The notes beneath the pieces are model-generated. The model searched no databases. It worked only from the letters and a program-made list of their open reading frames with translations, and was not told the DNA's origin. The translations under genes were made by a program, and so were the position numbers. 64,000 bases of DNA from Metridium senile (lineage: Eukaryota > Cnidaria > Anthozoa > Actiniaria > Metridiidae). Below, in pieces: positions 1 to 64,000 of the stretch. The stretch covers positions 6,606,394-6,670,393 of the forward strand of contig OX459101.1 of the NCBI GenBank assembly GCA_949775045.1, written 5' to 3'. The first letter of the stretch is position 1. Every line of letters begins with the position of its first letter.

Positions 1-407
1 TGCCCATTTCAGACCACGTGTCATTCCCTTTAGAATTATTCTTTATGATGAACGTGTTATACACCCTTTCCGAGAAACTTTGTCACCCGTGAAGAGAAAA
101 GCCTACAAGCTTGTAGTGCAGGGGACTATGGGTAATCTATGTATACTTTACTAGAACGTAGGGATTTCATGACCACACTGATTTATACACCTGTCAATGT
201 GTCATTGAGAAATGTCCATTTTGACTTATTAGACAAGAAAGGCGTACCGAATGTACATTTAGTTTTCGAAGTGATCCATGATCCTTTGCGCCACTAGCTT
301 GTGTGCTTTTCACGGGTGACAAACTTTTACATGTGAAAGAATCAATTCCCAAGAGTGGCATCACGTGATCTGAAATGGGTAAACAAACAAGGAAGGTAAA
401 GAGGTCT
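1..407. mobile_element. Palindromic MITE (AGACCTCTTTACC family), interrupted by a second MITE
   Basis: The sequence matches copies at 26046-26217 and 36603-36775. These begin near AGACCTCTTTACCT, share the words CCCATTTCAGACCA and TGAAATGGGACAACAAAC, and end with AAGGTAAAGAGGTCT. Here the left end is cut off by the window. The middle is split by about 250 bp (roughly 74-327) with its own inverted ends: GTCACCCGTGAAGAGAAAAG on the left and the complement of CTTTTCACGGGTGAC on the right. No transposase is present, so both are non-autonomous. The superfamily is not identified. Confidence 0.75.
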
Positions 408-473
408 ATTGAAATAAGTGTATAATGCATGTTATACTCCTTTTCACATGTAGTTCACATTGCCACATCCAAG

Positions 474-2749
474 ATGACTAACCTGGTCGTGCTCTGTGTA
501 TTTTGTACCGGGATGGCAGAATCTTTTCAAAGATTTATGCTGTTTATGGCTACAGAAGACATCGTGGCCGGTACTCTGATCCAGTCCTCTGTGGTGTTGA
601 TCCTATTTGCATCTGCAGACACGTTTGCCAAAATAGTCAGCCCCTTTGTAATCAGGAAGATAGGATTCCCTCCAGTCATGACAATGGCAAGTTTCCTGTG
701 GCTTATCTCATGCATACTTATAGTGGCAACTGATGATGTAAAACTGCGACTGTCTGGTGTGTTCTTCTTGGGAATATTCAATGGTATAGTCAATATTGCA
801 TTCGTTATGCTAATAGCCCGTTACGAAGAGCTTGAAAGGCTCATTAGCACCTATCAGACAGCATCAAACTTCTCATCGATCGTGGTCGGGCCGATGTACA
901 CAGGTAGGTACATGCAATTAACAAATGCCTTAAGTAACTAGCATTTTCTGATGTCTTTTACAGCGCCTCCTCGCATTCGAGTTGGCATTTGGCGGGTGCA
1001 AAACTAATTGTCCAAACATCGATTGCTCAGGAATAGTCCCAGTCTTTTAGGGCTTCGGATTGACAGCCTTTTTAACATTAAGCAATAGTCGAATCAGTGT
1101 CCTTGATTACAATTCTAGAAAATTGTGAATGTAAACTTTTTCGAACCGTTACACATGGCTTTCCCGTTCGTACGCCTCTTTAAGTCCGCAACATTGTCAG
1201 GTCTGTTCTGGGGCGTACCGTCGCATAATGTCGGCCAATATATCCTAATAATTCCCAAAAATTAATAATTCCTACATTTGCACTTTTTCAATAATATCCA
1301 GTAACTGGAACATATGGTTATAACTGCACTCTCTAATGACGACAAGTAAATCTTACTAAAATCTATTAACAAATATAGAGCTTATACCACAATAACTTTT
1401 TAATTTCCTCTGACAATGCCCACCAAACTAAGGGAGAGTATATGGAGGGGGGAGGGGATGTCAAGTTATTTCGGTGCTATGGGGTAGGGTGGGGGGGGGG
1501 GGGGGGGGTGTCATTAATTGTATGCAGCTTTAGTAATAAACTGGGCAAATATAGGGTGTTTATGATATTTTTACCGACCAGGAAGGGGGAGTAGAGTAAT
1601 ATTTGGAAAAGACAACAGGTGATTTTTCACCTTCGTGTTGTGCTTGTCTTAACACTTCTCTTTTGTTCTGCCAACGAACTGGCTCACAAACATCTATTTC
1701 ATTATAAAGGAATGCTTTACGGTATTCAGGCGTAAATATTTTTTAAATATGACATTTCGACTGCATCTGTGGCAATCTTTATCAGAATGACAAGTTCAGA
1801 AACACGAGGTGGTTTAAAGCCAGCGCGAGTGTTAGTTTATTGGTCTCTGTTGTCATGGTGATTCGTCTTAGAATGGTTATGGTATTTTTAAAATTATTAA
1901 ATATATTTCATGTTCTTTTCGACAGGTTCGACTGTTTGGTTATGTTTTCCACCCAGAACGACTGTTGCTGTCATCTATCCTACTGGATTACTGGTTGTTG
2001 TGTTCTATGCAATACTAAACCACGGTACTTTGAAGAAGTACCAGATCCAGGAACACCACCGAGACACCAGCCAGTACAAACCAATAACCACTGACATGAA
2101 AGACACGAAATCCGAACACTCTTCCTGCGTTTCATACTTCAACTTTTTCTTTGATGTTTTTCCATTCTTAGCTTATTTTTTTCTGAATTATCTGTCTTTT
2201 TATCTGTCCACTAATTCTGTGCTTACTACTCTGACATTCCCCTCCGCTTCTTTTCGTGTCCGCGACCATTACCAGTACTACAAATTCAGTGGTGACGTAG
2301 GCACTGTTCTTGGTGGATTGGAGTTAATGCTGGTTTCGTGTCTTTGTCCTGGTTGGTTAACATTTTTCCGTATTCGAAGGATATGGATTCTAGTTCTCAT
2401 CAATGTGAGTCACCTCCTGTTTTTCCTCTTCGCCTCGTGGTATCACTTCGTTCCCAATGTTTATATAGTGTTAGTATTGAGTGCCACTCATGGGGTTTTG
2501 TTTGGCTCCATTGCAGTCCGTTGTCTTGCCGTTTGTGCTAGCAGTTTTACAGATTCACACGATAGAGGCACGGCAATGAGTATCGTTCAAATCGGTTCAT
2601 CAACTGGACGTCTTGTTTCTGGACTCTTGGGTATTTACGTGGAAGATCGCCTGAGAGAACACTGCACCAATAATCTTTTGTTGGGAAAATACTGCCTGGC
2701 TAGATTTCCTTCAAAAAATGGATGGAGCCAGAGCATGCAGTGTCATTAG
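474..2749 (+). CDS. CLN3: CLN3/battenin-like multi-pass membrane protein, two exons
   Basis: Two exons join in frame: 474-903 and 1926-2749, with donor ACAG|GTAGGT and acceptor TCGACAG|GT, splitting a Gly codon (phase 1). The product is about 417 residues; human CLN3 is 438. It is strongly hydrophobic, with several membrane segments in each half. Family-like stretches are SGVFFLGIFNGIVNIAF in exon 1 and FFLNYLSFYLS and FVPNVYIVLVLSATHGVLFG in exon 2, and their order follows battenin. CLN3 proteins are lysosomal/endosomal membrane proteins, and loss in humans causes juvenile Batten disease. An in-frame ATG at 429 would add 15 residues, but it abuts the MITE ending at 407, so 474 is preferred. 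The C-terminal CaaX-type cysteine motif of vertebrate CLN3 is absent. It is a divergent copy, and assignment rests on recalled family patterns. A possible AATAAA lies at 3062. Confidence 0.68.
904..1925 (+). other. CLN3-like intron with an 18-G homopolymer
   Basis: GT-AG intron of about 1.0 kb. It carries a G-rich stretch at 1436-1508 that ends in an uninterrupted run of 18 G (1491-1508). I see no exon or recognisable transposon in it. Confidence 0.6.
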
Positions 2750-3300
2750 TGATATACGTTGAATTTGAACTGTTCACACTATTACAGTGCGACTACTGCA
2801 GCTGGGGCCACCAAAACATAATTATCCCATCACGATCGAGAATATGAACAATAGAATCTCTACAAATGTTTGACGTTTTTGCTTAAAATGTAACTTTTTC
2901 TAAGTTAATATTTTAAAAATAGAGATGGTATTGGTAAGATATTTAGTCAATCATTTTATATGCACACAAAATGCTTTTTTCATAATTTTGGGCAAAAAGC
3001 TATTGAAAAATATAGTTATCTGCGTGATCAATACAATTCTTTACTTATACTTATTGTCGAAAATAAATATGTCGCAGATTATTTCACGCTATTTTCTTGA
3101 TTAACTCCAAACGTCAGTATGAAATAGTATTTCTTTAAAATACGTAATAAAATACGTCTACGTCATCAGGTATTTAACAATTATTATCTCGCTTAGATGC
3201 GAGGCGACCCCCAAACTTAGAAGTGATGATTAAGATGAAAAAGGGATATGATAATAGACTACAATTACGCAATATTAAAGACAATGATCATCATAAGGTA
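2750..3300. other. 3' flank of the CLN3-like gene
   Basis: AT-rich, with no coding signal seen. It contains a candidate polyadenylation word AATAAA at 3062-3067. Confidence 0.4.
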
Positions 3301-3628
3301 CCAGGTGATTTCGCTTCAAAGCGAGCAAAGGACTGTTTGTCATAACGAATAGTTCCAAAATGGCGCCTCGAGACAAAAACAATTTCGGTTACTTTTAAGA
3401 ATTTGCGCTTTGTTTTTATTTTTTTTCATCCCTGATAGAGCAGCAGTAGACTTTTAATGTCCAAGTAACATAAACCTTTTAATGTAAAATTATTTTAAGG
3501 ATATATTTATCGAGGGTTAACACAGGAAACAACTCTCTCGAACGACGCCATCTTGGAACTGTTGGCGATGCGACAGAAATGCTTTTGATTGGCTTTTACT
3601 AACCGGAAATGCGCGTGAAATCACCTGG
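3301..3628. mobile_element. MITE with CCAGGTGATTTC inverted ends
   Basis: It starts CCAGGTGATTTC and ends GAAATCACCTGG. Inner inverted similarity continues (AGTTCCAAAATGGCG against the complement of CGCCATCTTGGAACT). A partial relative sits at 30065-30165 in a carboxypeptidase intron. No coding capacity. Confidence 0.7.
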
Positions 3629-3858
3629 AAGATGATGATGATGGTGAATGGACCAGTTTCAAGTACTCCATTGCACGGCCTGACTCTCGGTTAAAGGTCA
3701 ATTCGTCAAATTGTAAAGATAAAACCTGTGGTATTTTATTGTTTGTTGATGTTTGCATTCATTGTCTTAATTACCACGGGCTGTACTAAATACATATGGT
3801 ATCGAGGATGGCGTAATGAAGAACTTGCCTTACCACGGGTTGTACTTAATACTAATAT

Positions 3859-4013
3859 CTTATTAACCGAGTGCGAGGGCCGTACGGGAAGTTATGGACC
3901 GAGTTTTATTCCACTGTCTTATGGCCAGAGCGCGTAGCGCGATGGCCATAAAAAGTGGGGAAAAACGAGGTTCCATAAATTCCAGTACGGCCCGAGCAAT
4001 CGAGGTTGATAAG
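3859..4013. mobile_element. Short inverted-repeat element (CGAGTGCGAGGGCCGTAC)
   Basis: The left arm CTTATTAACCGAGTGCGAGG and right arm CCCGAGCAATCGAGGTTGAT are imperfect reverse complements. Both contain the GGCCGTAC/GTACGGCC core, around a small internal hairpin (GCGCGTAGCGC). It is a non-autonomous palindromic repeat lying between the convergent CLN3-like and DCAF13 genes. Confidence 0.55.
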
Positions 4014-4486
4014 TTTTTTTATTATATAGCAATTTTAGGGGAAAAAGTATAATAAATACATAGCAATTTTAGGGAAAAAATTTATAATAAAGAATAAATA
4101 GGAAACATAATATTACGACCTGTTTTTCTCCGTATTTTCATGCGAACGTAGTTTTCTCATTGTCATCAAAAAATAATCCGTCAAATAAGAAAATAAAAAG
4201 GCCGAAAAATATTGCGAAAGAACTAGTAAAATAAACACACACAAAAACTAGCTTATTGACCAATGAGATCGTGCGTTATATCTTTGATATATAATAAAAA
4301 AGAATATATAACACATGGTATCGTGGCTTGGCGTAATGAAGAATTTGCCTTGCCACTGGCTGTACTAAATGCAAAATATTATATCATATCTTATCGAGGC
4401 TAGGGCTCACAGTGAAGAACTCAGAATTGGAGTATTTGGTGGTGTAGTGCTTGGACAGCAGAGCAAGGATATGATACAACCATGTA

Positions 4487-7400
4487 TTATTTGACAACAG
4501 CAATGATTTGTTTCTTTCGTTCTGGTTTGTAAGGTACACTTCCAGGTTTGCTGTGAAGTCGACGGTTCTCCTCTCTGATAAAAGAAACATTGTTTATTAC
4601 CAACTGTCAAAGTTCATTTTTCTCGCACTTTGATTGGGCGAGAGGGTATCACGTGAACGTGAATAAATTTGGATGTTTCTGCAGCAACGACTCTCAGCGG
4701 GCAACAATATGTTATTTACAGGTAAATAACAAAACCTTAGTTTATGAAGGTCATGTTTAGAATAAAAATCATTAGTCATAGCTACGTTTTTGTTGTTCTT
4801 TGATAGTTGGTATATAACAAAACACTTAAAGACTGAAAACTTGGTAAAACAGTATGTTTTGTGGTCCCGAGACCGCCGATGTTTCCCTCGGCGGTTTCGG
4901 GACCACAATTCCCCCGGTCCCAGTCAATAAGTGATAATTATGTCATTCTAATCAGCGCAAAAAAAATCCAAACCCATCTCAATACTGCAGTTTCATGTTA
5001 TCTAGCACTGCCATACTTTTGAGAAAATGTGTATTTCAATAGGCTAAGCCTTGATTTGTAGTAAAAATATTCACAAAGCACTGTGCGACAAGTGAATAGA
5101 GTTTGTTAGATGTGTTTTTCTATCTCATGCCACGAGGGTTTTTCTACGGGTTATCCGGTTTTCCTCCCTCCGCAAAAATCAACATGTGAGCAGAGTTGTG
5201 TGTTGTAAATATGGAATGTAGTGGTGGCGAGTGTGAGCGAACCTCACGGAAGAGCCCTGACAGGGATAGCCTCCTATGCAGCCGCTCCTTTGTATCGTCA
5301 CGCAATACGAGTCTCCCCACGTGGGGAGACTCGTATTGCGTGACGATACAAAGGAGCGGCTGCATAGGAGGCTATGACAGGGAGTGATGGTTGTAAATAT
5401 ACGTTAAAAAAATATTATAGCTAAACATTAATATGAAACATATTTAAATTTACTATGAATCAAACTTACAGAGATACCAGACAATGCGAGCCTGGAGAAT
5501 TTGAGGTGTAGTATTTAGCAAAGATATCAAGGAGAAAAACGCGATATTTGGGCACTTACTTTCGTTTTTCTGATTCTGTCATGACTCTCTTTTCGATAGC
5601 TGCTTTATACACAGCTCTTGGTACATGACGATGTCTGTTGGAAAAATTAAGTGATAATGATTATAGTAGCTGTTCTTATTTCAGTGCCATCTTGTTTTGT
5701 CTCTTGAAAAATTTAATTGTAGAGACATTTGTGCTTTCAATACAGTTGACTTTGTCTGAACAACGACTTTCGTAAGGGACCATTATTTCCTGTCAGTTTA
5801 GTTTTCCATATAAATTATGTAATAAATCTCTCTCCGCTTTCGTAAGCGACCACAACCACCTTAAGGATTCAAGTTTTGGACTTTTTCATTGTATTTTTCT
5901 TTTCTCCTAAGCAACTATCTAGAGTCATAAGACTGCTGACTTTTGGAAAACATGGTTTTGGCTTCATGTGATAGGGTTCTTGTCATTTGGGTTTCCTATG
6001 TTAAGGTTCTTCGGTAAGCGACCGCGTTCTTCTGTTCCGAGGGTGGCTTACGACAGAGTCAACTGTACTTCCTTCATTTTTTTCAAAGTTTACACACTTT
6101 TCTTTAGCATATATTTGATATAATTAATTCATAACTCACCTTTGAATACGCCTTATCTTGGGATGATGCTTGAAGCGTTCTCTTAGTTTTGTAGAATATG
6201 CAAATGCTGCCTTCTCTCTGTGTGCTAGCTACAATGTAAAAACAATAAAAAAGCTCAGCAAATTAAATTATCTAATGAAGTTAATACAATAAATTTGAGG
6301 ATATTATGATTACCGAGTACCAGGAGATACAGTGGAACCCGCCTTAGTTATTGCGGACAGTTTTTTAGGTCCCAACGAAATGCATTCCCATACATTTTCT
6401 ATAAAATTTACCCGCTTAATATGGCCACCCCGTTAACACGGCCACTTTGGGCTGTCCCTTAGGTGGCCGGATTAACGGGGTTCCACTGTACTTAATTTTA
6501 TAAAAATATTGTTATACTACTACTTCTACTACTAATCATAATAATATTTTACAACATATCCACATATTGCCTCTTCTTCTGCTGGCACTCACACTCACTA
6601 CCTCTACATTAAATATTGTTTTAAAAATCACTCCTTGTATTTTTCTGGGGGAGGAAAAGCCAGAATACCCGGAGGAAAAAAAATGTGGCATGGTAGAGAA
6701 CAACACATCAAACAAACTCAATTCAAATAAAGGCCCAAGCAAATGGCTTCAACATTTGCTTCAATGTTCGATTTTGTTGAACGCTGTAGAATGGTTGTTG
6801 AACGCTGTTGAAAAAAGCTTGCAAACGGTTTCAACAATGTTGAAATGGGGTGGCAAATAGCTTCAACATTGCCATTCAACAAAATTGAACGGATGTTGAA
6901 GCAAATGTTGAAGCCGTTTGCCCAGGCCTTTATATGCTGGGACTCAGATCACTGCAGTGAAAGGCAAGTGCTCTCACCACTCCCACCAATCATGCCACCA
7001 ACAATGCCATTCCTTTTTTTTAAATTTAAGTTATATTTTCATTCTAGTTCCAGATATTAATTAATAATATAATACATATAATATATGGAAAATGAGTTAT
7101 TGTTATTTTTGACTTTGGTCAAAATACTGCAAAAATATCTTAACAACTATGTCAACTTACTGCACCCAGTTTCTGTGATGCATTAGCTTTCCATATCCTG
7201 AAAAATAACAACAGATAAATTATAATTACTTTAGTTAATACTTTTGGTTTTGGTATAGACATTTTAATAATTAAAATTATGAACAAATTGGCTAGCTCCT
7301 CCTCCGTGTACCGGACACAGTCTACGTAATAGAAACACAAAAGACTCAAAGCTAAACAATAGAACCAATATAAATGGAAACTAGCGAGTGAACTAGTGTA

Positions 7401-10400
7401 GGTTGCGTTGGTGTTTTATTAACAGGTAATATAATGAAATTTGTAACTCCATAAAAAATGTTTACTTTACTGACGTTTCGAGCTTAAGCCCTTTGTCGGA
7501 GTTAAAAAAAGCATAAGTTCGAAACGTTAGTAAAGTTAAGTAAACATTTTTACGGTGTTACAAATTTCATTATATTACCTATCAATAGAACAAAGCTATC
7601 AAAGAATACAATAGGTTTCCAGTACTGTAATGTATGTTAATGTATGCTAATTTATGCATCACGTGACTAGATACCTCGTGTAAGAATTATTACTTCAACA
7701 AAGACACAGTTCGCACTTACAGAACTTGTTGTGTAGTTTCTTTATTTAATACTTGTACACAGTACAATACATGACATGGTGTCAGAATAATGGAGCATTT
7801 CAAAAGCATTGGACCTCTTAGTCTCGAAGGCAATGTGTCAGAAAACTGGCGTCGATGGATTCAACGATGGAGACTCTATGTCGTTGCTAGCGGAGCAGAC
7901 AAAAAACCCAAAGCAACGCAATGTGCGATATTTCTACACACCATAGGCCAAGATGCCATTGAAGTATACAATACTTTCGTCTTCACAGAAGCACAATCTA
8001 ACAAAATCGATCATCTCATTCAGAAATTCGAGGAGCACTGCGCCTGGAAGAAAAATCTCACATTCGAGAGATACAAATTCAACACATGTGTCCAAGATGG
8101 CCGACCGTTTGACTCGTTTCTCGTTGATCTTGTCAATAAGTCGAAAACATGTGAGTTTGGTGAGCTAAAAAACTCACTCATCAAAGACAGGATCGTCTGT
8201 GGAATCGACAACAGAGAGTTGAGAGAAAGACTTCTCAGAGATACGAAGTTAACAATGGATAAAGCGATTGAATTCATGCGAGCGGCGGAGACGAGCAAAA
8301 CACACGCTAAAAGTCTAAACGAAAGTCAGCTAGAAGCATCTGCAATCAGCAAATCCAATAGTAAATCCTTCAAAAAATCAAACCCCTCAAGTACTACTAG
8401 TACAACAAAGCCACGAATTAAAGCTGATCGACAAGATCAAAAACCAACGACAAAGCCATGCAAGCGATGTACAACAAAACACGAAGTAAATAAGTGCCCA
8501 GCATACGGCAAAACGTGTTTCAAATGCCAAGGCAAAAACCACTTCGCAAATTGTTGCTTCACGAAAGATTCATCAAAAGTACACACGGTGACACAAGATG
8601 AGACTTTATTCATTGGAGAAATCCAAGATGAGAACTCTGAAAACTCTAATGAATTGTTTGTAAATCTCAAGATAAACGGGACTGACATTCAGTTCAAAGT
8701 CGACACTGGTGCACAGTGCAATGTCATTTCTCTAAACAAAATCAATGAACTTGACAACTCAACACAGATCACTTCAACACCAGCCAAATTAACCGCGTAT
8801 GGAGGTGGAAATATTCCAATTAAAGGCAAATGTAAAATGGAAATCAACCACAAAGAAAACAAAGTCAAAGCTGATTTTTACATCGTGGATAAACCTGGTA
8901 TCAAACCTATCATTGGCCTACCTACACTACAGGAATTGAAGTTAATCTCCTTCAATAATTTACATGAAATCAACAAAGATCACGACATTCTTGACAGCTA
9001 CTCAGATGTATTCACTGGACTAGGTCTAGTCGATGGTGAATATCACATTGAATTAAAGGAAAACGTCACACCTGTGATTCATGCTTCAAGAAAAATTCCT
9101 CTAAGCCTACTTCCAAAGTTAAAAGAAACACTTGACAACCTTGAAAGTTCAGGCGTTGTAAGCAAAGTTGAGAAGCCCACAGACTGGGTGAATAGCCTCG
9201 TCATCGTAGAAAAGAAAGATGGATCGTTGCGACTTTGTTTAGATCCAAAGGATCTAAATAAAGCTATCAAGAGAGAATACTACAGTTCTCCAACAATCGA
9301 AGCCATATCTAGCAACTTAAGCGGCAAGAAAATATTCACAGTCATTGACATGAGCAACTGCTACTGGCACAAGAAGCTCGACGAAGAATCTTCCTTATTA
9401 TATACATACAACACCCCCTATGGTCGCTACAAGTTCAACCGCCTGCCCTTTGGTGTATGTTGTGCATCAGATGTAGCCCAAAGGATGGTAGATGAGCACT
9501 TCTCTGACGTACAAGGAGCATTAGCAGTCTACGACGACATCATAATATCAGGAAGAATATTAGAAGAACACGACAAAGCCCTTAAGCGAGTGTTAGAAAG
9601 AGCAAGAGAAAGAAACATCAAGTTTAACAAAGATAAAGTTCAACTCAGAACCTCACAAGTTAAATACCTGGGCCACATCATAACCTCAGATGGTTTCCAA
9701 CCAGACCCAGCAAAGATTCAAGCTATCACTGATATTGCAAAGCCAACCTGTAAAGAAGACCTGCAAAGATTGCTTGGAATGGTTAATTATCTTTCACAGT
9801 ATATTCCCAATGTTTCTGAAGTACTCGCTCCACTACGAGCCCTACTCCGACAAGATGTAGAATGGTCATGGTTACCCAATCATGACAACGCCCTTGACAA
9901 AGTCAAGCAAATCCTCTCAAGTAGTCCAGTACTACGGTTTTACGATGTCAACAAAGACATCACACTACAAGTTGACACCTCTAAGAACGGCTTAGGAGCA
10001 TGTCTTTTACAAGAAGGACACCCAGTGATATACGCATCTCGTTCACTTACACAGGCCAAGCAAAACTATGCCCAAATAGAAAAGGAACTCCTTGCTATAG
10101 TGTTTGGATGCGAACGATTCAACCAGTTCACATATGGCAAACACATAACAGTGCACAGCGACCATAAACCACTAGAATCCATTGTAAAGAAACCTCTTTC
10201 AATGACTCCACCAAGAGTTCAGCGATTACTCTTACGTTTACAGAAATATCAACCAGTAGTCACTTATGTTCCAGGAAAGTACCTGTACATTGCTGATACA
10301 TTATCAAGAGCCCCACTTAAGTCTACAGACAGTGACAACGACCTCAATGAAGATATAGAAGTAATGGTACACAGCTTTGTAAAGAATGTACATGCATCAG

Positions 10401-13400
10401 ATGAACAACTAGCACAGCTAAGACAACAAACTAAGGATGACATAACACTACAACAGATTAGCAGGCTCATCAGAGAAGGATGGCCAGCACATGTAAAGCA
10501 AACACCCGTTATAGCACGCCCATACTGGAGTGTGAGAAATAATCTACATGAAGCGGATGGCATGATATTCAAAGACGAATGCATTGTTATACCTAAGATT
10601 TCAAGAGCGGAAATGCTAAAGTTAGTACATCAAGGACACTTTGGCATTGCAAAAACAAAAGCCAGAGCAAGGCAAGTACTGTTTTGGCCAGGTATGTCAA
10701 ATGAAATTGAGCAACTTGGATTCCATGCTATTGTGTTGGAACGCATTGCCATGACTAGCTTACGTAGTGGAGCTGAGCCTCTTGTGTCGTACAGGACAAC
10801 ACTACGATCCGATGCTGTGCTGGCGAGTATATTTGTCTAGTTGGATTAATAGTAACGATTAATGTTATGTTCCAGGAAAGTACCTGTACATTGCTGATAC
10901 ATTATCAAGAGCCCCACTTAAGTCTACAGACAGTGACAACGACCTCAATGAAGATATAGAAGTAATGGTACACAGCTTTGTAAAGAATGTACATGCATCA
11001 GATGAACAACTAGCACAGCTAAGACAACAAACTAAGGATGACATAACACTACAACAGATTAACAGGCTCATCAGAGAAGGATGGCCAGCACATGTAAAGC
11101 AAACACCCATTATAGCACGCCCATACTGGAGTGTGAGAAATAATCTACATGAAGCGGATGGCATGATATTCAAAGACGAATGCATTGTTATACCTAAGAT
11201 TTCAAGAGCGGAAATGCTAAAGTTAGTACATCAAGGACACTTTGGCATTGCAAAAACAAAAGCCAGAGCAAGGCAAGTACTGTTTTGGCCAGGTATGTCA
11301 AATGAAATTGAGCAACTTGGATTCCATGCTATTGTGTTGGAACGCATTGCCATGACTAGCTTACGTAGTGGAGCTGAGCCTCTTGTGTCGTACAGGACAA
11401 CACTACGATCCGATGCTGTGCTGGCGAGTATATTTGATTAGTTGGATTAATAGTAACGATTAATGTTATGTTCCAGGAAAGTACCTGTACATTGCTGATA
11501 CATTATCAAGAGCCCCACTTAAGTCTACAGACAGTGACAACGACCTCAATGAAGATATAGAAGTAATGGTACACAGCTTTGTAAAGAATGTACATGCATC
11601 AGATGAACAACTAGCACAGCTAAGACAACAAACTAAGGATGACATAACACTACAACAGATTAGCAGGCTCATCAGAGAAGGATGGCCAGCACATGTAAAG
11701 CAAACACCCGTTATAGCACGCCCATACTGGAGTGTGAGAAATAATCTACATGAAGCGGATGGCATGATATTCAAAGACGAATGCATTGTTATACCTAAGA
11801 TTTCAAGAGCGGAAATGCTAAAGTTAGTACATCAAGGACACTTTGGCATTGCAAAAACAAAAGCCAGAGCAAGGCAAGTACTGTTTTGGCCAGGTATGTC
11901 AAATGAAATTGAGCAACTAATAGCCAAATGTGACATGTGCAACACCTACAGGAGAAGGAATCACAAGGAACCCCTGTTGCAGCACCCGATACCTGACCGA
12001 CCATGGCAAAGAATTGCATCAGATATCTTCGAGTATCAAGGTAAATCATATTTACTTGTTGTTGACTACTACTCTAAGTACATTGAGACAAGTCTTATCA
12101 AAGACAAAACAGCATCAACTATTATCACACATATGAAATCAATGTTTGCCCGACATGGCATTCCAGAGGAACTTATGTCTGATAATATGCCATATAACAG
12201 CACAGAGTTTAGGAACTTTGCCAACGAATGGCAATTCAAACTCACCACATCTAGCCCGACCTATCCTCAGTCAAATGGGTTGAGTGAAAAGGCAGTCCAA
12301 ACTGTAAAGAGGATCCTAAAGAAATCAAATGACCCATATTTAGGACTTCTTGAATACAGAAACACACCAGTAACAGGTATGGATTACACACCAACACAAC
12401 TGTTAATGGGTCGAGTTGCAAGAACGAACATTCCGATCTCTCCCAAATTATTGTATCCAAAGATTGTTACAGATGCACTTGATCAGTTAAGAAATTGTCA
12501 AGAAAGGCAGAAATTCTTCTATGACAAGCAAGCAAAGAAACTTCCAGTTCTTAACGAGAATGACACTGTACGCATCGAAAGAAACAAGAAATGGATTCCC
12601 GCAATAGTTACAGCCAAAGCGCAAACCCCGAGATCATTCATTGTGACCACACCCAATGGTCAGGCATATCGCCGAAATAGACGACATCTCATAAAGACTA
12701 GTGAAGACCCACCTGAGATAACTGGACCAATACCAGACCTACCTAATGAAGTTGGACCTGAAGTCAACATTGACAGACCAACTCAAATGCTACCCTTACC
12801 ACATGATGATGGAAGCAGTGAACCTGATCCTACACTCAGAAGATCATCAAGAATCAGAGGACAACCAGCATGGTTTAAAGACTATCACATGTAACACTTC
12901 ATAGACATTATAAGGATTGTTAAAACGTTGTATTCAAAACTTTATATTGAGTTATTTGAAACATTAACTTTATTCCTAAAAGAAGGGAGATGTAATGTAT
13001 GTTAATGTATGCTAATTTATGCATCACGTGACTAGATACCTCGTGTAAGAATTATTACTTCAACAAAGACACAGTTCGCACTTACAGAACTTGTTGTGTA
13101 GTTTCTTTATTTAATACTTGTACACAGTACAATACATGACAAGTACAAAATGGAGGAGCCCCAATGCCAATAATCAAAAGTCGAGGCAAGTGTTATTAGC
13201 CAAGACCAGAGGACGATACTATATACATATTTCTGTACATTGTTTGCTTATGATGAACATATAGATCCAAAAACTTAGTGTATAGTCCTCTTCTACCAAT
13301 AAAGTAGAGATTTCACTATAGCATTTAGCAATTAAGCCTGGTTCACACTAGCGACATAAGCATAGGCAACATACACAGGCTCAGTTAGGCTTTGCTCATT

Positions 13401-16400
13401 AGCCGCACTTGTCTTTTCTCACACCTAGTCCAGAAATGCTTCACTGAGTCTGCATATGTTGCTTATGCTTATTTCACCGATGTGGGTTCCCGAGGATGAT
13501 TTCACCGATGTGTACGAGGCTTTAGTATTTAGCAATTAAGTTGTTATACCTGATGTTTGTTTCGTCACTGCCTGACAATACAAATGTAGAATCTGCACTG
13601 AACTTTACACAAAACACTCTCTGCATACGCTTTGTATGGTACACCTCCCTGATCAAGACAAAATACATTTATAGTTCATAATAGTAGTTGTTGGTCCTCA
13701 ACCTTTTAATGTTTTTTCCAGCTGAGTTGATATAGGTATTCTATAGGTATTATGGGTCACTATTTTTGAGCATTTTCCAAGTATACAATGTAGACTTTTC
13801 TTGTTGATTGAATTATAATCCCACCATGAGTTTGACTAGCGTTTACAACTAATTTAAAGAAGGAAGAACTCGTATTTCATAAATTCCCTTGGCAGAATTA
13901 TGGGAAATGCGATGTTGAATTCTCAATTCTGATTGGTTGACCTTGTGTTTGTTCTGAAGGTCAACTCAGCTGGATTATTATGAATCAAAATCCAACCTAC
14001 AAACATTTGTTACATTTATAGTTTTATAGTAGAAAAAGAAGGCGAGGGTAAGGAAAGGAGAACAAAAGAAAGAGGATGAGAAGAAGGGAAAGCAGAAAAC
14101 AAGAAAGAAGAGGAGGGGAAGGAGGAGAAGAAGAAGGAGAGTAAGATGGAGAATAAGGCAAAGAAGAAAATGATATGAACAAGAAAAAACAATCTCAAAC
14201 ATACTAACCTACTGCGGCCACTATCACGTTGAAATATCCTAATAGTTTTATCAAAACTACCAGACACAAACTCTTGACCAGTCGGTGCATAATCAACATC
14301 CAACACTGCCATTACATGGTCCATATGTACATTTATTGCCTGATCCATCCGCCGCATATCATAGGTATATAGATTAGAATCCTCATTGGCTACTGTAAAG
14401 ATAAATGCTTCCATTGGATTCCATGCTATTGTGTTGGAACGCATTGCCATGACTAGCTTACGTAGTGGAGCTGAGCCTCTTGTGTCGTACAGGACAACAC
14501 TACGATCCGATGCTGTGCTGGCGAGTATATTTGTCTAGTTGGATTAATAGTAACGATTAATTCTTCCATTTATGTATTGTGCATAAGATCATATCCACAT
14601 CTATTTGGCGCATTATAAGTACCGGTATTAAAATCATTATCATTATTATAATGTAATTAGGCCAATCAAAGCAAAAACAATACAGAAACAATTGGAGTAG
14701 GTAAGGTACATGTATATTTTCATTTAGAAAACATTGCTTTAAAAATACTACAGATTGGTTGAAATCCAATTGTATATACTCGCCGTTCGGTAGATATTCA
14801 CTGATAACACTTTGCCTTTGGCGAATAATTGTTAACTATCACTCAACTGGAACAGCTTTAAGTAACAATGCACAATGAATAAAGTATTAACTTTCTATGG
14901 TCTTGAGTAGTTGGTTTCCCTTGTGTATTGTTACTAAAGCTGTTCCAGTTGAGTGATAGTGACTAATAGTCACTAAATAAAAACTATTAGTTAGTAACTA
15001 TTTAGATTTTATTTCATGGACATAGTGTAAGCACTCTAGATAACACCCTCCTTGCTTTGCATAAATCTTATATCATACTTAGTCTCATTCAATAATTGCT
15101 CATAATTGTCATTTTATGATAACATGTTTTTTTTGCTCACCTCGACTGGGTTGAATTTAACACTATGCACAGTATCTACACCCCAAGTAAATGTACGAAC
15201 AGGGTCAGCCCTTGTGTCATCCCATATATCTAATTGCTGACCAGACGTAGCAAAGGTGGAGTCTTTCCAGCTGTGATCTATTCCAGTAAGCATCGTCTGT
15301 TGAGGACATGAACAGAACATCACTAAATATTATCATCATTCTTGTTATCAGTATCATTATTTTGGGGTGGCATGGGTGGCATGGTGGTTAACTGCGCACC
15401 TCTCACTGCTGTGGTCCAGGTTTGAGTCTTGACTCGGGCATGGATTATATGCGAGTTGAGTTTGTTTGACGTGTTATTCTCTCCTATGCCATGAGGGTTT
15501 TTCTCCGGGTTATTTGGCTTTCCTCCCTCCACAAAAATGAACATATGAGCAGAGTTGTGTGTTAAAATATTTAACATAGAGGTAGTGAGTGTGAGTGTGA
15601 GTCTCCACAATTAGCAACTGGCTAAATACATTGAGACATTAAAAAAGTGATTTATTATTATTATTTTTTATTATTATCAATGATTAGTATAAATACATAA
15701 GTGATTATGGAAAATTGTGCGCAGTGATTGGTCTAGAACTTTACACTTTTAGAAATAAGAAAGGAACAGTTTTTCTTCCAAAAAGCTGGGTATTTTCATT
15801 TTTTGAAATAATCACTTTTGTATTTATACTAAAACAATTATCCACCTCAGGCTCAATGAATATCAGTGAATAATAACCATGACTCTGTCTCGGTTTTTAT
15901 TCACCAATATTCACTTCTTCAATATTCACTTTTAATTTTTTTTTTGGTAAAAAAAGTACAATGGTCCACCCCTTATTTTACCTTAGCCACAATAGTATTT
16001 AATGGTTCATTAGTTGTACCACCTAATGTTTCCTCCATACTCCATGTCTTGACTACTTTATCATCACCAACCTAACAACAAAACAAGTTTACTTACTGAC
16101 ATTCTCACTACTTGGCCACCCTTCTTTCCCATTTCAAACAATTGAATTTAATGTGATCTTGAAAGTACAAATATTTACCCAGTGGATTGAGCAAGGAATC
16201 AAAGAAGAAACCAAACAAGGAAGCAAGGAAGAAAAGAAGCAAGGAAGAAAAAAAGCAAGGAAGAATGCAAAGAAGCAAAGGAGGGAGGGAGGGGGTAATT
16301 TAAAACATGTTTTATTGAGTCCCTCACTATATCACTGCAGTTTTATAACCATCAATATGTACATTGTACTTACTGAATATAATAAATCTCCCTTGGGGGC

Positions 16401-17387
16401 AACACAGAGTCCTCTAACAAATCCTTTATGCGCTGTGAGTGTTTGCATGCACTCTTGTTTAGAAAGATGCCATAACTTTATCTGTGGAGCAGGAATAATT
16501 AATAATAATTAATTGGGAACCATTGATTTCATAGGTTCATATTTTCCACACACATACAATTTACAATAGAAAAAAAAGAAGAGTGTGGAAGGTGCTTTGT
16601 GTGTGCCACATTCACTATTTCTAGTTGTGGTTCACTGATTGACAGTCCAGCAGACAGATAGAAAGACACAAAAGCTGACTGGCTGACTTGCTGTTGACAG
16701 AGAGACTGACTGATTTACTAGCTGGCTGATTAACTCATTATTTAACCCACTGACTGACTCACAAACTGCCGGGATGATAGAGTGACGGACTTGAATGACT
16801 GAATGATTGGACAAAAGTTTTATAAGGTAGTCGTACCTATTATCGTGCACATCCTATTATCGTGCTTTCCGTAAAAAAAATAAAAAACTGCTTCAAAATT
16901 AATTAAAACAAGTATGGCTGCTTATTCTGTTGCAACCAACTTTTTTGGTCCACTTTTTTCAATAAACTTTTACGCAGTAAAATAATAATCGATAATCGAT
17001 AATAGGATATGCGCGATAATAGGTACGACTACCTTAATAACAAAGATATACAATTAAACTACAAGAGAATACCAAGTAAAACCAATTATTATCATACACA
17101 GTATTTGCTACACTTACTTCACCATCACAAGAGCCCGAAAGTAACACCGAGAGGCTTTTAGGATGTCTTGCAAGACAATTGACGCCATCAGTATGGCCGT
17201 CCAATGCACCCACAAACGGCTTGGCAAACACTCGGTCAAGTTTCGTAGCATTCAAAGCCCGAGTATATTCTCTAGGCGCTTCAAAAGGATGTAAACTAGG
17301 GTCGAGATTCCTGTGTAGCTTATGGATATCAGAGGAACGCTCGCGAATATGGTCGTCGGGATTTCGCGATAAAATTTTAACTTTCAT
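4487..17387 (-). CDS. DCAF13: DCAF13 (Sof1/WDSOF1) WD40 ribosome biogenesis protein, ten exons
   Basis: Ten GT-AG exons join without a break: 17387-17118, 16481-16374, 16071-15982, 15296-15141, 14534-14209, 13648-13550, 7197-7161, 6228-6140, 5634-5560, 4574-4487. They total 1338 nt, i.e. 445 residues, the human length. The N-terminus MKVKILSRNP and LHPFEAPREYTRALNATKL are diagnostic. WD40 blades follow (DGHTDGVNCLARHP, GQQLDIWDD, NTIAWNPMEAF, DVDYAPTGQEFVSGSFDKT), then the basic Sof1 tail ending SVPYKPERKKQIIAVVK. The family acts in nucleolar 18S rRNA processing (SSU processome) and as a CUL4-DDB1 substrate receptor. Intron 6 is about 6.35 kb because it holds a Gypsy element. Exon 7 is only 37 nt. 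The start ATG is 274 bp from the divergent gene at 17662. Confidence 0.96.
4859..4907. repeat. Perfect short hairpin GTGGTCCCGAGACCGCC
   Basis: The arms GTGGTCCCGA and TCGGGACCAC, extended by GACCGCCGA and TCGGCGG, surround a loop of about eight bases. It lies downstream of the DCAF13 intron 9 acceptor. Its transcript could form a stable stem, but no function can be assigned. Confidence 0.6.
5127..5265 (+). mobile_element. Body fragment of a tRNA-derived SINE
   Basis: It shares GAGGGTTTTTCT, GGGTTAT, TTTCCTCCCTCC and GTGAGCAGAGTTGTGTGTT with the better copy at 15363-15605, but lacks the tRNA-like head. It lies in DCAF13 intron 9 and is directly followed by the 110-bp palindrome. Confidence 0.6.
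5266..5375. repeat. Perfect 110-bp palindrome
   Basis: 5266-5320 and 5321-5375 are exact reverse complements around CCCCACGTGGGG, with no spacer. A 9-bp direct repeat, TGACAGGGA, lies at each border (5258-5266 and 5375-5383) and may be a target-site duplication overlapping the ends by one base. It lies in DCAF13 intron 9. Confidence 0.9.
6330..6488. mobile_element. Pogo/Tigger-like MITE (CAGTGGAACCC ends)
   Basis: It begins CAGTGGAACCC and ends GGGGTTCCACTG with TA on both sides, as expected of TA-targeting Tc1/mariner-pogo elements. Two further copies are at 27881-28070 and 28753-28945. It lies in DCAF13 intron 7 and has no open frame of its own. Confidence 0.75.
6578..7003 (-). mobile_element. 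tRNA-derived SINE split by a MITE
   Basis: The minus-strand body (ACTCACTACCTCTAC, GGGAGGAAAAGCC) and the tRNA-like head (near 6940-7003) belong to the family best preserved at 15363-15605. They are separated by the palindromic MITE at 6731-6929. Confidence 0.6.
6731..6929. mobile_element. MITE AGGCCCAAGCAAATGGC nested in a SINE
   Basis: The ends AGGCCCAAGCAAATGGCTTC and GAAGCCGTTTGCCCAGGCCT are inverted. The interior repeats CAACATTTGCTTCAA and TTGTTGAA words. A second copy is at 37511-37713. Confidence 0.75.
7373..7590. mobile_element. Penelope-like terminal repeat, inverted-repeat copy
   Basis: It starts GGAAACTAGCGAGT and contains TTTACTGACGTTTCGAGC, then the inverted partner GTTCGAAACGTTAGTAAAG, and ends TACAAATTTCATTATATTACC. 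Other copies are at 19467-19612, 33371-33835, 39250-39376, 43629-44100, 47350-47498 and 56168-56363. The Penelope assignment comes from the 38760-39376 copy, which follows a GIY-YIG-like coding remnant. Confidence 0.6.
7626..7776 (+). repeat. 5' LTR of the Gypsy element
   Basis: 151 bp, TGTAATG to CATGACA, matching the 3' LTR by eye at every base. It is preceded by target duplication AGTAC and followed directly by TGG of the primer-binding site. Confidence 0.95.
7790..10840 (+). CDS. Gag-Pol polyprotein, prematurely ended in antisense host sequence
   Basis: A 1016-codon frame opens 13 bp after the LTR. Gag is followed by two zinc-knuckle-like cysteine clusters near residues 224-258 (CKRCTTKHEVNKC, CFKCQGKNHFANC). 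An aspartic protease with DTG follows at 305-307. Reverse transcriptase includes RLPFGVCCA and the YDD triad at 581-583. RNase H begins near D729. The integrase zinc-binding start (HQGH, 947-950) is present, but codons from about 976 onward come from antisense DCAF13 exon 5 and end in a stop. The integrase catalytic core is therefore missing from this frame. Gag and Pol share one frame with no shift site seen. Confidence 0.9.
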   Translation: MEHFKSIGPLSLEGNVSENWRRWIQRWRLYVVASGADKKPKATQCAIFLHTIGQDAIEVYNTFVFTEAQSNKIDHLIQKFEEHCAWKKNLTFERYKFNTCVQDGRPFDSFLVDLVNKSKTCEFGELKNSLIKDRIVCGIDNRELRERLLRDTKLTMDKAIEFMRAAETSKTHAKSLNESQLEASAISKSNSKSFKKSNPSSTTSTTKPRIKADRQDQKPTTKPCKRCTTKHEVNKCPAYGKTCFKCQGKNHFANCCFTKDSSKVHTVTQDETLFIGEIQDENSENSNELFVNLKINGTDIQFKVDTGAQCNVISLNKINELDNSTQITSTPAKLTAYGGGNIPIKGKCKMEINHKENKVKADFYIVDKPGIKPIIGLPTLQELKLISFNNLHEINKDHDILDSYSDVFTGLGLVDGEYHIELKENVTPVIHASRKIPLSLLPKLKETLDNLESSGVVSKVEKPTDWVNSLVIVEKKDGSLRLCLDPKDLNKAIKREYYSSPTIEAISSNLSGKKIFTVIDMSNCYWHKKLDEESSLLYTYNTPYGRYKFNRLPFGVCCASDVAQRMVDEHFSDVQGALAVYDDIIISGRILEEHDKALKRVLERARERNIKFNKDKVQLRTSQVKYLGHIITSDGFQPDPAKIQAITDIAKPTCKEDLQRLLGMVNYLSQYIPNVSEVLAPLRALLRQDVEWSWLPNHDNALDKVKQILSSSPVLRFYDVNKDITLQVDTSKNGLGACLLQEGHPVIYASRSLTQAKQNYAQIEKELLAIVFGCERFNQFTYGKHITVHSDHKPLESIVKKPLSMTPPRVQRLLLRLQKYQPVVTYVPGKYLYIADTLSRAPLKSTDSDNDLNEDIEVMVHSFVKNVHASDEQLAQLRQQTKDDITLQQISRLIREGWPAHVKQTPVIARPYWSVRNNLHEADGMIFKDECIVIPKISRAEMLKLVHQGHFGIAKTKARARQVLFWPGMSNEIEQLGFHAIVLERIAMTSLRSGAEPLVSYRTTLRSDAVLASIFV
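10264..10864 (+). repeat. 601-bp tandem unit, copy 1 (pol plus DCAF13 exon 5)
   Basis: 10264-10716 is pol (end of RNase H region to integrase zinc finger). 10717-10863 matches 14415-14561 base for base, i.e. 120 nt of DCAF13 exon 5 and 27 nt of intron 4. One extra G (10864) precedes the restart of pol at TTATGTTCCAGG. The host-derived splice acceptor CTAG|ACAAAT (minus strand) is intact here. Confidence 0.95.
10865..11465 (+). repeat. 601-bp tandem unit, copy 2 (diverged)
   Basis: Same composition as copy 1, with host-derived part 11318-11464. It differs at a few bases: AGATTAACAGG for AGATTAGCAGG near 11062, ACACCCATT for ACACCCGTT near 11109, and TTTGATTAG for TTTGTCTAG near 11437. The last change removes the AG of the host splice acceptor on the minus strand. 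A 158-codon frame (10965-11441) persists but is only a fragment. Confidence 0.93.
11466..12894 (+). CDS. 3' part of Pol: integrase (third copy of the duplicated segment onward)
   Basis: This repeats the pol segment a third time and then continues normally. The zinc-binding HQGH is completed by CDMC, followed by the integrase core: first Asp in DIFEYQGKSYLLVVDYYSKY, second in SDNMPYNS, and the Glu in NGLSEKAV. A basic C-terminal tail ends in RRSSRIRGQPAWF. The first usable ATG is 11566. It is separated from Gag-RT by stops in copies 1 and 2, so it is a displaced 3' half and not an independent gene. Confidence 0.88.
12991..13141 (+). repeat. 3' LTR of the Gypsy element
   Basis: 151 bp, preceded by polypurine tract AAAAGAAGGGAGA and followed by target duplication AGTAC at 13142-13146. 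No difference from the 5' LTR was seen. Confidence 0.95.
14834..14972. mobile_element. Inverted-repeat element in DCAF13 intron 4
   Basis: ATCACTCAACTGGAACAGCT and AGCTGTTCCAGTTGAGTGAT are exact inverted ends around an AT-rich centre. Likely a small MITE. Confidence 0.6.
15363..15605 (+). mobile_element. tRNA-derived SINE with recognisable A and B boxes
   Basis: The head GGCATGGTGGTTAACTGCGC resembles a pol III A box, and GGTCCAGGTTTGAGTCTTGA a B box. A body follows with GGGTTTTTCTCCGGGTT, TTTCCTCCCTCC and GAGCAGAGTTGTGTG, and the tail is short GTGAGT repeats. Related fragments are at 5127-5265, 6578-7003 and 38378-38440. It lies in DCAF13 intron 3-4 sequence, near exon 4. Confidence 0.7.
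16824..17035. mobile_element. MITE AAGGTAGTCGTACCTATTATCG
   Basis: Inverted ends AAGGTAGTCGTACCTATTAT and ATAATAGGTACGACTACCTT with no coding content. It lies in DCAF13 intron 1, 82 bp from exon 1. Confidence 0.75.
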
Positions 17388-17661
17388 ATTGTGTATTTTT
17401 GTCTTGTTCTTCTTCCTCCACGTGAGCAGCCCGCGAACTTTGGACAGCGGTTCAATGTTTTCAATAAGCCCGCAATCGTTGGCCAGCGGGTTTTGTATAA
17501 TTGTAGCCTCGACTTCAATTTGTTTCTATAGTAACAATGAGTATTTGATCCACGAAGGTTGGATGTAAATATGAAGAAAAAAACCTTATTTGTCTACTAA
17601 ATTTATATATTTTTCTTGTATAAATCGATGCACCTAAGATAAAGAATAATTTCTCGACATA
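17388..17661. promoter_or_regulatory. Probable bidirectional promoter, DCAF13 / 17662 gene
   Basis: Only 274 bp separate the divergent start codons of DCAF13 (-) and the small gene (+), so both 5' UTRs and promoters must share this interval. No TATA box or named motif is claimed. The inference rests on the head-to-head spacing. Confidence 0.6.
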
Positions 17662-20600
17662 ATGGTAAGTAATACTCAGAAATTGGATCAAAACAAGGTG
17701 TTGTTTATGAAATGTAAATACAATTCAAACTCCTCTTGATCTTTAGCCATGTTTTGCCAAACCTCCAAGTTAATTTTCTTCAAATAATCGTTATTTCAGG
17801 AGTCTGAATCGGCTGTAAAACTTCCCAAAATACCCGAGCCAAAAGAACGGACTAACGACGGCCCGAGAGAGAAATTCCACGCTAAAAACTGGAAAAGTTT
17901 AAGCAAGAAAGAAGTGCAGAAATTGTCTCAGTTGGAACGCAGCAAATATCTAGCAGTAAGTACGTTCTATAGCCTGCGTAGCTCGGCGTTCTATATGTCG
18001 AAAAACGAATTGTATTCTTTGATAATACTTGTGAAAATTCAAATAATAATTCAGTTTTCTGATTCAGTTAAGAATATATTTACCCAGGTTGATCATCTTA
18101 CCAAGATCCATGTAAGATCATGCAAGATCCATCCGTGGTCAGGCAAGATCTTACAAGATCTTGGCATGATGCATGTACCCTCAATCTGAAAAGAACTTGC
18201 ATGAAATTTGAAGTTATTGCCAAGATGTAATTAAGATCGTCCAAGATCCTTTCAAGACATTTACTTGTTTACATTTACAACGTTTTAGTAAGATCTTCCA
18301 AGGATTAACCTGGATTATTTTGTAAAAAGGAGACTTCACAAATGTAAGCAAATTATAGAGATCAATAATAATTAGAAAGTTTGTCTGAAATAGAGAAGAA
18401 TTGGACTTTTATATCAGGGGATGGGTAGACTGGAAAGAAAGGAGATCTTGTATACTGGTTGTCAGATTCATTTGGCCAAGTGCTTGCGAATTGCCAGCAT
18501 CCAATAATGTTGGTCAAGTAAATTGCATACGAAAAATAATTATCTGCCATGAATTGTTTCTATTTTTTTAACTTTTGTTTGTTTGTTTTGTTTAGTACGA
18601 AGCACCTCCTAAGGAATGTGGTGATTCCATGGCAACAGCAAGAAAACGACTCAAAGAATTAAAAAAGGAAAAGAAAATGTAAACAATTTAAAATGCTATT
18701 TATTATTATTATGATGATGATGACAATAAGGATGATTGTGATAATGATGATAATAATAAGGATGATTATGACAATCATGTTGATAATGATGATAGTGTGT
18801 ATGATTATGATCGTCGCGGAGAAATAAGCAATTTATGCAATTGCAATTATAGAAGCCCGAAAAAAAATAAAAAATTGGGGACTTCAACGGGATTTGAACC
18901 CATGACCTTTGCAGTACCGGTACAATGATGATAGTGTTGATGATAATGATGACAAACATGAATGCAGTCAAGGGACGGCAAGGCACATCAATACTCTAGA
19001 AACATCACAGTAGCTGCAAGGAACGCACACAGCACTTTTCAAAGCCATACTGAAACTGCTCTAATGATGATGACAACGTTGATAATGATGATAATAATTA
19101 ATAATAATTTGACATTTATATAGCGCAAATATCTATGTACATATTCAAATGCGCTTGTATGAGAGTGAGGCAGTCACTGAGGGTGGTCACGGCCAGAGAT
19201 TTGTTTACGTCCTCAGTGGTTCTTTTACGTCCACCTTGTAACATAGTCAGAGTGAAGGCAGACGGGACCTCCGGCTTTACGTCCTTATCCGAGAAGACAA
19301 GGCACTGAGAGAGTAAAGTATCTTGCCTAAGGACACAACGTAATCGCCCGGGTCAGGAATCGAACCCAGACCATTAGGCCCAGAGTCCGACACGCTGACC
19401 GCTAGGCCACCATGTCTCTCTCATGATGCAATGGTGGTGATGATGATAATAATTTGATGATTGTTGATCCCTTTACTCCGACGAAGGGCTAAAGCTCGAA
19501 ACGTCAGTAAAATTAAGTCAACATTTTTATGGTGTTACAAATTTCATTATATTACCTATCGATTATATCAAACACCGACGCAGCCTATACTAGTTTACTC
19601 GCTAGTTTCCATTTATTGTTGATGATTGCGTTAATGATAGCAATAGTAATATTAACCTTCATTTACACATCATAGCATTGGTAGCATGATGTTATTATCA
19701 TGAATGGAATTACAATTTCATTGTTTTCTATTTCTCACTATATTCACTACTTAAATTGTTGTACAATACATTTAAACACATTGATGACAATCTATGCATT
19801 GTATTCAGCCAAGAAAGACCCAGACTGATGGAGGAGCAATTAGAGGAAGACAGACATATCAAACTCATTGGACAACTTAAGTAAGATATAACAAAATTGG
19901 TGCTCAATCAGAATGCGAATGATGTCGTCAATCTCTTTATAGCCAGTACTCCACTTTGTGACACTTCCATGAGACACACACACACCTAACTACTACATCA
20001 AAAACATACACTGACACTACACTACACACAACCACTGCACATAATAATAAATTTCTCATACAGTGCACCCTCATATAGCTAGGAGTCAAATAGAAGAGTT
20101 TTAAGCTTATTGGGGCTCTTCTGTGAGACTTGCTCCACACACACTTTATACCACTGCACTTATCTATCACTCCCCATCAGGGCTCTTCCATGACACTCAC
20201 TACACACACACTAGCTACCACTACATACATGTGTAACAGGTTCCCATTTAAATCTGTACTTTCCCATTTAAATCTGTACTTATGCAAATTGTGTTGATGT
20301 GTGCTAAACATACAGATCAACCAATCAGAATATATTATTTCTGAAGTGAACTTCTCTGATTGGTTGATCTGTGTGTTTAGCACACATCAACAAAATTTGC
20401 ATAAGTACAGATTTAAATGGGAAAGTACAGATTTAAATGGGAACCTGTTGTATGTATTGTGTCCTTGAGCATGATACTTTACTCTCATTGCATTTCAATA
20501 TTAGGTTAAATATAAACCCTTTAATTATATACACTTTATTATTTAGAATATCCCTTATAAATTGATATTCTTTCTAAAATAGCTTTATCATAATTTTGAT

Positions 20601-22183
20601 GTTGTCTATAAAATACTGGGTTTACTGTAGTGTTGCTGAGTTATGTTTGTAATATTTACTTAAATCTTATATGTTTTGATGATTACAGAGCTGCTGAAGC
20701 AAGAAACAGACTAAGATTGATGAGACTAAGATATGACAATAACAGAGTAAGTAAACTGTTAGAATAATATTTTTTTGTAGCTCTCGCTTTAAAAAGAAGC
20801 TGTTTCTTGCTTGCTTAATGCAATTTTAAGCTAACTCTATTGTTTACAGTAAAAATTGTGGCGTCACGACTAGCAAATATTCCAATTTGATTTTTCAGAT
20901 CTGTCAATCAGTTTGGAGGCAGAGTTTACATCAAATTAGCTTAAAAAGTTTATGATATTATGTAAGCTCCACTTCCAAAGTTGATTGAACAGGTTCCCAT
21001 TTAAATCTGTACATGCAAATTGTGTTGATGTGTGCTAAACACACAGATCAACCAATCAGAGTATATTATTTCTGAAGGGAACTTCTCTGATTGCTTGATC
21101 TGTGTGTTTAGCACACATCAACAAAATTTGCATAAGTACAGATTTAATGTGAACCTGTTTATGTTCTAAATAGTTAGATAGTTAGTTCGACATGTTTCAA
21201 AGATTTGACATTGTAACTAAAGTAAATATTCTTGTTATCCCCAGGCATCAGAAGTAAACCATCTTATCTCATGTCAACCAACTGCTCTAAAGGCTGTTAG
21301 ATTACAAAGTCTTGTTCCTCCTCATACAGATAAAATATCCATCAGAGACTTGCTAGGAAAATCAGAGGTATGTAACAACAGCAAAACCCACTCTATGCCA
21401 AATCTTTGACATTTGTAAACATTTGCACTGCTGGGGTCGGTTGCAAGAAGCCTGAATAGTGCTATCCACTGGATAAATCCCTATCATACATACTTGCCAA
21501 ATTACATCATTCTATACCAAGTGACAAAAACATTTACAAAAATCCCTATCCAACGGATTAAACCTAATACACTGGATAACTTTATCCAGTCTTCGTACAA
21601 CTGGCCCCTGAAATACAAAGACTCCCCTCACTCCCTTGTCAATGTTGAGGGGGAGTCATTGTTGGGTGTTTTAGAGCAGATTTTGTATGGTTGTTAAAAG
21701 TTCAGTGGTGTTCGTACCTTGCTACAACTGTAGTGTTTTTTTAGAATTTTGAGTTTTTCATGGTCATATGATATCTGCTTCATGGTTGATGCACTATCAT
21801 TAGGGCCCGCAGTAATTGGCCTTGCTGTTGCGGGTTCCCTGCCCACCCTACTTTCAGTATATAATATGTAATTTTCTTTAGTGTTTTTGGGCAAAGCTAA
21901 TCAAATAAAATAAAATAAATAAATAAATAAAAACCATTGATGTGGGGAAGGGGTGGATCATTTTTTTATATTAATTTTGTAATAAGTAAAGTAGTCCCTA
22001 GAGATAATTAGAATCATGCCAGCTTCTTTGTCAAAAATTGTAGGTGTTAAGATTTTCACTATCGAATAATTTTGTGATTTAGACATGGCTTTCTTTGACA
22101 CTTGTTTTTATTTCCAGCGGGTTCGTGTGAATGATCTATTAGAAGATGAAACAGGACTACAAACAGATAGAATTATATCATGA
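17662..22183 (+). CDS. Uncharacterised small charged protein, seven coding exons
   Basis: Exons join in frame: 17662-17664 (ATG only), 17800-17955, 18596-18678, 19809-19880, 20689-20746, 21245-21367, 22118-22183. They total 561 nt, i.e. 186 residues. All introns are GT-AG. The first intron starts immediately after the ATG (ATG|GTAAGT). The protein is rich in Lys, Glu and Arg. It contains FHAKNWKSLSKKEVQKLSQL, a predicted helical stretch through QLEEDRHIKLIGQ and AAEARNRLRLMRLRYDN, then NHLISCQPTALKAVRLQSL, ending RVRVNDLLEDETGLQTDRII. The look is of a conserved coiled-coil-type protein. I do not recognise the family and give no function. Consistent phases across six junctions support a real gene. 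Confidence 0.82.
18828..18912 (-). mobile_element. tRNA-derived SINE fragment
   Basis: On the minus strand a B-box-like GGGTTCAAATCCCGTTGAAG precedes CGGGCTTCTATAATTGCAAT. It lies in intron 3 of the 17662 gene. No intact tRNA gene is present. Confidence 0.55.
19089..19425 (-). mobile_element. Full tRNA-derived SINE with LINE-like tail
   Basis: The minus-strand head GGTGGCCTAGCGGTCAGCGT and B box GGGTTCGATTCCTGACCC are followed by TTAGGCAAGATACTTTACTC. The end is GCGCTATATAAATGTC plus an ATT-rich tail, typical of SINEs that borrow a LINE 3' end. A short relative is at 20460-20485. Confidence 0.75.
19467..19612 (+). mobile_element. Penelope-like terminal repeat with hammerhead-like fold
   Basis: 19472-19511 can fold as TTTACT / AGTAAA (stem I), a CCGACGA core, GGGC / GCTC (stem II), GAAA, then CGTC. 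The rest continues AAGTCAACATTTTTATGG and ends at CTAGTTTACTCGCTAGTTTC. It lies in intron 3 of the 17662 gene. Confidence 0.6.
20235..20448. mobile_element. MITE ACAGGTTCCCATTTAAATC, copy with doubled ends
   Basis: ACAGGTTCCCATTTAAATCT and its reverse complement bound a long stem (GTTGATGTGTGCTAAACA). Near each end the word TTCCCATTTAAATCTGTAC is present twice, symmetrically. Confidence 0.8.
20989..21158. mobile_element. MITE ACAGGTTCCCATTTAAATC, simple copy
   Basis: Same family as 20235-20448 without the doubled ends. It lies in the next intron (intron 5) of the 17662 gene. Confidence 0.8.
21433..21608. mobile_element. MITE GGGGTCGGTTGCAAGAAG
   Basis: The inverted ends GGGGTCGGTTG...GAATAGTGCTATCC and GGATAACTTTATCCAG...CAACTGGCCCC match a better copy at 30749-30878. 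Confidence 0.6.
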
Positions 22184-23140
22184 GGGAAGTGCAAGAAGCT
22201 CTACAGTAGCTAACAAGAATATAGCTTTCATCAAAACTGCTGGACAAAATCCCCATGAGCGCAATGATAATTCATTACAACAAGAGACTCTTTAAAGTGA
22301 AGCTTCAAATTCCAAGAAGAAACAGCAACATTATAAGTCAGTCTGACAGCAAGAGAGTCACTCATTTGTACAAACAAAGCCTGCAGAACAGGCATTCTTT
22401 TGGCTTTTTGGAGAATTTAGGATCTTGGGCTTCCTGTGGTAATTGTTTGACCACGCGAAATATGGTTTTTGCTCGACCGTTCAACATGGGAAGCCAAAAA
22501 CTCGATTTTTCCCAAAAACCCGAAAAAGAATGCCGGTTTTGCAGGCTAGTACAAACAAATCAGAGGTGTACAAAAAATCCTTCTATCTCCTGTGATGGGA
22601 CATAACAAACAACATATTAAAATGCATGGATTTTATTTCTGTACACATTATAAAATATAAATTCTTTGTATTATTAAAATATATTTGACATATTTCATTG
22701 ATATGTTAACCAAAGTATGGTGGTCAATTTGAGTGAAGAAGAATATAATTTGAGTATCTAGTATTCTTTACTGTTAAATAGGCTGCACTTATTAGTAATT
22801 TCGCTACATACTGGTTATACAATGGCTTTGAGTGGCATACCATAGAATATCCCAGGAGTCACTTGTATTTTCCAATATACACACAAGCCTTTAGGCAAGT
22901 AATTTTAACTGCTGTAAATTTTACAGTAAATAATGTGGGGTAGTCTGCTTTATGTAATTTAGAAACCTCAATTCTCATATCAAAGCATGGTAAACCCATA
23001 GCAAAGATAGCTGTGCTGTGAAATAGTGTGAATTTGTGTTGCATTTCAGTTTAGAATACAGTACAATAAATAGATATCAATTATTTTTAGTAGATATTCA
23101 TAATATTTTATATTAACATTTCTAGCTAGAGTTATTTTCA

Positions 23141-26100
23141 TTATTTGTAAGTATGTCTTTTCAAAGAAGTAGGACTTGAAAAACCTACAGCCGAGTAGGA
23201 AGGAATAGGTGCTGAAGGCTCGAACCTTGGTCCCGAACTCTCCTGCTCAGTCCTACTCCACTTCTCATCCATGACGCAATCCTCGTAGGATGGATAGAAG
23301 GGCATTCTAAGATCGACAGTTGATCGGTTATTAACTGAAGGTTCTCTATCAGTGTTATTAGTAGGTGTTCTTAGTAGACGTTTTTGATGCCGTCGTCTGC
23401 GGATATTTAACTTGTCAAACTCTGCCTGCAAGTCCTCTTTGTAGTTAGCATCCAAGTCGAACTGTTTCTCTCCATTGTGGTGTACCAGACGAAGCATTGT
23501 TTCTAAGTCTCTGATAGAATTACCATCACTCCTTGTGTAATCGCGATAAGAAGCGTTGTCCCTATTGCGTTCAGACTTGTGTACGTTTCTTGTCCTCTGT
23601 TCGACCACGCCCTTCGTAAGGGGAACAAAGTCAGGGGAATCAACCTCGATGAATGAGGGTGAGCCGTTTACGCTCCTCGCTTCCTCAAAGCTTTGCAGTG
23701 AGGCTGCTCTAACGTGCCTGAAATAATAATTTAAATGGTGATAATATAACCTTTAGAATTATTTACAATAATAACGATATATGATGATAATATGTAGTAA
23801 TGTAATGTGGTGTTGCTTATAGTAAATTAATGATTACGATAATAATGACGTTGATGATAACGATAATACTAGCAAAAATCTGAGTATATTACAGCGCGAC
23901 GTGCAAAAGTATGACCACATTTAATGTATTCGTATACTTCAATGCACGGGAGTTTGTACTTTAAACAGACACATTTGATGTAAAGTTGTCTGATTTTACC
24001 GAATAAGGCGTGTAAAAACTCGTTTCGCAGCATAAAGTCCGTGCATAGAAGTATGCGAATATATTAAAAGTGGTCATACTTTTGCGCGTCGCGCTGTAAT
24101 AATAATGATGACTAACGTTATACGAAGATGATAAATCATAAAATCGTAGTATATTAAATTACGGTGATGATGAATAATAATAATACTTACAATAATGATA
24201 ATAAAAAATCGTAGTATATCAATATTTACGATGTTAATGATGATGATGATGAATAATAATAATACTTACAATAATGATAATAAAAAATCGTAGTATATCA
24301 ATATTTACGATGTTAATGATGATGATGATGAATAATAATAATACTTACAATAATGATAATAAAAAATCGTAGTATGTCAATATTTACGATGTTAATGATG
24401 ATGATAATGAATAATGATAATACTTTTTAATGATGATGATGATTGAGACGCCGTATAATACGTTTAATAAGAACTTACTATTATTATTATTATTATGATG
24501 ATGATTTAATAACGATAATACTAACAATTAAAACCGTACGATTAAAGTATTCGAAATACCGACACCAAACCAACTAAAAACTAACTGTTACCTTTGATGT
24601 CGCTTTAAACTCTCTCCTCGTCCTTGCTCACTGGCTGGGAATTTAATCGCAAACCCATACCCTCCGCCATCTAAGTGATCCATTTTAAACGATGGAGAAA
24701 CCATGGTTTCTTTCCGATTTGGGACGACTGTCATGTTGGGATGTGACAACGAACGAACATAGCTAGTCGGTTTTGGTCGGTTCATCATGTAGTAGGTCAA
24801 CCTTCGTTGTGCCGTCACGAAGTTAAGCTCGGTGTTGTCAGTAAAGGCAATAACTGATTCGCTGCTAGAAGAGATATCGCCATTTGCCTGTTGGTAGAAA
24901 GAGAATAACCGTTTAAAGACGGACAAATTGTTCAGTGGACGGACAAATCGTCTTATGACGGACAAATTGTTTGGACAAACTTACCGTCGAATGACGGACA
25001 AATCGTCTTATGACGGACAAATTGTTTGGACAAATCGTCTTATGACGGACAAATTGTTTGGACAGACTTATCGTCTTATGACGGACAAATCGTCTGATGA
25101 CGGACAAATCGTCTTATGAAGGACAAATTGTTTGGACGGACAAATCGTCTTATGACGGACCAATTGTTTGGAGGGACAAATCGTCTTATGAAGGACAAAT
25201 TGTTTGGAGGGACGAATCATCTAGACGGACTAATCATCTTATGACGGACAAGTTGTCTGGTGTCAAAACGGGACGAAGACAATTTGAGACGAAAATCTCG
25301 TTTTATTGAATTCACAAATAGACGAACGAAGTTACGAATGATTTGTCTGTCGAGACGATGTCAGTGAGTGCCTCTAGTGCAAGAAGGACAAAATGGGATG
25401 TTGTCGACTTCGACCAAGGTTTGAAAGACAGGATTCAAAATAGGAAAAGTTCGTCACGAATCCTAGCTAGACTTCTACGATATTAAACATTAGTTACCTG
25501 TACTTCAGCTTTTTCTTTCTCTTCTGCTTCTTTCTCCATCTCTTTCTAAAATAAGACGAATATATAAGAGTGCATTTAGTCAAATAGTATAGTTGGTAGG
25601 TCCCGTCGCCCCACACTATACTCATCAACCTGTATTAGCCGCCATCGGTGACTGGCTCACCCTCGGTGACTCTTTGACTGCAATCGCTATGGCATAGTTT
25701 ATTTGGCATATGATCGTTTGCAAAATAAATGAACCCCACCCCCCTTAACAATGGTGATCAGAGGTGGATTGTCATGCAAATTTCAATAACGAAAAATCAT
25801 CATTGCACCTGGTAAATAAGAGATTAGAGTAGAGAAGAGTTTGCAGATTACCATGGCACATTTTATTTTGCATGCCGGATTGTGGCTTATAATTAACAAT
25901 TATATCAAAATAAACCCACGAATAGGTTAATGCAAACATTTTAGCAATGGAAATATAAAATGTTATTAAATGCTAATAGCCCTCAGATATTTGCGGGCTA
26001 CAGCTCCCAGAGTGCTTTGCAAATGTTGTGGGATGCATGCAACAATAGACTTCTTTACCTCTGTATGCAATTGCCCATTTCAGACCACGTGTCATTCTTT

Positions 26101-29100
26101 TGAGAATTGTTCTTTTATGATGAACGTGTTATACATTTACATATGAAAGAAACAATTCTCGAGGGTATCATCACGTGGTCTGAAATGGGACAACAAACAA
26201 GGAAGGTAAAGAGGTCTATTATGTACCTTTTTGGCTCGTTCTCGTATTCTTTCTTGCGAGTAAACAGGGATCCCATTGTTGAAGCGGTTGGCGTAAGGAT
26301 TGACAAATTTAGCAAAACTGTTCTTGATTTTACGCTAAATATGAAACAAGTAGAAGGATGGTATTAGGATGGTATTAGGATGTTTGATGATCTCTAAAGC
26401 CCTGTTTACACTGGCGATTTTATCGCGCGACTTCATAGTAATCAGCCAATCAGATTGCAAGATTACTATGAAATCGCGCGACAAAATTGCTAGTGTAAAC
26501 AAGTCTTAACTAGAACAAATTCATTTTAAAATCTGCGGCAATACCTGCATGCTGTTATATTTTAGTTTGTAACGATTTAATCGTAATTTATCATTGGGTT
26601 GCCATTGGGTTGTTTTTGCAGTGAGTAACTGTGGATGCATCGATTTACTTAGTTATTTGAGTAACCACTACTCAGTTGTTTTTGCAGTGAGTAACTGTGG
26701 TTGCATCGATTTTATGGGTAACCACTACTCAGTTGTTTTTGCAGTGAGTAACTGTGGTTGCATCGATTTACTTAAATATTTGAGTAACCACTACTCAGTT
26801 GTTTTTGCAGTGAGTAACTGTGGATGCATCGATTTTATGGGTAACCACTACTCAGTTGTTTTTGCAGCGAGTAACTGTGGATGCCTCGATTTACTTAGTT
26901 ATATGAGTAACCACTACCTACTCAATTGTTTTTGTAGAAACTGTGAATGGCAATTTATAACTCAATTAGTTTAGTATTTTATTGTTATCAGGATTAGGAT
27001 GGTTAATTGCTTTTTAAAATACATTACATTTCGTTTCTGTAGAAGTTTAGTTTGCTGTGCGTAGCCGTTTTCTGTGACAACCTTCTGTAAACAAGCATGC
27101 AATGTTATGCTCCTCGTGCATTTATTATTATTGAATGTTTACTGATAAACTTATCGTGTATTTCTAACACTGTTAAGTTTTATTGATATTGTTTTATTTG
27201 CTTATAAACCGATTGGATTAATAAGAATGTTTTCCCAAGAATGCAGCTCAGTAAGCATTTTTATGTTATGTTGGAAGAATCATTATCGTCACCATTATTA
27301 ATATTATCATAATAGCATTGCCATAGTCATCATAAACATCATAAACACCAGAATTATCATCATCATCGCCATTATCATCATCATTATCATCATCATTATC
27401 ATCATTATCATCATCATCATCATCATTATTATCATCATTATCATCATCATTATCATCATCATCATCATTATTATCATCATTATCATCATCACCATCATCA
27501 TCATCATTATTATCATCATATAGTCATTATATCATCGTCATATTCATGCTTGTCATCATCATCATATTCATGCGTATCATCATCATCGTACCAGCATCAT
27601 AATCACTATCATCATATATAATCATTATAATCATCATCATTTTCACCATAATCATCATCACATACTCATTATCCATCACCATTACTATCAAACAGGAATT
27701 ATCTTTACCTCCTCTGGTTTGGCTTGTTCTTCTTCAGCATTTTGATTGTCTTTGTTGGCTTCTTGAGCTGTTTTCTAAATCAAATTAACAAATGATAGTA
27801 TAATTATTTGTGAAACAAAAGTCATTTGAAACGCAATGTTTCATGTCCTACTGCTAATCTTCATTAAGCGAAGGCATATACAGTGGAACCCCGCCTTACG
27901 GCCACCCCCTTAATACAGCCACCCCGGCGATATTGCGGCCAGCTTTTTAGGTCCCGACGAAATGCATGCCCATATATTTTCTATAAAACTTACCTGCTTA
28001 ATACGGCCACCCCGTTAATACGGCCACTTTTGGCTACCCCTTCAGTGGCCGGATTAACGGGGTTCCACTGGAGATTATATAGGTCGTAGGTCGCATATAC
28101 GGTCTGTTTTATCCAATCTACTCTTACATCTGATGGCCGGAGACTAGCAGTATCAGCCCAACGTTGCTGTCTTAAGGGGGCTTTTAAGTGTACAAAGGGG
28201 TTGTCTTTTTCAAATATTACCCAACCCTCCCCTTTCTGGTTGACAAAATTATCATAACCCCCTTATATTTCTTTACAGTTTTTACCAAACCACTATAAAA
28301 CAGCATACAATTAGTAACCACCCCCTATATAGCTTCCCCCCTACACTAATAAATAACAACCTGGGACATTCATGAGACAAACGAATAATATTTGGTATCT
28401 CCTATCTACCTATCCATCTATCTATTCAAGCTTCTAGTGATATCCTATCTACCTATCCATCTATTCAAGCTTCTAGTGATGGAGGTAAATCTTACCGATA
28501 ACGTTTCCCACCAATTCTGTTTTCTTCTCTTCTTTTTCTTTCTTCTTTTTGTTTCCTGGAATTCATGAGATAGTTAGTTATAATAAATCAATATCATCGT
28601 CACAATCACGATTGTCATCATCCTCGTCGTTATAATCATTTTTGTCTTGATGAATCATCATTGTCATCATTATCGACATCATTCACTAATAGTCTCAATT
28701 ATCGACACTATTATCGACATCATTATAACCATCATCACCATCATTATTATTACAGTGGAACCCCGTTAATCCGGCCACTGAAGGGGCAGCCAAAAGTGGC
28801 CGTATTAACGGGGTGGCCGTATTAAGCGGGTAAATTTTATAGAAAATGTATGGGCATGCATTTCGTCGGGACCTTTTTAAAAAAAACTGGCCGCAATAAC
28901 GGGGTGGCCGTATTAAGCGGGTGGCCGTAAGGCGGGGTTCCACTGTACTACTTTTGTGATAATCATCATCATCCGCTCATCAATATTATTATCAACACCA
29001 CCATTATCATCATTTTTACCACTGTCATCATCATCAATATTACCACCACCATCATCGCCATCAATATCACCAACATAACATCATCATCATCGCTATCATC

Positions 29101-32100
29101 CTTACATTTCCTTTCTTCAAACTTCCATCAGCAGCTTCTGGTTCGCTGTCAGAATCACTAGAACTGAAGAACAAATAACAATTTCTGTAAGTGCAAATTG
29201 CGTGAGGTAATTACGTCTGTCTTGGAAGTGATGTATTCTAAAAGTACGTTAGGAAAACAAAGTTAATGCGGTAAATCTTTCTGAAAATACGATGTTTGTC
29301 GGACATTCTATATTCCAGTGGGAATACTGTGCAATTGTAGCATGTTCACTCAAGCAAATTGTGGATCTATGAATTATATACAGATTACAGGGGTGGATCC
29401 AGAAATTTGTCAGGGGGTATCCCAAATGAATTGTTCTAAAGGTGTTAGGGGTGTCCGGTCCCTAAATGTCTTAGATAAAATAGGGGTAAATGCGGCATTA
29501 GGGTGGTGCCCCGTGCCACTAGGGACGCCCCCTAGATCCGCCCCTGGAGCATGCGTACTTGGTTTACTTACTCTGATTCCTCGTAGCACTGCGTCAATCT
29601 AAGTCCTTCAAGTATCTTGATACAGTCGTTAAAAGAATCAACGTGGATGCTTTTCACAGCTACGTCGTAGTCACCACTACCATTCTTGGCTACTTGGCTG
29701 TTATTTCTACTTCCACTAGACCGTTGAACATTGACGTCTACTAAGTTGACATCCTTCACTGTTGGAGCTATCTTTATTCCTTGTTTAGACGAGTGCATGA
29801 ATTGTACCTTGCCTTGCTCTATTTGATTGGCGTTTTGTTTGTTCTCGTTTGATTTACTGCAGGTTAGTGGTTTGTTTGCGATGTTGCCGTCGTTCAGTCG
29901 TCTAACACTACCAAGAGTTTGGCGTAGGATGTCACGAGTCATCTTACAAGCCAGTTCCACAAATGCTTGAGTCATTTCGTTCCTAGAAAGAATCGAGTAA
30001 ATGAATAAAACAGCATGGATTGTTTTTTAAAGAAACACAAACACTAAAAATCAGAGACTTCACATTCAGGTGATTTCGCGCGCGCATTTTCTGCTAGTAT
30101 AAGCCAATCAGAATCATTTTTGTCGCATCGCCAACAGTTCCAAGATGGCATCGTTCCAGAGTTTTATCGTTTGGTTCTATTCTAAAGATATATTATATCT
30201 AACCTGTTTGCGTTCTTGACTTCTGAGTACTCCATCAACACTTCACAGAAATGTCTACCCATGTCTTCAAAGTCGTGTGTATTGAAATGTCTTCCCTTCT
30301 CCCTGATAAAAGTAAAAAATATATATAATATAATGGAGTGAAGTATCAAAAAATTATATTTAAGAATGACGTCACAACAGTTTAGATATTGTACAATGAT
30401 GTCATAAAGGCAATGATACTATACAATAATGACGTCAAAAAGGCTTCGATACTATACAAAAACGGCGTCACAAAGGCCTCGATATTGGAAAATGACGTCA
30501 CAAGGTGTTCGATATTATATAATTACAACGTCACAAGGTGTTCGATACTATATAATTACGACGTCACAAGGTTTTGATACTACATAGTTATGACGTCACA
30601 AAGCCTTCGATACTATAACTGACATCACACAAGATTTGACGTAAAAAGGATTTGATAGGAAAGAAATTTAGCCAATTCGCATCAATAAAAGTACCACTAA
30701 ATCAATATATAGAGAGAAAAGTATATTTTACACCATCACTCCCCGTCTGGGGCCGGTTGTACGAAGGGTGAATAGCGCTATCCACCGGATAAATCCTTAT
30801 AAAATCTATTAAAAAACTATGCAGTGGATAACTTTTATACGCGGATAGCTTTATCCACACTTCGTACAACCGGCCCCTTATAAAAGGGGGCGGGGGTCCT
30901 CGTCGTCCCTTTAGGGTTTGAAATCAGTGTTATGGTCCCGCTTAGGGTGATAACAATGCTTTTTTTCTTTTTCTTCCAATCCTTTTTCCGGTTCCTCTAA
31001 GGGGTGATATTTCATCACTGCCACGCCCATCATCTCAAAATACAGGTCCCTTTTAGGGGTCATTTTCAGAATTTACGACGAGGACCCCCGCCCCCTTTTA
31101 TAAGGGTGTTCCCCCGGGATTCATTCATTATACTTACATGTCTCCAAAGTTCGCTCCACAGAACGTGGCCTCCATAGTAAAGCTATTCATAATACCCAGC
31201 TGTTTCCACATGACCACACGTGCTGTCGATTCTTTACACTTACGAACAAGGAACTTACAGCCTTGAAATGAGAACTTATCCGGTGCCTGACAGATAAAAC
31301 GGAAAGAAACCTTTAGATATGTAGCGAGAGTAAAAATTACAGTCACAGTAATAATAATAACTTTATTTATCACTCAATAGTGTACATACTAATAAACTTG
31401 TGGCCCTCCAGCTGATGGCGATGGTGATGATAATGATACACTGACTATAATAATGACAACCTGACAATGATGATAATGATGACAAACAATGATGATGACG
31501 ATGACGATGATAAAAATGATGAAACGACAATAATGATGACGAGAGTAATGATTATAACTATGATGATGATAAAAATGACGACAAAGATGATGACGATGAC
31601 GATAAAAATGATAAAAACGATGATAATAATGATGATAACGATCATAAAAAATCATGATAAAAATGATGATAATGATGATAACGATGATAATGATAACAAT
31701 GATGATAAAATCATAATAATGATTATAATGTAAAAATAAAAGTGATTATAATGATGATAATAATAAAAATGATAGTAATTATAATAATGATGATAGTGAT
31801 AATAATAACAGTGATAATAATAATGATAACACTACGTACCTTCTGTGACATCATCCAAGGAAACAGTCGTTCTTCTAGAAAGTTCGAGACTGAGCCCATA
31901 CTAGGGTCAGCGGTACATCCATACATGAATACATTGGGCTTGCGACTATGGCCGTGAAGATCACAATATATGATAACTTGATGGTTTTCTTTGAACGATT
32001 CCAACATTGACTTGGTGTGCCAAACGGTAGGGAAATTATTCTGCGACATAGAGAACAATACATAAATAGAAAAAAAAATACATCTGTACCCTAGATGGGC

Positions 32101-35100
32101 ATCGGACCAAAGACACTCTATACAGCTATTTCAAAAAACGCAGAATACTGAATACTCAATGGTGCAGTGCAAGACCGAAATGCATTTTGGGACATGTAAT
32201 ATAGCTTCAAATAAAATAAATAATAATTAGTTGTTTTATCCTTAGAGCATTCCATTCAAAACAATATACGAGCTTGTTATGGGGAGTAAATATTGCTTAA
32301 GAGAATGCGTTGTTGAAAATGGGAAATTTGCATACGAAGTTTAAGAGATAAATAAAAAGGTAGGCCTCCCCTGCAGCCGTGTTTAGCCTCGTCATGCAAT
32401 AATATTCAGTTTTTAACGCGCAAATTCGCATACAATGCTCCTTCATCAAAAAGAGGCCTATTTGTAATTAATTTCCTGAGGAAGTTGCAGAGTCATTGGA
32501 GAATGCGTTACCTTGTCTGGTTCTTTAAAAGTTCTATTAAGGTCCTTAGCTGCAAGGTTGGTACGGTAGTTACCAACAACAACCCCATCAGGATTCAACA
32601 TGGGTACTATCTTGAACACAAACTTTTGGCGCAGACTCTGCAAATAGAGATTATTAACACATGTCAATTATTGGCGGTCTGGGAATGTGTAACAAATGAG
32701 AGTGATCGTAAATAAAACAGAAAGTGGTAAAAGGTAAATAACAGCATAAAGATAACGACGATGTCGATGGTTATGAAGATGATGGTGATAATAGTATTGA
32801 TGATGTTGTTGATGATAATAATAATAATGACAATGATTATGATGATATTGACGATCATCATGTTTACGATATTATGATGATGATAATGATAGTAATATTA
32901 TGATAATGATAATGATAACAATGATGAAGATGATTATGATGGTATAGCATTGATGATGACAATGATGACGATGATGATAGGGCCCTAAAATGATGATGAT
33001 AAAAATGGTGGTTATAGTGATGATAAAAATAATGGTTATAATGATGATAAAAATGATGGTTATAATGATGATAAAAATGATGGTTATAGTGATGATAAAA
33101 ATGATGGTTATAGTGATGATAAAAATTATGGTTATAATGATGATAAAAATGATGGTTATAATGATGACGATAATGCCACTAATGATGATGCTAATGATAA
33201 CAATGTAATCATTGATTTACCTCAGCTACAGGGTCATTACTAGTCAAGTAGTCCATAACTCCTTTCATCATCCAGCTGGCATTAGTCTCTCCAGGATGAA
33301 CACGTGCACTGATGACCACGCCCAGTTTCTTATTATCGGCAACTACAGACATCAACACATATTAATTACAAATGGAAACTAGCGAGTAAACTAGTATAGG
33401 CTGTGTTGTTGTTTAATATACACCTATTTCAAAAATCGTTGTCGCTACAGTCCACACTCTCAAGCCTGCAAAGGATGCTGGTATTTCTACTCTTGTTATC
33501 GATTTATTCATAAAATATTTTGATTGTACGTGTTTGTGTTATATGAACATAACACATTTTTGTAGTGGTAGATTATGAAACAAATATTTCTTAAAAAGCG
33601 CGTAATAAATCACACATTCAGTTCATATTACCGACAACCTTTGCAGGCTTCAGAGTGTGGTCTGTAGCTTCGGCTGCGACAACGATTTTTGAAATAGGTG
33701 TATAAACGATAGGTAATAAAATGAAATTGGTAATACCGTAAAAAACGTAAAAAGGGCTAAAACTCGAATGCCAGTAAAGTTAAGTCAACATTTTTTACGG
33801 GTAACAAATTTCAGTTTATTACCTAACATTTAATTTACCATGACCACATTGACATCACCATGAGTACACTTCTTAAATGACATCAAACATTCAGTGACGT
33901 CAGCACTTTAAGTTCACATAACTTTTAACAATTATGACGTCACAGGAGTTGATTTAAGGCCATACATTATGACGTCATTTACCTTTTGATGAAGTAACCG
34001 TCAGGACATGGCAGCTGTTTCCTGCACGTGTCTTGCAAAGAACCTGAATGGGAATTAGTAGAAAGATTATCTTGACGTTCTAAGGCATAGTCCAGTCCCA
34101 GTTTAGGGGTGCTTTCTATCAAAGGAAATCCGTCTGGTTCCTGATTCATTTATTTATTTTTATTTATTTACCATAATAAGAGCAGTCCCTCTCTTCGAGG
34201 CTTGAGTTTGAGACCTGACTGCTCTGAGCAAAAAATCGAGTGTAGGGAGGGGAGGGAGAAGAGCAGAGGAAACCCTCCCTCCCCCTTCCCCCAAGTTTAA
34301 ATGATTTTTTGCACTCGTCTGAGGTTTTGCGCGGCCATATCGGTAACACAGCTATCCCAAAACAACCCAAAACAACTAGTTCCCAAAAAAGAAACGCTTG
34401 CTACGCAGGCTAAAGTTCTACGTGTACATACCTCTTTTCTAACGTGTTGTGACGTTGTTGGACTATCAACCAATGTTCTCAAGTAAAGCTCTAGGTCCGA
34501 ATACGAGTATGGATAGCAGTGAGCCAAGTAGCATACGTCACTGGAGTGTGCAAACTCCTAATAAGGTAATAACAATATTTTCATTAAAAAAGTATTTTAT
34601 AAAGTAAAGTAAAGAATAGTATTTTACGTGGGAACTCCCTTCAGCCGAGGCTTAATACTTCCAGAGAGCCGACGGTGCGCTCATTTTACTTCCCTCTCTC
34701 CATCCTTCCCTCTCTCCATCCTTCCCTCTCTCCATCCTTCTCTCTCTTTTACGGGTATTTTACAAAGCTACCTAAAGCTACACAGAAAAAAAAGAGAAGT
34801 TGAAACAAGGATGCGAGGTCACTGGGAATCGAACTCGGGACCTCTCGCACAGAACGCCGCGCACTAACCAACTGTGCCATCCTTGCTGCTTATAAATTTG
34901 AGGAGTTTAAATAATCTATAATAAACGATATAAGTTTCTATAATAGACAAAAATGGACAAAAATGAACACAATTCAATCGTGAGAATGTCTGTTTTTTTC
35001 TTACTCATATTTATAATAATAATAATAACTTTATTAAGAGTTTCATACAAAGTCTCGAAACTCTTACAAATACGTTTAAAAATAATTTAAATATGTTAAA

Positions 35101-37912
35101 AAAAATAGATAAATATATAAATTAATTATTATTTAGAAATATATACATATATGATTACAAGGTAGAATAAAATAGTTAATAAATAAATATATAATATGTG
35201 TAAAATATGATAAAAAATATATATATATATTAATGATCCTTAAAAACTGTTTTGAATAGAAATGTTTTTAAATTTGACTTAAATTGTTCAAGTGTTTCGC
35301 TTTTTCTAACATATTCTGGAGTGCTGTTCCAGAGTTTTGGTGCGCATACTGAAAAGGCGCGGTCTCCATAGTTTTTAAGTCTAGATGTAGGAACAGTTAG
35401 AAGATTGGCAGTAGATGATCTGAGTTTACGTGTAGGGTTGTATTTTGTAAGTAGCTCAGAAATATAAACTGGTGCTTGTCCTCGTAGTGATTTATAAGTT
35501 AGTAACATGATTTTGAAGACGATCCGTTCTTTGACGGGTAACCAGTGAAGTTTTTGTAAAATAGGTGTAATGTGCTCTGATTTCTTGGTTCTTGTTAACA
35601 ATCGTGCTGCAGTGTTTTGTATTCTTTGAAGTTTGTTGATCGTAGTGTCTGGTAAGCCATAGAGTATTGCGTTACAAGAGTCAAGCTTATTGGTGATAAA
35701 CGCATGTATCAGTCTCTCGCAGTCCTTATTTGAGATATATTTTCTTATTTTTCCAATGTTTTTAATTGCATACGATGCATTTTTACAGACATTGTTCACA
35801 TGCTGGTTGAATTTCAAATGATTATCAATAAAAAACCCATATAAAATACCGTATTAAAGATATGCCTATTGTTCTGTTGATATCTCAACCTGTTAAAAAA
35901 AATGTCGCGTGCTTATCAAAGTCTTTTGTTACTTCTCACCTACAATACCATATATTGTAATGGCATTGTTTTCAAGATTGCATACGGTATATACGCAGCC
36001 AATCAAAATGCTTGAAAGCCGTTGTATATTCAGCGTTATTCAAGTGCCTCCTCCCATGAGACTCTACAGGTTCTCTTTATTGTATATTTTGTGGGATGAA
36101 ATAGCTATACAATGTTTTCTTGTAACATAACGTGAATACCCGACTCGTCATGCACTTGTATTTTCTTTTTGTTTATTTAGACTAATATATTCTCTAGTTT
36201 GCCCCAAGAGCAAAGCTCATCAGGTGGGCTCAATAGCCTCTCCTAAAGAGGGTCCTGAAGGGGTAAAATGGAGCTGGGATTTGTTTTATTTTTCACTGGG
36301 AAAATGGGATTGGATGCACTGGGACTGGGATTTACAAATAGAAAAAATAGAAAATGGGAATGGGATTGAACACTTGAGCAAAACTGATGGGATTATGGGA
36401 TTTTTGACTGGGATTTGGTCCAAATATAAACTGGGAAATGGGATTCGGACCTTCCCCTTCAGGACCCTCCCTAAATGCTTTTGTGTATACTAGAAAATAC
36501 AAGTGACTTGTGGGATACTTCATGGTATGTCACTTGAAATCATTCTATCACTAGTATATTTGAGTGACCACTACTCAGTGGTTTTTGCAGTGCTATGTGA
36601 ACAGACCTCTTTACCTTCATATGCAAATTGCCCATTTCAGACCATGTGTCATTCCCTTGAGAATTGTTCATTTATGATGAATGTGTTATATCATTTACAT
36701 GTGAAAGAAACAATTCCCAAGGGTAGCATCATGTGATCTGAAATGGGACAACAAACAAGGAAGGTAAAGAGGTCTACTCCATGTGCTGTCCTTACCATTT
36801 GAAAGCTCAGTATATAGTATGCTTGTTCTTTAGCCAGTAGAGGGTTGTATTTAGGTGAGATGTTTCTTGTATAGCTTATACTGTGACCTGCTCTTCTCCA
36901 GCCCATGTTGTCATTCTCTGCTAGTTTCTGTGAGTATAATAGTGGCTTCATACCTAAACACAGATGAGAATACTGTTTAGTGGAAACACACAGGTGATTG
37001 TGTGTCAAAGATATGCCTATTGTTCTGTTGAAATCTCAACCCGTTACAAAAAAAAATCTTGCCCGCTAATCAAAGTCTTTTGTTACTTCTCACCTACAAT
37101 ATCATTTATGGTAATGGTATTGTTTTCAAGATTGCATGCGGTATTTCTGATACGTGTGTAAAATCATAAACAATGATTGTTTCAAGAACTTTTGATATTT
37201 TGCAATAATCACCTAGATTTTGTATGAATATGAAAAGCTCACAGCACAATGGGGTCAAGACACAAAAAATTCTAGAACCATCACAGTTGTAGCAAGAAGT
37301 ACACGCACTGTCACAGGACTAAACATTTCACACTCATACACAATTCTTTCTAAGTGATTATTTTCTGTTCCAAAGTGGCTGGCTATTTTTTATCTTTTCT
37401 GAAACAATCAGTGTATCTATACTAAAGTAATTATTTCCTCAGGCTCATTGAATATTGGTGAATAATGACCTCGACTTTGTCTCAGTTATTGTTCCATAAC
37501 ATTCACCTTAAGGCCCAGGCAAACGGCTTCAACATTTGCTTCAACATCCTCTCAATTTTGTTGAATGGCAATGTTGAAGCCGTTTGCCACCCCATATCAA
37601 CATTGTTGAAACCATTTGCCCCCTACATTCAACATCGTTCAATAACCATTCTACAGAGTTCACCAAAATCGAACCAATATTGAAGCAAATGTTGAAGCCA
37701 TTTGCCCTAGCCTTCAATTGTAAAATAAGACATTGAATATTCCCATACCGTAGTTGTATAAACTATCTTTTTTCAAGAGGTTTACAATATTAAACTTGTA
37801 TGTTACTCCAGACACCATGTTTTCCACTTGAAAATAGTACCTGGTGAAGAGAGAGCATGTTACTGGTACACTCATCACCAACACAGTCATCTCAATTAAC
37901 ATTAATAAGGAT

Positions 37913-37943
<31 letters not shown>

Positions 37944-40900
37944 TGCTTACCACTGTGTGTGTCTTTTGGTGTAGAGATCAGTTGTCAGTATCAAGTCATA
38001 TTCACATTGTCCACTAGTGATAAAAAGAAAACTAGATTGGTAAAAAGGGTACTAGAATTTCATATGAGCAAAGAAAATCCAATAAACTTACACTCGCTTT
38101 GACTGCTGGAGATTTCCACATTCAAATCTTGATTCAAACTTTAGGTTTGGTAGACATCCAGTTGGTGCAGTAGGACAAAGCTGTGTAAAGAACAACCTTT
38201 ATCAAACATTCTGTATTTCTCACAATTCAATGGATGTTTTCACTTAATCTAGTCATGTAAGGCTATAGCTTCACTGATAATAAACATTAGATTCAAGTTG
38301 AGACTAATAACAATAATAACTATCATAACTTTTTTTAACGTCTCAATCTTCTAGCTAGATGCAGTGTGCCCTACTAATCGGGGAGACTCACTCACACTCA
38401 CTACCTCTACGTTTATTATATTGCACACAACTCAGCTCACATTTCATTTTAACTGAAGTGGATAAAATACAATGAATGTATAGATTTGTCGACTCCAGCC
38501 TCAACTTGAATTTATTGTTTCATGAACATCCATTCAAATTTAGATCTATAAGTTAAAATTTGAGGATGTTTGATTAAAGTTACAGTGCCATTTATAAAAA
38601 TATGCAACCACAGATATTGAAATGCCAACATGAACAAGGTGATATAACCAGCCGTCAATCAAAAGTAATCAGTCAGTGCCCTTTGATATTGTACTTTTGA
38701 CGGCAGTTAAAAAACATCATTTACACGTTGTCTAATTGTGATGACTGTGTAATTATGAAAGGCGTTGTAAAGGATTGAGATGGCTATCAAGCACATTTGT
38801 CTATCTTTTATCAAGTTCGTGATATAGGCACGAAAATCAACACAAAGCAAGTCTCCCGCCATTTTAATTCTGCTTATCATAACATTAATCACATGACAGC
38901 TTTTGGTTTATGTCGTATTACTGGAACTAACAATAACCGTAAAAGAAATGTGACTAGTAATTTATTCCTTAGGTACACAGCAACCTTTCAGCATGAATGA
39001 ACGATTTGCTTTCAATTAATTTTTCCATTGTTCTTTAACTCCTCCTACATTTTCTATCGCCTTTTGATTGGTTCATCACTTTTCCTGCTTCTTATTTATA
39101 GTCAGTATCTTTCTTAGTCTAACTCTTTTACTCCGACGTCAATTAATTTTTCCATTGTTCTTTAACTCCTCCTACATTTTCTATCGCCTTTTGATTGGTT
39201 CATCACTTTTCCTGCTTCTTATTTATAGTCAGTATCTTTCTTAGTCTAACTCTTTTACTCCGACGTCAGTAAATTTAAGTCAACATTTTTTACAGTGTTA
39301 CAAATGTCATTATATTACTATTGTTTATATCAAACACCGACGCAGCCTATACTAGTTTACTCGCTAGTTTCAATTTGTCTATCTTTTTGTTCACTTCATT
39401 ATCATTTACCTTTATATTACTTCTATCATATACAACAGCAGATCCTTTCCATTGTTTGGGAAAGAGGTCTGGATTTTCTTCTTTAACAACTCCTTGTGTA
39501 CCTTAAAAATAAAGTACAAAATAGTACAATAGATAATTTCACAGTTCTTGTCAATCAACCTCAGGCCCTATAGTGTGTAATAGATTCTTTAGAATTTGAC
39601 TACTGCCCATGGAAATTGTGCTGGAAGTTGTTTTATAATGTGTACATTCTTTTTAAAAATAAACATTGGTTGTAGTCAAATTCTAAAGAATCTATTACAG
39701 AATTTGACTACTGCCTATGGAATTTGTGTTTGAAGTGTTTTAATTGTTTTATAATGTGTACATTCCTTAAATAAACATTGGCTGTAGTCAAATTCTAAAG
39801 AGTCTATTACAATGCTATCGAAGCTGAGGTTGATCGACGAGAACTGGGAAAAGGACTTTAATTTAGACAATATAATATATGCTGTTTCCTAAACGTTGGC
39901 AGCATGGTAAAATGGTTAGAGCATTGGTCATGCAATTTTTTAGTGCCAGGTTTGAGCAACACTTTGGACACTCCAGTTGAGATTTGCATTTGTCCTGGTT
40001 TAAAAATTAAGCAAAAACTGAATGAAGAAAAAAAAAACATATTCAAAATTGGAAAACACATTTTCTCATTAATATTTAACAACATTTAAGAAAAAATGTT
40101 AATGGTGAATTACAAATGAGAAAAAAATCAATAATAAGAAAAACTAAACTAAAGTTTTTACAAATAATATTATTAATGACAAATTATATTATAATTAAGT
40201 AAAAACATAATTTTTTATAAATATATAAAACTTTTCTTAAATATTCAAGAAAAGTTCTTTTTCAAAAGGATTATTTTAAAAGCTTGAGAGTTAGGAACAA
40301 AAGACTCGTTAACACGATCTAATAACGATCGACCCACTGAAATACTGTGAAACACAAAACCTTTTCATTCACAACACAGTTTGAAATATAAATAAACACA
40401 GAGTCTTAGTCGCGAAAAAATATTGCTATAATTTAAACTTAAAGTTTTCTAAGTAAACACAAAAATTACCTAAGTTCAATATCATTTTAAGGGTTATATA
40501 CTCATAGAAAGCAAATATCACATTATTTTGACAGCTACATCAGACGTATAATATTCAAGTCGCATTTGTCATGAGGAATTTTATATAAAAAGACAACCAT
40601 AATCTTAAGTGTAAAACTTTCACAGTGTAAAAATTACGTGTAAAACTTTCGTTGTTTTTACCTGGGGTATGTAGAGGCTCTGGCAAACTTGGCACAGATT
40701 TTAAATGTTTTTGGTTAGAGTACAGAGGAAGATGATCCTTTGGCCAAAATGGCCCCGGTAGCTCATGTTCAACTCCTTGCGAGTCTACCCATAGACTAGC
40801 GGGCGCTCTTTTAAACGGCTGTGGAGGTTGTTTACGATTTGTATTACTTGATAAATGTGAGACATTTTGTAGAGCAGCTCTTGTGTAAGGACTAAAGATT

Positions 40901-41412
40901 TTGTTAAAGTCATCTGATAACGGATCGAGATAAGTCGATTGTGATACTAGTGTCTGTTGACTCGATTCGTGTTGTATTTTGCCTGGCCGTATTTTATCTC
41001 TCTCAAACTTGAAACGATCGTCTGAATCTCCCAAGAATGAATAATTACGTGCTTTAGAGTTTAAATTGTTGGTTTTTAAATAACTAGGGTTGTTAGTGTC
41101 TTCCTGTTGTTTTCTTTCACGACGTTTTCTCTTTACGTCAGGCGGCGTGCCTAAGACGGCTCTAACTTGACTTTGCAAGCTCAGTTCCACAGAACTCCTA
41201 ACTGACTCAATCCACACTTTACGGTCATCCTCAGTAACGAATAATTCCTGTGCTTTCTTAGCAGACATCTTTGTGACCTCAAGATTGAGTTCCTCTGGGG
41301 AGTAACACGAGGAATCATGCAAGAAACGTTCATTGAGTTCACTAGCATAGCCTTCACTTGTTCTCCGAATATTTTCATTGTAGTCTAAATCCCCGTTGCT
41401 AGACACACTCAT
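23141..41412 (-). CDS. AGBL2/3: Cytosolic carboxypeptidase, AGBL2/AGBL3 type (CCP2/3), 21 exons
   Basis: Exons: 41412-40662, 39501-39410, 38180-38092, 38013-37951, 37840-37749, 36953-36796, 34557-34432, 34043-33983, 33342-33221, 32637-32512, 32040-31840, 31286-31138, 30302-30204, 29982-29572, 29163-29106, 28555-28496, 27774-27709, 26322-26227, 25545-25498, 24887-24592, 23717-23141. All join in phase: 3741 nt, 1246 residues. The CCP N-domain carries [12 protein letters not shown] and YTKRHTQW. The M14 site has zinc ligands H493 and E496 (HPGE) and H589 (CDLHGHSRK), the [11 protein letters not shown] loop near 533-543, and catalytic E666 (FTMEATF). The family removes glutamates from polyglutamylated tubulin and is linked to cilia. 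Human AGBL2 and AGBL3 are about 900 residues; the excess is a Ser/Glu/Lys-rich tail after about 710. The start is the ATG at 41412; the codon 18 nt upstream is TTG. AGBL2 and AGBL3 are not distinguished. Confidence 0.94.
23889..24099. mobile_element. MITE TTACAGCGCGACGTGCAAAAG
   Basis: ACAGCGCGACGTGCAAAAGT and ACTTTTGCGCGTCGCGCTGT are inverted ends. Subterminal ATGACCACATTTAAT and AAAAGTGGTCAT extend the stem. It lies in the last intron of the carboxypeptidase gene. Confidence 0.78.
24170..24420. repeat. About 79-bp tandem repeat, three copies
   Basis: AATAATACTTACAATAATGA, AAAAAATCGTAGTAT and TATTTACGATGTTAATGATG recur in the same order three times with few changes. Confidence 0.8.
24922..25262. 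repeat. GACGGACAAATCGTC tandem array
   Basis: The words GACGGACAAATCGTCTTAT and GACGGACAAATTGTTTGGA alternate about fifteen times in a carboxypeptidase intron, next to exon 24887-24592. The word GACGGACAAATCGTC recurs at 47203. Short open frames across the array are a by-product of the repeat. Confidence 0.85.
26046..26217. mobile_element. MITE (AGACCTCTTTACC family) next to a splice donor
   Basis: Same family as 1-407 and 36603-36775. Its AGAGGTCT end lies about 9 nt inside the intron from the donor of exon 26322-26227 (AAG|GTACAT, minus strand). Confidence 0.82.
26397..26508. mobile_element. Palindromic element CTGTTTACACTGGCGATTTT
   Basis: The left arm CCTGTTTACACTGGCGATTT and right arm AATTGCTAGTGTAAACAAG, with inner ATCGCGCGAC / ATCGCGCGACA, form a near-continuous stem. 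Confidence 0.6.
26590..26945. repeat. 66/57-bp tandem array, about six units
   Basis: Each unit carries GTTTTTGCAGTGAGTAACTG, then GATGCATCGATTT (or close), then GAGTAACCACTACTCAG. Units alternate between 66 and 57 bp because the middle is either ACTTAGTTATTTGAG or TATGGG. A lone related piece is at 36552-36590. It lies in a carboxypeptidase intron. Confidence 0.85.
27285..27690. repeat. ATC/ATT microsatellite
   Basis: Long runs of CATCAT and CATTAT words in the intron upstream (gene sense) of exon 27774-27709's successor. The Met-rich minus-strand frame over it is an artefact of the repeat. Confidence 0.85.
27881..28070. mobile_element. Pogo/Tigger-like MITE
   Basis: CAGTGGAACCCCGCCTTACG to CGGGGTTCCACTG. 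Same family as 6330-6488. Confidence 0.78.
28753..28945. mobile_element. Pogo/Tigger-like MITE, inverted copy
   Basis: CAGTGGAACCCCGTTAATCC to GGCGGGGTTCCACTG with TA on both sides. It is in opposite orientation to the copy 0.7 kb away. Confidence 0.8.
29389..29550. mobile_element. MITE CAGGGGTGGATCCAGA
   Basis: The ends CAGGGGTGGATCCAGA and TAGATCCGCCCCTGGA are inverted. The right end stops about 22 nt from the donor of exon 29982-29572. Confidence 0.7.
30364..30630. repeat. Tandem array of TGACGTCA-type motifs
   Basis: About nine loosely repeated 28-35-bp units each contain TGACGTCA or a one- to two-base variant, followed by CAAAGG or CAAGG and a TTCGATACTATA word. The exact palindrome starts at 30367 and recurs near 30429, 30492 and 30591. 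It lies in the carboxypeptidase intron between exons 31286-31138 and 30302-30204. Confidence 0.8.
30749..30878. mobile_element. MITE GGGGCCGGTTGTACGAAG
   Basis: GGGGCCGGTTGTACGAAG and CTTCGTACAACCGGCCCC are perfect ends, with inner GCTATCCACCGGATAA / GCGGATAGCTTTATCC. A second, worse copy is at 21433-21608. Confidence 0.8.
30876..31106. mobile_element. MITE CCTTATAAAAGGGGGCGGGG
   Basis: TTATAAAAGGGGGCGGGGGT and its complement near 31083-31104 are inverted ends with CCTCGTCGT / ACGACGAGG. It abuts or slightly overlaps the preceding MITE, and its right end is about 30 nt from exon 31286-31138. Confidence 0.75.
31430..31835. repeat. GAT/AAT-rich microsatellite
   Basis: GATGATAATGATAA-type runs fill the intron between carboxypeptidase exons 32040-31840 and 31286-31138. 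Met/Ile-rich frames over it are artefacts. Confidence 0.85.
32740..33200. repeat. GAT-rich microsatellite with a 21-bp sub-array
   Basis: From 32985 the word GATGATAAAAATGATGGTTATA repeats about nine times (ATGGTTATAATGATGATAAA register). It is within a carboxypeptidase intron. Confidence 0.85.
33371..33835. mobile_element. Penelope-like terminal repeat split by a MITE
   Basis: The left part 33371-33420 (GGAAACTAGCGAGTAAACTA) and right part 33701-33835 (AACGATAGGTAATA, GCTAAAACTCGAATGCCAGT) flank a 280-bp palindromic insert, 33421-33700. The insert has ends CACCTATTTCAAAAATCGTT and AACGATTTTTGAAATAGGTG, with TATA on each side. Confidence 0.75.
34620..34890 (-). mobile_element. tRNA-derived SINE
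   Basis: Minus-strand head: GGATGGCACAGTTGGTTAGT (A-box-like) and GGTCCCGAGTTCGATTCCCA (B box). The body contains a (GAGAGAAGGATG)n-type segment at 34690-34745. It is not an intact tRNA gene. Confidence 0.7.
35010..35830 (-). mobile_element. 5'-truncated LINE, C-terminal part of reverse transcriptase ORF
   Basis: A 195-codon minus-strand frame (35817-35230) encodes the end of a non-LTR retrotransposon ORF2. It contains [39 protein letters not shown] and [14 protein letters not shown], features of the CR1/L2/Jockey-type post-RT region. The 3' flank ends in a short ATT microsatellite, as in L2/CR1-type elements. The RT catalytic part and endonuclease are missing. It lies in the intron between carboxypeptidase exons 36953-36796 and 34557-34432. 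Confidence 0.8.
36249..36468. mobile_element. MITE AGGGTCCTGAAGGGG
   Basis: AGGGTCCTGAAGGGG and CCCCTTCAGGACCCT are perfect ends around GGGATTGGATG-type repeats. A related, one-ended copy is at 57734-57900. Confidence 0.75.
36603..36775. mobile_element. MITE (AGACCTCTTTACC family), complete copy
   Basis: AGACCTCTTTACCTTC to GAAGGTAAAGAGGTCT. Uninterrupted reference copy for 1-407 and 26046-26217. It ends about 20 nt from the donor of exon 36953-36796. Confidence 0.85.
37511..37713. mobile_element. MITE AGGCCCAGGCAAACGGC
   Basis: Second copy of the family nested in the SINE at 6731-6929. Ends AGGCCCAGGCAAACGGCTTC and GAAGCCATTTGCCCTAGCCT. Confidence 0.78.
38760..39376 (+). mobile_element. 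Penelope-like element remnant: GIY-YIG-like C-terminus plus 3' terminal repeat
   Basis: The plus-strand frame up to 38997 includes [20 protein letters not shown] and [13 protein letters not shown], resembling the end of the GIY-YIG endonuclease of Penelope-like elements. A shifted frame just after reads MNERFAFN before a stop, so one indel is likely. Next come a 127-bp exact tandem duplication (39013-39139, 39140-39266) and the terminal repeat (GTCAACATTTTTTACAGTGT, ending CTAGTTTACTCGCTAGTTTC). It lies between carboxypeptidase exons 39501-39410 and 38180-38092. Confidence 0.55.
39549..39839. mobile_element. Inverted-repeat element TCAATCAACCTCAG
   Basis: Outer ends GTCAATCAACCTCAG and CTGAGGTTGATCGAC enclose two tandem copies of a unit bounded by ATTCTTTAGAATTTGACTAC and GTAGTCAAATTCTAAAGAAT. 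Each unit can form its own hairpin. Confidence 0.65.
39893..40020 (+). mobile_element. tRNA-like SINE head
   Basis: GGCAGCATGGTAAAATGGTT (A-box-like) and GTGCCAGGTTTGAGCAACAC (B-box-like) occur within 70 bp. The cloverleaf is too degenerate for a tRNA gene. Confidence 0.4.
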
Positions 41413-42385
41413 AGCTAATCCACTAGTCAAATTGGAGTTTGGCTATTATTGACAAAGAGATTTACAACCAAACTAGTGCTAAACGTTTTGTTTGACCAAG
41501 CAGTTTGAGTGAACTTCGTGAATCTTGAGCTAACAATAGCACCGTTGCCATGGAAGCGCTAGTTTAATTTGGCAAGCGCGCGCATTGAAAGAACTGCTAA
41601 TTATTTCTTGGAATTTTCAAATTATTTCAAGTATTTCCTTGTGTTTGTCTATTCTTAGTCATCACATTTAGTCAAAATACTCCTCAACTTGATGCCTTCT
41701 TAAATTAAGCGCACTGCTTTAATTTGCATTTTATATAAACAACTGACTTATAGAATTTTTGGCGAAAATTTGAATACTGTATATGGCACGATCTAATAAA
41801 ATCGATAAAACTGAATTTTAATTTTCCACAAATTATAAGCCAAATGAATTTAGAAAGAAAGTATAAGAGAAACAATTCCGTTGGAGGTGCTGATTAGCAA
41901 TATTTTGTGGTCAAGCAAATTAGTTTAATTGGGAAAGAAGCCTGACAATAGTTTCGTCTTTGCATGAATGAAGTTGCTTTGTTGGTTTTGTAGTTTAAGC
42001 CAGCAAAACAAATATTAACAAAGAAGTACAGGTTTAATTAGTGTAAAAATTTGTAAGCTAAGTGTTGGAGAGAAATAAGTTAACCTTTTTTACACCACGT
42101 TCAAATAAAAAAAAAAACAAGTTTCGCAGGTCGAAAGTTTGGTTACCTGGCCCAGAGGTTAGCGACGATAACCGCGGCTAAGAGAATCACAGGAAAAACA
42201 AAAGAAAACCTCTGGGGCCAGGGTAAAGCTCAGTCGGTAAAACATATTACTTATTTTCAATAGAATATTAAGTTATTCAGTTTGTATTGGTTGATAAAAA
42301 ATTTAATATTTTAAGGATGAATCCCTGAATTCCGATAACTTTAGATTTGTCTCCCGTTCGATCATAGCATATCTTTTTGAATCTG
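41413..42385. other. 5' flank of the carboxypeptidase gene
   Basis: Presumed promoter and 5' UTR side, AT-rich, no other gene seen. An inverted pair ACCTGGCCCAGAGGTT / AACCTCTGGGGCCAGGGT (42144-42230) is the only structure noted. Confidence 0.5.
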
Positions 42386-42880
42386 CAGCTTTTGATTGGC
42401 CTTCGTTCCTGCCAGGCACGTATCTGGACAGTTTTCAATGCGCAGCTTTTGATTGGCCTTCGATCCTGCCAGGCACGTATCTGGACAGTTTTCAAGGCGC
42501 AGCTTTTGATTGGCCTTCGTTCCTGCCAGGCACGTATCTGGACAGTTTTCAACGCGCAGCTTTTGATTGGCCTTCGATCGTGCCAGGCACGTATCTGGAC
42601 AGTTTTCAATGCGCAGCTTTTGATTGGCTTTCGTTCCTGCCAGGCACGTATCTGGACAGTTTTCAATGCGCAGCTTTTGATTGGCCTTCGTTCCTGCCAG
42701 GCACGTATCTGGACAGTTTTCAATGCGCAACTTTTGATTGGCCTTCGTTCCTGCCAGGCACGTATCTGGACAGTTTTCAATGCGCAGCTTTTGATTGGCC
42801 TTCGATCCTGCCAGGCACGTATCTGGACAGTTTTCAATTGAAGCTTTTGATTAGCCTTCGATCCTGCCAGGCAAGTTTTC
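42386..42880. repeat. 57-bp tandem repeat, about 8.5 units
   Basis: The unit contains CAGCTTTTGATTGGCCTTCG, TCCTGCCAGGCACGTATCTG and GACAGTTTTCAATGCG. Because 57 is a multiple of three and the unit lacks stops in several frames, long open frames arise on both strands. These are not taken as genes. Confidence 0.93.
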
Positions 42881-43628
42881 GTTGCAGATTGACCTTATAG
42901 TCTATATTTGAATAGTGTTAATCCCGATATTTTAGCTTCCTGTGATGGGGTTCTCGTGTTTTGAGCTTCCTGTGTTAAGGTGGCTTTCCGGATTAATTGA
43001 CGTCACAATTTTTATTTTGCTTCCCTCGAAACGTAAACAGGTGGGTTATAATCTACACAAGGTGTCACACTAAATGATAAACTTTGAAGCAAATCTATCT
43101 TTTCATCAGTTTTAATAAATTGCGGAAACGTTTTTTTTTTTTTTTTCATGCTTTGGCGATTAATATAGGAAATTACACCGTTCGAGAAGAATTAATTCTT
43201 CGAGAACTAAGGTGGGATTTCCTATTAATAACACATTTACATAAAATGCGAGTCTCAGATGAAAAAAGGCAAAAATAAACACAAACCGCAAAGCACGCCG
43301 GGAAGGACGCGTGCAATTGATTAATTGCACGGATTAAGAGAAAATTCACAGTCAATCAACCAATCAGAAACGAGCATTTTATGTAGATGTGGTATTATAG
43401 AATAAACAAACCAATGAACTTGCTTCAAACTTATTATGTAATCATTTTGTTGTTTGTTTGTCGCAACCTCGTTCCCAGGGCCCTCTCCCTTCGCTTGGGA
43501 ACGAGGTTGTTTTTGTCGGTTGGTTCATTTTTTAGTTGATATATTTCATAATTCATTTTCTCATTTATCTATCTATCTTATTGTTTATTCATTCTATTAT
43601 AACTTTATAAATTAATCCGTATCATAAA
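42881..43628. other. Gene-free spacer
   Basis: AT-rich. It has one short palindromic repeat, GCAACCTCGTTCCCAGGGCC to TTGGGAACGAGGTTG (43463-43511), shared with an insert at 43865-43945. Nothing coding is seen. Confidence 0.5.
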
Positions 43629-44100
43629 TGGAAACTAGCGAGTAAACTAGTATAGGATGCGACGGTGTTTAATATAAACGATAGGTAATATAAATGGAAA
43701 CTAGCGAGTAAACTAGTATAGGCTGCGACGGTGTTTGATATAAACGATAGGTGAATATAATGAAATTTGTAAGGCACCGTAAAAAATGTTGACTTAACTT
43801 TACTGACGTTTCGAGCTTTACTCTTTTACTCCGACGAAGGGCTCAAGCTCGAAACGTCAGTAAACGCAACCTCGTTCCCAGTGCCCCCTCCCTTCCCGCC
43901 CCACCCAAAAGCGAAGGGAGAGGGCCCTGGGAACGAGGTTGCAGTAAACGGTGTTACTAATTTCATTATATTACCTATCGTTTATATCATCCCCCGGCGC
44001 AGCCTATACTAGTTTTCTCGCTAGTTTTCATTCGTAAAAGATGTTGTTGACTTAACTTTACGGACGTTTCGAGCTTTAGCCCTTCGTCGGAGTAAAAGGA
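43629..44100. mobile_element. Cluster of Penelope-like terminal repeats with a nested hairpin element
   Basis: Two left ends in tandem (43629, 43690: GGAAACTAGCGAGTAAACTA) lead into a full inverted copy containing CTCCGACGAAGGGCTCAAGC. After CAGTAAAC an insert with ends GCAACCTCGTTCCCAG and CTGGGAACGAGGTTGC interrupts it. A third partial end follows at 44036. Confidence 0.65.
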
Positions 44101-45180
44101 ATCATATAATTAAAACGTTGATAATGAGATAGAAATAATGATGATCATGATACATTTTTTATTAAAAAGTACATTGAATGTAAAAAGAGGGGGCTTAAAG
44201 TAAATTACTCACATTGCACAGAAGGGTTATTCGTACCTAATTTTTAATTTGGCTATGTGAAACTCAGTATTAAGCCCTCTCTTGATATTAATTCTCCGTA
44301 AAAATTTATTATAGAATGAACCCACCAATATTTCACAAACAGTGTCAATTTTACATCTGATCTCTCACAAAAATGCATCAAATCGCTTGTACTTAGCAAT
44401 ATTTAATCCGCGATACAATTACAGCCCAAGGCTACCCCCCTGGGTAACCACTTTTGATTGATAATTTTTCAGCTGAGCTATCACATTTGTAAACAGATGT
44501 TTTTTTTAATACCGACAATCTATATATTCAGGATAACTATCCATATTTTTTGAGAATGAATCAAATTTGCTTTAGAATCGGCGCCAATCTTGTACCCAGA
44601 GCCTGTATTACTCGGCGCTGGCCTAGAGAAACGCAGGCTCTGAGTACGAGATTTTATAATCGCAGGTATCGGTGATATGGTTGGTTTGGGTGATAAAATG
44701 GGGGGACTTGAAATTTTTCTAAGCCTGAAAAATAATAAGGATAAGGATAAGGGGGGTCATTGAAAAAAATACGTTTATTGTAGAGGGGCCCCTAAAAAGG
44801 TGTTTTTGCTAATTAATCACCCACCCCCCTCCCCCATAAATAATGAGCGGTCCCTATTCCCCTTCTCAGTTCCCTGTACCATCTTGAAAGGTAGCAGTGC
44901 CTTTGCATCGAAGTGAGACGAACGTTGCAATGATGATATAGCCGTTATGAGAATTTCAAAAACACCACAACGAGGCTAGTAACTGAAGGAAGCAGTTCTC
45001 TGAACACATTCAAATCTCTGTCATTTTAACTCCAAATAGCTTCACGTTAATTATATGTATATCAAATATATATTATATTTATATAAAACTTTCCAAAAAT
45101 ATTTATTTATGCTTGCTCTTTCAGATGGTGGTGCTTATTTTTTAAGATAAGCTTTTTATTTTTGAAAGTCAATTGGCATA
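44101..45180. other. Gene-free spacer with small inverted repeats
   Basis: It contains the pair AGAGGGGGCTTAAAG / TTAAGCCCTCTCTT (44187-44283) and CTTGTACCCAGAGCCTG / CAGGCTCTGAGTACGAG (44590-44650), each a likely small MITE. No coding exon is seen. Confidence 0.45.
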
Positions 45181-45184
45181 CGGT

Positions 45185-45445
45185 CAAGGATGAAGTTGAT
45201 AATGATGCTGATTATAATAATGATGCTGGTGATGATAATGATGATGGCAATGATATATGTGATGATGGTGATGATGAAGTTGATAATGATGCTGATTATA
45301 ATAATGATGCTGGTGATAATGATGATGGCAATGATATATGTGATGATGGTGATGATGATGATGAAGTTGATAATTATGCTGATTATAATAATGATGCTGG
45401 TGATAATAATGATGGCAATGATATATAGTGATGGTGATGTTGATG
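45185..45445. repeat. GAT-type minisatellite, about 90-bp units
   Basis: GAAGTTGATAATGATGCTGA, TTATAATAATGATGCTGGTG and GGCAATGATATATGTGATGA recur three times in order. Confidence 0.85.
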
Positions 45446-46319
45446 ATGATAATCATAATATGGCGTCATGCCATATTACATCATGTTCATTATATATTAT
45501 ATATCATACATCATACATCTTATTCATGAATTAAAACTTTCAGTGTGAATAGTTGATATTACTGTATTCTATTTATACGAGTTAAGTTTATATTTATAGG
45601 ACTAATTCTAACTCTTAAAAGACTTGAGATTTATCATGTTGTCATATGTTACTTCAAACTATTGTGAATCACCATTGTGCTTCCGGAAATGGCGCTATAA
45701 AAATGTTTCTATTATAAGGACGACGGAGTATTATCATTACCATTATTATTATTATTATTTCGGTGATTACGATAATGATAAAAGTTTTACGCTAGACTAC
45801 ACAAGTTACTCAAACGAAACGACATATTTTACATTACATAAATTCACAACCAATTTAAGAATATGGTTGGTCATACGCAAAAATTGTTTTATTGAATTGC
45901 GGTCTGCTTCTTTTCAAGTAAGTGACAAAAAATAAATATAACCCAATGGCAATTTACATAACAAAATAAAAAACATATTGTCACTAACTGCAATTCAAAT
46001 ATTTAATGGTTTTAAGCACGGAAGGAAAAATCGAACGTACAAATATAGATTGGTTTATTTTCAGTAAACCTGATATGTTGCTTAGCAACCCTAAGGACCT
46101 ATGGGACGTTGTCGCCATAGCAACACGTTGATTTATTTAATGGCATGTGTTTATAGAGTGGAAACAATTGTGTTTATTGTTAATAATAGTCAGTGTAATG
46201 ATAATAGCTAGCTAGTTCAAGATAAGACAGTTTGACAAAAAATGTTTGAAAGATAATATGTAATTTATAATTTACTTCCTGTTTGAATCGTCAAAAGGAA
46301 AATAAAAATGATAATGGTA

Positions 46320-46945
46320 AAGATAATTGATAATCTTATGCTAATGATGTTGATGATTGAGATGATATTGCTGATGATGATAATACTGATGATACTGAAG
46401 ATGATGATGGTAACGATGACCTTGCTGATGATGATAATACTGATGATACTGATGATGATGATGATAACGATGGCGATGATGATGATGGCGATGATGATGA
46501 TGGCGATGACATTGCTGATGATGATAATACTGATGATACTGATGATGATGATGATAACGATGGCGATGGTGATGATTGAGATGATATTGCTGATGATACT
46601 GATGATGATGATGATACTGATGATAACGATGGCGATGATGATGATGGCGATGATGATGATGGCGATGACATTGCTGATGATAATAATACTGATGATACTG
46701 ATGATGATACTGAACGATAGCGATGGTGATGATTGAGATGATATTGCTGATGATGATAATACTGATGATACTGAAGATGATGATGATAACGATGATGATG
46801 ATGATGGCGATGACATTGCTGATGATGATAATACTGATGATAATGATGTTGATGATAACGATGGCGATGATGATGATGATGACATTGCTGATGATGATAA
46901 TACTGATGATGAAAATGATGATAATGACGATGATGATGGCGACAA
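46320..46945. repeat. GAT-type minisatellite with GATGGCGATGA words
   Basis: GATATTGCTGATGATGATAA, TACTGATGATACTGA and CGATGGCGATGATGATGATG recur in variable order. Ser-, Ile- and Met-rich frames on both strands are artefacts. Confidence 0.85.
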
Positions 46946-47189
46946 TCACGATGATAAGAATGATGCTAATAATAATGAATACAAAACCTGTATATGCATT
47001 TCAGCTATCAAAAGTCACAAAAGCACGGTTTTTTCCACAATATAAAACAACCATGTTTTTTTATACATTTTTGTTCATTATTTTAAATTTTTATATCAAT
47101 CGAATCTTCTCAGTTACGCCCATTTTTCCTTTTCATTTCAGTTGAAGAAATGAAATGGAAAAATGGAGCGTCGACAACAGCCATTCTCA

Positions 47190-47345
47190 CAGTATAGAAG
47201 ACGGACAAATCGTCCCAGTATATGACGGAGAAGTCGTCTGGCGTGAAAACGGAATGAGCACTGAATTTGAGTTGAAAAAATCGTCTGATTTTGTCGAATT
47301 CGTCTGAATTAGACGAACAAATGTTCGGACGATTTGACCGTGCTC
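47190..47345. repeat. GACGGACAAATCGTC-related repeat
   Basis: It shares GACGGACAAATCGTC and the TCGTCTGGCGTGAAAACGG-like flank with 24922-25340, without the tandem expansion. Confidence 0.5.
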
Positions 47346-47349
47346 TAGT

Positions 47350-47498
47350 GCTCCGTGCTCCGACGAAGGGCTGAAGCTCGAAACGTCAGTAAAGTTAAGT
47401 CAACATTTTTTACGGTGTTACAAATTTCATTCTATTACCTATCGTTTATATCAAACACCGACGCAGCCTATACTAGTTTACTCGCTTGTTTCCATTTC
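47350..47498 (+). mobile_element. Penelope-like terminal repeat
   Basis: GCTCCGACGAAGGGCTGAAG, CTCGAAACGTCAGTAAAG, then AACACCGACGCAGCCTATAC and TAGTTTACTCGCTTGTTTCC. Confidence 0.6.
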
Positions 47499-47639
47499 TA
47501 GTGAGAAAAGGGCCATTCCTCTCATCTACTGGTTGATAAAATATAATAATACCAATAAATAGGAATAAGGGTATATAAACAAAATAACTATTGGGAAAAG
47601 TAAATATGTTTGCTGTCTTGTCTGTTTCCAAATCTAAAG

Positions 47640-48790
47640 TACCCGAACGTGCGCTTCGACTGATTCATCTCTCGCAATGTCAAAGCGACTCGGCATTGAA
47701 TGATTTATTAAACTGAATACATCAAAATGTTGTGTAAATTTAAGAAAAATGTGGATTTAGCAGCAATAGTAATACCGAAATTTTTCTTATACAATCTAAT
47801 TTATCATTATAATCGCAACGAAAGTCGACTCTGCTAGCATTAAATGTTTTATCAAGCTGAATATAAGAGTAGCAACATCAAAATGGTGTACAAATTTTAA
47901 AAAAGTTTGGATTTAGCACTCAGCAAAAGTAATACCGAAATTTCTTATAAATTGTCTAATCAGTTATAATGATAATCGCAACGAAAGTCGACTCTGCTAG
48001 CATTAAATGTTTTATCAAACTGAATATAAGAGAACTGGCTTGAACATCAAAATGTTGTACAAATTTAAGAAAAGTTTGGATTTAGCACTCAGCAAAAGTA
48101 ATACCGAAATTTCTTATAAACTGTCTAATTTATCATTATAATCGCAACGAAAGTCGACTCTGCTAGCATTAAATGTTTTATCAAACCGGCTGAATATAGG
48201 AGTAAAACATCAAAATGGTGTACAGATTTCAGAAAAGTTTGGATTTAGCAGCAAAAGTAATACCTAAATTTCTTATAAATTCAGTGTCTAATTTATAATG
48301 ATAATCGCAACGAAAGTCGACTCTGCTAGCATTAATGTTTTATCAAGCTGAATATAAGAGTAGCAACATCAAAATGTTGTACAAATTTAAGAAAAGTTTG
48401 GATTTAGCACTACGCAAAAGTAATACCCAAATTTCTTACAAATTGTCTAATTTATCATTATATAATCTCAACGAAAGTCGACTCTGCTAGCATTAAATGT
48501 TTTATCAAGCTGAATATAAGAGTAAAACATCAAAATGGTGTACAAATTTCAGAAAAGTTTGGATTTAGCAGCAAAAGTAATACCCAAATTTCTTTCAAAT
48601 TGTCCAATTTATAATTGTGATACCCAATGAAAGTCGATTCTGCTAGCATTAAATGTTTTATCAAGCTGAATATAAGAGTAGCAACATCAAAATGTTGTAC
48701 AAATTTAAGAAAAGTTTGGATTTAGCAGCAAAAGTAATACCCAAATTTCTTTCAAATTGTCTAATTTATAATAATAATCAGAAACATAAA
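47640..48790. repeat. Satellite of about 150-170 bp, six to seven units
   Basis: GAAAGTCGACTCTGCTAGCA, TTAAATGTTTTATCAA, AACATCAAAATGTTGTACAA and AAAAGTTTGGATTTAGCA recur in this order. Unit lengths differ through short indels. The first unit (47640-47800) is the most diverged. Confidence 0.85.
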
Positions 48791-49559
48791 CAGATTGTTT
48801 TCTATTTTGAAAATGATTTACGCCGAATATACGTATAATGCCCAGATTATGTTTATAAAATCGGTTAACTTGAAAACGAAAAAAGTGATTTTTTAAATTT
48901 GAAAATTATTTTCGCAGACTGCTTCTCCCAATTTTGACATTTATTGTTGCGACATCGCAAAATAATGCGCAAACACTGATCTTTTCACAGTATTTTCCAT
49001 TGAGAAACAATTTTTCTCAATTTTTTCGGCATTTTTTGGTACAAAATTGAAATCACGACCGACGATCGAAGTATCATTATCCAAAATCACGAAAAAATTA
49101 TTTATTTATTCTTATATTTCCTTTGGAAAAAAAAAATGTTAAATTATTTCCTTCAATAGATATGGCACCTATATCAGACTGTTTGTTTCACAGCCAATAC
49201 TAATTGAAATGAGTTGAATGTCATTCTGTCCAATCTCCAACAGTATATATACACAGAAAATTATACAAAATTAGCTAGACTAAACTGAGTGATGTTCAAC
49301 AACGCTTTTTATTAATGAATCATTTTTCTCCCACTTTAGAAAATGTCCTCTTAAAAAGAGTAACATTTGATGTAAAGTTAAGCGAAAAATCAATCGAATT
49401 TGCAATACAATTTACTAGCACTTTGGTACTCAAATTTCAAGTTTTCACCAAAACTTAGTTACTAGCTGCGAGCGGCACAGCGACTGAGAGATATGCAAAT
49501 GCGAATCGAGAATGTGGGCGTCCTATAGCCTTTAAATCAACAAAACAGATTTTAACTCA
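48791..49559. other. AT-rich spacer upstream of the 50584 gene
   Basis: No gene or recognisable repeat seen. Confidence 0.4.
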
Positions 49560-50583
49560 TCTTTCTATATAGAGCCCGGGAGTCAGCGACTAAAATCGTT
49601 GTTTTTCGTCCGTGTCAGATATCTCGCGATCTCAGAATTCGAACAGATCACGGTCGGACGATTGTCAAACTCGCAGCTTATGCAGCCCTCAGGCTGAAAT
49701 CATTTCCCTGGAAAATTAATCAATTTTCATTGGGCTTTAAAGCCACAACTCTCAGAAAGACATTATCACATTATAACGACTTCAACTGCGAAACCATAGG
49801 TAAGTTTTTATGTACTGAAGTATATGGTATCTTTGCGGATTTTAGTTTCGAGTCTTTCAGAAGAGTATCCGATTTTCAAAACCAGAAACAGGTGTTTTAT
49901 CTGTGTAAATCTTTTAACTTTTATAATTCTTAATATTCACTGTAATTTTTACGTTTTGTCTCAACTCCGGCTGATACTACAGTATAATTTTTGAAGGATT
50001 TTTAAATGTAAATGTTCTATCATTTTCGCGAAGCTTTGTGACAACCACGTTCAATTCCAGTTGAAATAAAAAAAGCGCTTTAGAAAAATACTCGCTCTGT
50101 TATTGGTTTAAAGAACAAATTGAATTTGTAATTTCTATTGGCGTTGAACGTACACAAAAGCGCCAAACGGATTCAAATACGAGTGGATTTTCGATTTTTT
50201 GAAGAAAACGAGAACTTGTTGGAGCCTAAAACACGCAAATATTTTCTGTCCGTTTAATTCGCACTTGTGAACGACCACGAAGGAAACAGAGTGTTTTCGA
50301 TCTCACATTATACTGCCTCTACTGAGTATGCCATTAATAAGTCAATTACAATTTATTTCCAGCCAAAAGGTAACGCTGCGAAGCCCATCGCAACGGCCTT
50401 TATCAGATAGCAACAGCCGTACCGAGTTGACCAAGGGTTTTTGGAAAGGCTTGAACGTATTTAAGTGACATTTGAAGCATAAGTGACAAGGCTTTCGTCG
50501 CAGCAATAGAAGAAAGCAAACAAAGATATCTACTCTAGCTTAACTTCACTGGACCAAGGATTTATCGAGGAAAATCCTTCAAA
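49560..50583 (+). other. Probable spliced 5' UTR of the 50584 gene
   Basis: A strong donor ACCATAG|GTAAGT at 49799/49800 and an acceptor TTTATTTCCAG at 50362 would remove a 563-bp intron and leave about 220 nt of leader before the ATG at 50584. The transcription start is unknown; 49560 is only a guess. Confidence 0.4.
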
Positions 50584-51915
50584 ATGACAGATAAAATAAT
50601 CTACATCTGTGGGGAATTCTCCAATTGCAACCGAGTGGAAGAAATCAGCTCGAAATGTTTGATATTAGGCAATTTGGCTTCGCTGTTTTCGGTACGGACT
50701 CATCCTGTGGTGGACAACATCGACACAAGCTTCGATAAGACAGAGCTATATAATACTATAACCCGATGTCATGTTTTTGTATTTATATTCAGTAAAGTCA
50801 CTGCCAATGATACATTTTATTTGAATCAATTTGGGATAGCAAAAGCGTATGGTGTACCTGTTATTGGAGTAAGAGAACCCAGCTATTTCATGCCGAATCC
50901 ACTGCCCGAACAGTTTTATTTCACTGAAATCGTGGATTATACCGGAAAAATTAGAGACGGAAGAAGCAACCGAGGAGTTCACAGCGCAAAAAAACAGTTT
51001 CTTCTAGCAGATGCGTTAGTGCAGGACTTTAAAACAGCGATGGTTTATGCACCCGAGTTCCACAAATCTTGTTTTCAACGGCTTCTTCACAAAGTGTCGC
51101 AAGCGTTCAACCGGAGTGAAAACGAAAAAAACTTTTATACGAACACAGACCAAGTCAAGGTGACACCGTTCAAAGAGTTATCTAACGCGACGGTTCCAGA
51201 GAAGGTGGTTAACCAAACACCAAAATGCCCAAAATGTGGGTTTTCTCTCAAAAAGCAACTCTCAAAGGTACCGACTTTACAGCGTGCTTCCAGTACTGGC
51301 TCGCTCCTTCGCAAAGGAGATGCTTTCGACGGCGAAACGTCGCAGCAAAAACAATTCCATGCAGGCAAAAAGACAACGCTCCAGCCCACCACAATTATTA
51401 TTCCAGCGCCACCATACAACGTCAGAAATCAAGACTTTAAGATCCGCTCGCACACTCAAACCATCATCACAAGCCGGCAACAACAAGCTACACAAAAAGT
51501 GATGGAACCATTCAAGGGAAAACTGCAGACAAGGTCGACGACATTGCAAAAAGAAGACACAAACAAACTTTCCGACAAAGAAAACAATATCCAAACTGCG
51601 GATACAAAGAGCGAGAATACGCAAAGTGAACAGGACAAAAGCAAAATCCTGAGGAAGCAAAGTAGGGTCGGAAATGGGAGTTGGACGGATAAATTTAGAT
51701 TTAAACTGAGAAGGCAGTCAAGTTTGCCTGTAATCCCTACAACCTACCTAGTAACATCACCAGCAGGAGATAAACAGTTATCATTCGTCAAGTACCCCCC
51801 AGAGAGTTTCCTCCTCTCGCCTCGACAGAGTCTTTTACCCATTTTCTCTGAAGATGAAGACCAAGAAACTATTCATATATCTCGTGCACCGAGCCCTGAC
51901 GGCTCAAGCTGGTAA
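50584..51915 (+). CDS. Uncharacterised single-exon protein, possible TIR-like N-terminal domain
   Basis: 443 codons, ATG in CAAAATGACA context. The N-terminal 160 residues look globular: strand-like IIYICGEF, then HVFVFIFSKVTANDTFYLNQ, then GIAKAYGVPVIGVREPSYFM. This strand-helix-strand order is reminiscent of TIR or TIR-like nucleotide-hydrolase folds, but no invariant TIR motif is clear. The rest is low-complexity and basic, rich in Ser, Thr, Gln and Lys, with one CPKCGFSLKK pair (C215, C218). It ends with an acidic DEDQE and APSPDGSSW. A donor-like CTG|GTAAGA overlaps the stop codon, so an alternative spliced C-terminus is possible. No function is assigned. Confidence 0.75.
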   Translation: MTDKIIYICGEFSNCNRVEEISSKCLILGNLASLFSVRTHPVVDNIDTSFDKTELYNTITRCHVFVFIFSKVTANDTFYLNQFGIAKAYGVPVIGVREPSYFMPNPLPEQFYFTEIVDYTGKIRDGRSNRGVHSAKKQFLLADALVQDFKTAMVYAPEFHKSCFQRLLHKVSQAFNRSENEKNFYTNTDQVKVTPFKELSNATVPEKVVNQTPKCPKCGFSLKKQLSKVPTLQRASSTGSLLRKGDAFDGETSQQKQFHAGKKTTLQPTTIIIPAPPYNVRNQDFKIRSHTQTIITSRQQQATQKVMEPFKGKLQTRSTTLQKEDTNKLSDKENNIQTADTKSENTQSEQDKSKILRKQSRVGNGSWTDKFRFKLRRQSSLPVIPTTYLVTSPAGDKQLSFVKYPPESFLLSPRQSLLPIFSEDEDQETIHISRAPSPDGSSW

Positions 51916-51918
51916 GAA

Positions 51919-53390
51919 AAATATTTGTTTTCTCAAAGTAATCTGATTCTATACTTGTATATTTGTTGGAGTGTCGGAATACAAAATTAGCTAGACTAAA
52001 CGAGTGATGTTCGACAACGATTTCTCTTTACGAATAATTTTTCTCAGTCCCACTTTAGAAAATTTCCTCTTCGAAATAGTATTTTTAAGAGAAGTAAAAA
52101 AATATTTTAAAAAGGTATTTTATTTTAAGTAAGAAAAATACTTTTTTTTAGTTGTATTTGTTTTCTCCAAATAATCTAACTCAGTACTTGTTTATACGTA
52201 TAGTGTGTCGGAACAGCTAAACTTAATTTTGTAACATTTTAATGTTTCAATTAAGTCTAATCATTTCATTTCTTGCGAATATTTATTTGTGTTTTAATTC
52301 TTAAAGTACTTGTATTGGCCTCTAAAACACACTTGAAATATATTCATCGCAAAGTGCAAAGTGCAAATTTGAATTTAACTTGAGAAAATGAATTCGTTTT
52401 TTTTTCACGAAAGGCTTGCAACGTGAGCAAATGTAATTAGTCGTCCAGCGAAGAATCTAGAAAAGTCACTGTGGTGTTCATGGTATCTGTAATCGATGTG
52501 TTTCCATTTATTAGAATAAAGAAATGAATAAAAAAATTAAAAATTTGGAACCTGCAGGTGTGAGGCCTTGTGTATGGATCACGAAATAATCTAAACTCCA
52601 AGAAAAAACTAAAGAAGATCTTTTCATGAATAACAAACGAATTTTATAAGCGATCTGTTGTTTTAACGATTTTTTATCAGGCTTTTTCTTCTTGCGATTG
52701 CTTATCTGGATAGCTAATAAACATGATTAAATCAAGGAAAATATTACAAAGTCACTAGGAAATTCAACGATTTTTCGTGAAATTTTCACCAAAAAATTCA
52801 CTTTTATTTTTTATTAATTTTCATTTGATTTTGTATTCAACAACGGACTTAAAATGGAAAAAATACTAAAAATGCAGAGGTTGGCTTTTTGAAAAAAAAA
52901 TATATATAATAAATTAATAAATATAAGCAAAAATATTGATTTATTAAAATATAACTCATTATTTCTTTATTTATTTTCGTTTTGTGGTGTGCACCATTAT
53001 TGCAAAATATAGTTCCCTACTTTTACTCGAAAATCCGAAAACGAGAGAAGTTTTGGTCTCCTTCATCTCTGCTCATTCTCTCGCGGCCAAAGCTTCACTC
53101 GATCGAGCGTTAACTCGTTTCCTCGGAATTTTCGCGTTAAGCTAAGGTAGGGACTGTTTTGCAGACTAGATGGCGAGTTGTGGAGGAGCATGGTCACCGA
53201 CGCAAATAAAATTGATTGACTACCTGCTTAGGATTACTATTCGAAAATGTTTAAAATTAAGAAACACTATTTTATGATTGATTACTCAATACAAAAAAGT
53301 AACGAGATAAAATGGTCTTACGGTGTGTAATAACGAGGAAGACAATCAAGAAAGGGCGAATTAATTGTAAGGAATTAAAGCCGTGGAAAT
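51919..53390. other. AT-rich spacer
   Basis: No gene seen. A weak inverted pair (TAGTTCCCTACTTTTA near 53010, AGGTAGGGACT near 53145) may mark a small element. Confidence 0.4.
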
Positions 53391-53394
53391 GTGT

Positions 53395-53720
53395 AGGGCC
53401 AAGAATAGGATGAAAGAGGCAAAGAAAACAGACGAGAAAGTAGAAGGAGGAGGAAAGGAAGATATTAAGTAAAAGGAAAAACTGGATAAGAAAGGAATAA
53501 GAAGTGAAAGAAAAAGAGAAAAGAACAAAAGAAAAGAAAAGAAAGGGAAGAAAAGAAAACGGAAGAAAAGGAAAGAAAATAAGGAGTACAGAGAAAAAAA
53601 TGAAAGGAAAAAAAAGAGGAACAATTGAAAAAGAAAAGAAAAAAGGAAGGATAAAGAAACGAAAGGAAAGAGAGAATAGCTGAACAAGAGACCATAGAAA
53701 ACAAACTAAATCCAAAACAA
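53395..53720. repeat. Polypurine (GA/A-rich) tract
   Basis: Nearly pure A and G on the plus strand, built from AAGAAAAG and AGGAAAG words without a fixed period. The Phe/Ser/Leu-rich minus-strand frames here are composition artefacts. Confidence 0.8.
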
Positions 53721-54351
53721 AAACAAAAACGCGATTAAACACGAGATATTGCGAGAAAAATACGAAATAAGATAAAAAAAAAGGAAAAATAAAATCGATC
53801 AAACACTAGATATTGTTAGAAAAATACGAAAAAAGACAAAAAAGGAAAAATAAAAACAATGAAACACTAGATATTGAGAAGAAAAATACGAAAGGTTCAA
53901 AGGTTTTTATTTACCACATGCGCACAAGAAAAAATTTACAATGAAAAATGGAGAAAAAATAGGTGAAGGGTGCAAGAGAGACAAACCCAAAGGTTTCAAC
54001 AAAATAAGATAAAAATAAAATAAAAACATAAAAATATCAGAAATAGAAACAAACTAATGATAACATGCTATAAATACATATGACTGGATACTTGAATAAG
54101 TTGTTTTGGATATGAGAAATGAAGGCAAGAAAGTAAAATACGAGTAGGTACTCCGGCCATGTGTAACAATATCGATTTACACTGAAATCTGAATGGATAA
54201 AAAGCACAGCTGAGGTGTATATATATGATTAATGGTATGATTTAAAAGGTGCACAAACAAAGATGAAGATATGTTGACTGAGTATTCGAAGATCGAATAA
54301 AATATGAATATGATTGCTTTGCGCTGTGTTAACTTTAAACAAATATACAAT

Positions 54352-54628
54352 GGGTGATTACCATTTGTACAAAAAAACGATAATTTCGGTTGGACAACAA
54401 ATGGAACAGTCAGTTTTTAGGTATTTCCAACCGAAAAAAGTGGTCAACCTTTCAGGCTTGCCTTGCCATTCCGGTTGGTACGAACCAACTGGAATTATCT
54501 GAACCATTAAGGAATTTCTCAGAATTTCACAGGAGGTGTACATAGTTGGCTTGAACTGTTCCATTACAACCATTCTTGTCTCGGTTTAATCAACCGTTTT
54601 TTTCTGTACAAATGGTAAACACCTCATG
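54352..54628. mobile_element. MITE GTGATTACCATTTGTAC
   Basis: GTGATTACCATTTGTACAAA and TGTACAAATGGTAAACACC are inverted ends. Inner TTGGACAACAAATGGAACAG and CTTGAACTGTTCCATTACAA continue the match. Confidence 0.65.
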
Positions 54629-54784
54629 TGTTTTGTCTGTTCTTTTATCTGTTATGGCTGGTTTATTTTGAACATTACTATTAATGAAAGGATGCACTAC
54701 AGAGGAAGAACATATTAAAGGATGAAAGGATAAACTCACATAAATCAATTTTTTTTTTCTATTATTTTACTCTGTGTTTTCTCC

Positions 54785-55560
54785 CATCGTGGGAGATCAC
54801 ACAAAAAAAAATCAACTTCAACAAAAGCAACCGAAAAAAAGAAGAACAGACAAAGCAGAAAATAATAAAAACGGAAAGGAAAAGAAAGGAATGTAATGAT
54901 AAAGGAAAGGAAAAAATATCAGATTTAAAATGAAAAGAGTATAGGAACTGCTGAAAAAAAAAAACAAGAAAGGAAAAAAGAAAGAAAAAAAATGAAGGAA
55001 AAAAGTCGAAGAGAAAGAAGAACTGACAATAAGACAGAGAAGAAAAAAGAGCGTATAAGAATATCAAATTAAAAAAGAAAAGATTTGGAACTGCTCAAAA
55101 GGAAACAGAAGGAATAAAAAAGAAATGAAAAAAAAAAGCCGAAGAGAGAAACTGAATAAGAGAGAAAAGAAAAAGAGAATGAAAAAGAATATTAAAGAAA
55201 TGAAGCCGAAAAAGGAAGAGAAAGAAAAACTGACAATAGAAGAGAGAAGAAAGAGAACGAAAAAGAATATCCAATTAAAAAAGAAAAGAATAGGAACTGC
55301 TGAAAAGAAAACAAAGAAAGAAAAAGAAATGAAGAAAAAAGTCGAAGAGAAAGAAAAACTGACAATAGAAGAGAGAAAAAAGAGAGCGAAAAAGAATATA
55401 AAATTAAAAAAGAAAACAGTAGAAACTGCTGAAAAGAACACAGAGCCGAAAAAGAGCGAAAAAGAATATCCAATTTAAAAAGAAAAGAATAGGAACTGCT
55501 GAAAAGAAAACAGAAAGGAAAAAAGAAAAAAAAATGAAGAAAAGCTATTATTCAAGTGAA
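54785..55560. repeat. Polypurine tract with about 190-bp repetition
   Basis: Almost all A and G on the plus strand. ATAGGAACTGCTGAAAAGAA, GAAGAGAAAGAAAAACTGAC and AATAGAAGAGAGAA recur roughly three times, so it is an expanded GA repeat and not random. Lys/Glu-rich and Phe/Ser-rich frames over it are rejected as genes. Confidence 0.8.
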
Positions 55561-56167
55561 ATAGATGAATGCAATCCCATATAATAAGCTTTAAACGATA
55601 TAAATCAAGCAGCCTTCCTGATAACCCTATTAATCTCATGTTTGTTTGATTTCATTAAGGTCGGAAAAAGAAAAAGATAAAGAAACATGTGCTGGGGGCA
55701 AACAATCTCAGGGCTGACAAACTGACAAGGAGATAGGCCTCTACAACTGACAACCATTCCAAACGCCCCCACAGTACTTGGAAAAAAATAAAATTGAAGA
55801 AATTTTCTACCGATGCAGTTAAATTGTAGTAAGCGACCACCGAGATTGTCGTAACTAGACATTGTCGCTTACAAAAATGGAAAGATTTTCGTGTTAGTTT
55901 TAAAATTTTACCGATTAAACAGGCTAAAAAAATCAATGTCGGCTTTGCAAAATATCGGTTTCCAAATGGCGAAGATAGTCTCGTCTTTACGATAAAGTCA
56001 TTTATGTATATAGTCAAGCTAATATTTATTTAGTGACGTGTAAAGAAAAATCGCTTGTTGGGGGTGGGGTAGGGAAGGAGTTACGATTGTTAAGGGAGGG
56101 GAGGTGTGTTACAAAAATAACATGTTTTCAAAAACACTTCTGCAAGAGAATGAACTATTTCAGCTGA
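55561..56167. other. Gene-free spacer
   Basis: Nothing coding or repeated recognised. Confidence 0.35.
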
Positions 56168-56363
56168 GCGATAGGTAATATAATGAAAGTTGTAAACACC
56201 GTAAAAAACTATTGACTTAACTTTACTGATACAAGGGCTAAAGCTCGAAACGTCAGTGAAGTTAAGTCAACATTTTTTACGGTGTTTTACAAACATTATA
56301 TTACCTATCGTTTATATCAAACACCGACGCAGCCTATACTAGTTTACTCGCTAGTTTCCATTT
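56168..56363 (+). mobile_element. Penelope-like terminal repeat, inverted copy
   Basis: GATAGGTAATATAATGAAAG, ACTTAACTTTACTGA, then GGGCTAAAGCTCGAAACGTC and AACACCGACGCAGCCTATAC, ending CTCGCTAGTTTCC. Confidence 0.65.
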
Positions 56364-57155
56364 ATATTTCAGCTGAATATAAGGCTTTTGAATCATGTTT
56401 TAATTATTAAACATCAACTTTCAAATGGTTAAAAGGCTTACCTACATGTAATACTGCAGAAAATTCGTGACTTGAAACGGGTTCGTCCAGTACAAACGAT
56501 GAAAATGAAAATGTTCGCAAGCCATCGAGTTTTCTTGGTTTAATGTCTGTCAAACATCATTGGAAAAAACTCTGTATTTGGGTCAAGAAGGCAACTTTTC
56601 CATATTTGAAAACATCGCCAGAAAATATCTGAAAAATATTTTGATGAGCGAAGATGTTTCGTTTGAGAGACAAGTCTCTTCAGAGTAAAGATTATATCAG
56701 AGTTAATACTGAATAACTCTGATTATATTAATCTTTTAGATAATAATTCAGTGCTCTTACTCTGAGAGAACAGCTTTCTAATTACCGGTAACACTTTAGA
56801 AAAAACCCATTCTCTCAAAGTTGTTTTGAGTGGCGAAATGTTTGACTTCTCTAGCTGTCCAAACATATCTCTTTGAATTAAAAGTGTGAATTTGCAAATT
56901 CCAACACTTGCTTCATATAATCAACCAATCAAATCTTTGGGATTAAAGATATAAACACCAATCAAAAGGCGAGAAAATTATTAACACAAACCCGAGCCTG
57001 CGAACAACTTTTGAATATAAGTTATTGTAGTATTGTAGTGTCAAAGTCAAATTTAAAAGAAATTTAATAAAAATCATTAAAACAGCAGAATAAAAGTGTA
57101 ATCAGTTCAATTTAATTCAATTCTAAGAAAATTTATCTTATACCATTATTCAAAA
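56364..57155. other. Gene-free spacer
   Basis: AT-rich. No exon or element recognised. Confidence 0.35.
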
Positions 57156-57440
57156 CACAGGTAGCCCAAGCTCACTGTTAGTGTTGATTTCACTATAAAA
57201 GGATATATGGGTACTTTTCAACCTTCGATTTTTTGCCTTAGTAAGGCAGGGAGAAAGTAATTTATTCTCAACGAAATCAGCTGAAATTAACTCAGAGGTT
57301 TCTAGAGATGAACAAGAAGACACTGTTAGAGTTTGATTGAATTTTATTAAATTGTAAGGCAAAAAATCCAAGGTTGAAAAGCACCCATATATCCTTTAGT
57401 AAGTCAACACTAACAGTGAGCTTGGGCTACCTGTGTTCTG
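57156..57440. mobile_element. MITE with about 90-bp inverted ends
   Basis: CACAGGTAGCCCAAGCTCAC and GTGAGCTTGGGCTACCTGTG are perfect ends. The match continues through AGTGTTGA, GGATATATGGGT and the CCTTCGATTTTTTGCCTTA region. Confidence 0.85.
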
Positions 57441-57733
57441 AGAACGAAAATGCGCGGGAAAACTAATAGTGAGTTGGGTTCCCTATGTTGCCTTGCTTGC
57501 TGCTTTTAATTTCTTGCATATATTGTGGTTCTCTCAGCATATTCACTCTTCTCAAACAAACAAACAAACAAACAAACAAAGAGATTAAAGCAAAGAAAAC
57601 AATCAATAAAAAATCTAGCCTCCTCCGCAGGCTACTCCTTTTTCTCTTTTAGGATTCCTTTGGGTTTCCTGTGGGATTTCCGAGAGAAGGATTGGGGCCT
57701 AAACAATCAACATTGTAGAGATTGTAGTGTTGT

Positions 57734-57900
57734 AGGAGGGTCCTGAAGGGGTAAAATGGGAGCTGGGATTGGCCTTACTTTTGACTGGGAAAATGGGATT
57801 GGATGCACTGGGACTTACAAATAAAAGAACAATAGAAAATGGGATTGAAAACTTGAGCAAAACTGATGGGATTATGTGATTTTTGACTGGAATTTGAACC
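57734..57900 (+). mobile_element. Truncated MITE AGGGTCCTGAAGGGG
   Basis: AGGGTCCTGAAGGGGTAAAATGG, then AAATGGGATTGGATGCACTG. It matches 36249-36468 but lacks the right end. Confidence 0.65.
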
Positions 57901-58349
57901 AAATAACAATAAATTGCTCACATATTTGTGAATGTTTTAAAATTTCCAGGAGTAAGAATTTCAAAAATCCCTGTCTTATCTTGTATATTATATAATCTTT
58001 AAACTAAATTGAGAAATATTTCAAATACCACCAGTCTTCTCAATTTTAATATTGAAAAGCAAGGACTACAGTAGTCTCCCTCGCAACTGTTATTAGTGTT
58101 GGGCTTCCTGTGTCCCTCCCCATAAATGTGATGAGGGAACATTGCGTGACGAAGCTAAGCATGGCTGCAAGGGAGACTAGGACTACAGATCTTCTATTTA
58201 TTACACAGTATTACCAAATAACATGCTTTATTATTCATTTAACATATTTCCCCTTTTCCGATCGGTTGATTTTGCCCAGTTAATTTTTCATAACCTGCTA
58301 AAACATACCAAATTTGGAAGAAATATGTCAATCATCCAATAACTGAAAA

Positions 58350-58720
58350 ATTATTGGACGACTTGCGTCACATACATGAATTTAGTCGCACATTTTGCTG
58401 TAATTTTAATCAACACACTTTGCACTAACTAGCCTCTCTTTCAAGCACAAAGTATACAATTATTATTGTAATTTAATGTGAAGATGAGTCTAGTCAGGCA
58501 TTTTGCTGTAACTTCAATCACATCACAACACTAACTAGCCTCTCTTTCAAGTACATAGAATAAAATCACTATATTTGTAGTTCTACATGAATTTAGTCGC
58601 ACATTTTGCTGTAATTTTAATCAACACACTTTGCACTAACTAGCCTCTATTTTAAGTACATAGAATAAAATTACTATGTAATTCCATGTGAAGATGAGTC
58701 TAGTCAGGCTGATGAATTTC
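58350..58720. repeat. Tandem repeat of about 85-175 bp
   Basis: TTTAGTCGCACATTTTGCTG, AATCAACACACTTTGCACTA and CTAGCCTCTCTTTCAAG recur; TGAAGATGAGTCTAGTCAGG is present twice. Confidence 0.7.
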
Positions 58721-59142
58721 AATCAACACCCAGAATTATCAAGCCTCTTTATTGAGCTTTCACATTAACATGATGCAAGACAATCTTGAAAAAATATATT
58801 CAGATTTGGGTATTTTTTCTTCACTCCTGCAAGAAAAACGACTATTTTGTTTGTAGTTGTCGATAAAGGACAAAAGAAAACAATTGGTTTAGTGTCTATT
58901 ACTAACTATAAGTTTACTTATTCTTGCAAGAGCAAAATAAAATCTCCCTAGTTATCAACAAATCACATATATTACAAACATTTTAACATGATAAACATTA
59001 AAAACTGTGGCTATCAGAAGTGGATGTTTGAAGGTCAAACAGACGGTGGTCATCGAAAGGGTATAGGTATTATCAAATAGAACATTTTCTATCTTGAATC
59101 AGTCAACAAGAGCTGTGGTTGTACTCATACAAGGCTTGTAAT

Positions 59143-59187
59143 TTAATCATCATCCGGTGCATCGTTTTCACCAGGACCAGTCCACAA
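59143..59187 (-). CDS. Possible last coding exon of a minus-strand gene
   Basis: The minus strand has an acceptor TTACTTTTAG| followed in phase 0 by 14 codons, LWTGPGENDAPDDD, and a stop. An acidic terminus after a clean acceptor looks like a real terminal exon, with AATAAA on the minus strand near 58751 as a candidate poly(A) signal. The upstream exons would lie beyond the 59.3-64 kb minisatellite, outside the window. Family unknown. A single 45-nt exon read by eye is weak evidence. Confidence 0.35.
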   Translation of the reverse strand: MWTGPGENDAPDDD

Positions 59188-59284
59188 CTAAAAGTAAAAA
59201 TGTTATTTCAGTAATGTGTACGCCTTTTTGTTCCATGATTATTTATTTAATTGGCCTTTTGCAACGTACACATACAACATACAC

Positions 59285-62200
59285 ACTACGATTTATCACC
59301 ACCACCACCATCATCATTAGGTACCGTCATCATCATTACCACCACCATCATCATCAATAGGTACCATTGTATCACCATCACCATCATTACCACCAACATC
59401 ATCATCAATAGGTACCATTGTTATCATCATCATCATCATTACCACCACCATCATCATCAATAGGTACCATTGTTATCACCATCATCATCATTACCACCAC
59501 CATCATCATCAATAGGTACCATTGTATCACCATCACCATCATTACCACCAACATCATCATCAATAGGTACCATTGTTATCACCATCATCATCATTACCAC
59601 CACCATCATCATCAATAGGTACCATTGTATCACCATCATTACCACCAACATCATCAATAGGTACCATCGTTATCACCATCATCATTACCACCACCATCAT
59701 CATCAATAGGTACCATTGTATCACCATCATTACCACCAACATCATCAATAGGTACCATCGTTATCACCATCATCATTATCATCATTACCACCACCACCAT
59801 CATCATCAATAGGTACCATCGTTATCACCATCATCATTAGGTTCCATCATCATCATTACCACCACCACCATCATCATCAATAGGTACCATCGTTATCACC
59901 ATCATCATTAGGTACCATCATCATCATTACAACCACCACCATCATCATCAATAGGTACCATCGTTATCACCATCATCATTAGGTACCATCATCATCATTA
60001 CCACCACCACCATCATCAATAGGTACCATTGTTATCACCATCATCATCATTACCACCACCATCATCATCAATAGGTACCATTGTTATCACCATCATCATC
60101 ATTACCACCACCATCATCATCAATAGGTACCATTGTTATCACCATCATCATTATCATCATTACCACCACCATCATCATCAATAGGTACCATTGTTATCAC
60201 CATCATCATCATTACCACCACCATCATCATCAATAGGTACCATTGTTATCACCATCATCATTATCATCATTACCACCACCATCATCATCAATAGGTACCA
60301 TTGTTATCACCATCATCATTATCACCACCATCATCATCAATAGGTACCATTGTTATCACCATCATCATCATTACCACCACCATCATCATCAATAGGTACC
60401 ATTGTATCACCATCACCATCATTACCACCAACATCATCAATAGGTACCATCGTTATCACCATCATCATTACCACCACCATCATCATCAATAGGTACCATT
60501 GTATCACCATCATTACCACCAACATCATCAATAGGTACCATCGTTATCACCATCATCATTATCATCATTACCACCACCATCATCATCAATAGGTACCATT
60601 GTTATCACCATCATCATCATTACCACCACCATCATCATCAATAGGTACCATTGTTATCATCATCATCATCATTACCACCACCATCATCATCAATAGGTAC
60701 CATTGTTATCACCATCATCATTACCACCACCATCATCATCAATAGGTACCATTGTTATCACCATCATCATCATTACCACCACCATCATCATCAATAGGTA
60801 CCATTGTTATCACCATCATCATCATTACCACCACCATCATCATCAATAGGTACCATTGTTATCATCATCATCATCATTACCACCACCATCATCATCAATA
60901 GGTACCATCGTTATCACCATCATCATTAGGTTCCATCATCATCATTACCACCACCACCATCATCATCAATAGGTACGATCGTTATCACCATCATCATTAG
61001 GTACCATCATCATCATTACAACCACCACCATCATCATCAATAGGTACCATCGTTATCACCATCATCATTAGGTACCATCATCATCATTACCACCACCACC
61101 ATCATCAATAGGTACCATTGTTATCACCATCATCATCATTACCACCACCATCATCATCAATAGGTACCATTGTTATCACCATCATCATTATCACCACCAT
61201 CATCATCAATAGGTACCATTGTTATCACCATCATCATCATTACCACCACCATCATCATCAATAGGTACCATTGTTATCACCATCATCATTACCACCACCA
61301 TCATCATCAATAGGTACCAAATGTTGTTATCACCATCATCATCATTACTACCACCATCATCATCAATAGGTACCATTGTTATCACCATCATCATCATTAC
61401 CACCACCATCATCATCAATAGGTACCATTGTTATCATCATCATCATCATTACCACCACCATCATCATCAATAGGTACCATTGTTATCACCATCATCATTA
61501 CCACCACCATCATCATCAATAGGTACCATTGTTATCACCATCATCATCATTACCACCACCATCATCATCAATAGGTACCATTGTTATCATCATCATCATC
61601 ATTACCACCACCATCATCATCAATAGGTACCATCGTTATCACCATCATCATTAGGTTCCATCATCATCATTACCACCACCACCATCATCATCAATAGGTA
61701 CGATCGTTATCACCATCATCATTAGGTACCATCATCATCATTACAACCACCACCATCATCATCAATAGGTACCATCGTTATCACCATCATCATTAGGTAC
61801 CATCATCATCATTACCACCACCACCATCATCAATAGGTACCATTGTTATCATCATCATCATCATTACCACCACCATCATCATCAATAGGTACCATTGTTA
61901 TCACCATCATCATTACCACCACCATCATCATCAATAGGTACCATTGTTATCACCATCATCATCATTACCACCACCATCATCATCAATAGGTACCATTGTT
62001 ATCACCATCATCATTACCACCACCATCATCATCAATAGGTACCAAATGTTGTTATCACCATCATCATTACCACCACCATCATCATCAATAGGTACCATTG
62101 TTATCACCATCATCATCATTACCACCACCATCATCATCAATAGGTACCATTGTTATCATCATCATCATCATTACCACCACCATCATCATCAATAGGTACC

Positions 62201-63985
62201 ATTGTTATCACCATCATCATCATTACCACCACCATCATCATCAATAGGTACCATTGTTATCATCATCATCATCATTACCACCACCATCATCATCAATAGG
62301 TACCAAATGTTGTTATCACCATCATCATCATTACTACCACCATCATCATCAATAGGTACCATTGTTATCACCATCATCATCATTACCACCACCACCATCA
62401 TCAATAGGTACCATTGTTATCACCATCATCATCATTACCACCACCATCATCATCAATAGGTACCATTGTTATCACCATCATCATCATCATTACCACCACC
62501 ACCATCATCAATAGGTACCATTGTTATCACCATCATCATCATTACCACCACCATCATCATCAATAGGTACCATTATTATCACCATCATCATCATTACCAC
62601 CACCATCATCATCAATAGGTACCATTGTTATCATCATCATCATCATTACTACCACCATCATCATCAATAGGTACCATTGTTATCACCATCATCATCATTA
62701 CCACCACCATCATCATCAATAGGTACCATCGTTATTACCATCATCATTATCATCATTACCACCACCATCATCATCAATAGGTACCATTGTTATCACCATC
62801 ATCATCATTACCACCACCATCATCATCAATAGGTACCATTGTTATCACCATCATCATCATTACCACCACCATCATCATCAATAGGTACCATTGTTATCAC
62901 CATCATCATCATTACCACCACCATCATCATCAATAGGTACCATTGTTATCACCATCATCATCATTACCACCACCATCATCATCAATAGGTACCATTGTTA
63001 TCATCATCATCATCATTACCACCACCATCATCATCAATAGGTACCAAATGTTGTTATCACCATCATCATCATTACCACCACCATCATCATCAATAGGTAC
63101 CATTGTTATCACCATCATCATCATTACCACCACCACCATCATCAATAGGTACCATTGTTATCACCATCATCATCATTACCACCACCATCATCATCAATAG
63201 GTACCATTGTTATCACCATCATCATCATTACCACCACCATCATCATCAATAGGTACCATTGTTATCACCATCATCATTACCACCACCATCATCATCAATA
63301 GGTACCATTGTTATCACCATCATCATCATTACCACCACCATCATCATCAATAGGTACCATTGTTATCACCATCATCATCATTACCACCACCATCATCATC
63401 AATAGGTACCATTGTTATCACCATCATCATCATTACCACCACCATCATCATCAATAGGTACCATTGTTATCACCATCATCATCATTACTACCACCATCAT
63501 CATCAATAGGTACCATTGTTATCACCATCATCATCATTACCACCACCACCATCATCAATAGGTACCATTGTTATCATCATCATCATCATTAACACCACCA
63601 TCATCATCAATAGGTACCATTGTTATCACCATCATCATCATTACCACCACCATCATCATCAATAGGTACCATTATTATCACCATCATCATCATTACCACC
63701 ACCATCATCATCAATAGGTACCATTGTTATCATCATCATCATCATTACTACCACCATCATCATCAATAGGTACCATTGTTATCACCATCATCATCATTAC
63801 CACCACCATCATCATCAATAGGTACCATCGTTATTACCATCATCATTATCATCATTACCACCACCATCATCATCAATAGGTACCATTGTTATCACCATCA
63901 TCATTATCACCACCATCATCATCAATAGGTACCATCGTTATCACCATAATCATTATCATCATTACCACCACCATCATCATCAATG
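59285..63985. repeat. Minisatellite of more than 4.6 kb with higher-order structure
   Basis: About ninety units of roughly 45-57 bp, each carrying CATCATCATCAATAGGTACC followed by ATTGTTATCACC and CATTACCACCACC. Variants include ATCGTTATCACC, TTGTATCACC, AAATGTTGTTATCACC and ATTAGGTTCC. The strand is strongly biased: G occurs almost only in AGGTACC and TTG. Variant units recur as blocks (near 59815, 60905 and 61630), so longer stretches were duplicated together. Poly-His, Ser/Pro and Met/Asp frames come from the repeat and are not genes. Confidence 0.95.
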
Positions 63986-64000
63986 TGTATCAACACAATA

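Follow-up and report, generated by a model that had tools for sequence, protein, structure and literature searches.

The rice survey of Vaughn and Bennetzen in 2014 reportedly describes tandem duplications whose joint holds templated or filler sequence; pieces inserted at such joints are not known to reach the length of the one in the array studied here. Among LTR elements, Bs1 of maize is said to have captured host sequence in reverse transcription. In C. elegans, end joining by Pol theta is described as producing head-to-tail duplications with added sequence at the joint (PMC7368036). The human class 2 templated insertions (TSIPs) are described as patches copied from distant regions, with microhomology or none and with non-templated bases at the junctions, and without a poly(A) tract or LINE-type target duplication (PMC5110952). 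In animals, single-copy Pack-TIRs are reported to be resident elements that took up copies of host sequence by gap filling and without transposing, the source often lying within a few kb (PMC8277862). Foreign sequence also lies inside LTR elements in the complexes described from Triticeae (PMC1950507), and for plant LTR elements such sequence is ascribed to abnormal template switching during reverse transcription (PMC13317346).

The whole 64-kb stretch of DNA analysed here (the window) contains an LTR retrotransposon whose pol gene reads A-D-A-D-A with a unit spacing of 601 bp, where A is 453 bp of pol and D is a piece of 147-148 bp (148 with one shared T) matching 14415-14561 in the gene DCAF13, in which the element sits. 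The array resembles TSIPs as described in its copied patch, the nature of its junctions and the lack of a poly(A) tract or LINE-type target duplication, but its patch was copied from the same gene at a distance of 3 kb, the recipient carries a 453-bp duplication joined to the patch and the unit is doubled. With the C. elegans duplications it shares the head-to-tail arrangement and the added joint sequence, and with its donor at 14415-14561 A-D-A-D-A reads as a duplication of this arrangement whose joint holds a piece copied from nearby. Pack-TIRs as described are likewise resident elements that received nearby host sequence in place, whereas the host here is an LTR retrotransposon, so that there is no excision gap to be filled. 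The Triticeae complexes are similar in holding foreign sequence inside an LTR element; however, captures of their kind and of the Bs1 kind are described as predating insertion, while the intron sequence, the locus and the family comparison given below point to an event after insertion. Each step of the array's origin belongs to kinds already known; the type of host element is less usual. Our literature search found no paper on DCAF13 with a retrotransposon and exon duplication, and none on internal tandem duplication in a Gypsy retrotransposon by unequal crossing over.

DCAF13 and the retrotransposon in its intron

The product of the donor exon, exon 5 of DCAF13 (14206..14534, minus strand, low end taken from the splice-site sequence), matches the human DCAF13 structure 7mq8_LU (residues 210-317, E 3.6e-46) and the yeast Sof1 structure 5wlc_LU (E 1.2e-40). 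The many-repeat WD40 chain 2ymu_A was rejected as its identity, as the top rank of this chain comes only from summed weak stretches. Using the human DCAF13 protein as the tblastn query, we located coding pieces on the minus strand at 17387-17088, 16484-16371, 16071-15961, 15299-15141, 14534-14202, 13650-13549, 7208-7155, 6228-6139, 5636-5559 and 4576-4490, some of the short ones being weak alone but in order; seven out-of-order matches (E 4.6-9.0) and two matches inside the array were left out of this order. Exon 7 (7155..7208, minus strand, E 0.027), weak alone but in order, lies beyond the element, and the order of the coding pieces places the element inside intron 6, antisense to DCAF13. 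The preliminary description had named the donor as exon 5 of the same gene, 3.1-3.7 kb off and in the same chromosomal orientation, and the protein matches, tblastn and sequence comparison all bear this out. Its position can be refined further, as the host intron is intron 6 and exon 6 (13549-13650, minus strand, E 4e-11) lies between the donor and the element.

The element occupies 7626-13141 on the plus strand. Its 5' LTR (7626..7776, 151 bp, TG...CA) and 3' LTR (12991..13141) are identical by self-comparison (0/151 mismatches), and the 5-bp duplication AGTAC, read from the sequence, flanks them at 7621..7625 and 13142..13146; the identical LTRs and the target duplication indicate an ordinary insertion. 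In 7790..10715 the open frame and Pfam searches by pieces place presumed gag, protease, reverse transcriptase and RNase H, followed by the beginning of the integrase zinc-binding domain; the integrase core with the end of pol lies in 11919..12894 (Pfam rve in 11920-12891, frame 11464-12894). In the same Pfam searches the domain order was RVT_1, RT_RNaseH, Integrase_H2C2 and rve, which is the Gypsy order, the protease matches lay below the cut-off and no Pfam family match to gag was obtained in the element. Judged by this domain order, it is assigned to the Ty3/Gypsy type. No matches came from scanning the window with Rfam at gathering scores or for tRNAs.

Four other copies of the family have both neighbouring LTRs, with 1, 0 and 0 mismatches in 151 positions in three of them and 0/150 in the fourth, where one end base lay outside the match. 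The family is young, 151 LTR bases being too few for close dating. One of these pairs, L013/L014, may belong to different elements, since its downstream LTR precedes sequence that normally lies 3' of a 5' LTR. For a fifth copy the upstream LTR was placed at C3:14372721-14372871, outside the stretch fetched for the pair comparison.

Structure of the array

All parts of the array were delimited on the plus strand by sequence comparison. A1 (10264..10716) lies downstream of RNase H and reaches into the H2C2 domain, as also seen with Pfam, and is followed by D1 (10717..10863) and an extra G at 10864. A2 (10865..11317) is followed by D2 (11318..11464) with its extra G at 11465, and A3 (11466..11918) is continuous with the rest of integrase. 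A 601-bp unit present twice, with a third partial copy before integrase, had been reported in the preliminary description as 453 bp of pol plus 147 bp made up of 120 nt of exon 5 and 27 nt of intron 4, and its coordinates proved exact: 14415-14534 of the donor is exon and 14535-14561 is intron. The 27 nt of intron 4 also uphold its view that the piece did not come from spliced mRNA. D keeps the chromosomal orientation of its donor, and D1 is antisense relative to the element and sense relative to DCAF13.

A1 and A3 are the same base for base, and A2 departs from them only by two G to A changes, one at 11062 and the other at 11109. D1 agrees with donor 14414-14561 at 148/148 bases, the one shared T included, and a chance match of D to exon 5 was rejected on this exact agreement; D2 differs from the donor by a single adjacent double change, TC to AT, at 11437-11438. 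The three differences between copies thus all fall in unit 2, with a probability by length of ~0.04 when unit 2 is specified and ~0.11 when any unit counts, and nothing firm follows from this clustering.

At the join from A to D one T is in common, and at the join from D to A there is no base in common and one G is added, as had been noted before; the breakpoints of the two units are identical, extra G included. The longest words common within 15 nt of the joins have 5 and 6 bases, which does not exceed chance (P ~0.51 and ~0.17 against random place pairs) and so gives no sign that microhomology was used, the test at the A-to-D join having been made with A3 and not with the A copy next to D1. 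A 12-base match at the A-to-D join was false, as it arose from using the copy beside D1 and vanished with A3.

Other copies in the genome

The genome of the window (389,276,800 bases in 169 contigs) was searched with A1-D1, the search scoring best candidates only, so that repeat counts are lower bounds. At least 11 matches were obtained. Four fell within the window, at A1, A2, A3 and the donor; five were further complete copies of A (L004-L008), and two were short and diverged. Pol is continuous across both borders of A in all five other full copies found. The upstream pol (8800-10263) matches as a whole in four of them and from its own position 557 onward in L008. The downstream piece of pol has a match in each of the five, interrupted by a gap in L005, L006 and L008. 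Neither D nor a second A occurs in any of the five, where the remaining matches of 11-21 bases (E 0.19 or worse) amount to chance; the chimera sought at unrelated loci is therefore absent from every other full copy found. Among the matches listed, D occurs at three places only, the donor, D1 and D2, all on contig C7.

When the A copies of the array are aligned with the five others, A1, A2 and A3 share 10407A, 10540T, 10591A and 10633A, and none of the other five has these bases. As the four marker bases are common to the three copies, all of them stem from this element and were duplicated at this site. The two changes of A2 are private to it, the five other copies having G at both sites. A2 as a copy from another family member was rejected, as it carries all four markers, and the two changes of its own are found in 0/5 others.

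Six of 35 protein relatives were compared, three across the natural borders of A and three with coverage past A. P0001 runs from A into integrase unbroken, and two others run from RNase H into A. The copied exon was found in none of the three relatives running past A, whose extra residues are their own continuation, weakly aligned, as far as visible.

Origin of the array

Locus, intron sequence, marker bases and family comparison all argue for a DNA-level origin in place, and an origin after insertion from the neighbouring exon is strongly supported by the lack of the chimera in the five other full copies of A found. We consider it probable that the array formed as a local DNA rearrangement in two steps. 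In the first, a break or stalled fork in pol would have been mended with a 147-bp patch copied from the nearby exon 5, and the join would have duplicated 453 bp of pol around the patch, turning A into A-D-A through joins that have 0-1 bp of homology and a single extra base. In the second, the two A copies would have undergone unequal exchange or slippage, which added another A-D unit with the same junctions. As the junctions are identical in both units, one templated insertion with duplication followed by unequal exchange accounts for the array better than two switches made separately would. Unequal exchange between the 453-bp repeats is enough to explain the doubling, for which a second switch is not required. 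A patch of 147 bp is long for Pol theta. The joins with 0-1 bp in common and an extra base would fit both break repair with a patch and replication switching. Replication models are described as essentially indistinguishable by their breakpoints (PMC4056370). Microhomology and non-templated bases mark the junctions of class 2 templated insertions, which their source derives from RNA (PMC5110952). RNA may also have served as the template of the patch here.

The preliminary description had favoured replication-based template switching after insertion. The absence of D from all five other full copies found upholds its timing, but a specifically replicative mechanism is inseparable from repair with a patch. 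In a single replicative event, a looping polymerase would have passed through A and D twice before ending in A (FoSTeS/MMBIR); alternatively, A and D would have formed a small circle that was replicated or dimerised and then recombined into A. The nearby donor in the same orientation and the near-blunt joins agree with such an event, as does the templated extra sequence that replication models predict where end joining predicts random filler (PMC4056370), and animal Pack-TIRs are reported to capture near their source, 160 (56.9%) within 15 kb and most of these at less than 5 kb (PMC8277862). Two independent rounds of switching are, however, unlikely to hit on exactly the same two breakpoints and to add the same G, and the circle requires more steps, so we regard a single replicative event as rather unlikely.

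A chimera from the library or from the assembly, the latter previously put forward as the main alternative, stays among the rivals, and D was indeed found on C7 only and a second haplotype of the locus was not found. Such an artefact would need two joins, from A to D and from D to A, each the same twice, and unit 2 carries its own substitutions. A composite tandem (cut-offs 95% identity and 80 bp) occurred in 1/26 ten-kb stretches, the one holding A-D-A-D-A, and in none of the 20 stretches of contig C1 or the five other stretches of the window, a small control that also speaks against a chimera. We hold this explanation to be highly unlikely.

Non-templated bases can occur at switches of reverse transcriptase, and D has the orientation expected if transcription of the element had read through from 13142 past 14561; on such a transcript reverse transcriptase could have switched template before homologous recombination brought the cDNA back to the same locus. 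Template switching has been proposed for fusions of two elements in Triticeae (PMC1950507). New cDNA, however, normally inserts elsewhere, and D is in 0/5 of the other copies found; DCAF13 sense pre-mRNA as the first-strand template would presumably give the opposite orientation. Switching by reverse transcriptase is thus very improbable, and for transduction of the retroviral type D was found neither in other copies nor away from its source, and the piece is unspliced, with its 27 nt of intron 4. A chimera older than the insertion, with the element landing by chance in its own source gene, was rejected as practically negligible, since D is at the donor, D1 and D2 only among the matches listed, no other copy found carries it, a landing less than 4 kb from the source in 389 Mb would have a negligible chance and the genome searches yielded nothing in its support.

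A possible route of gene capture

Host or foreign sequence inside LTR elements is put down to errors of reverse transcription in the literature consulted here. The array points to another route of capture, in which a resident element is patched from the gene that houses it. We tentatively suggest, as a possibility still on the doubtful side, that animal LTR retrotransposons can gain pieces of host genes in place, by DNA repair or replication switching that involves an adjacent exon, and without reverse transcription. If so, the copy in the window would be a gene capture caught at birth, and as its source, family copies and junctions are all readable in one genome, it offers a clean small example for counting the starts of such captures. 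Since the LTRs and, behind the 5' LTR, the presumed primer site remain, other family members could in principle copy the element in trans and export exon 5. The transcript of the element would then hold two 120-nt stretches antisense to DCAF13 mRNA.

Effects on pol and DCAF13

D1 breaks into the integrase zinc-binding (H2C2) domain, and the piece that ends with A1 retains profile positions 1-44 of 59. Read from the 5' end, the frame (open over 7775-10840) continues into D1 and meets a stop at 10838-10840, which cuts the integrase core off from the remaining pol, so that this copy is predicted to be unable to make its own full pol. DCAF13 intron 6 now holds extra pieces of exon 5, in which the copied splice acceptor is intact in D1 and lost in D2 (AG to AA on the minus strand). 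The effect on DCAF13 is probably slight, amounting to a longer intron and one intact extra acceptor.

Copies and LTRs of the family in the genome

The Gypsy-type family of the element in DCAF13 intron 6 is represented on contig C3 of the same genome by a copy with an internal deletion (L008, C3:14369521-14372871): a distance of about 3.2 kb separates its LTRs, and the pol stretch used for comparison is missing its upstream part. At the LTR locus L014 (C10:6809600-6810100), the LTR lying 3' of another family copy is followed by TGGTGTCAGA, identical to the sequence found after the family's 5' LTRs. This is the arrangement expected if another element lay in tandem and used this LTR in common with the first copy. 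In the alignment of the copies of the 453-bp pol segment in the window with five others, L007 and L008 had insertions of 8 and 9 bases at one common site, after the position equivalent to window 10304, and the inserted letters differed between the two.

The whole-genome LTR search also revealed a recurring spacing of 13.3-13.5 kb between LTRs of this family, with matches at 16460278, 16473572 and 16486950 on C13, at 59767 and 73149 on C6 and at 48404 and 61906 on C142. Contig ends were close to several of the family's LTRs. Single LTR matches lay at most about 102 kb from the start of each of C5, C10 and C14 and at most 58 kb from the end of C3. A solo LTR of the family may be carried by a large tandem unit, which is perhaps subtelomeric.

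Other features of the window

Past the last coding piece of the minus-strand gene DCAF13 (4576-4490), a plus-strand open frame at 1901-2749 matched the CLN3 family in Pfam, with a score of 54.1 bits where the cut-off is 31. A tandem array at 42385-42873 comprised 8.6 copies of a 57-bp unit with 95% matches; the unit length is a multiple of three and several frames are open. The final 4.7 kb of the window is taken up by a satellite of 52/104-bp units (59323-63984) with strong GC skew.
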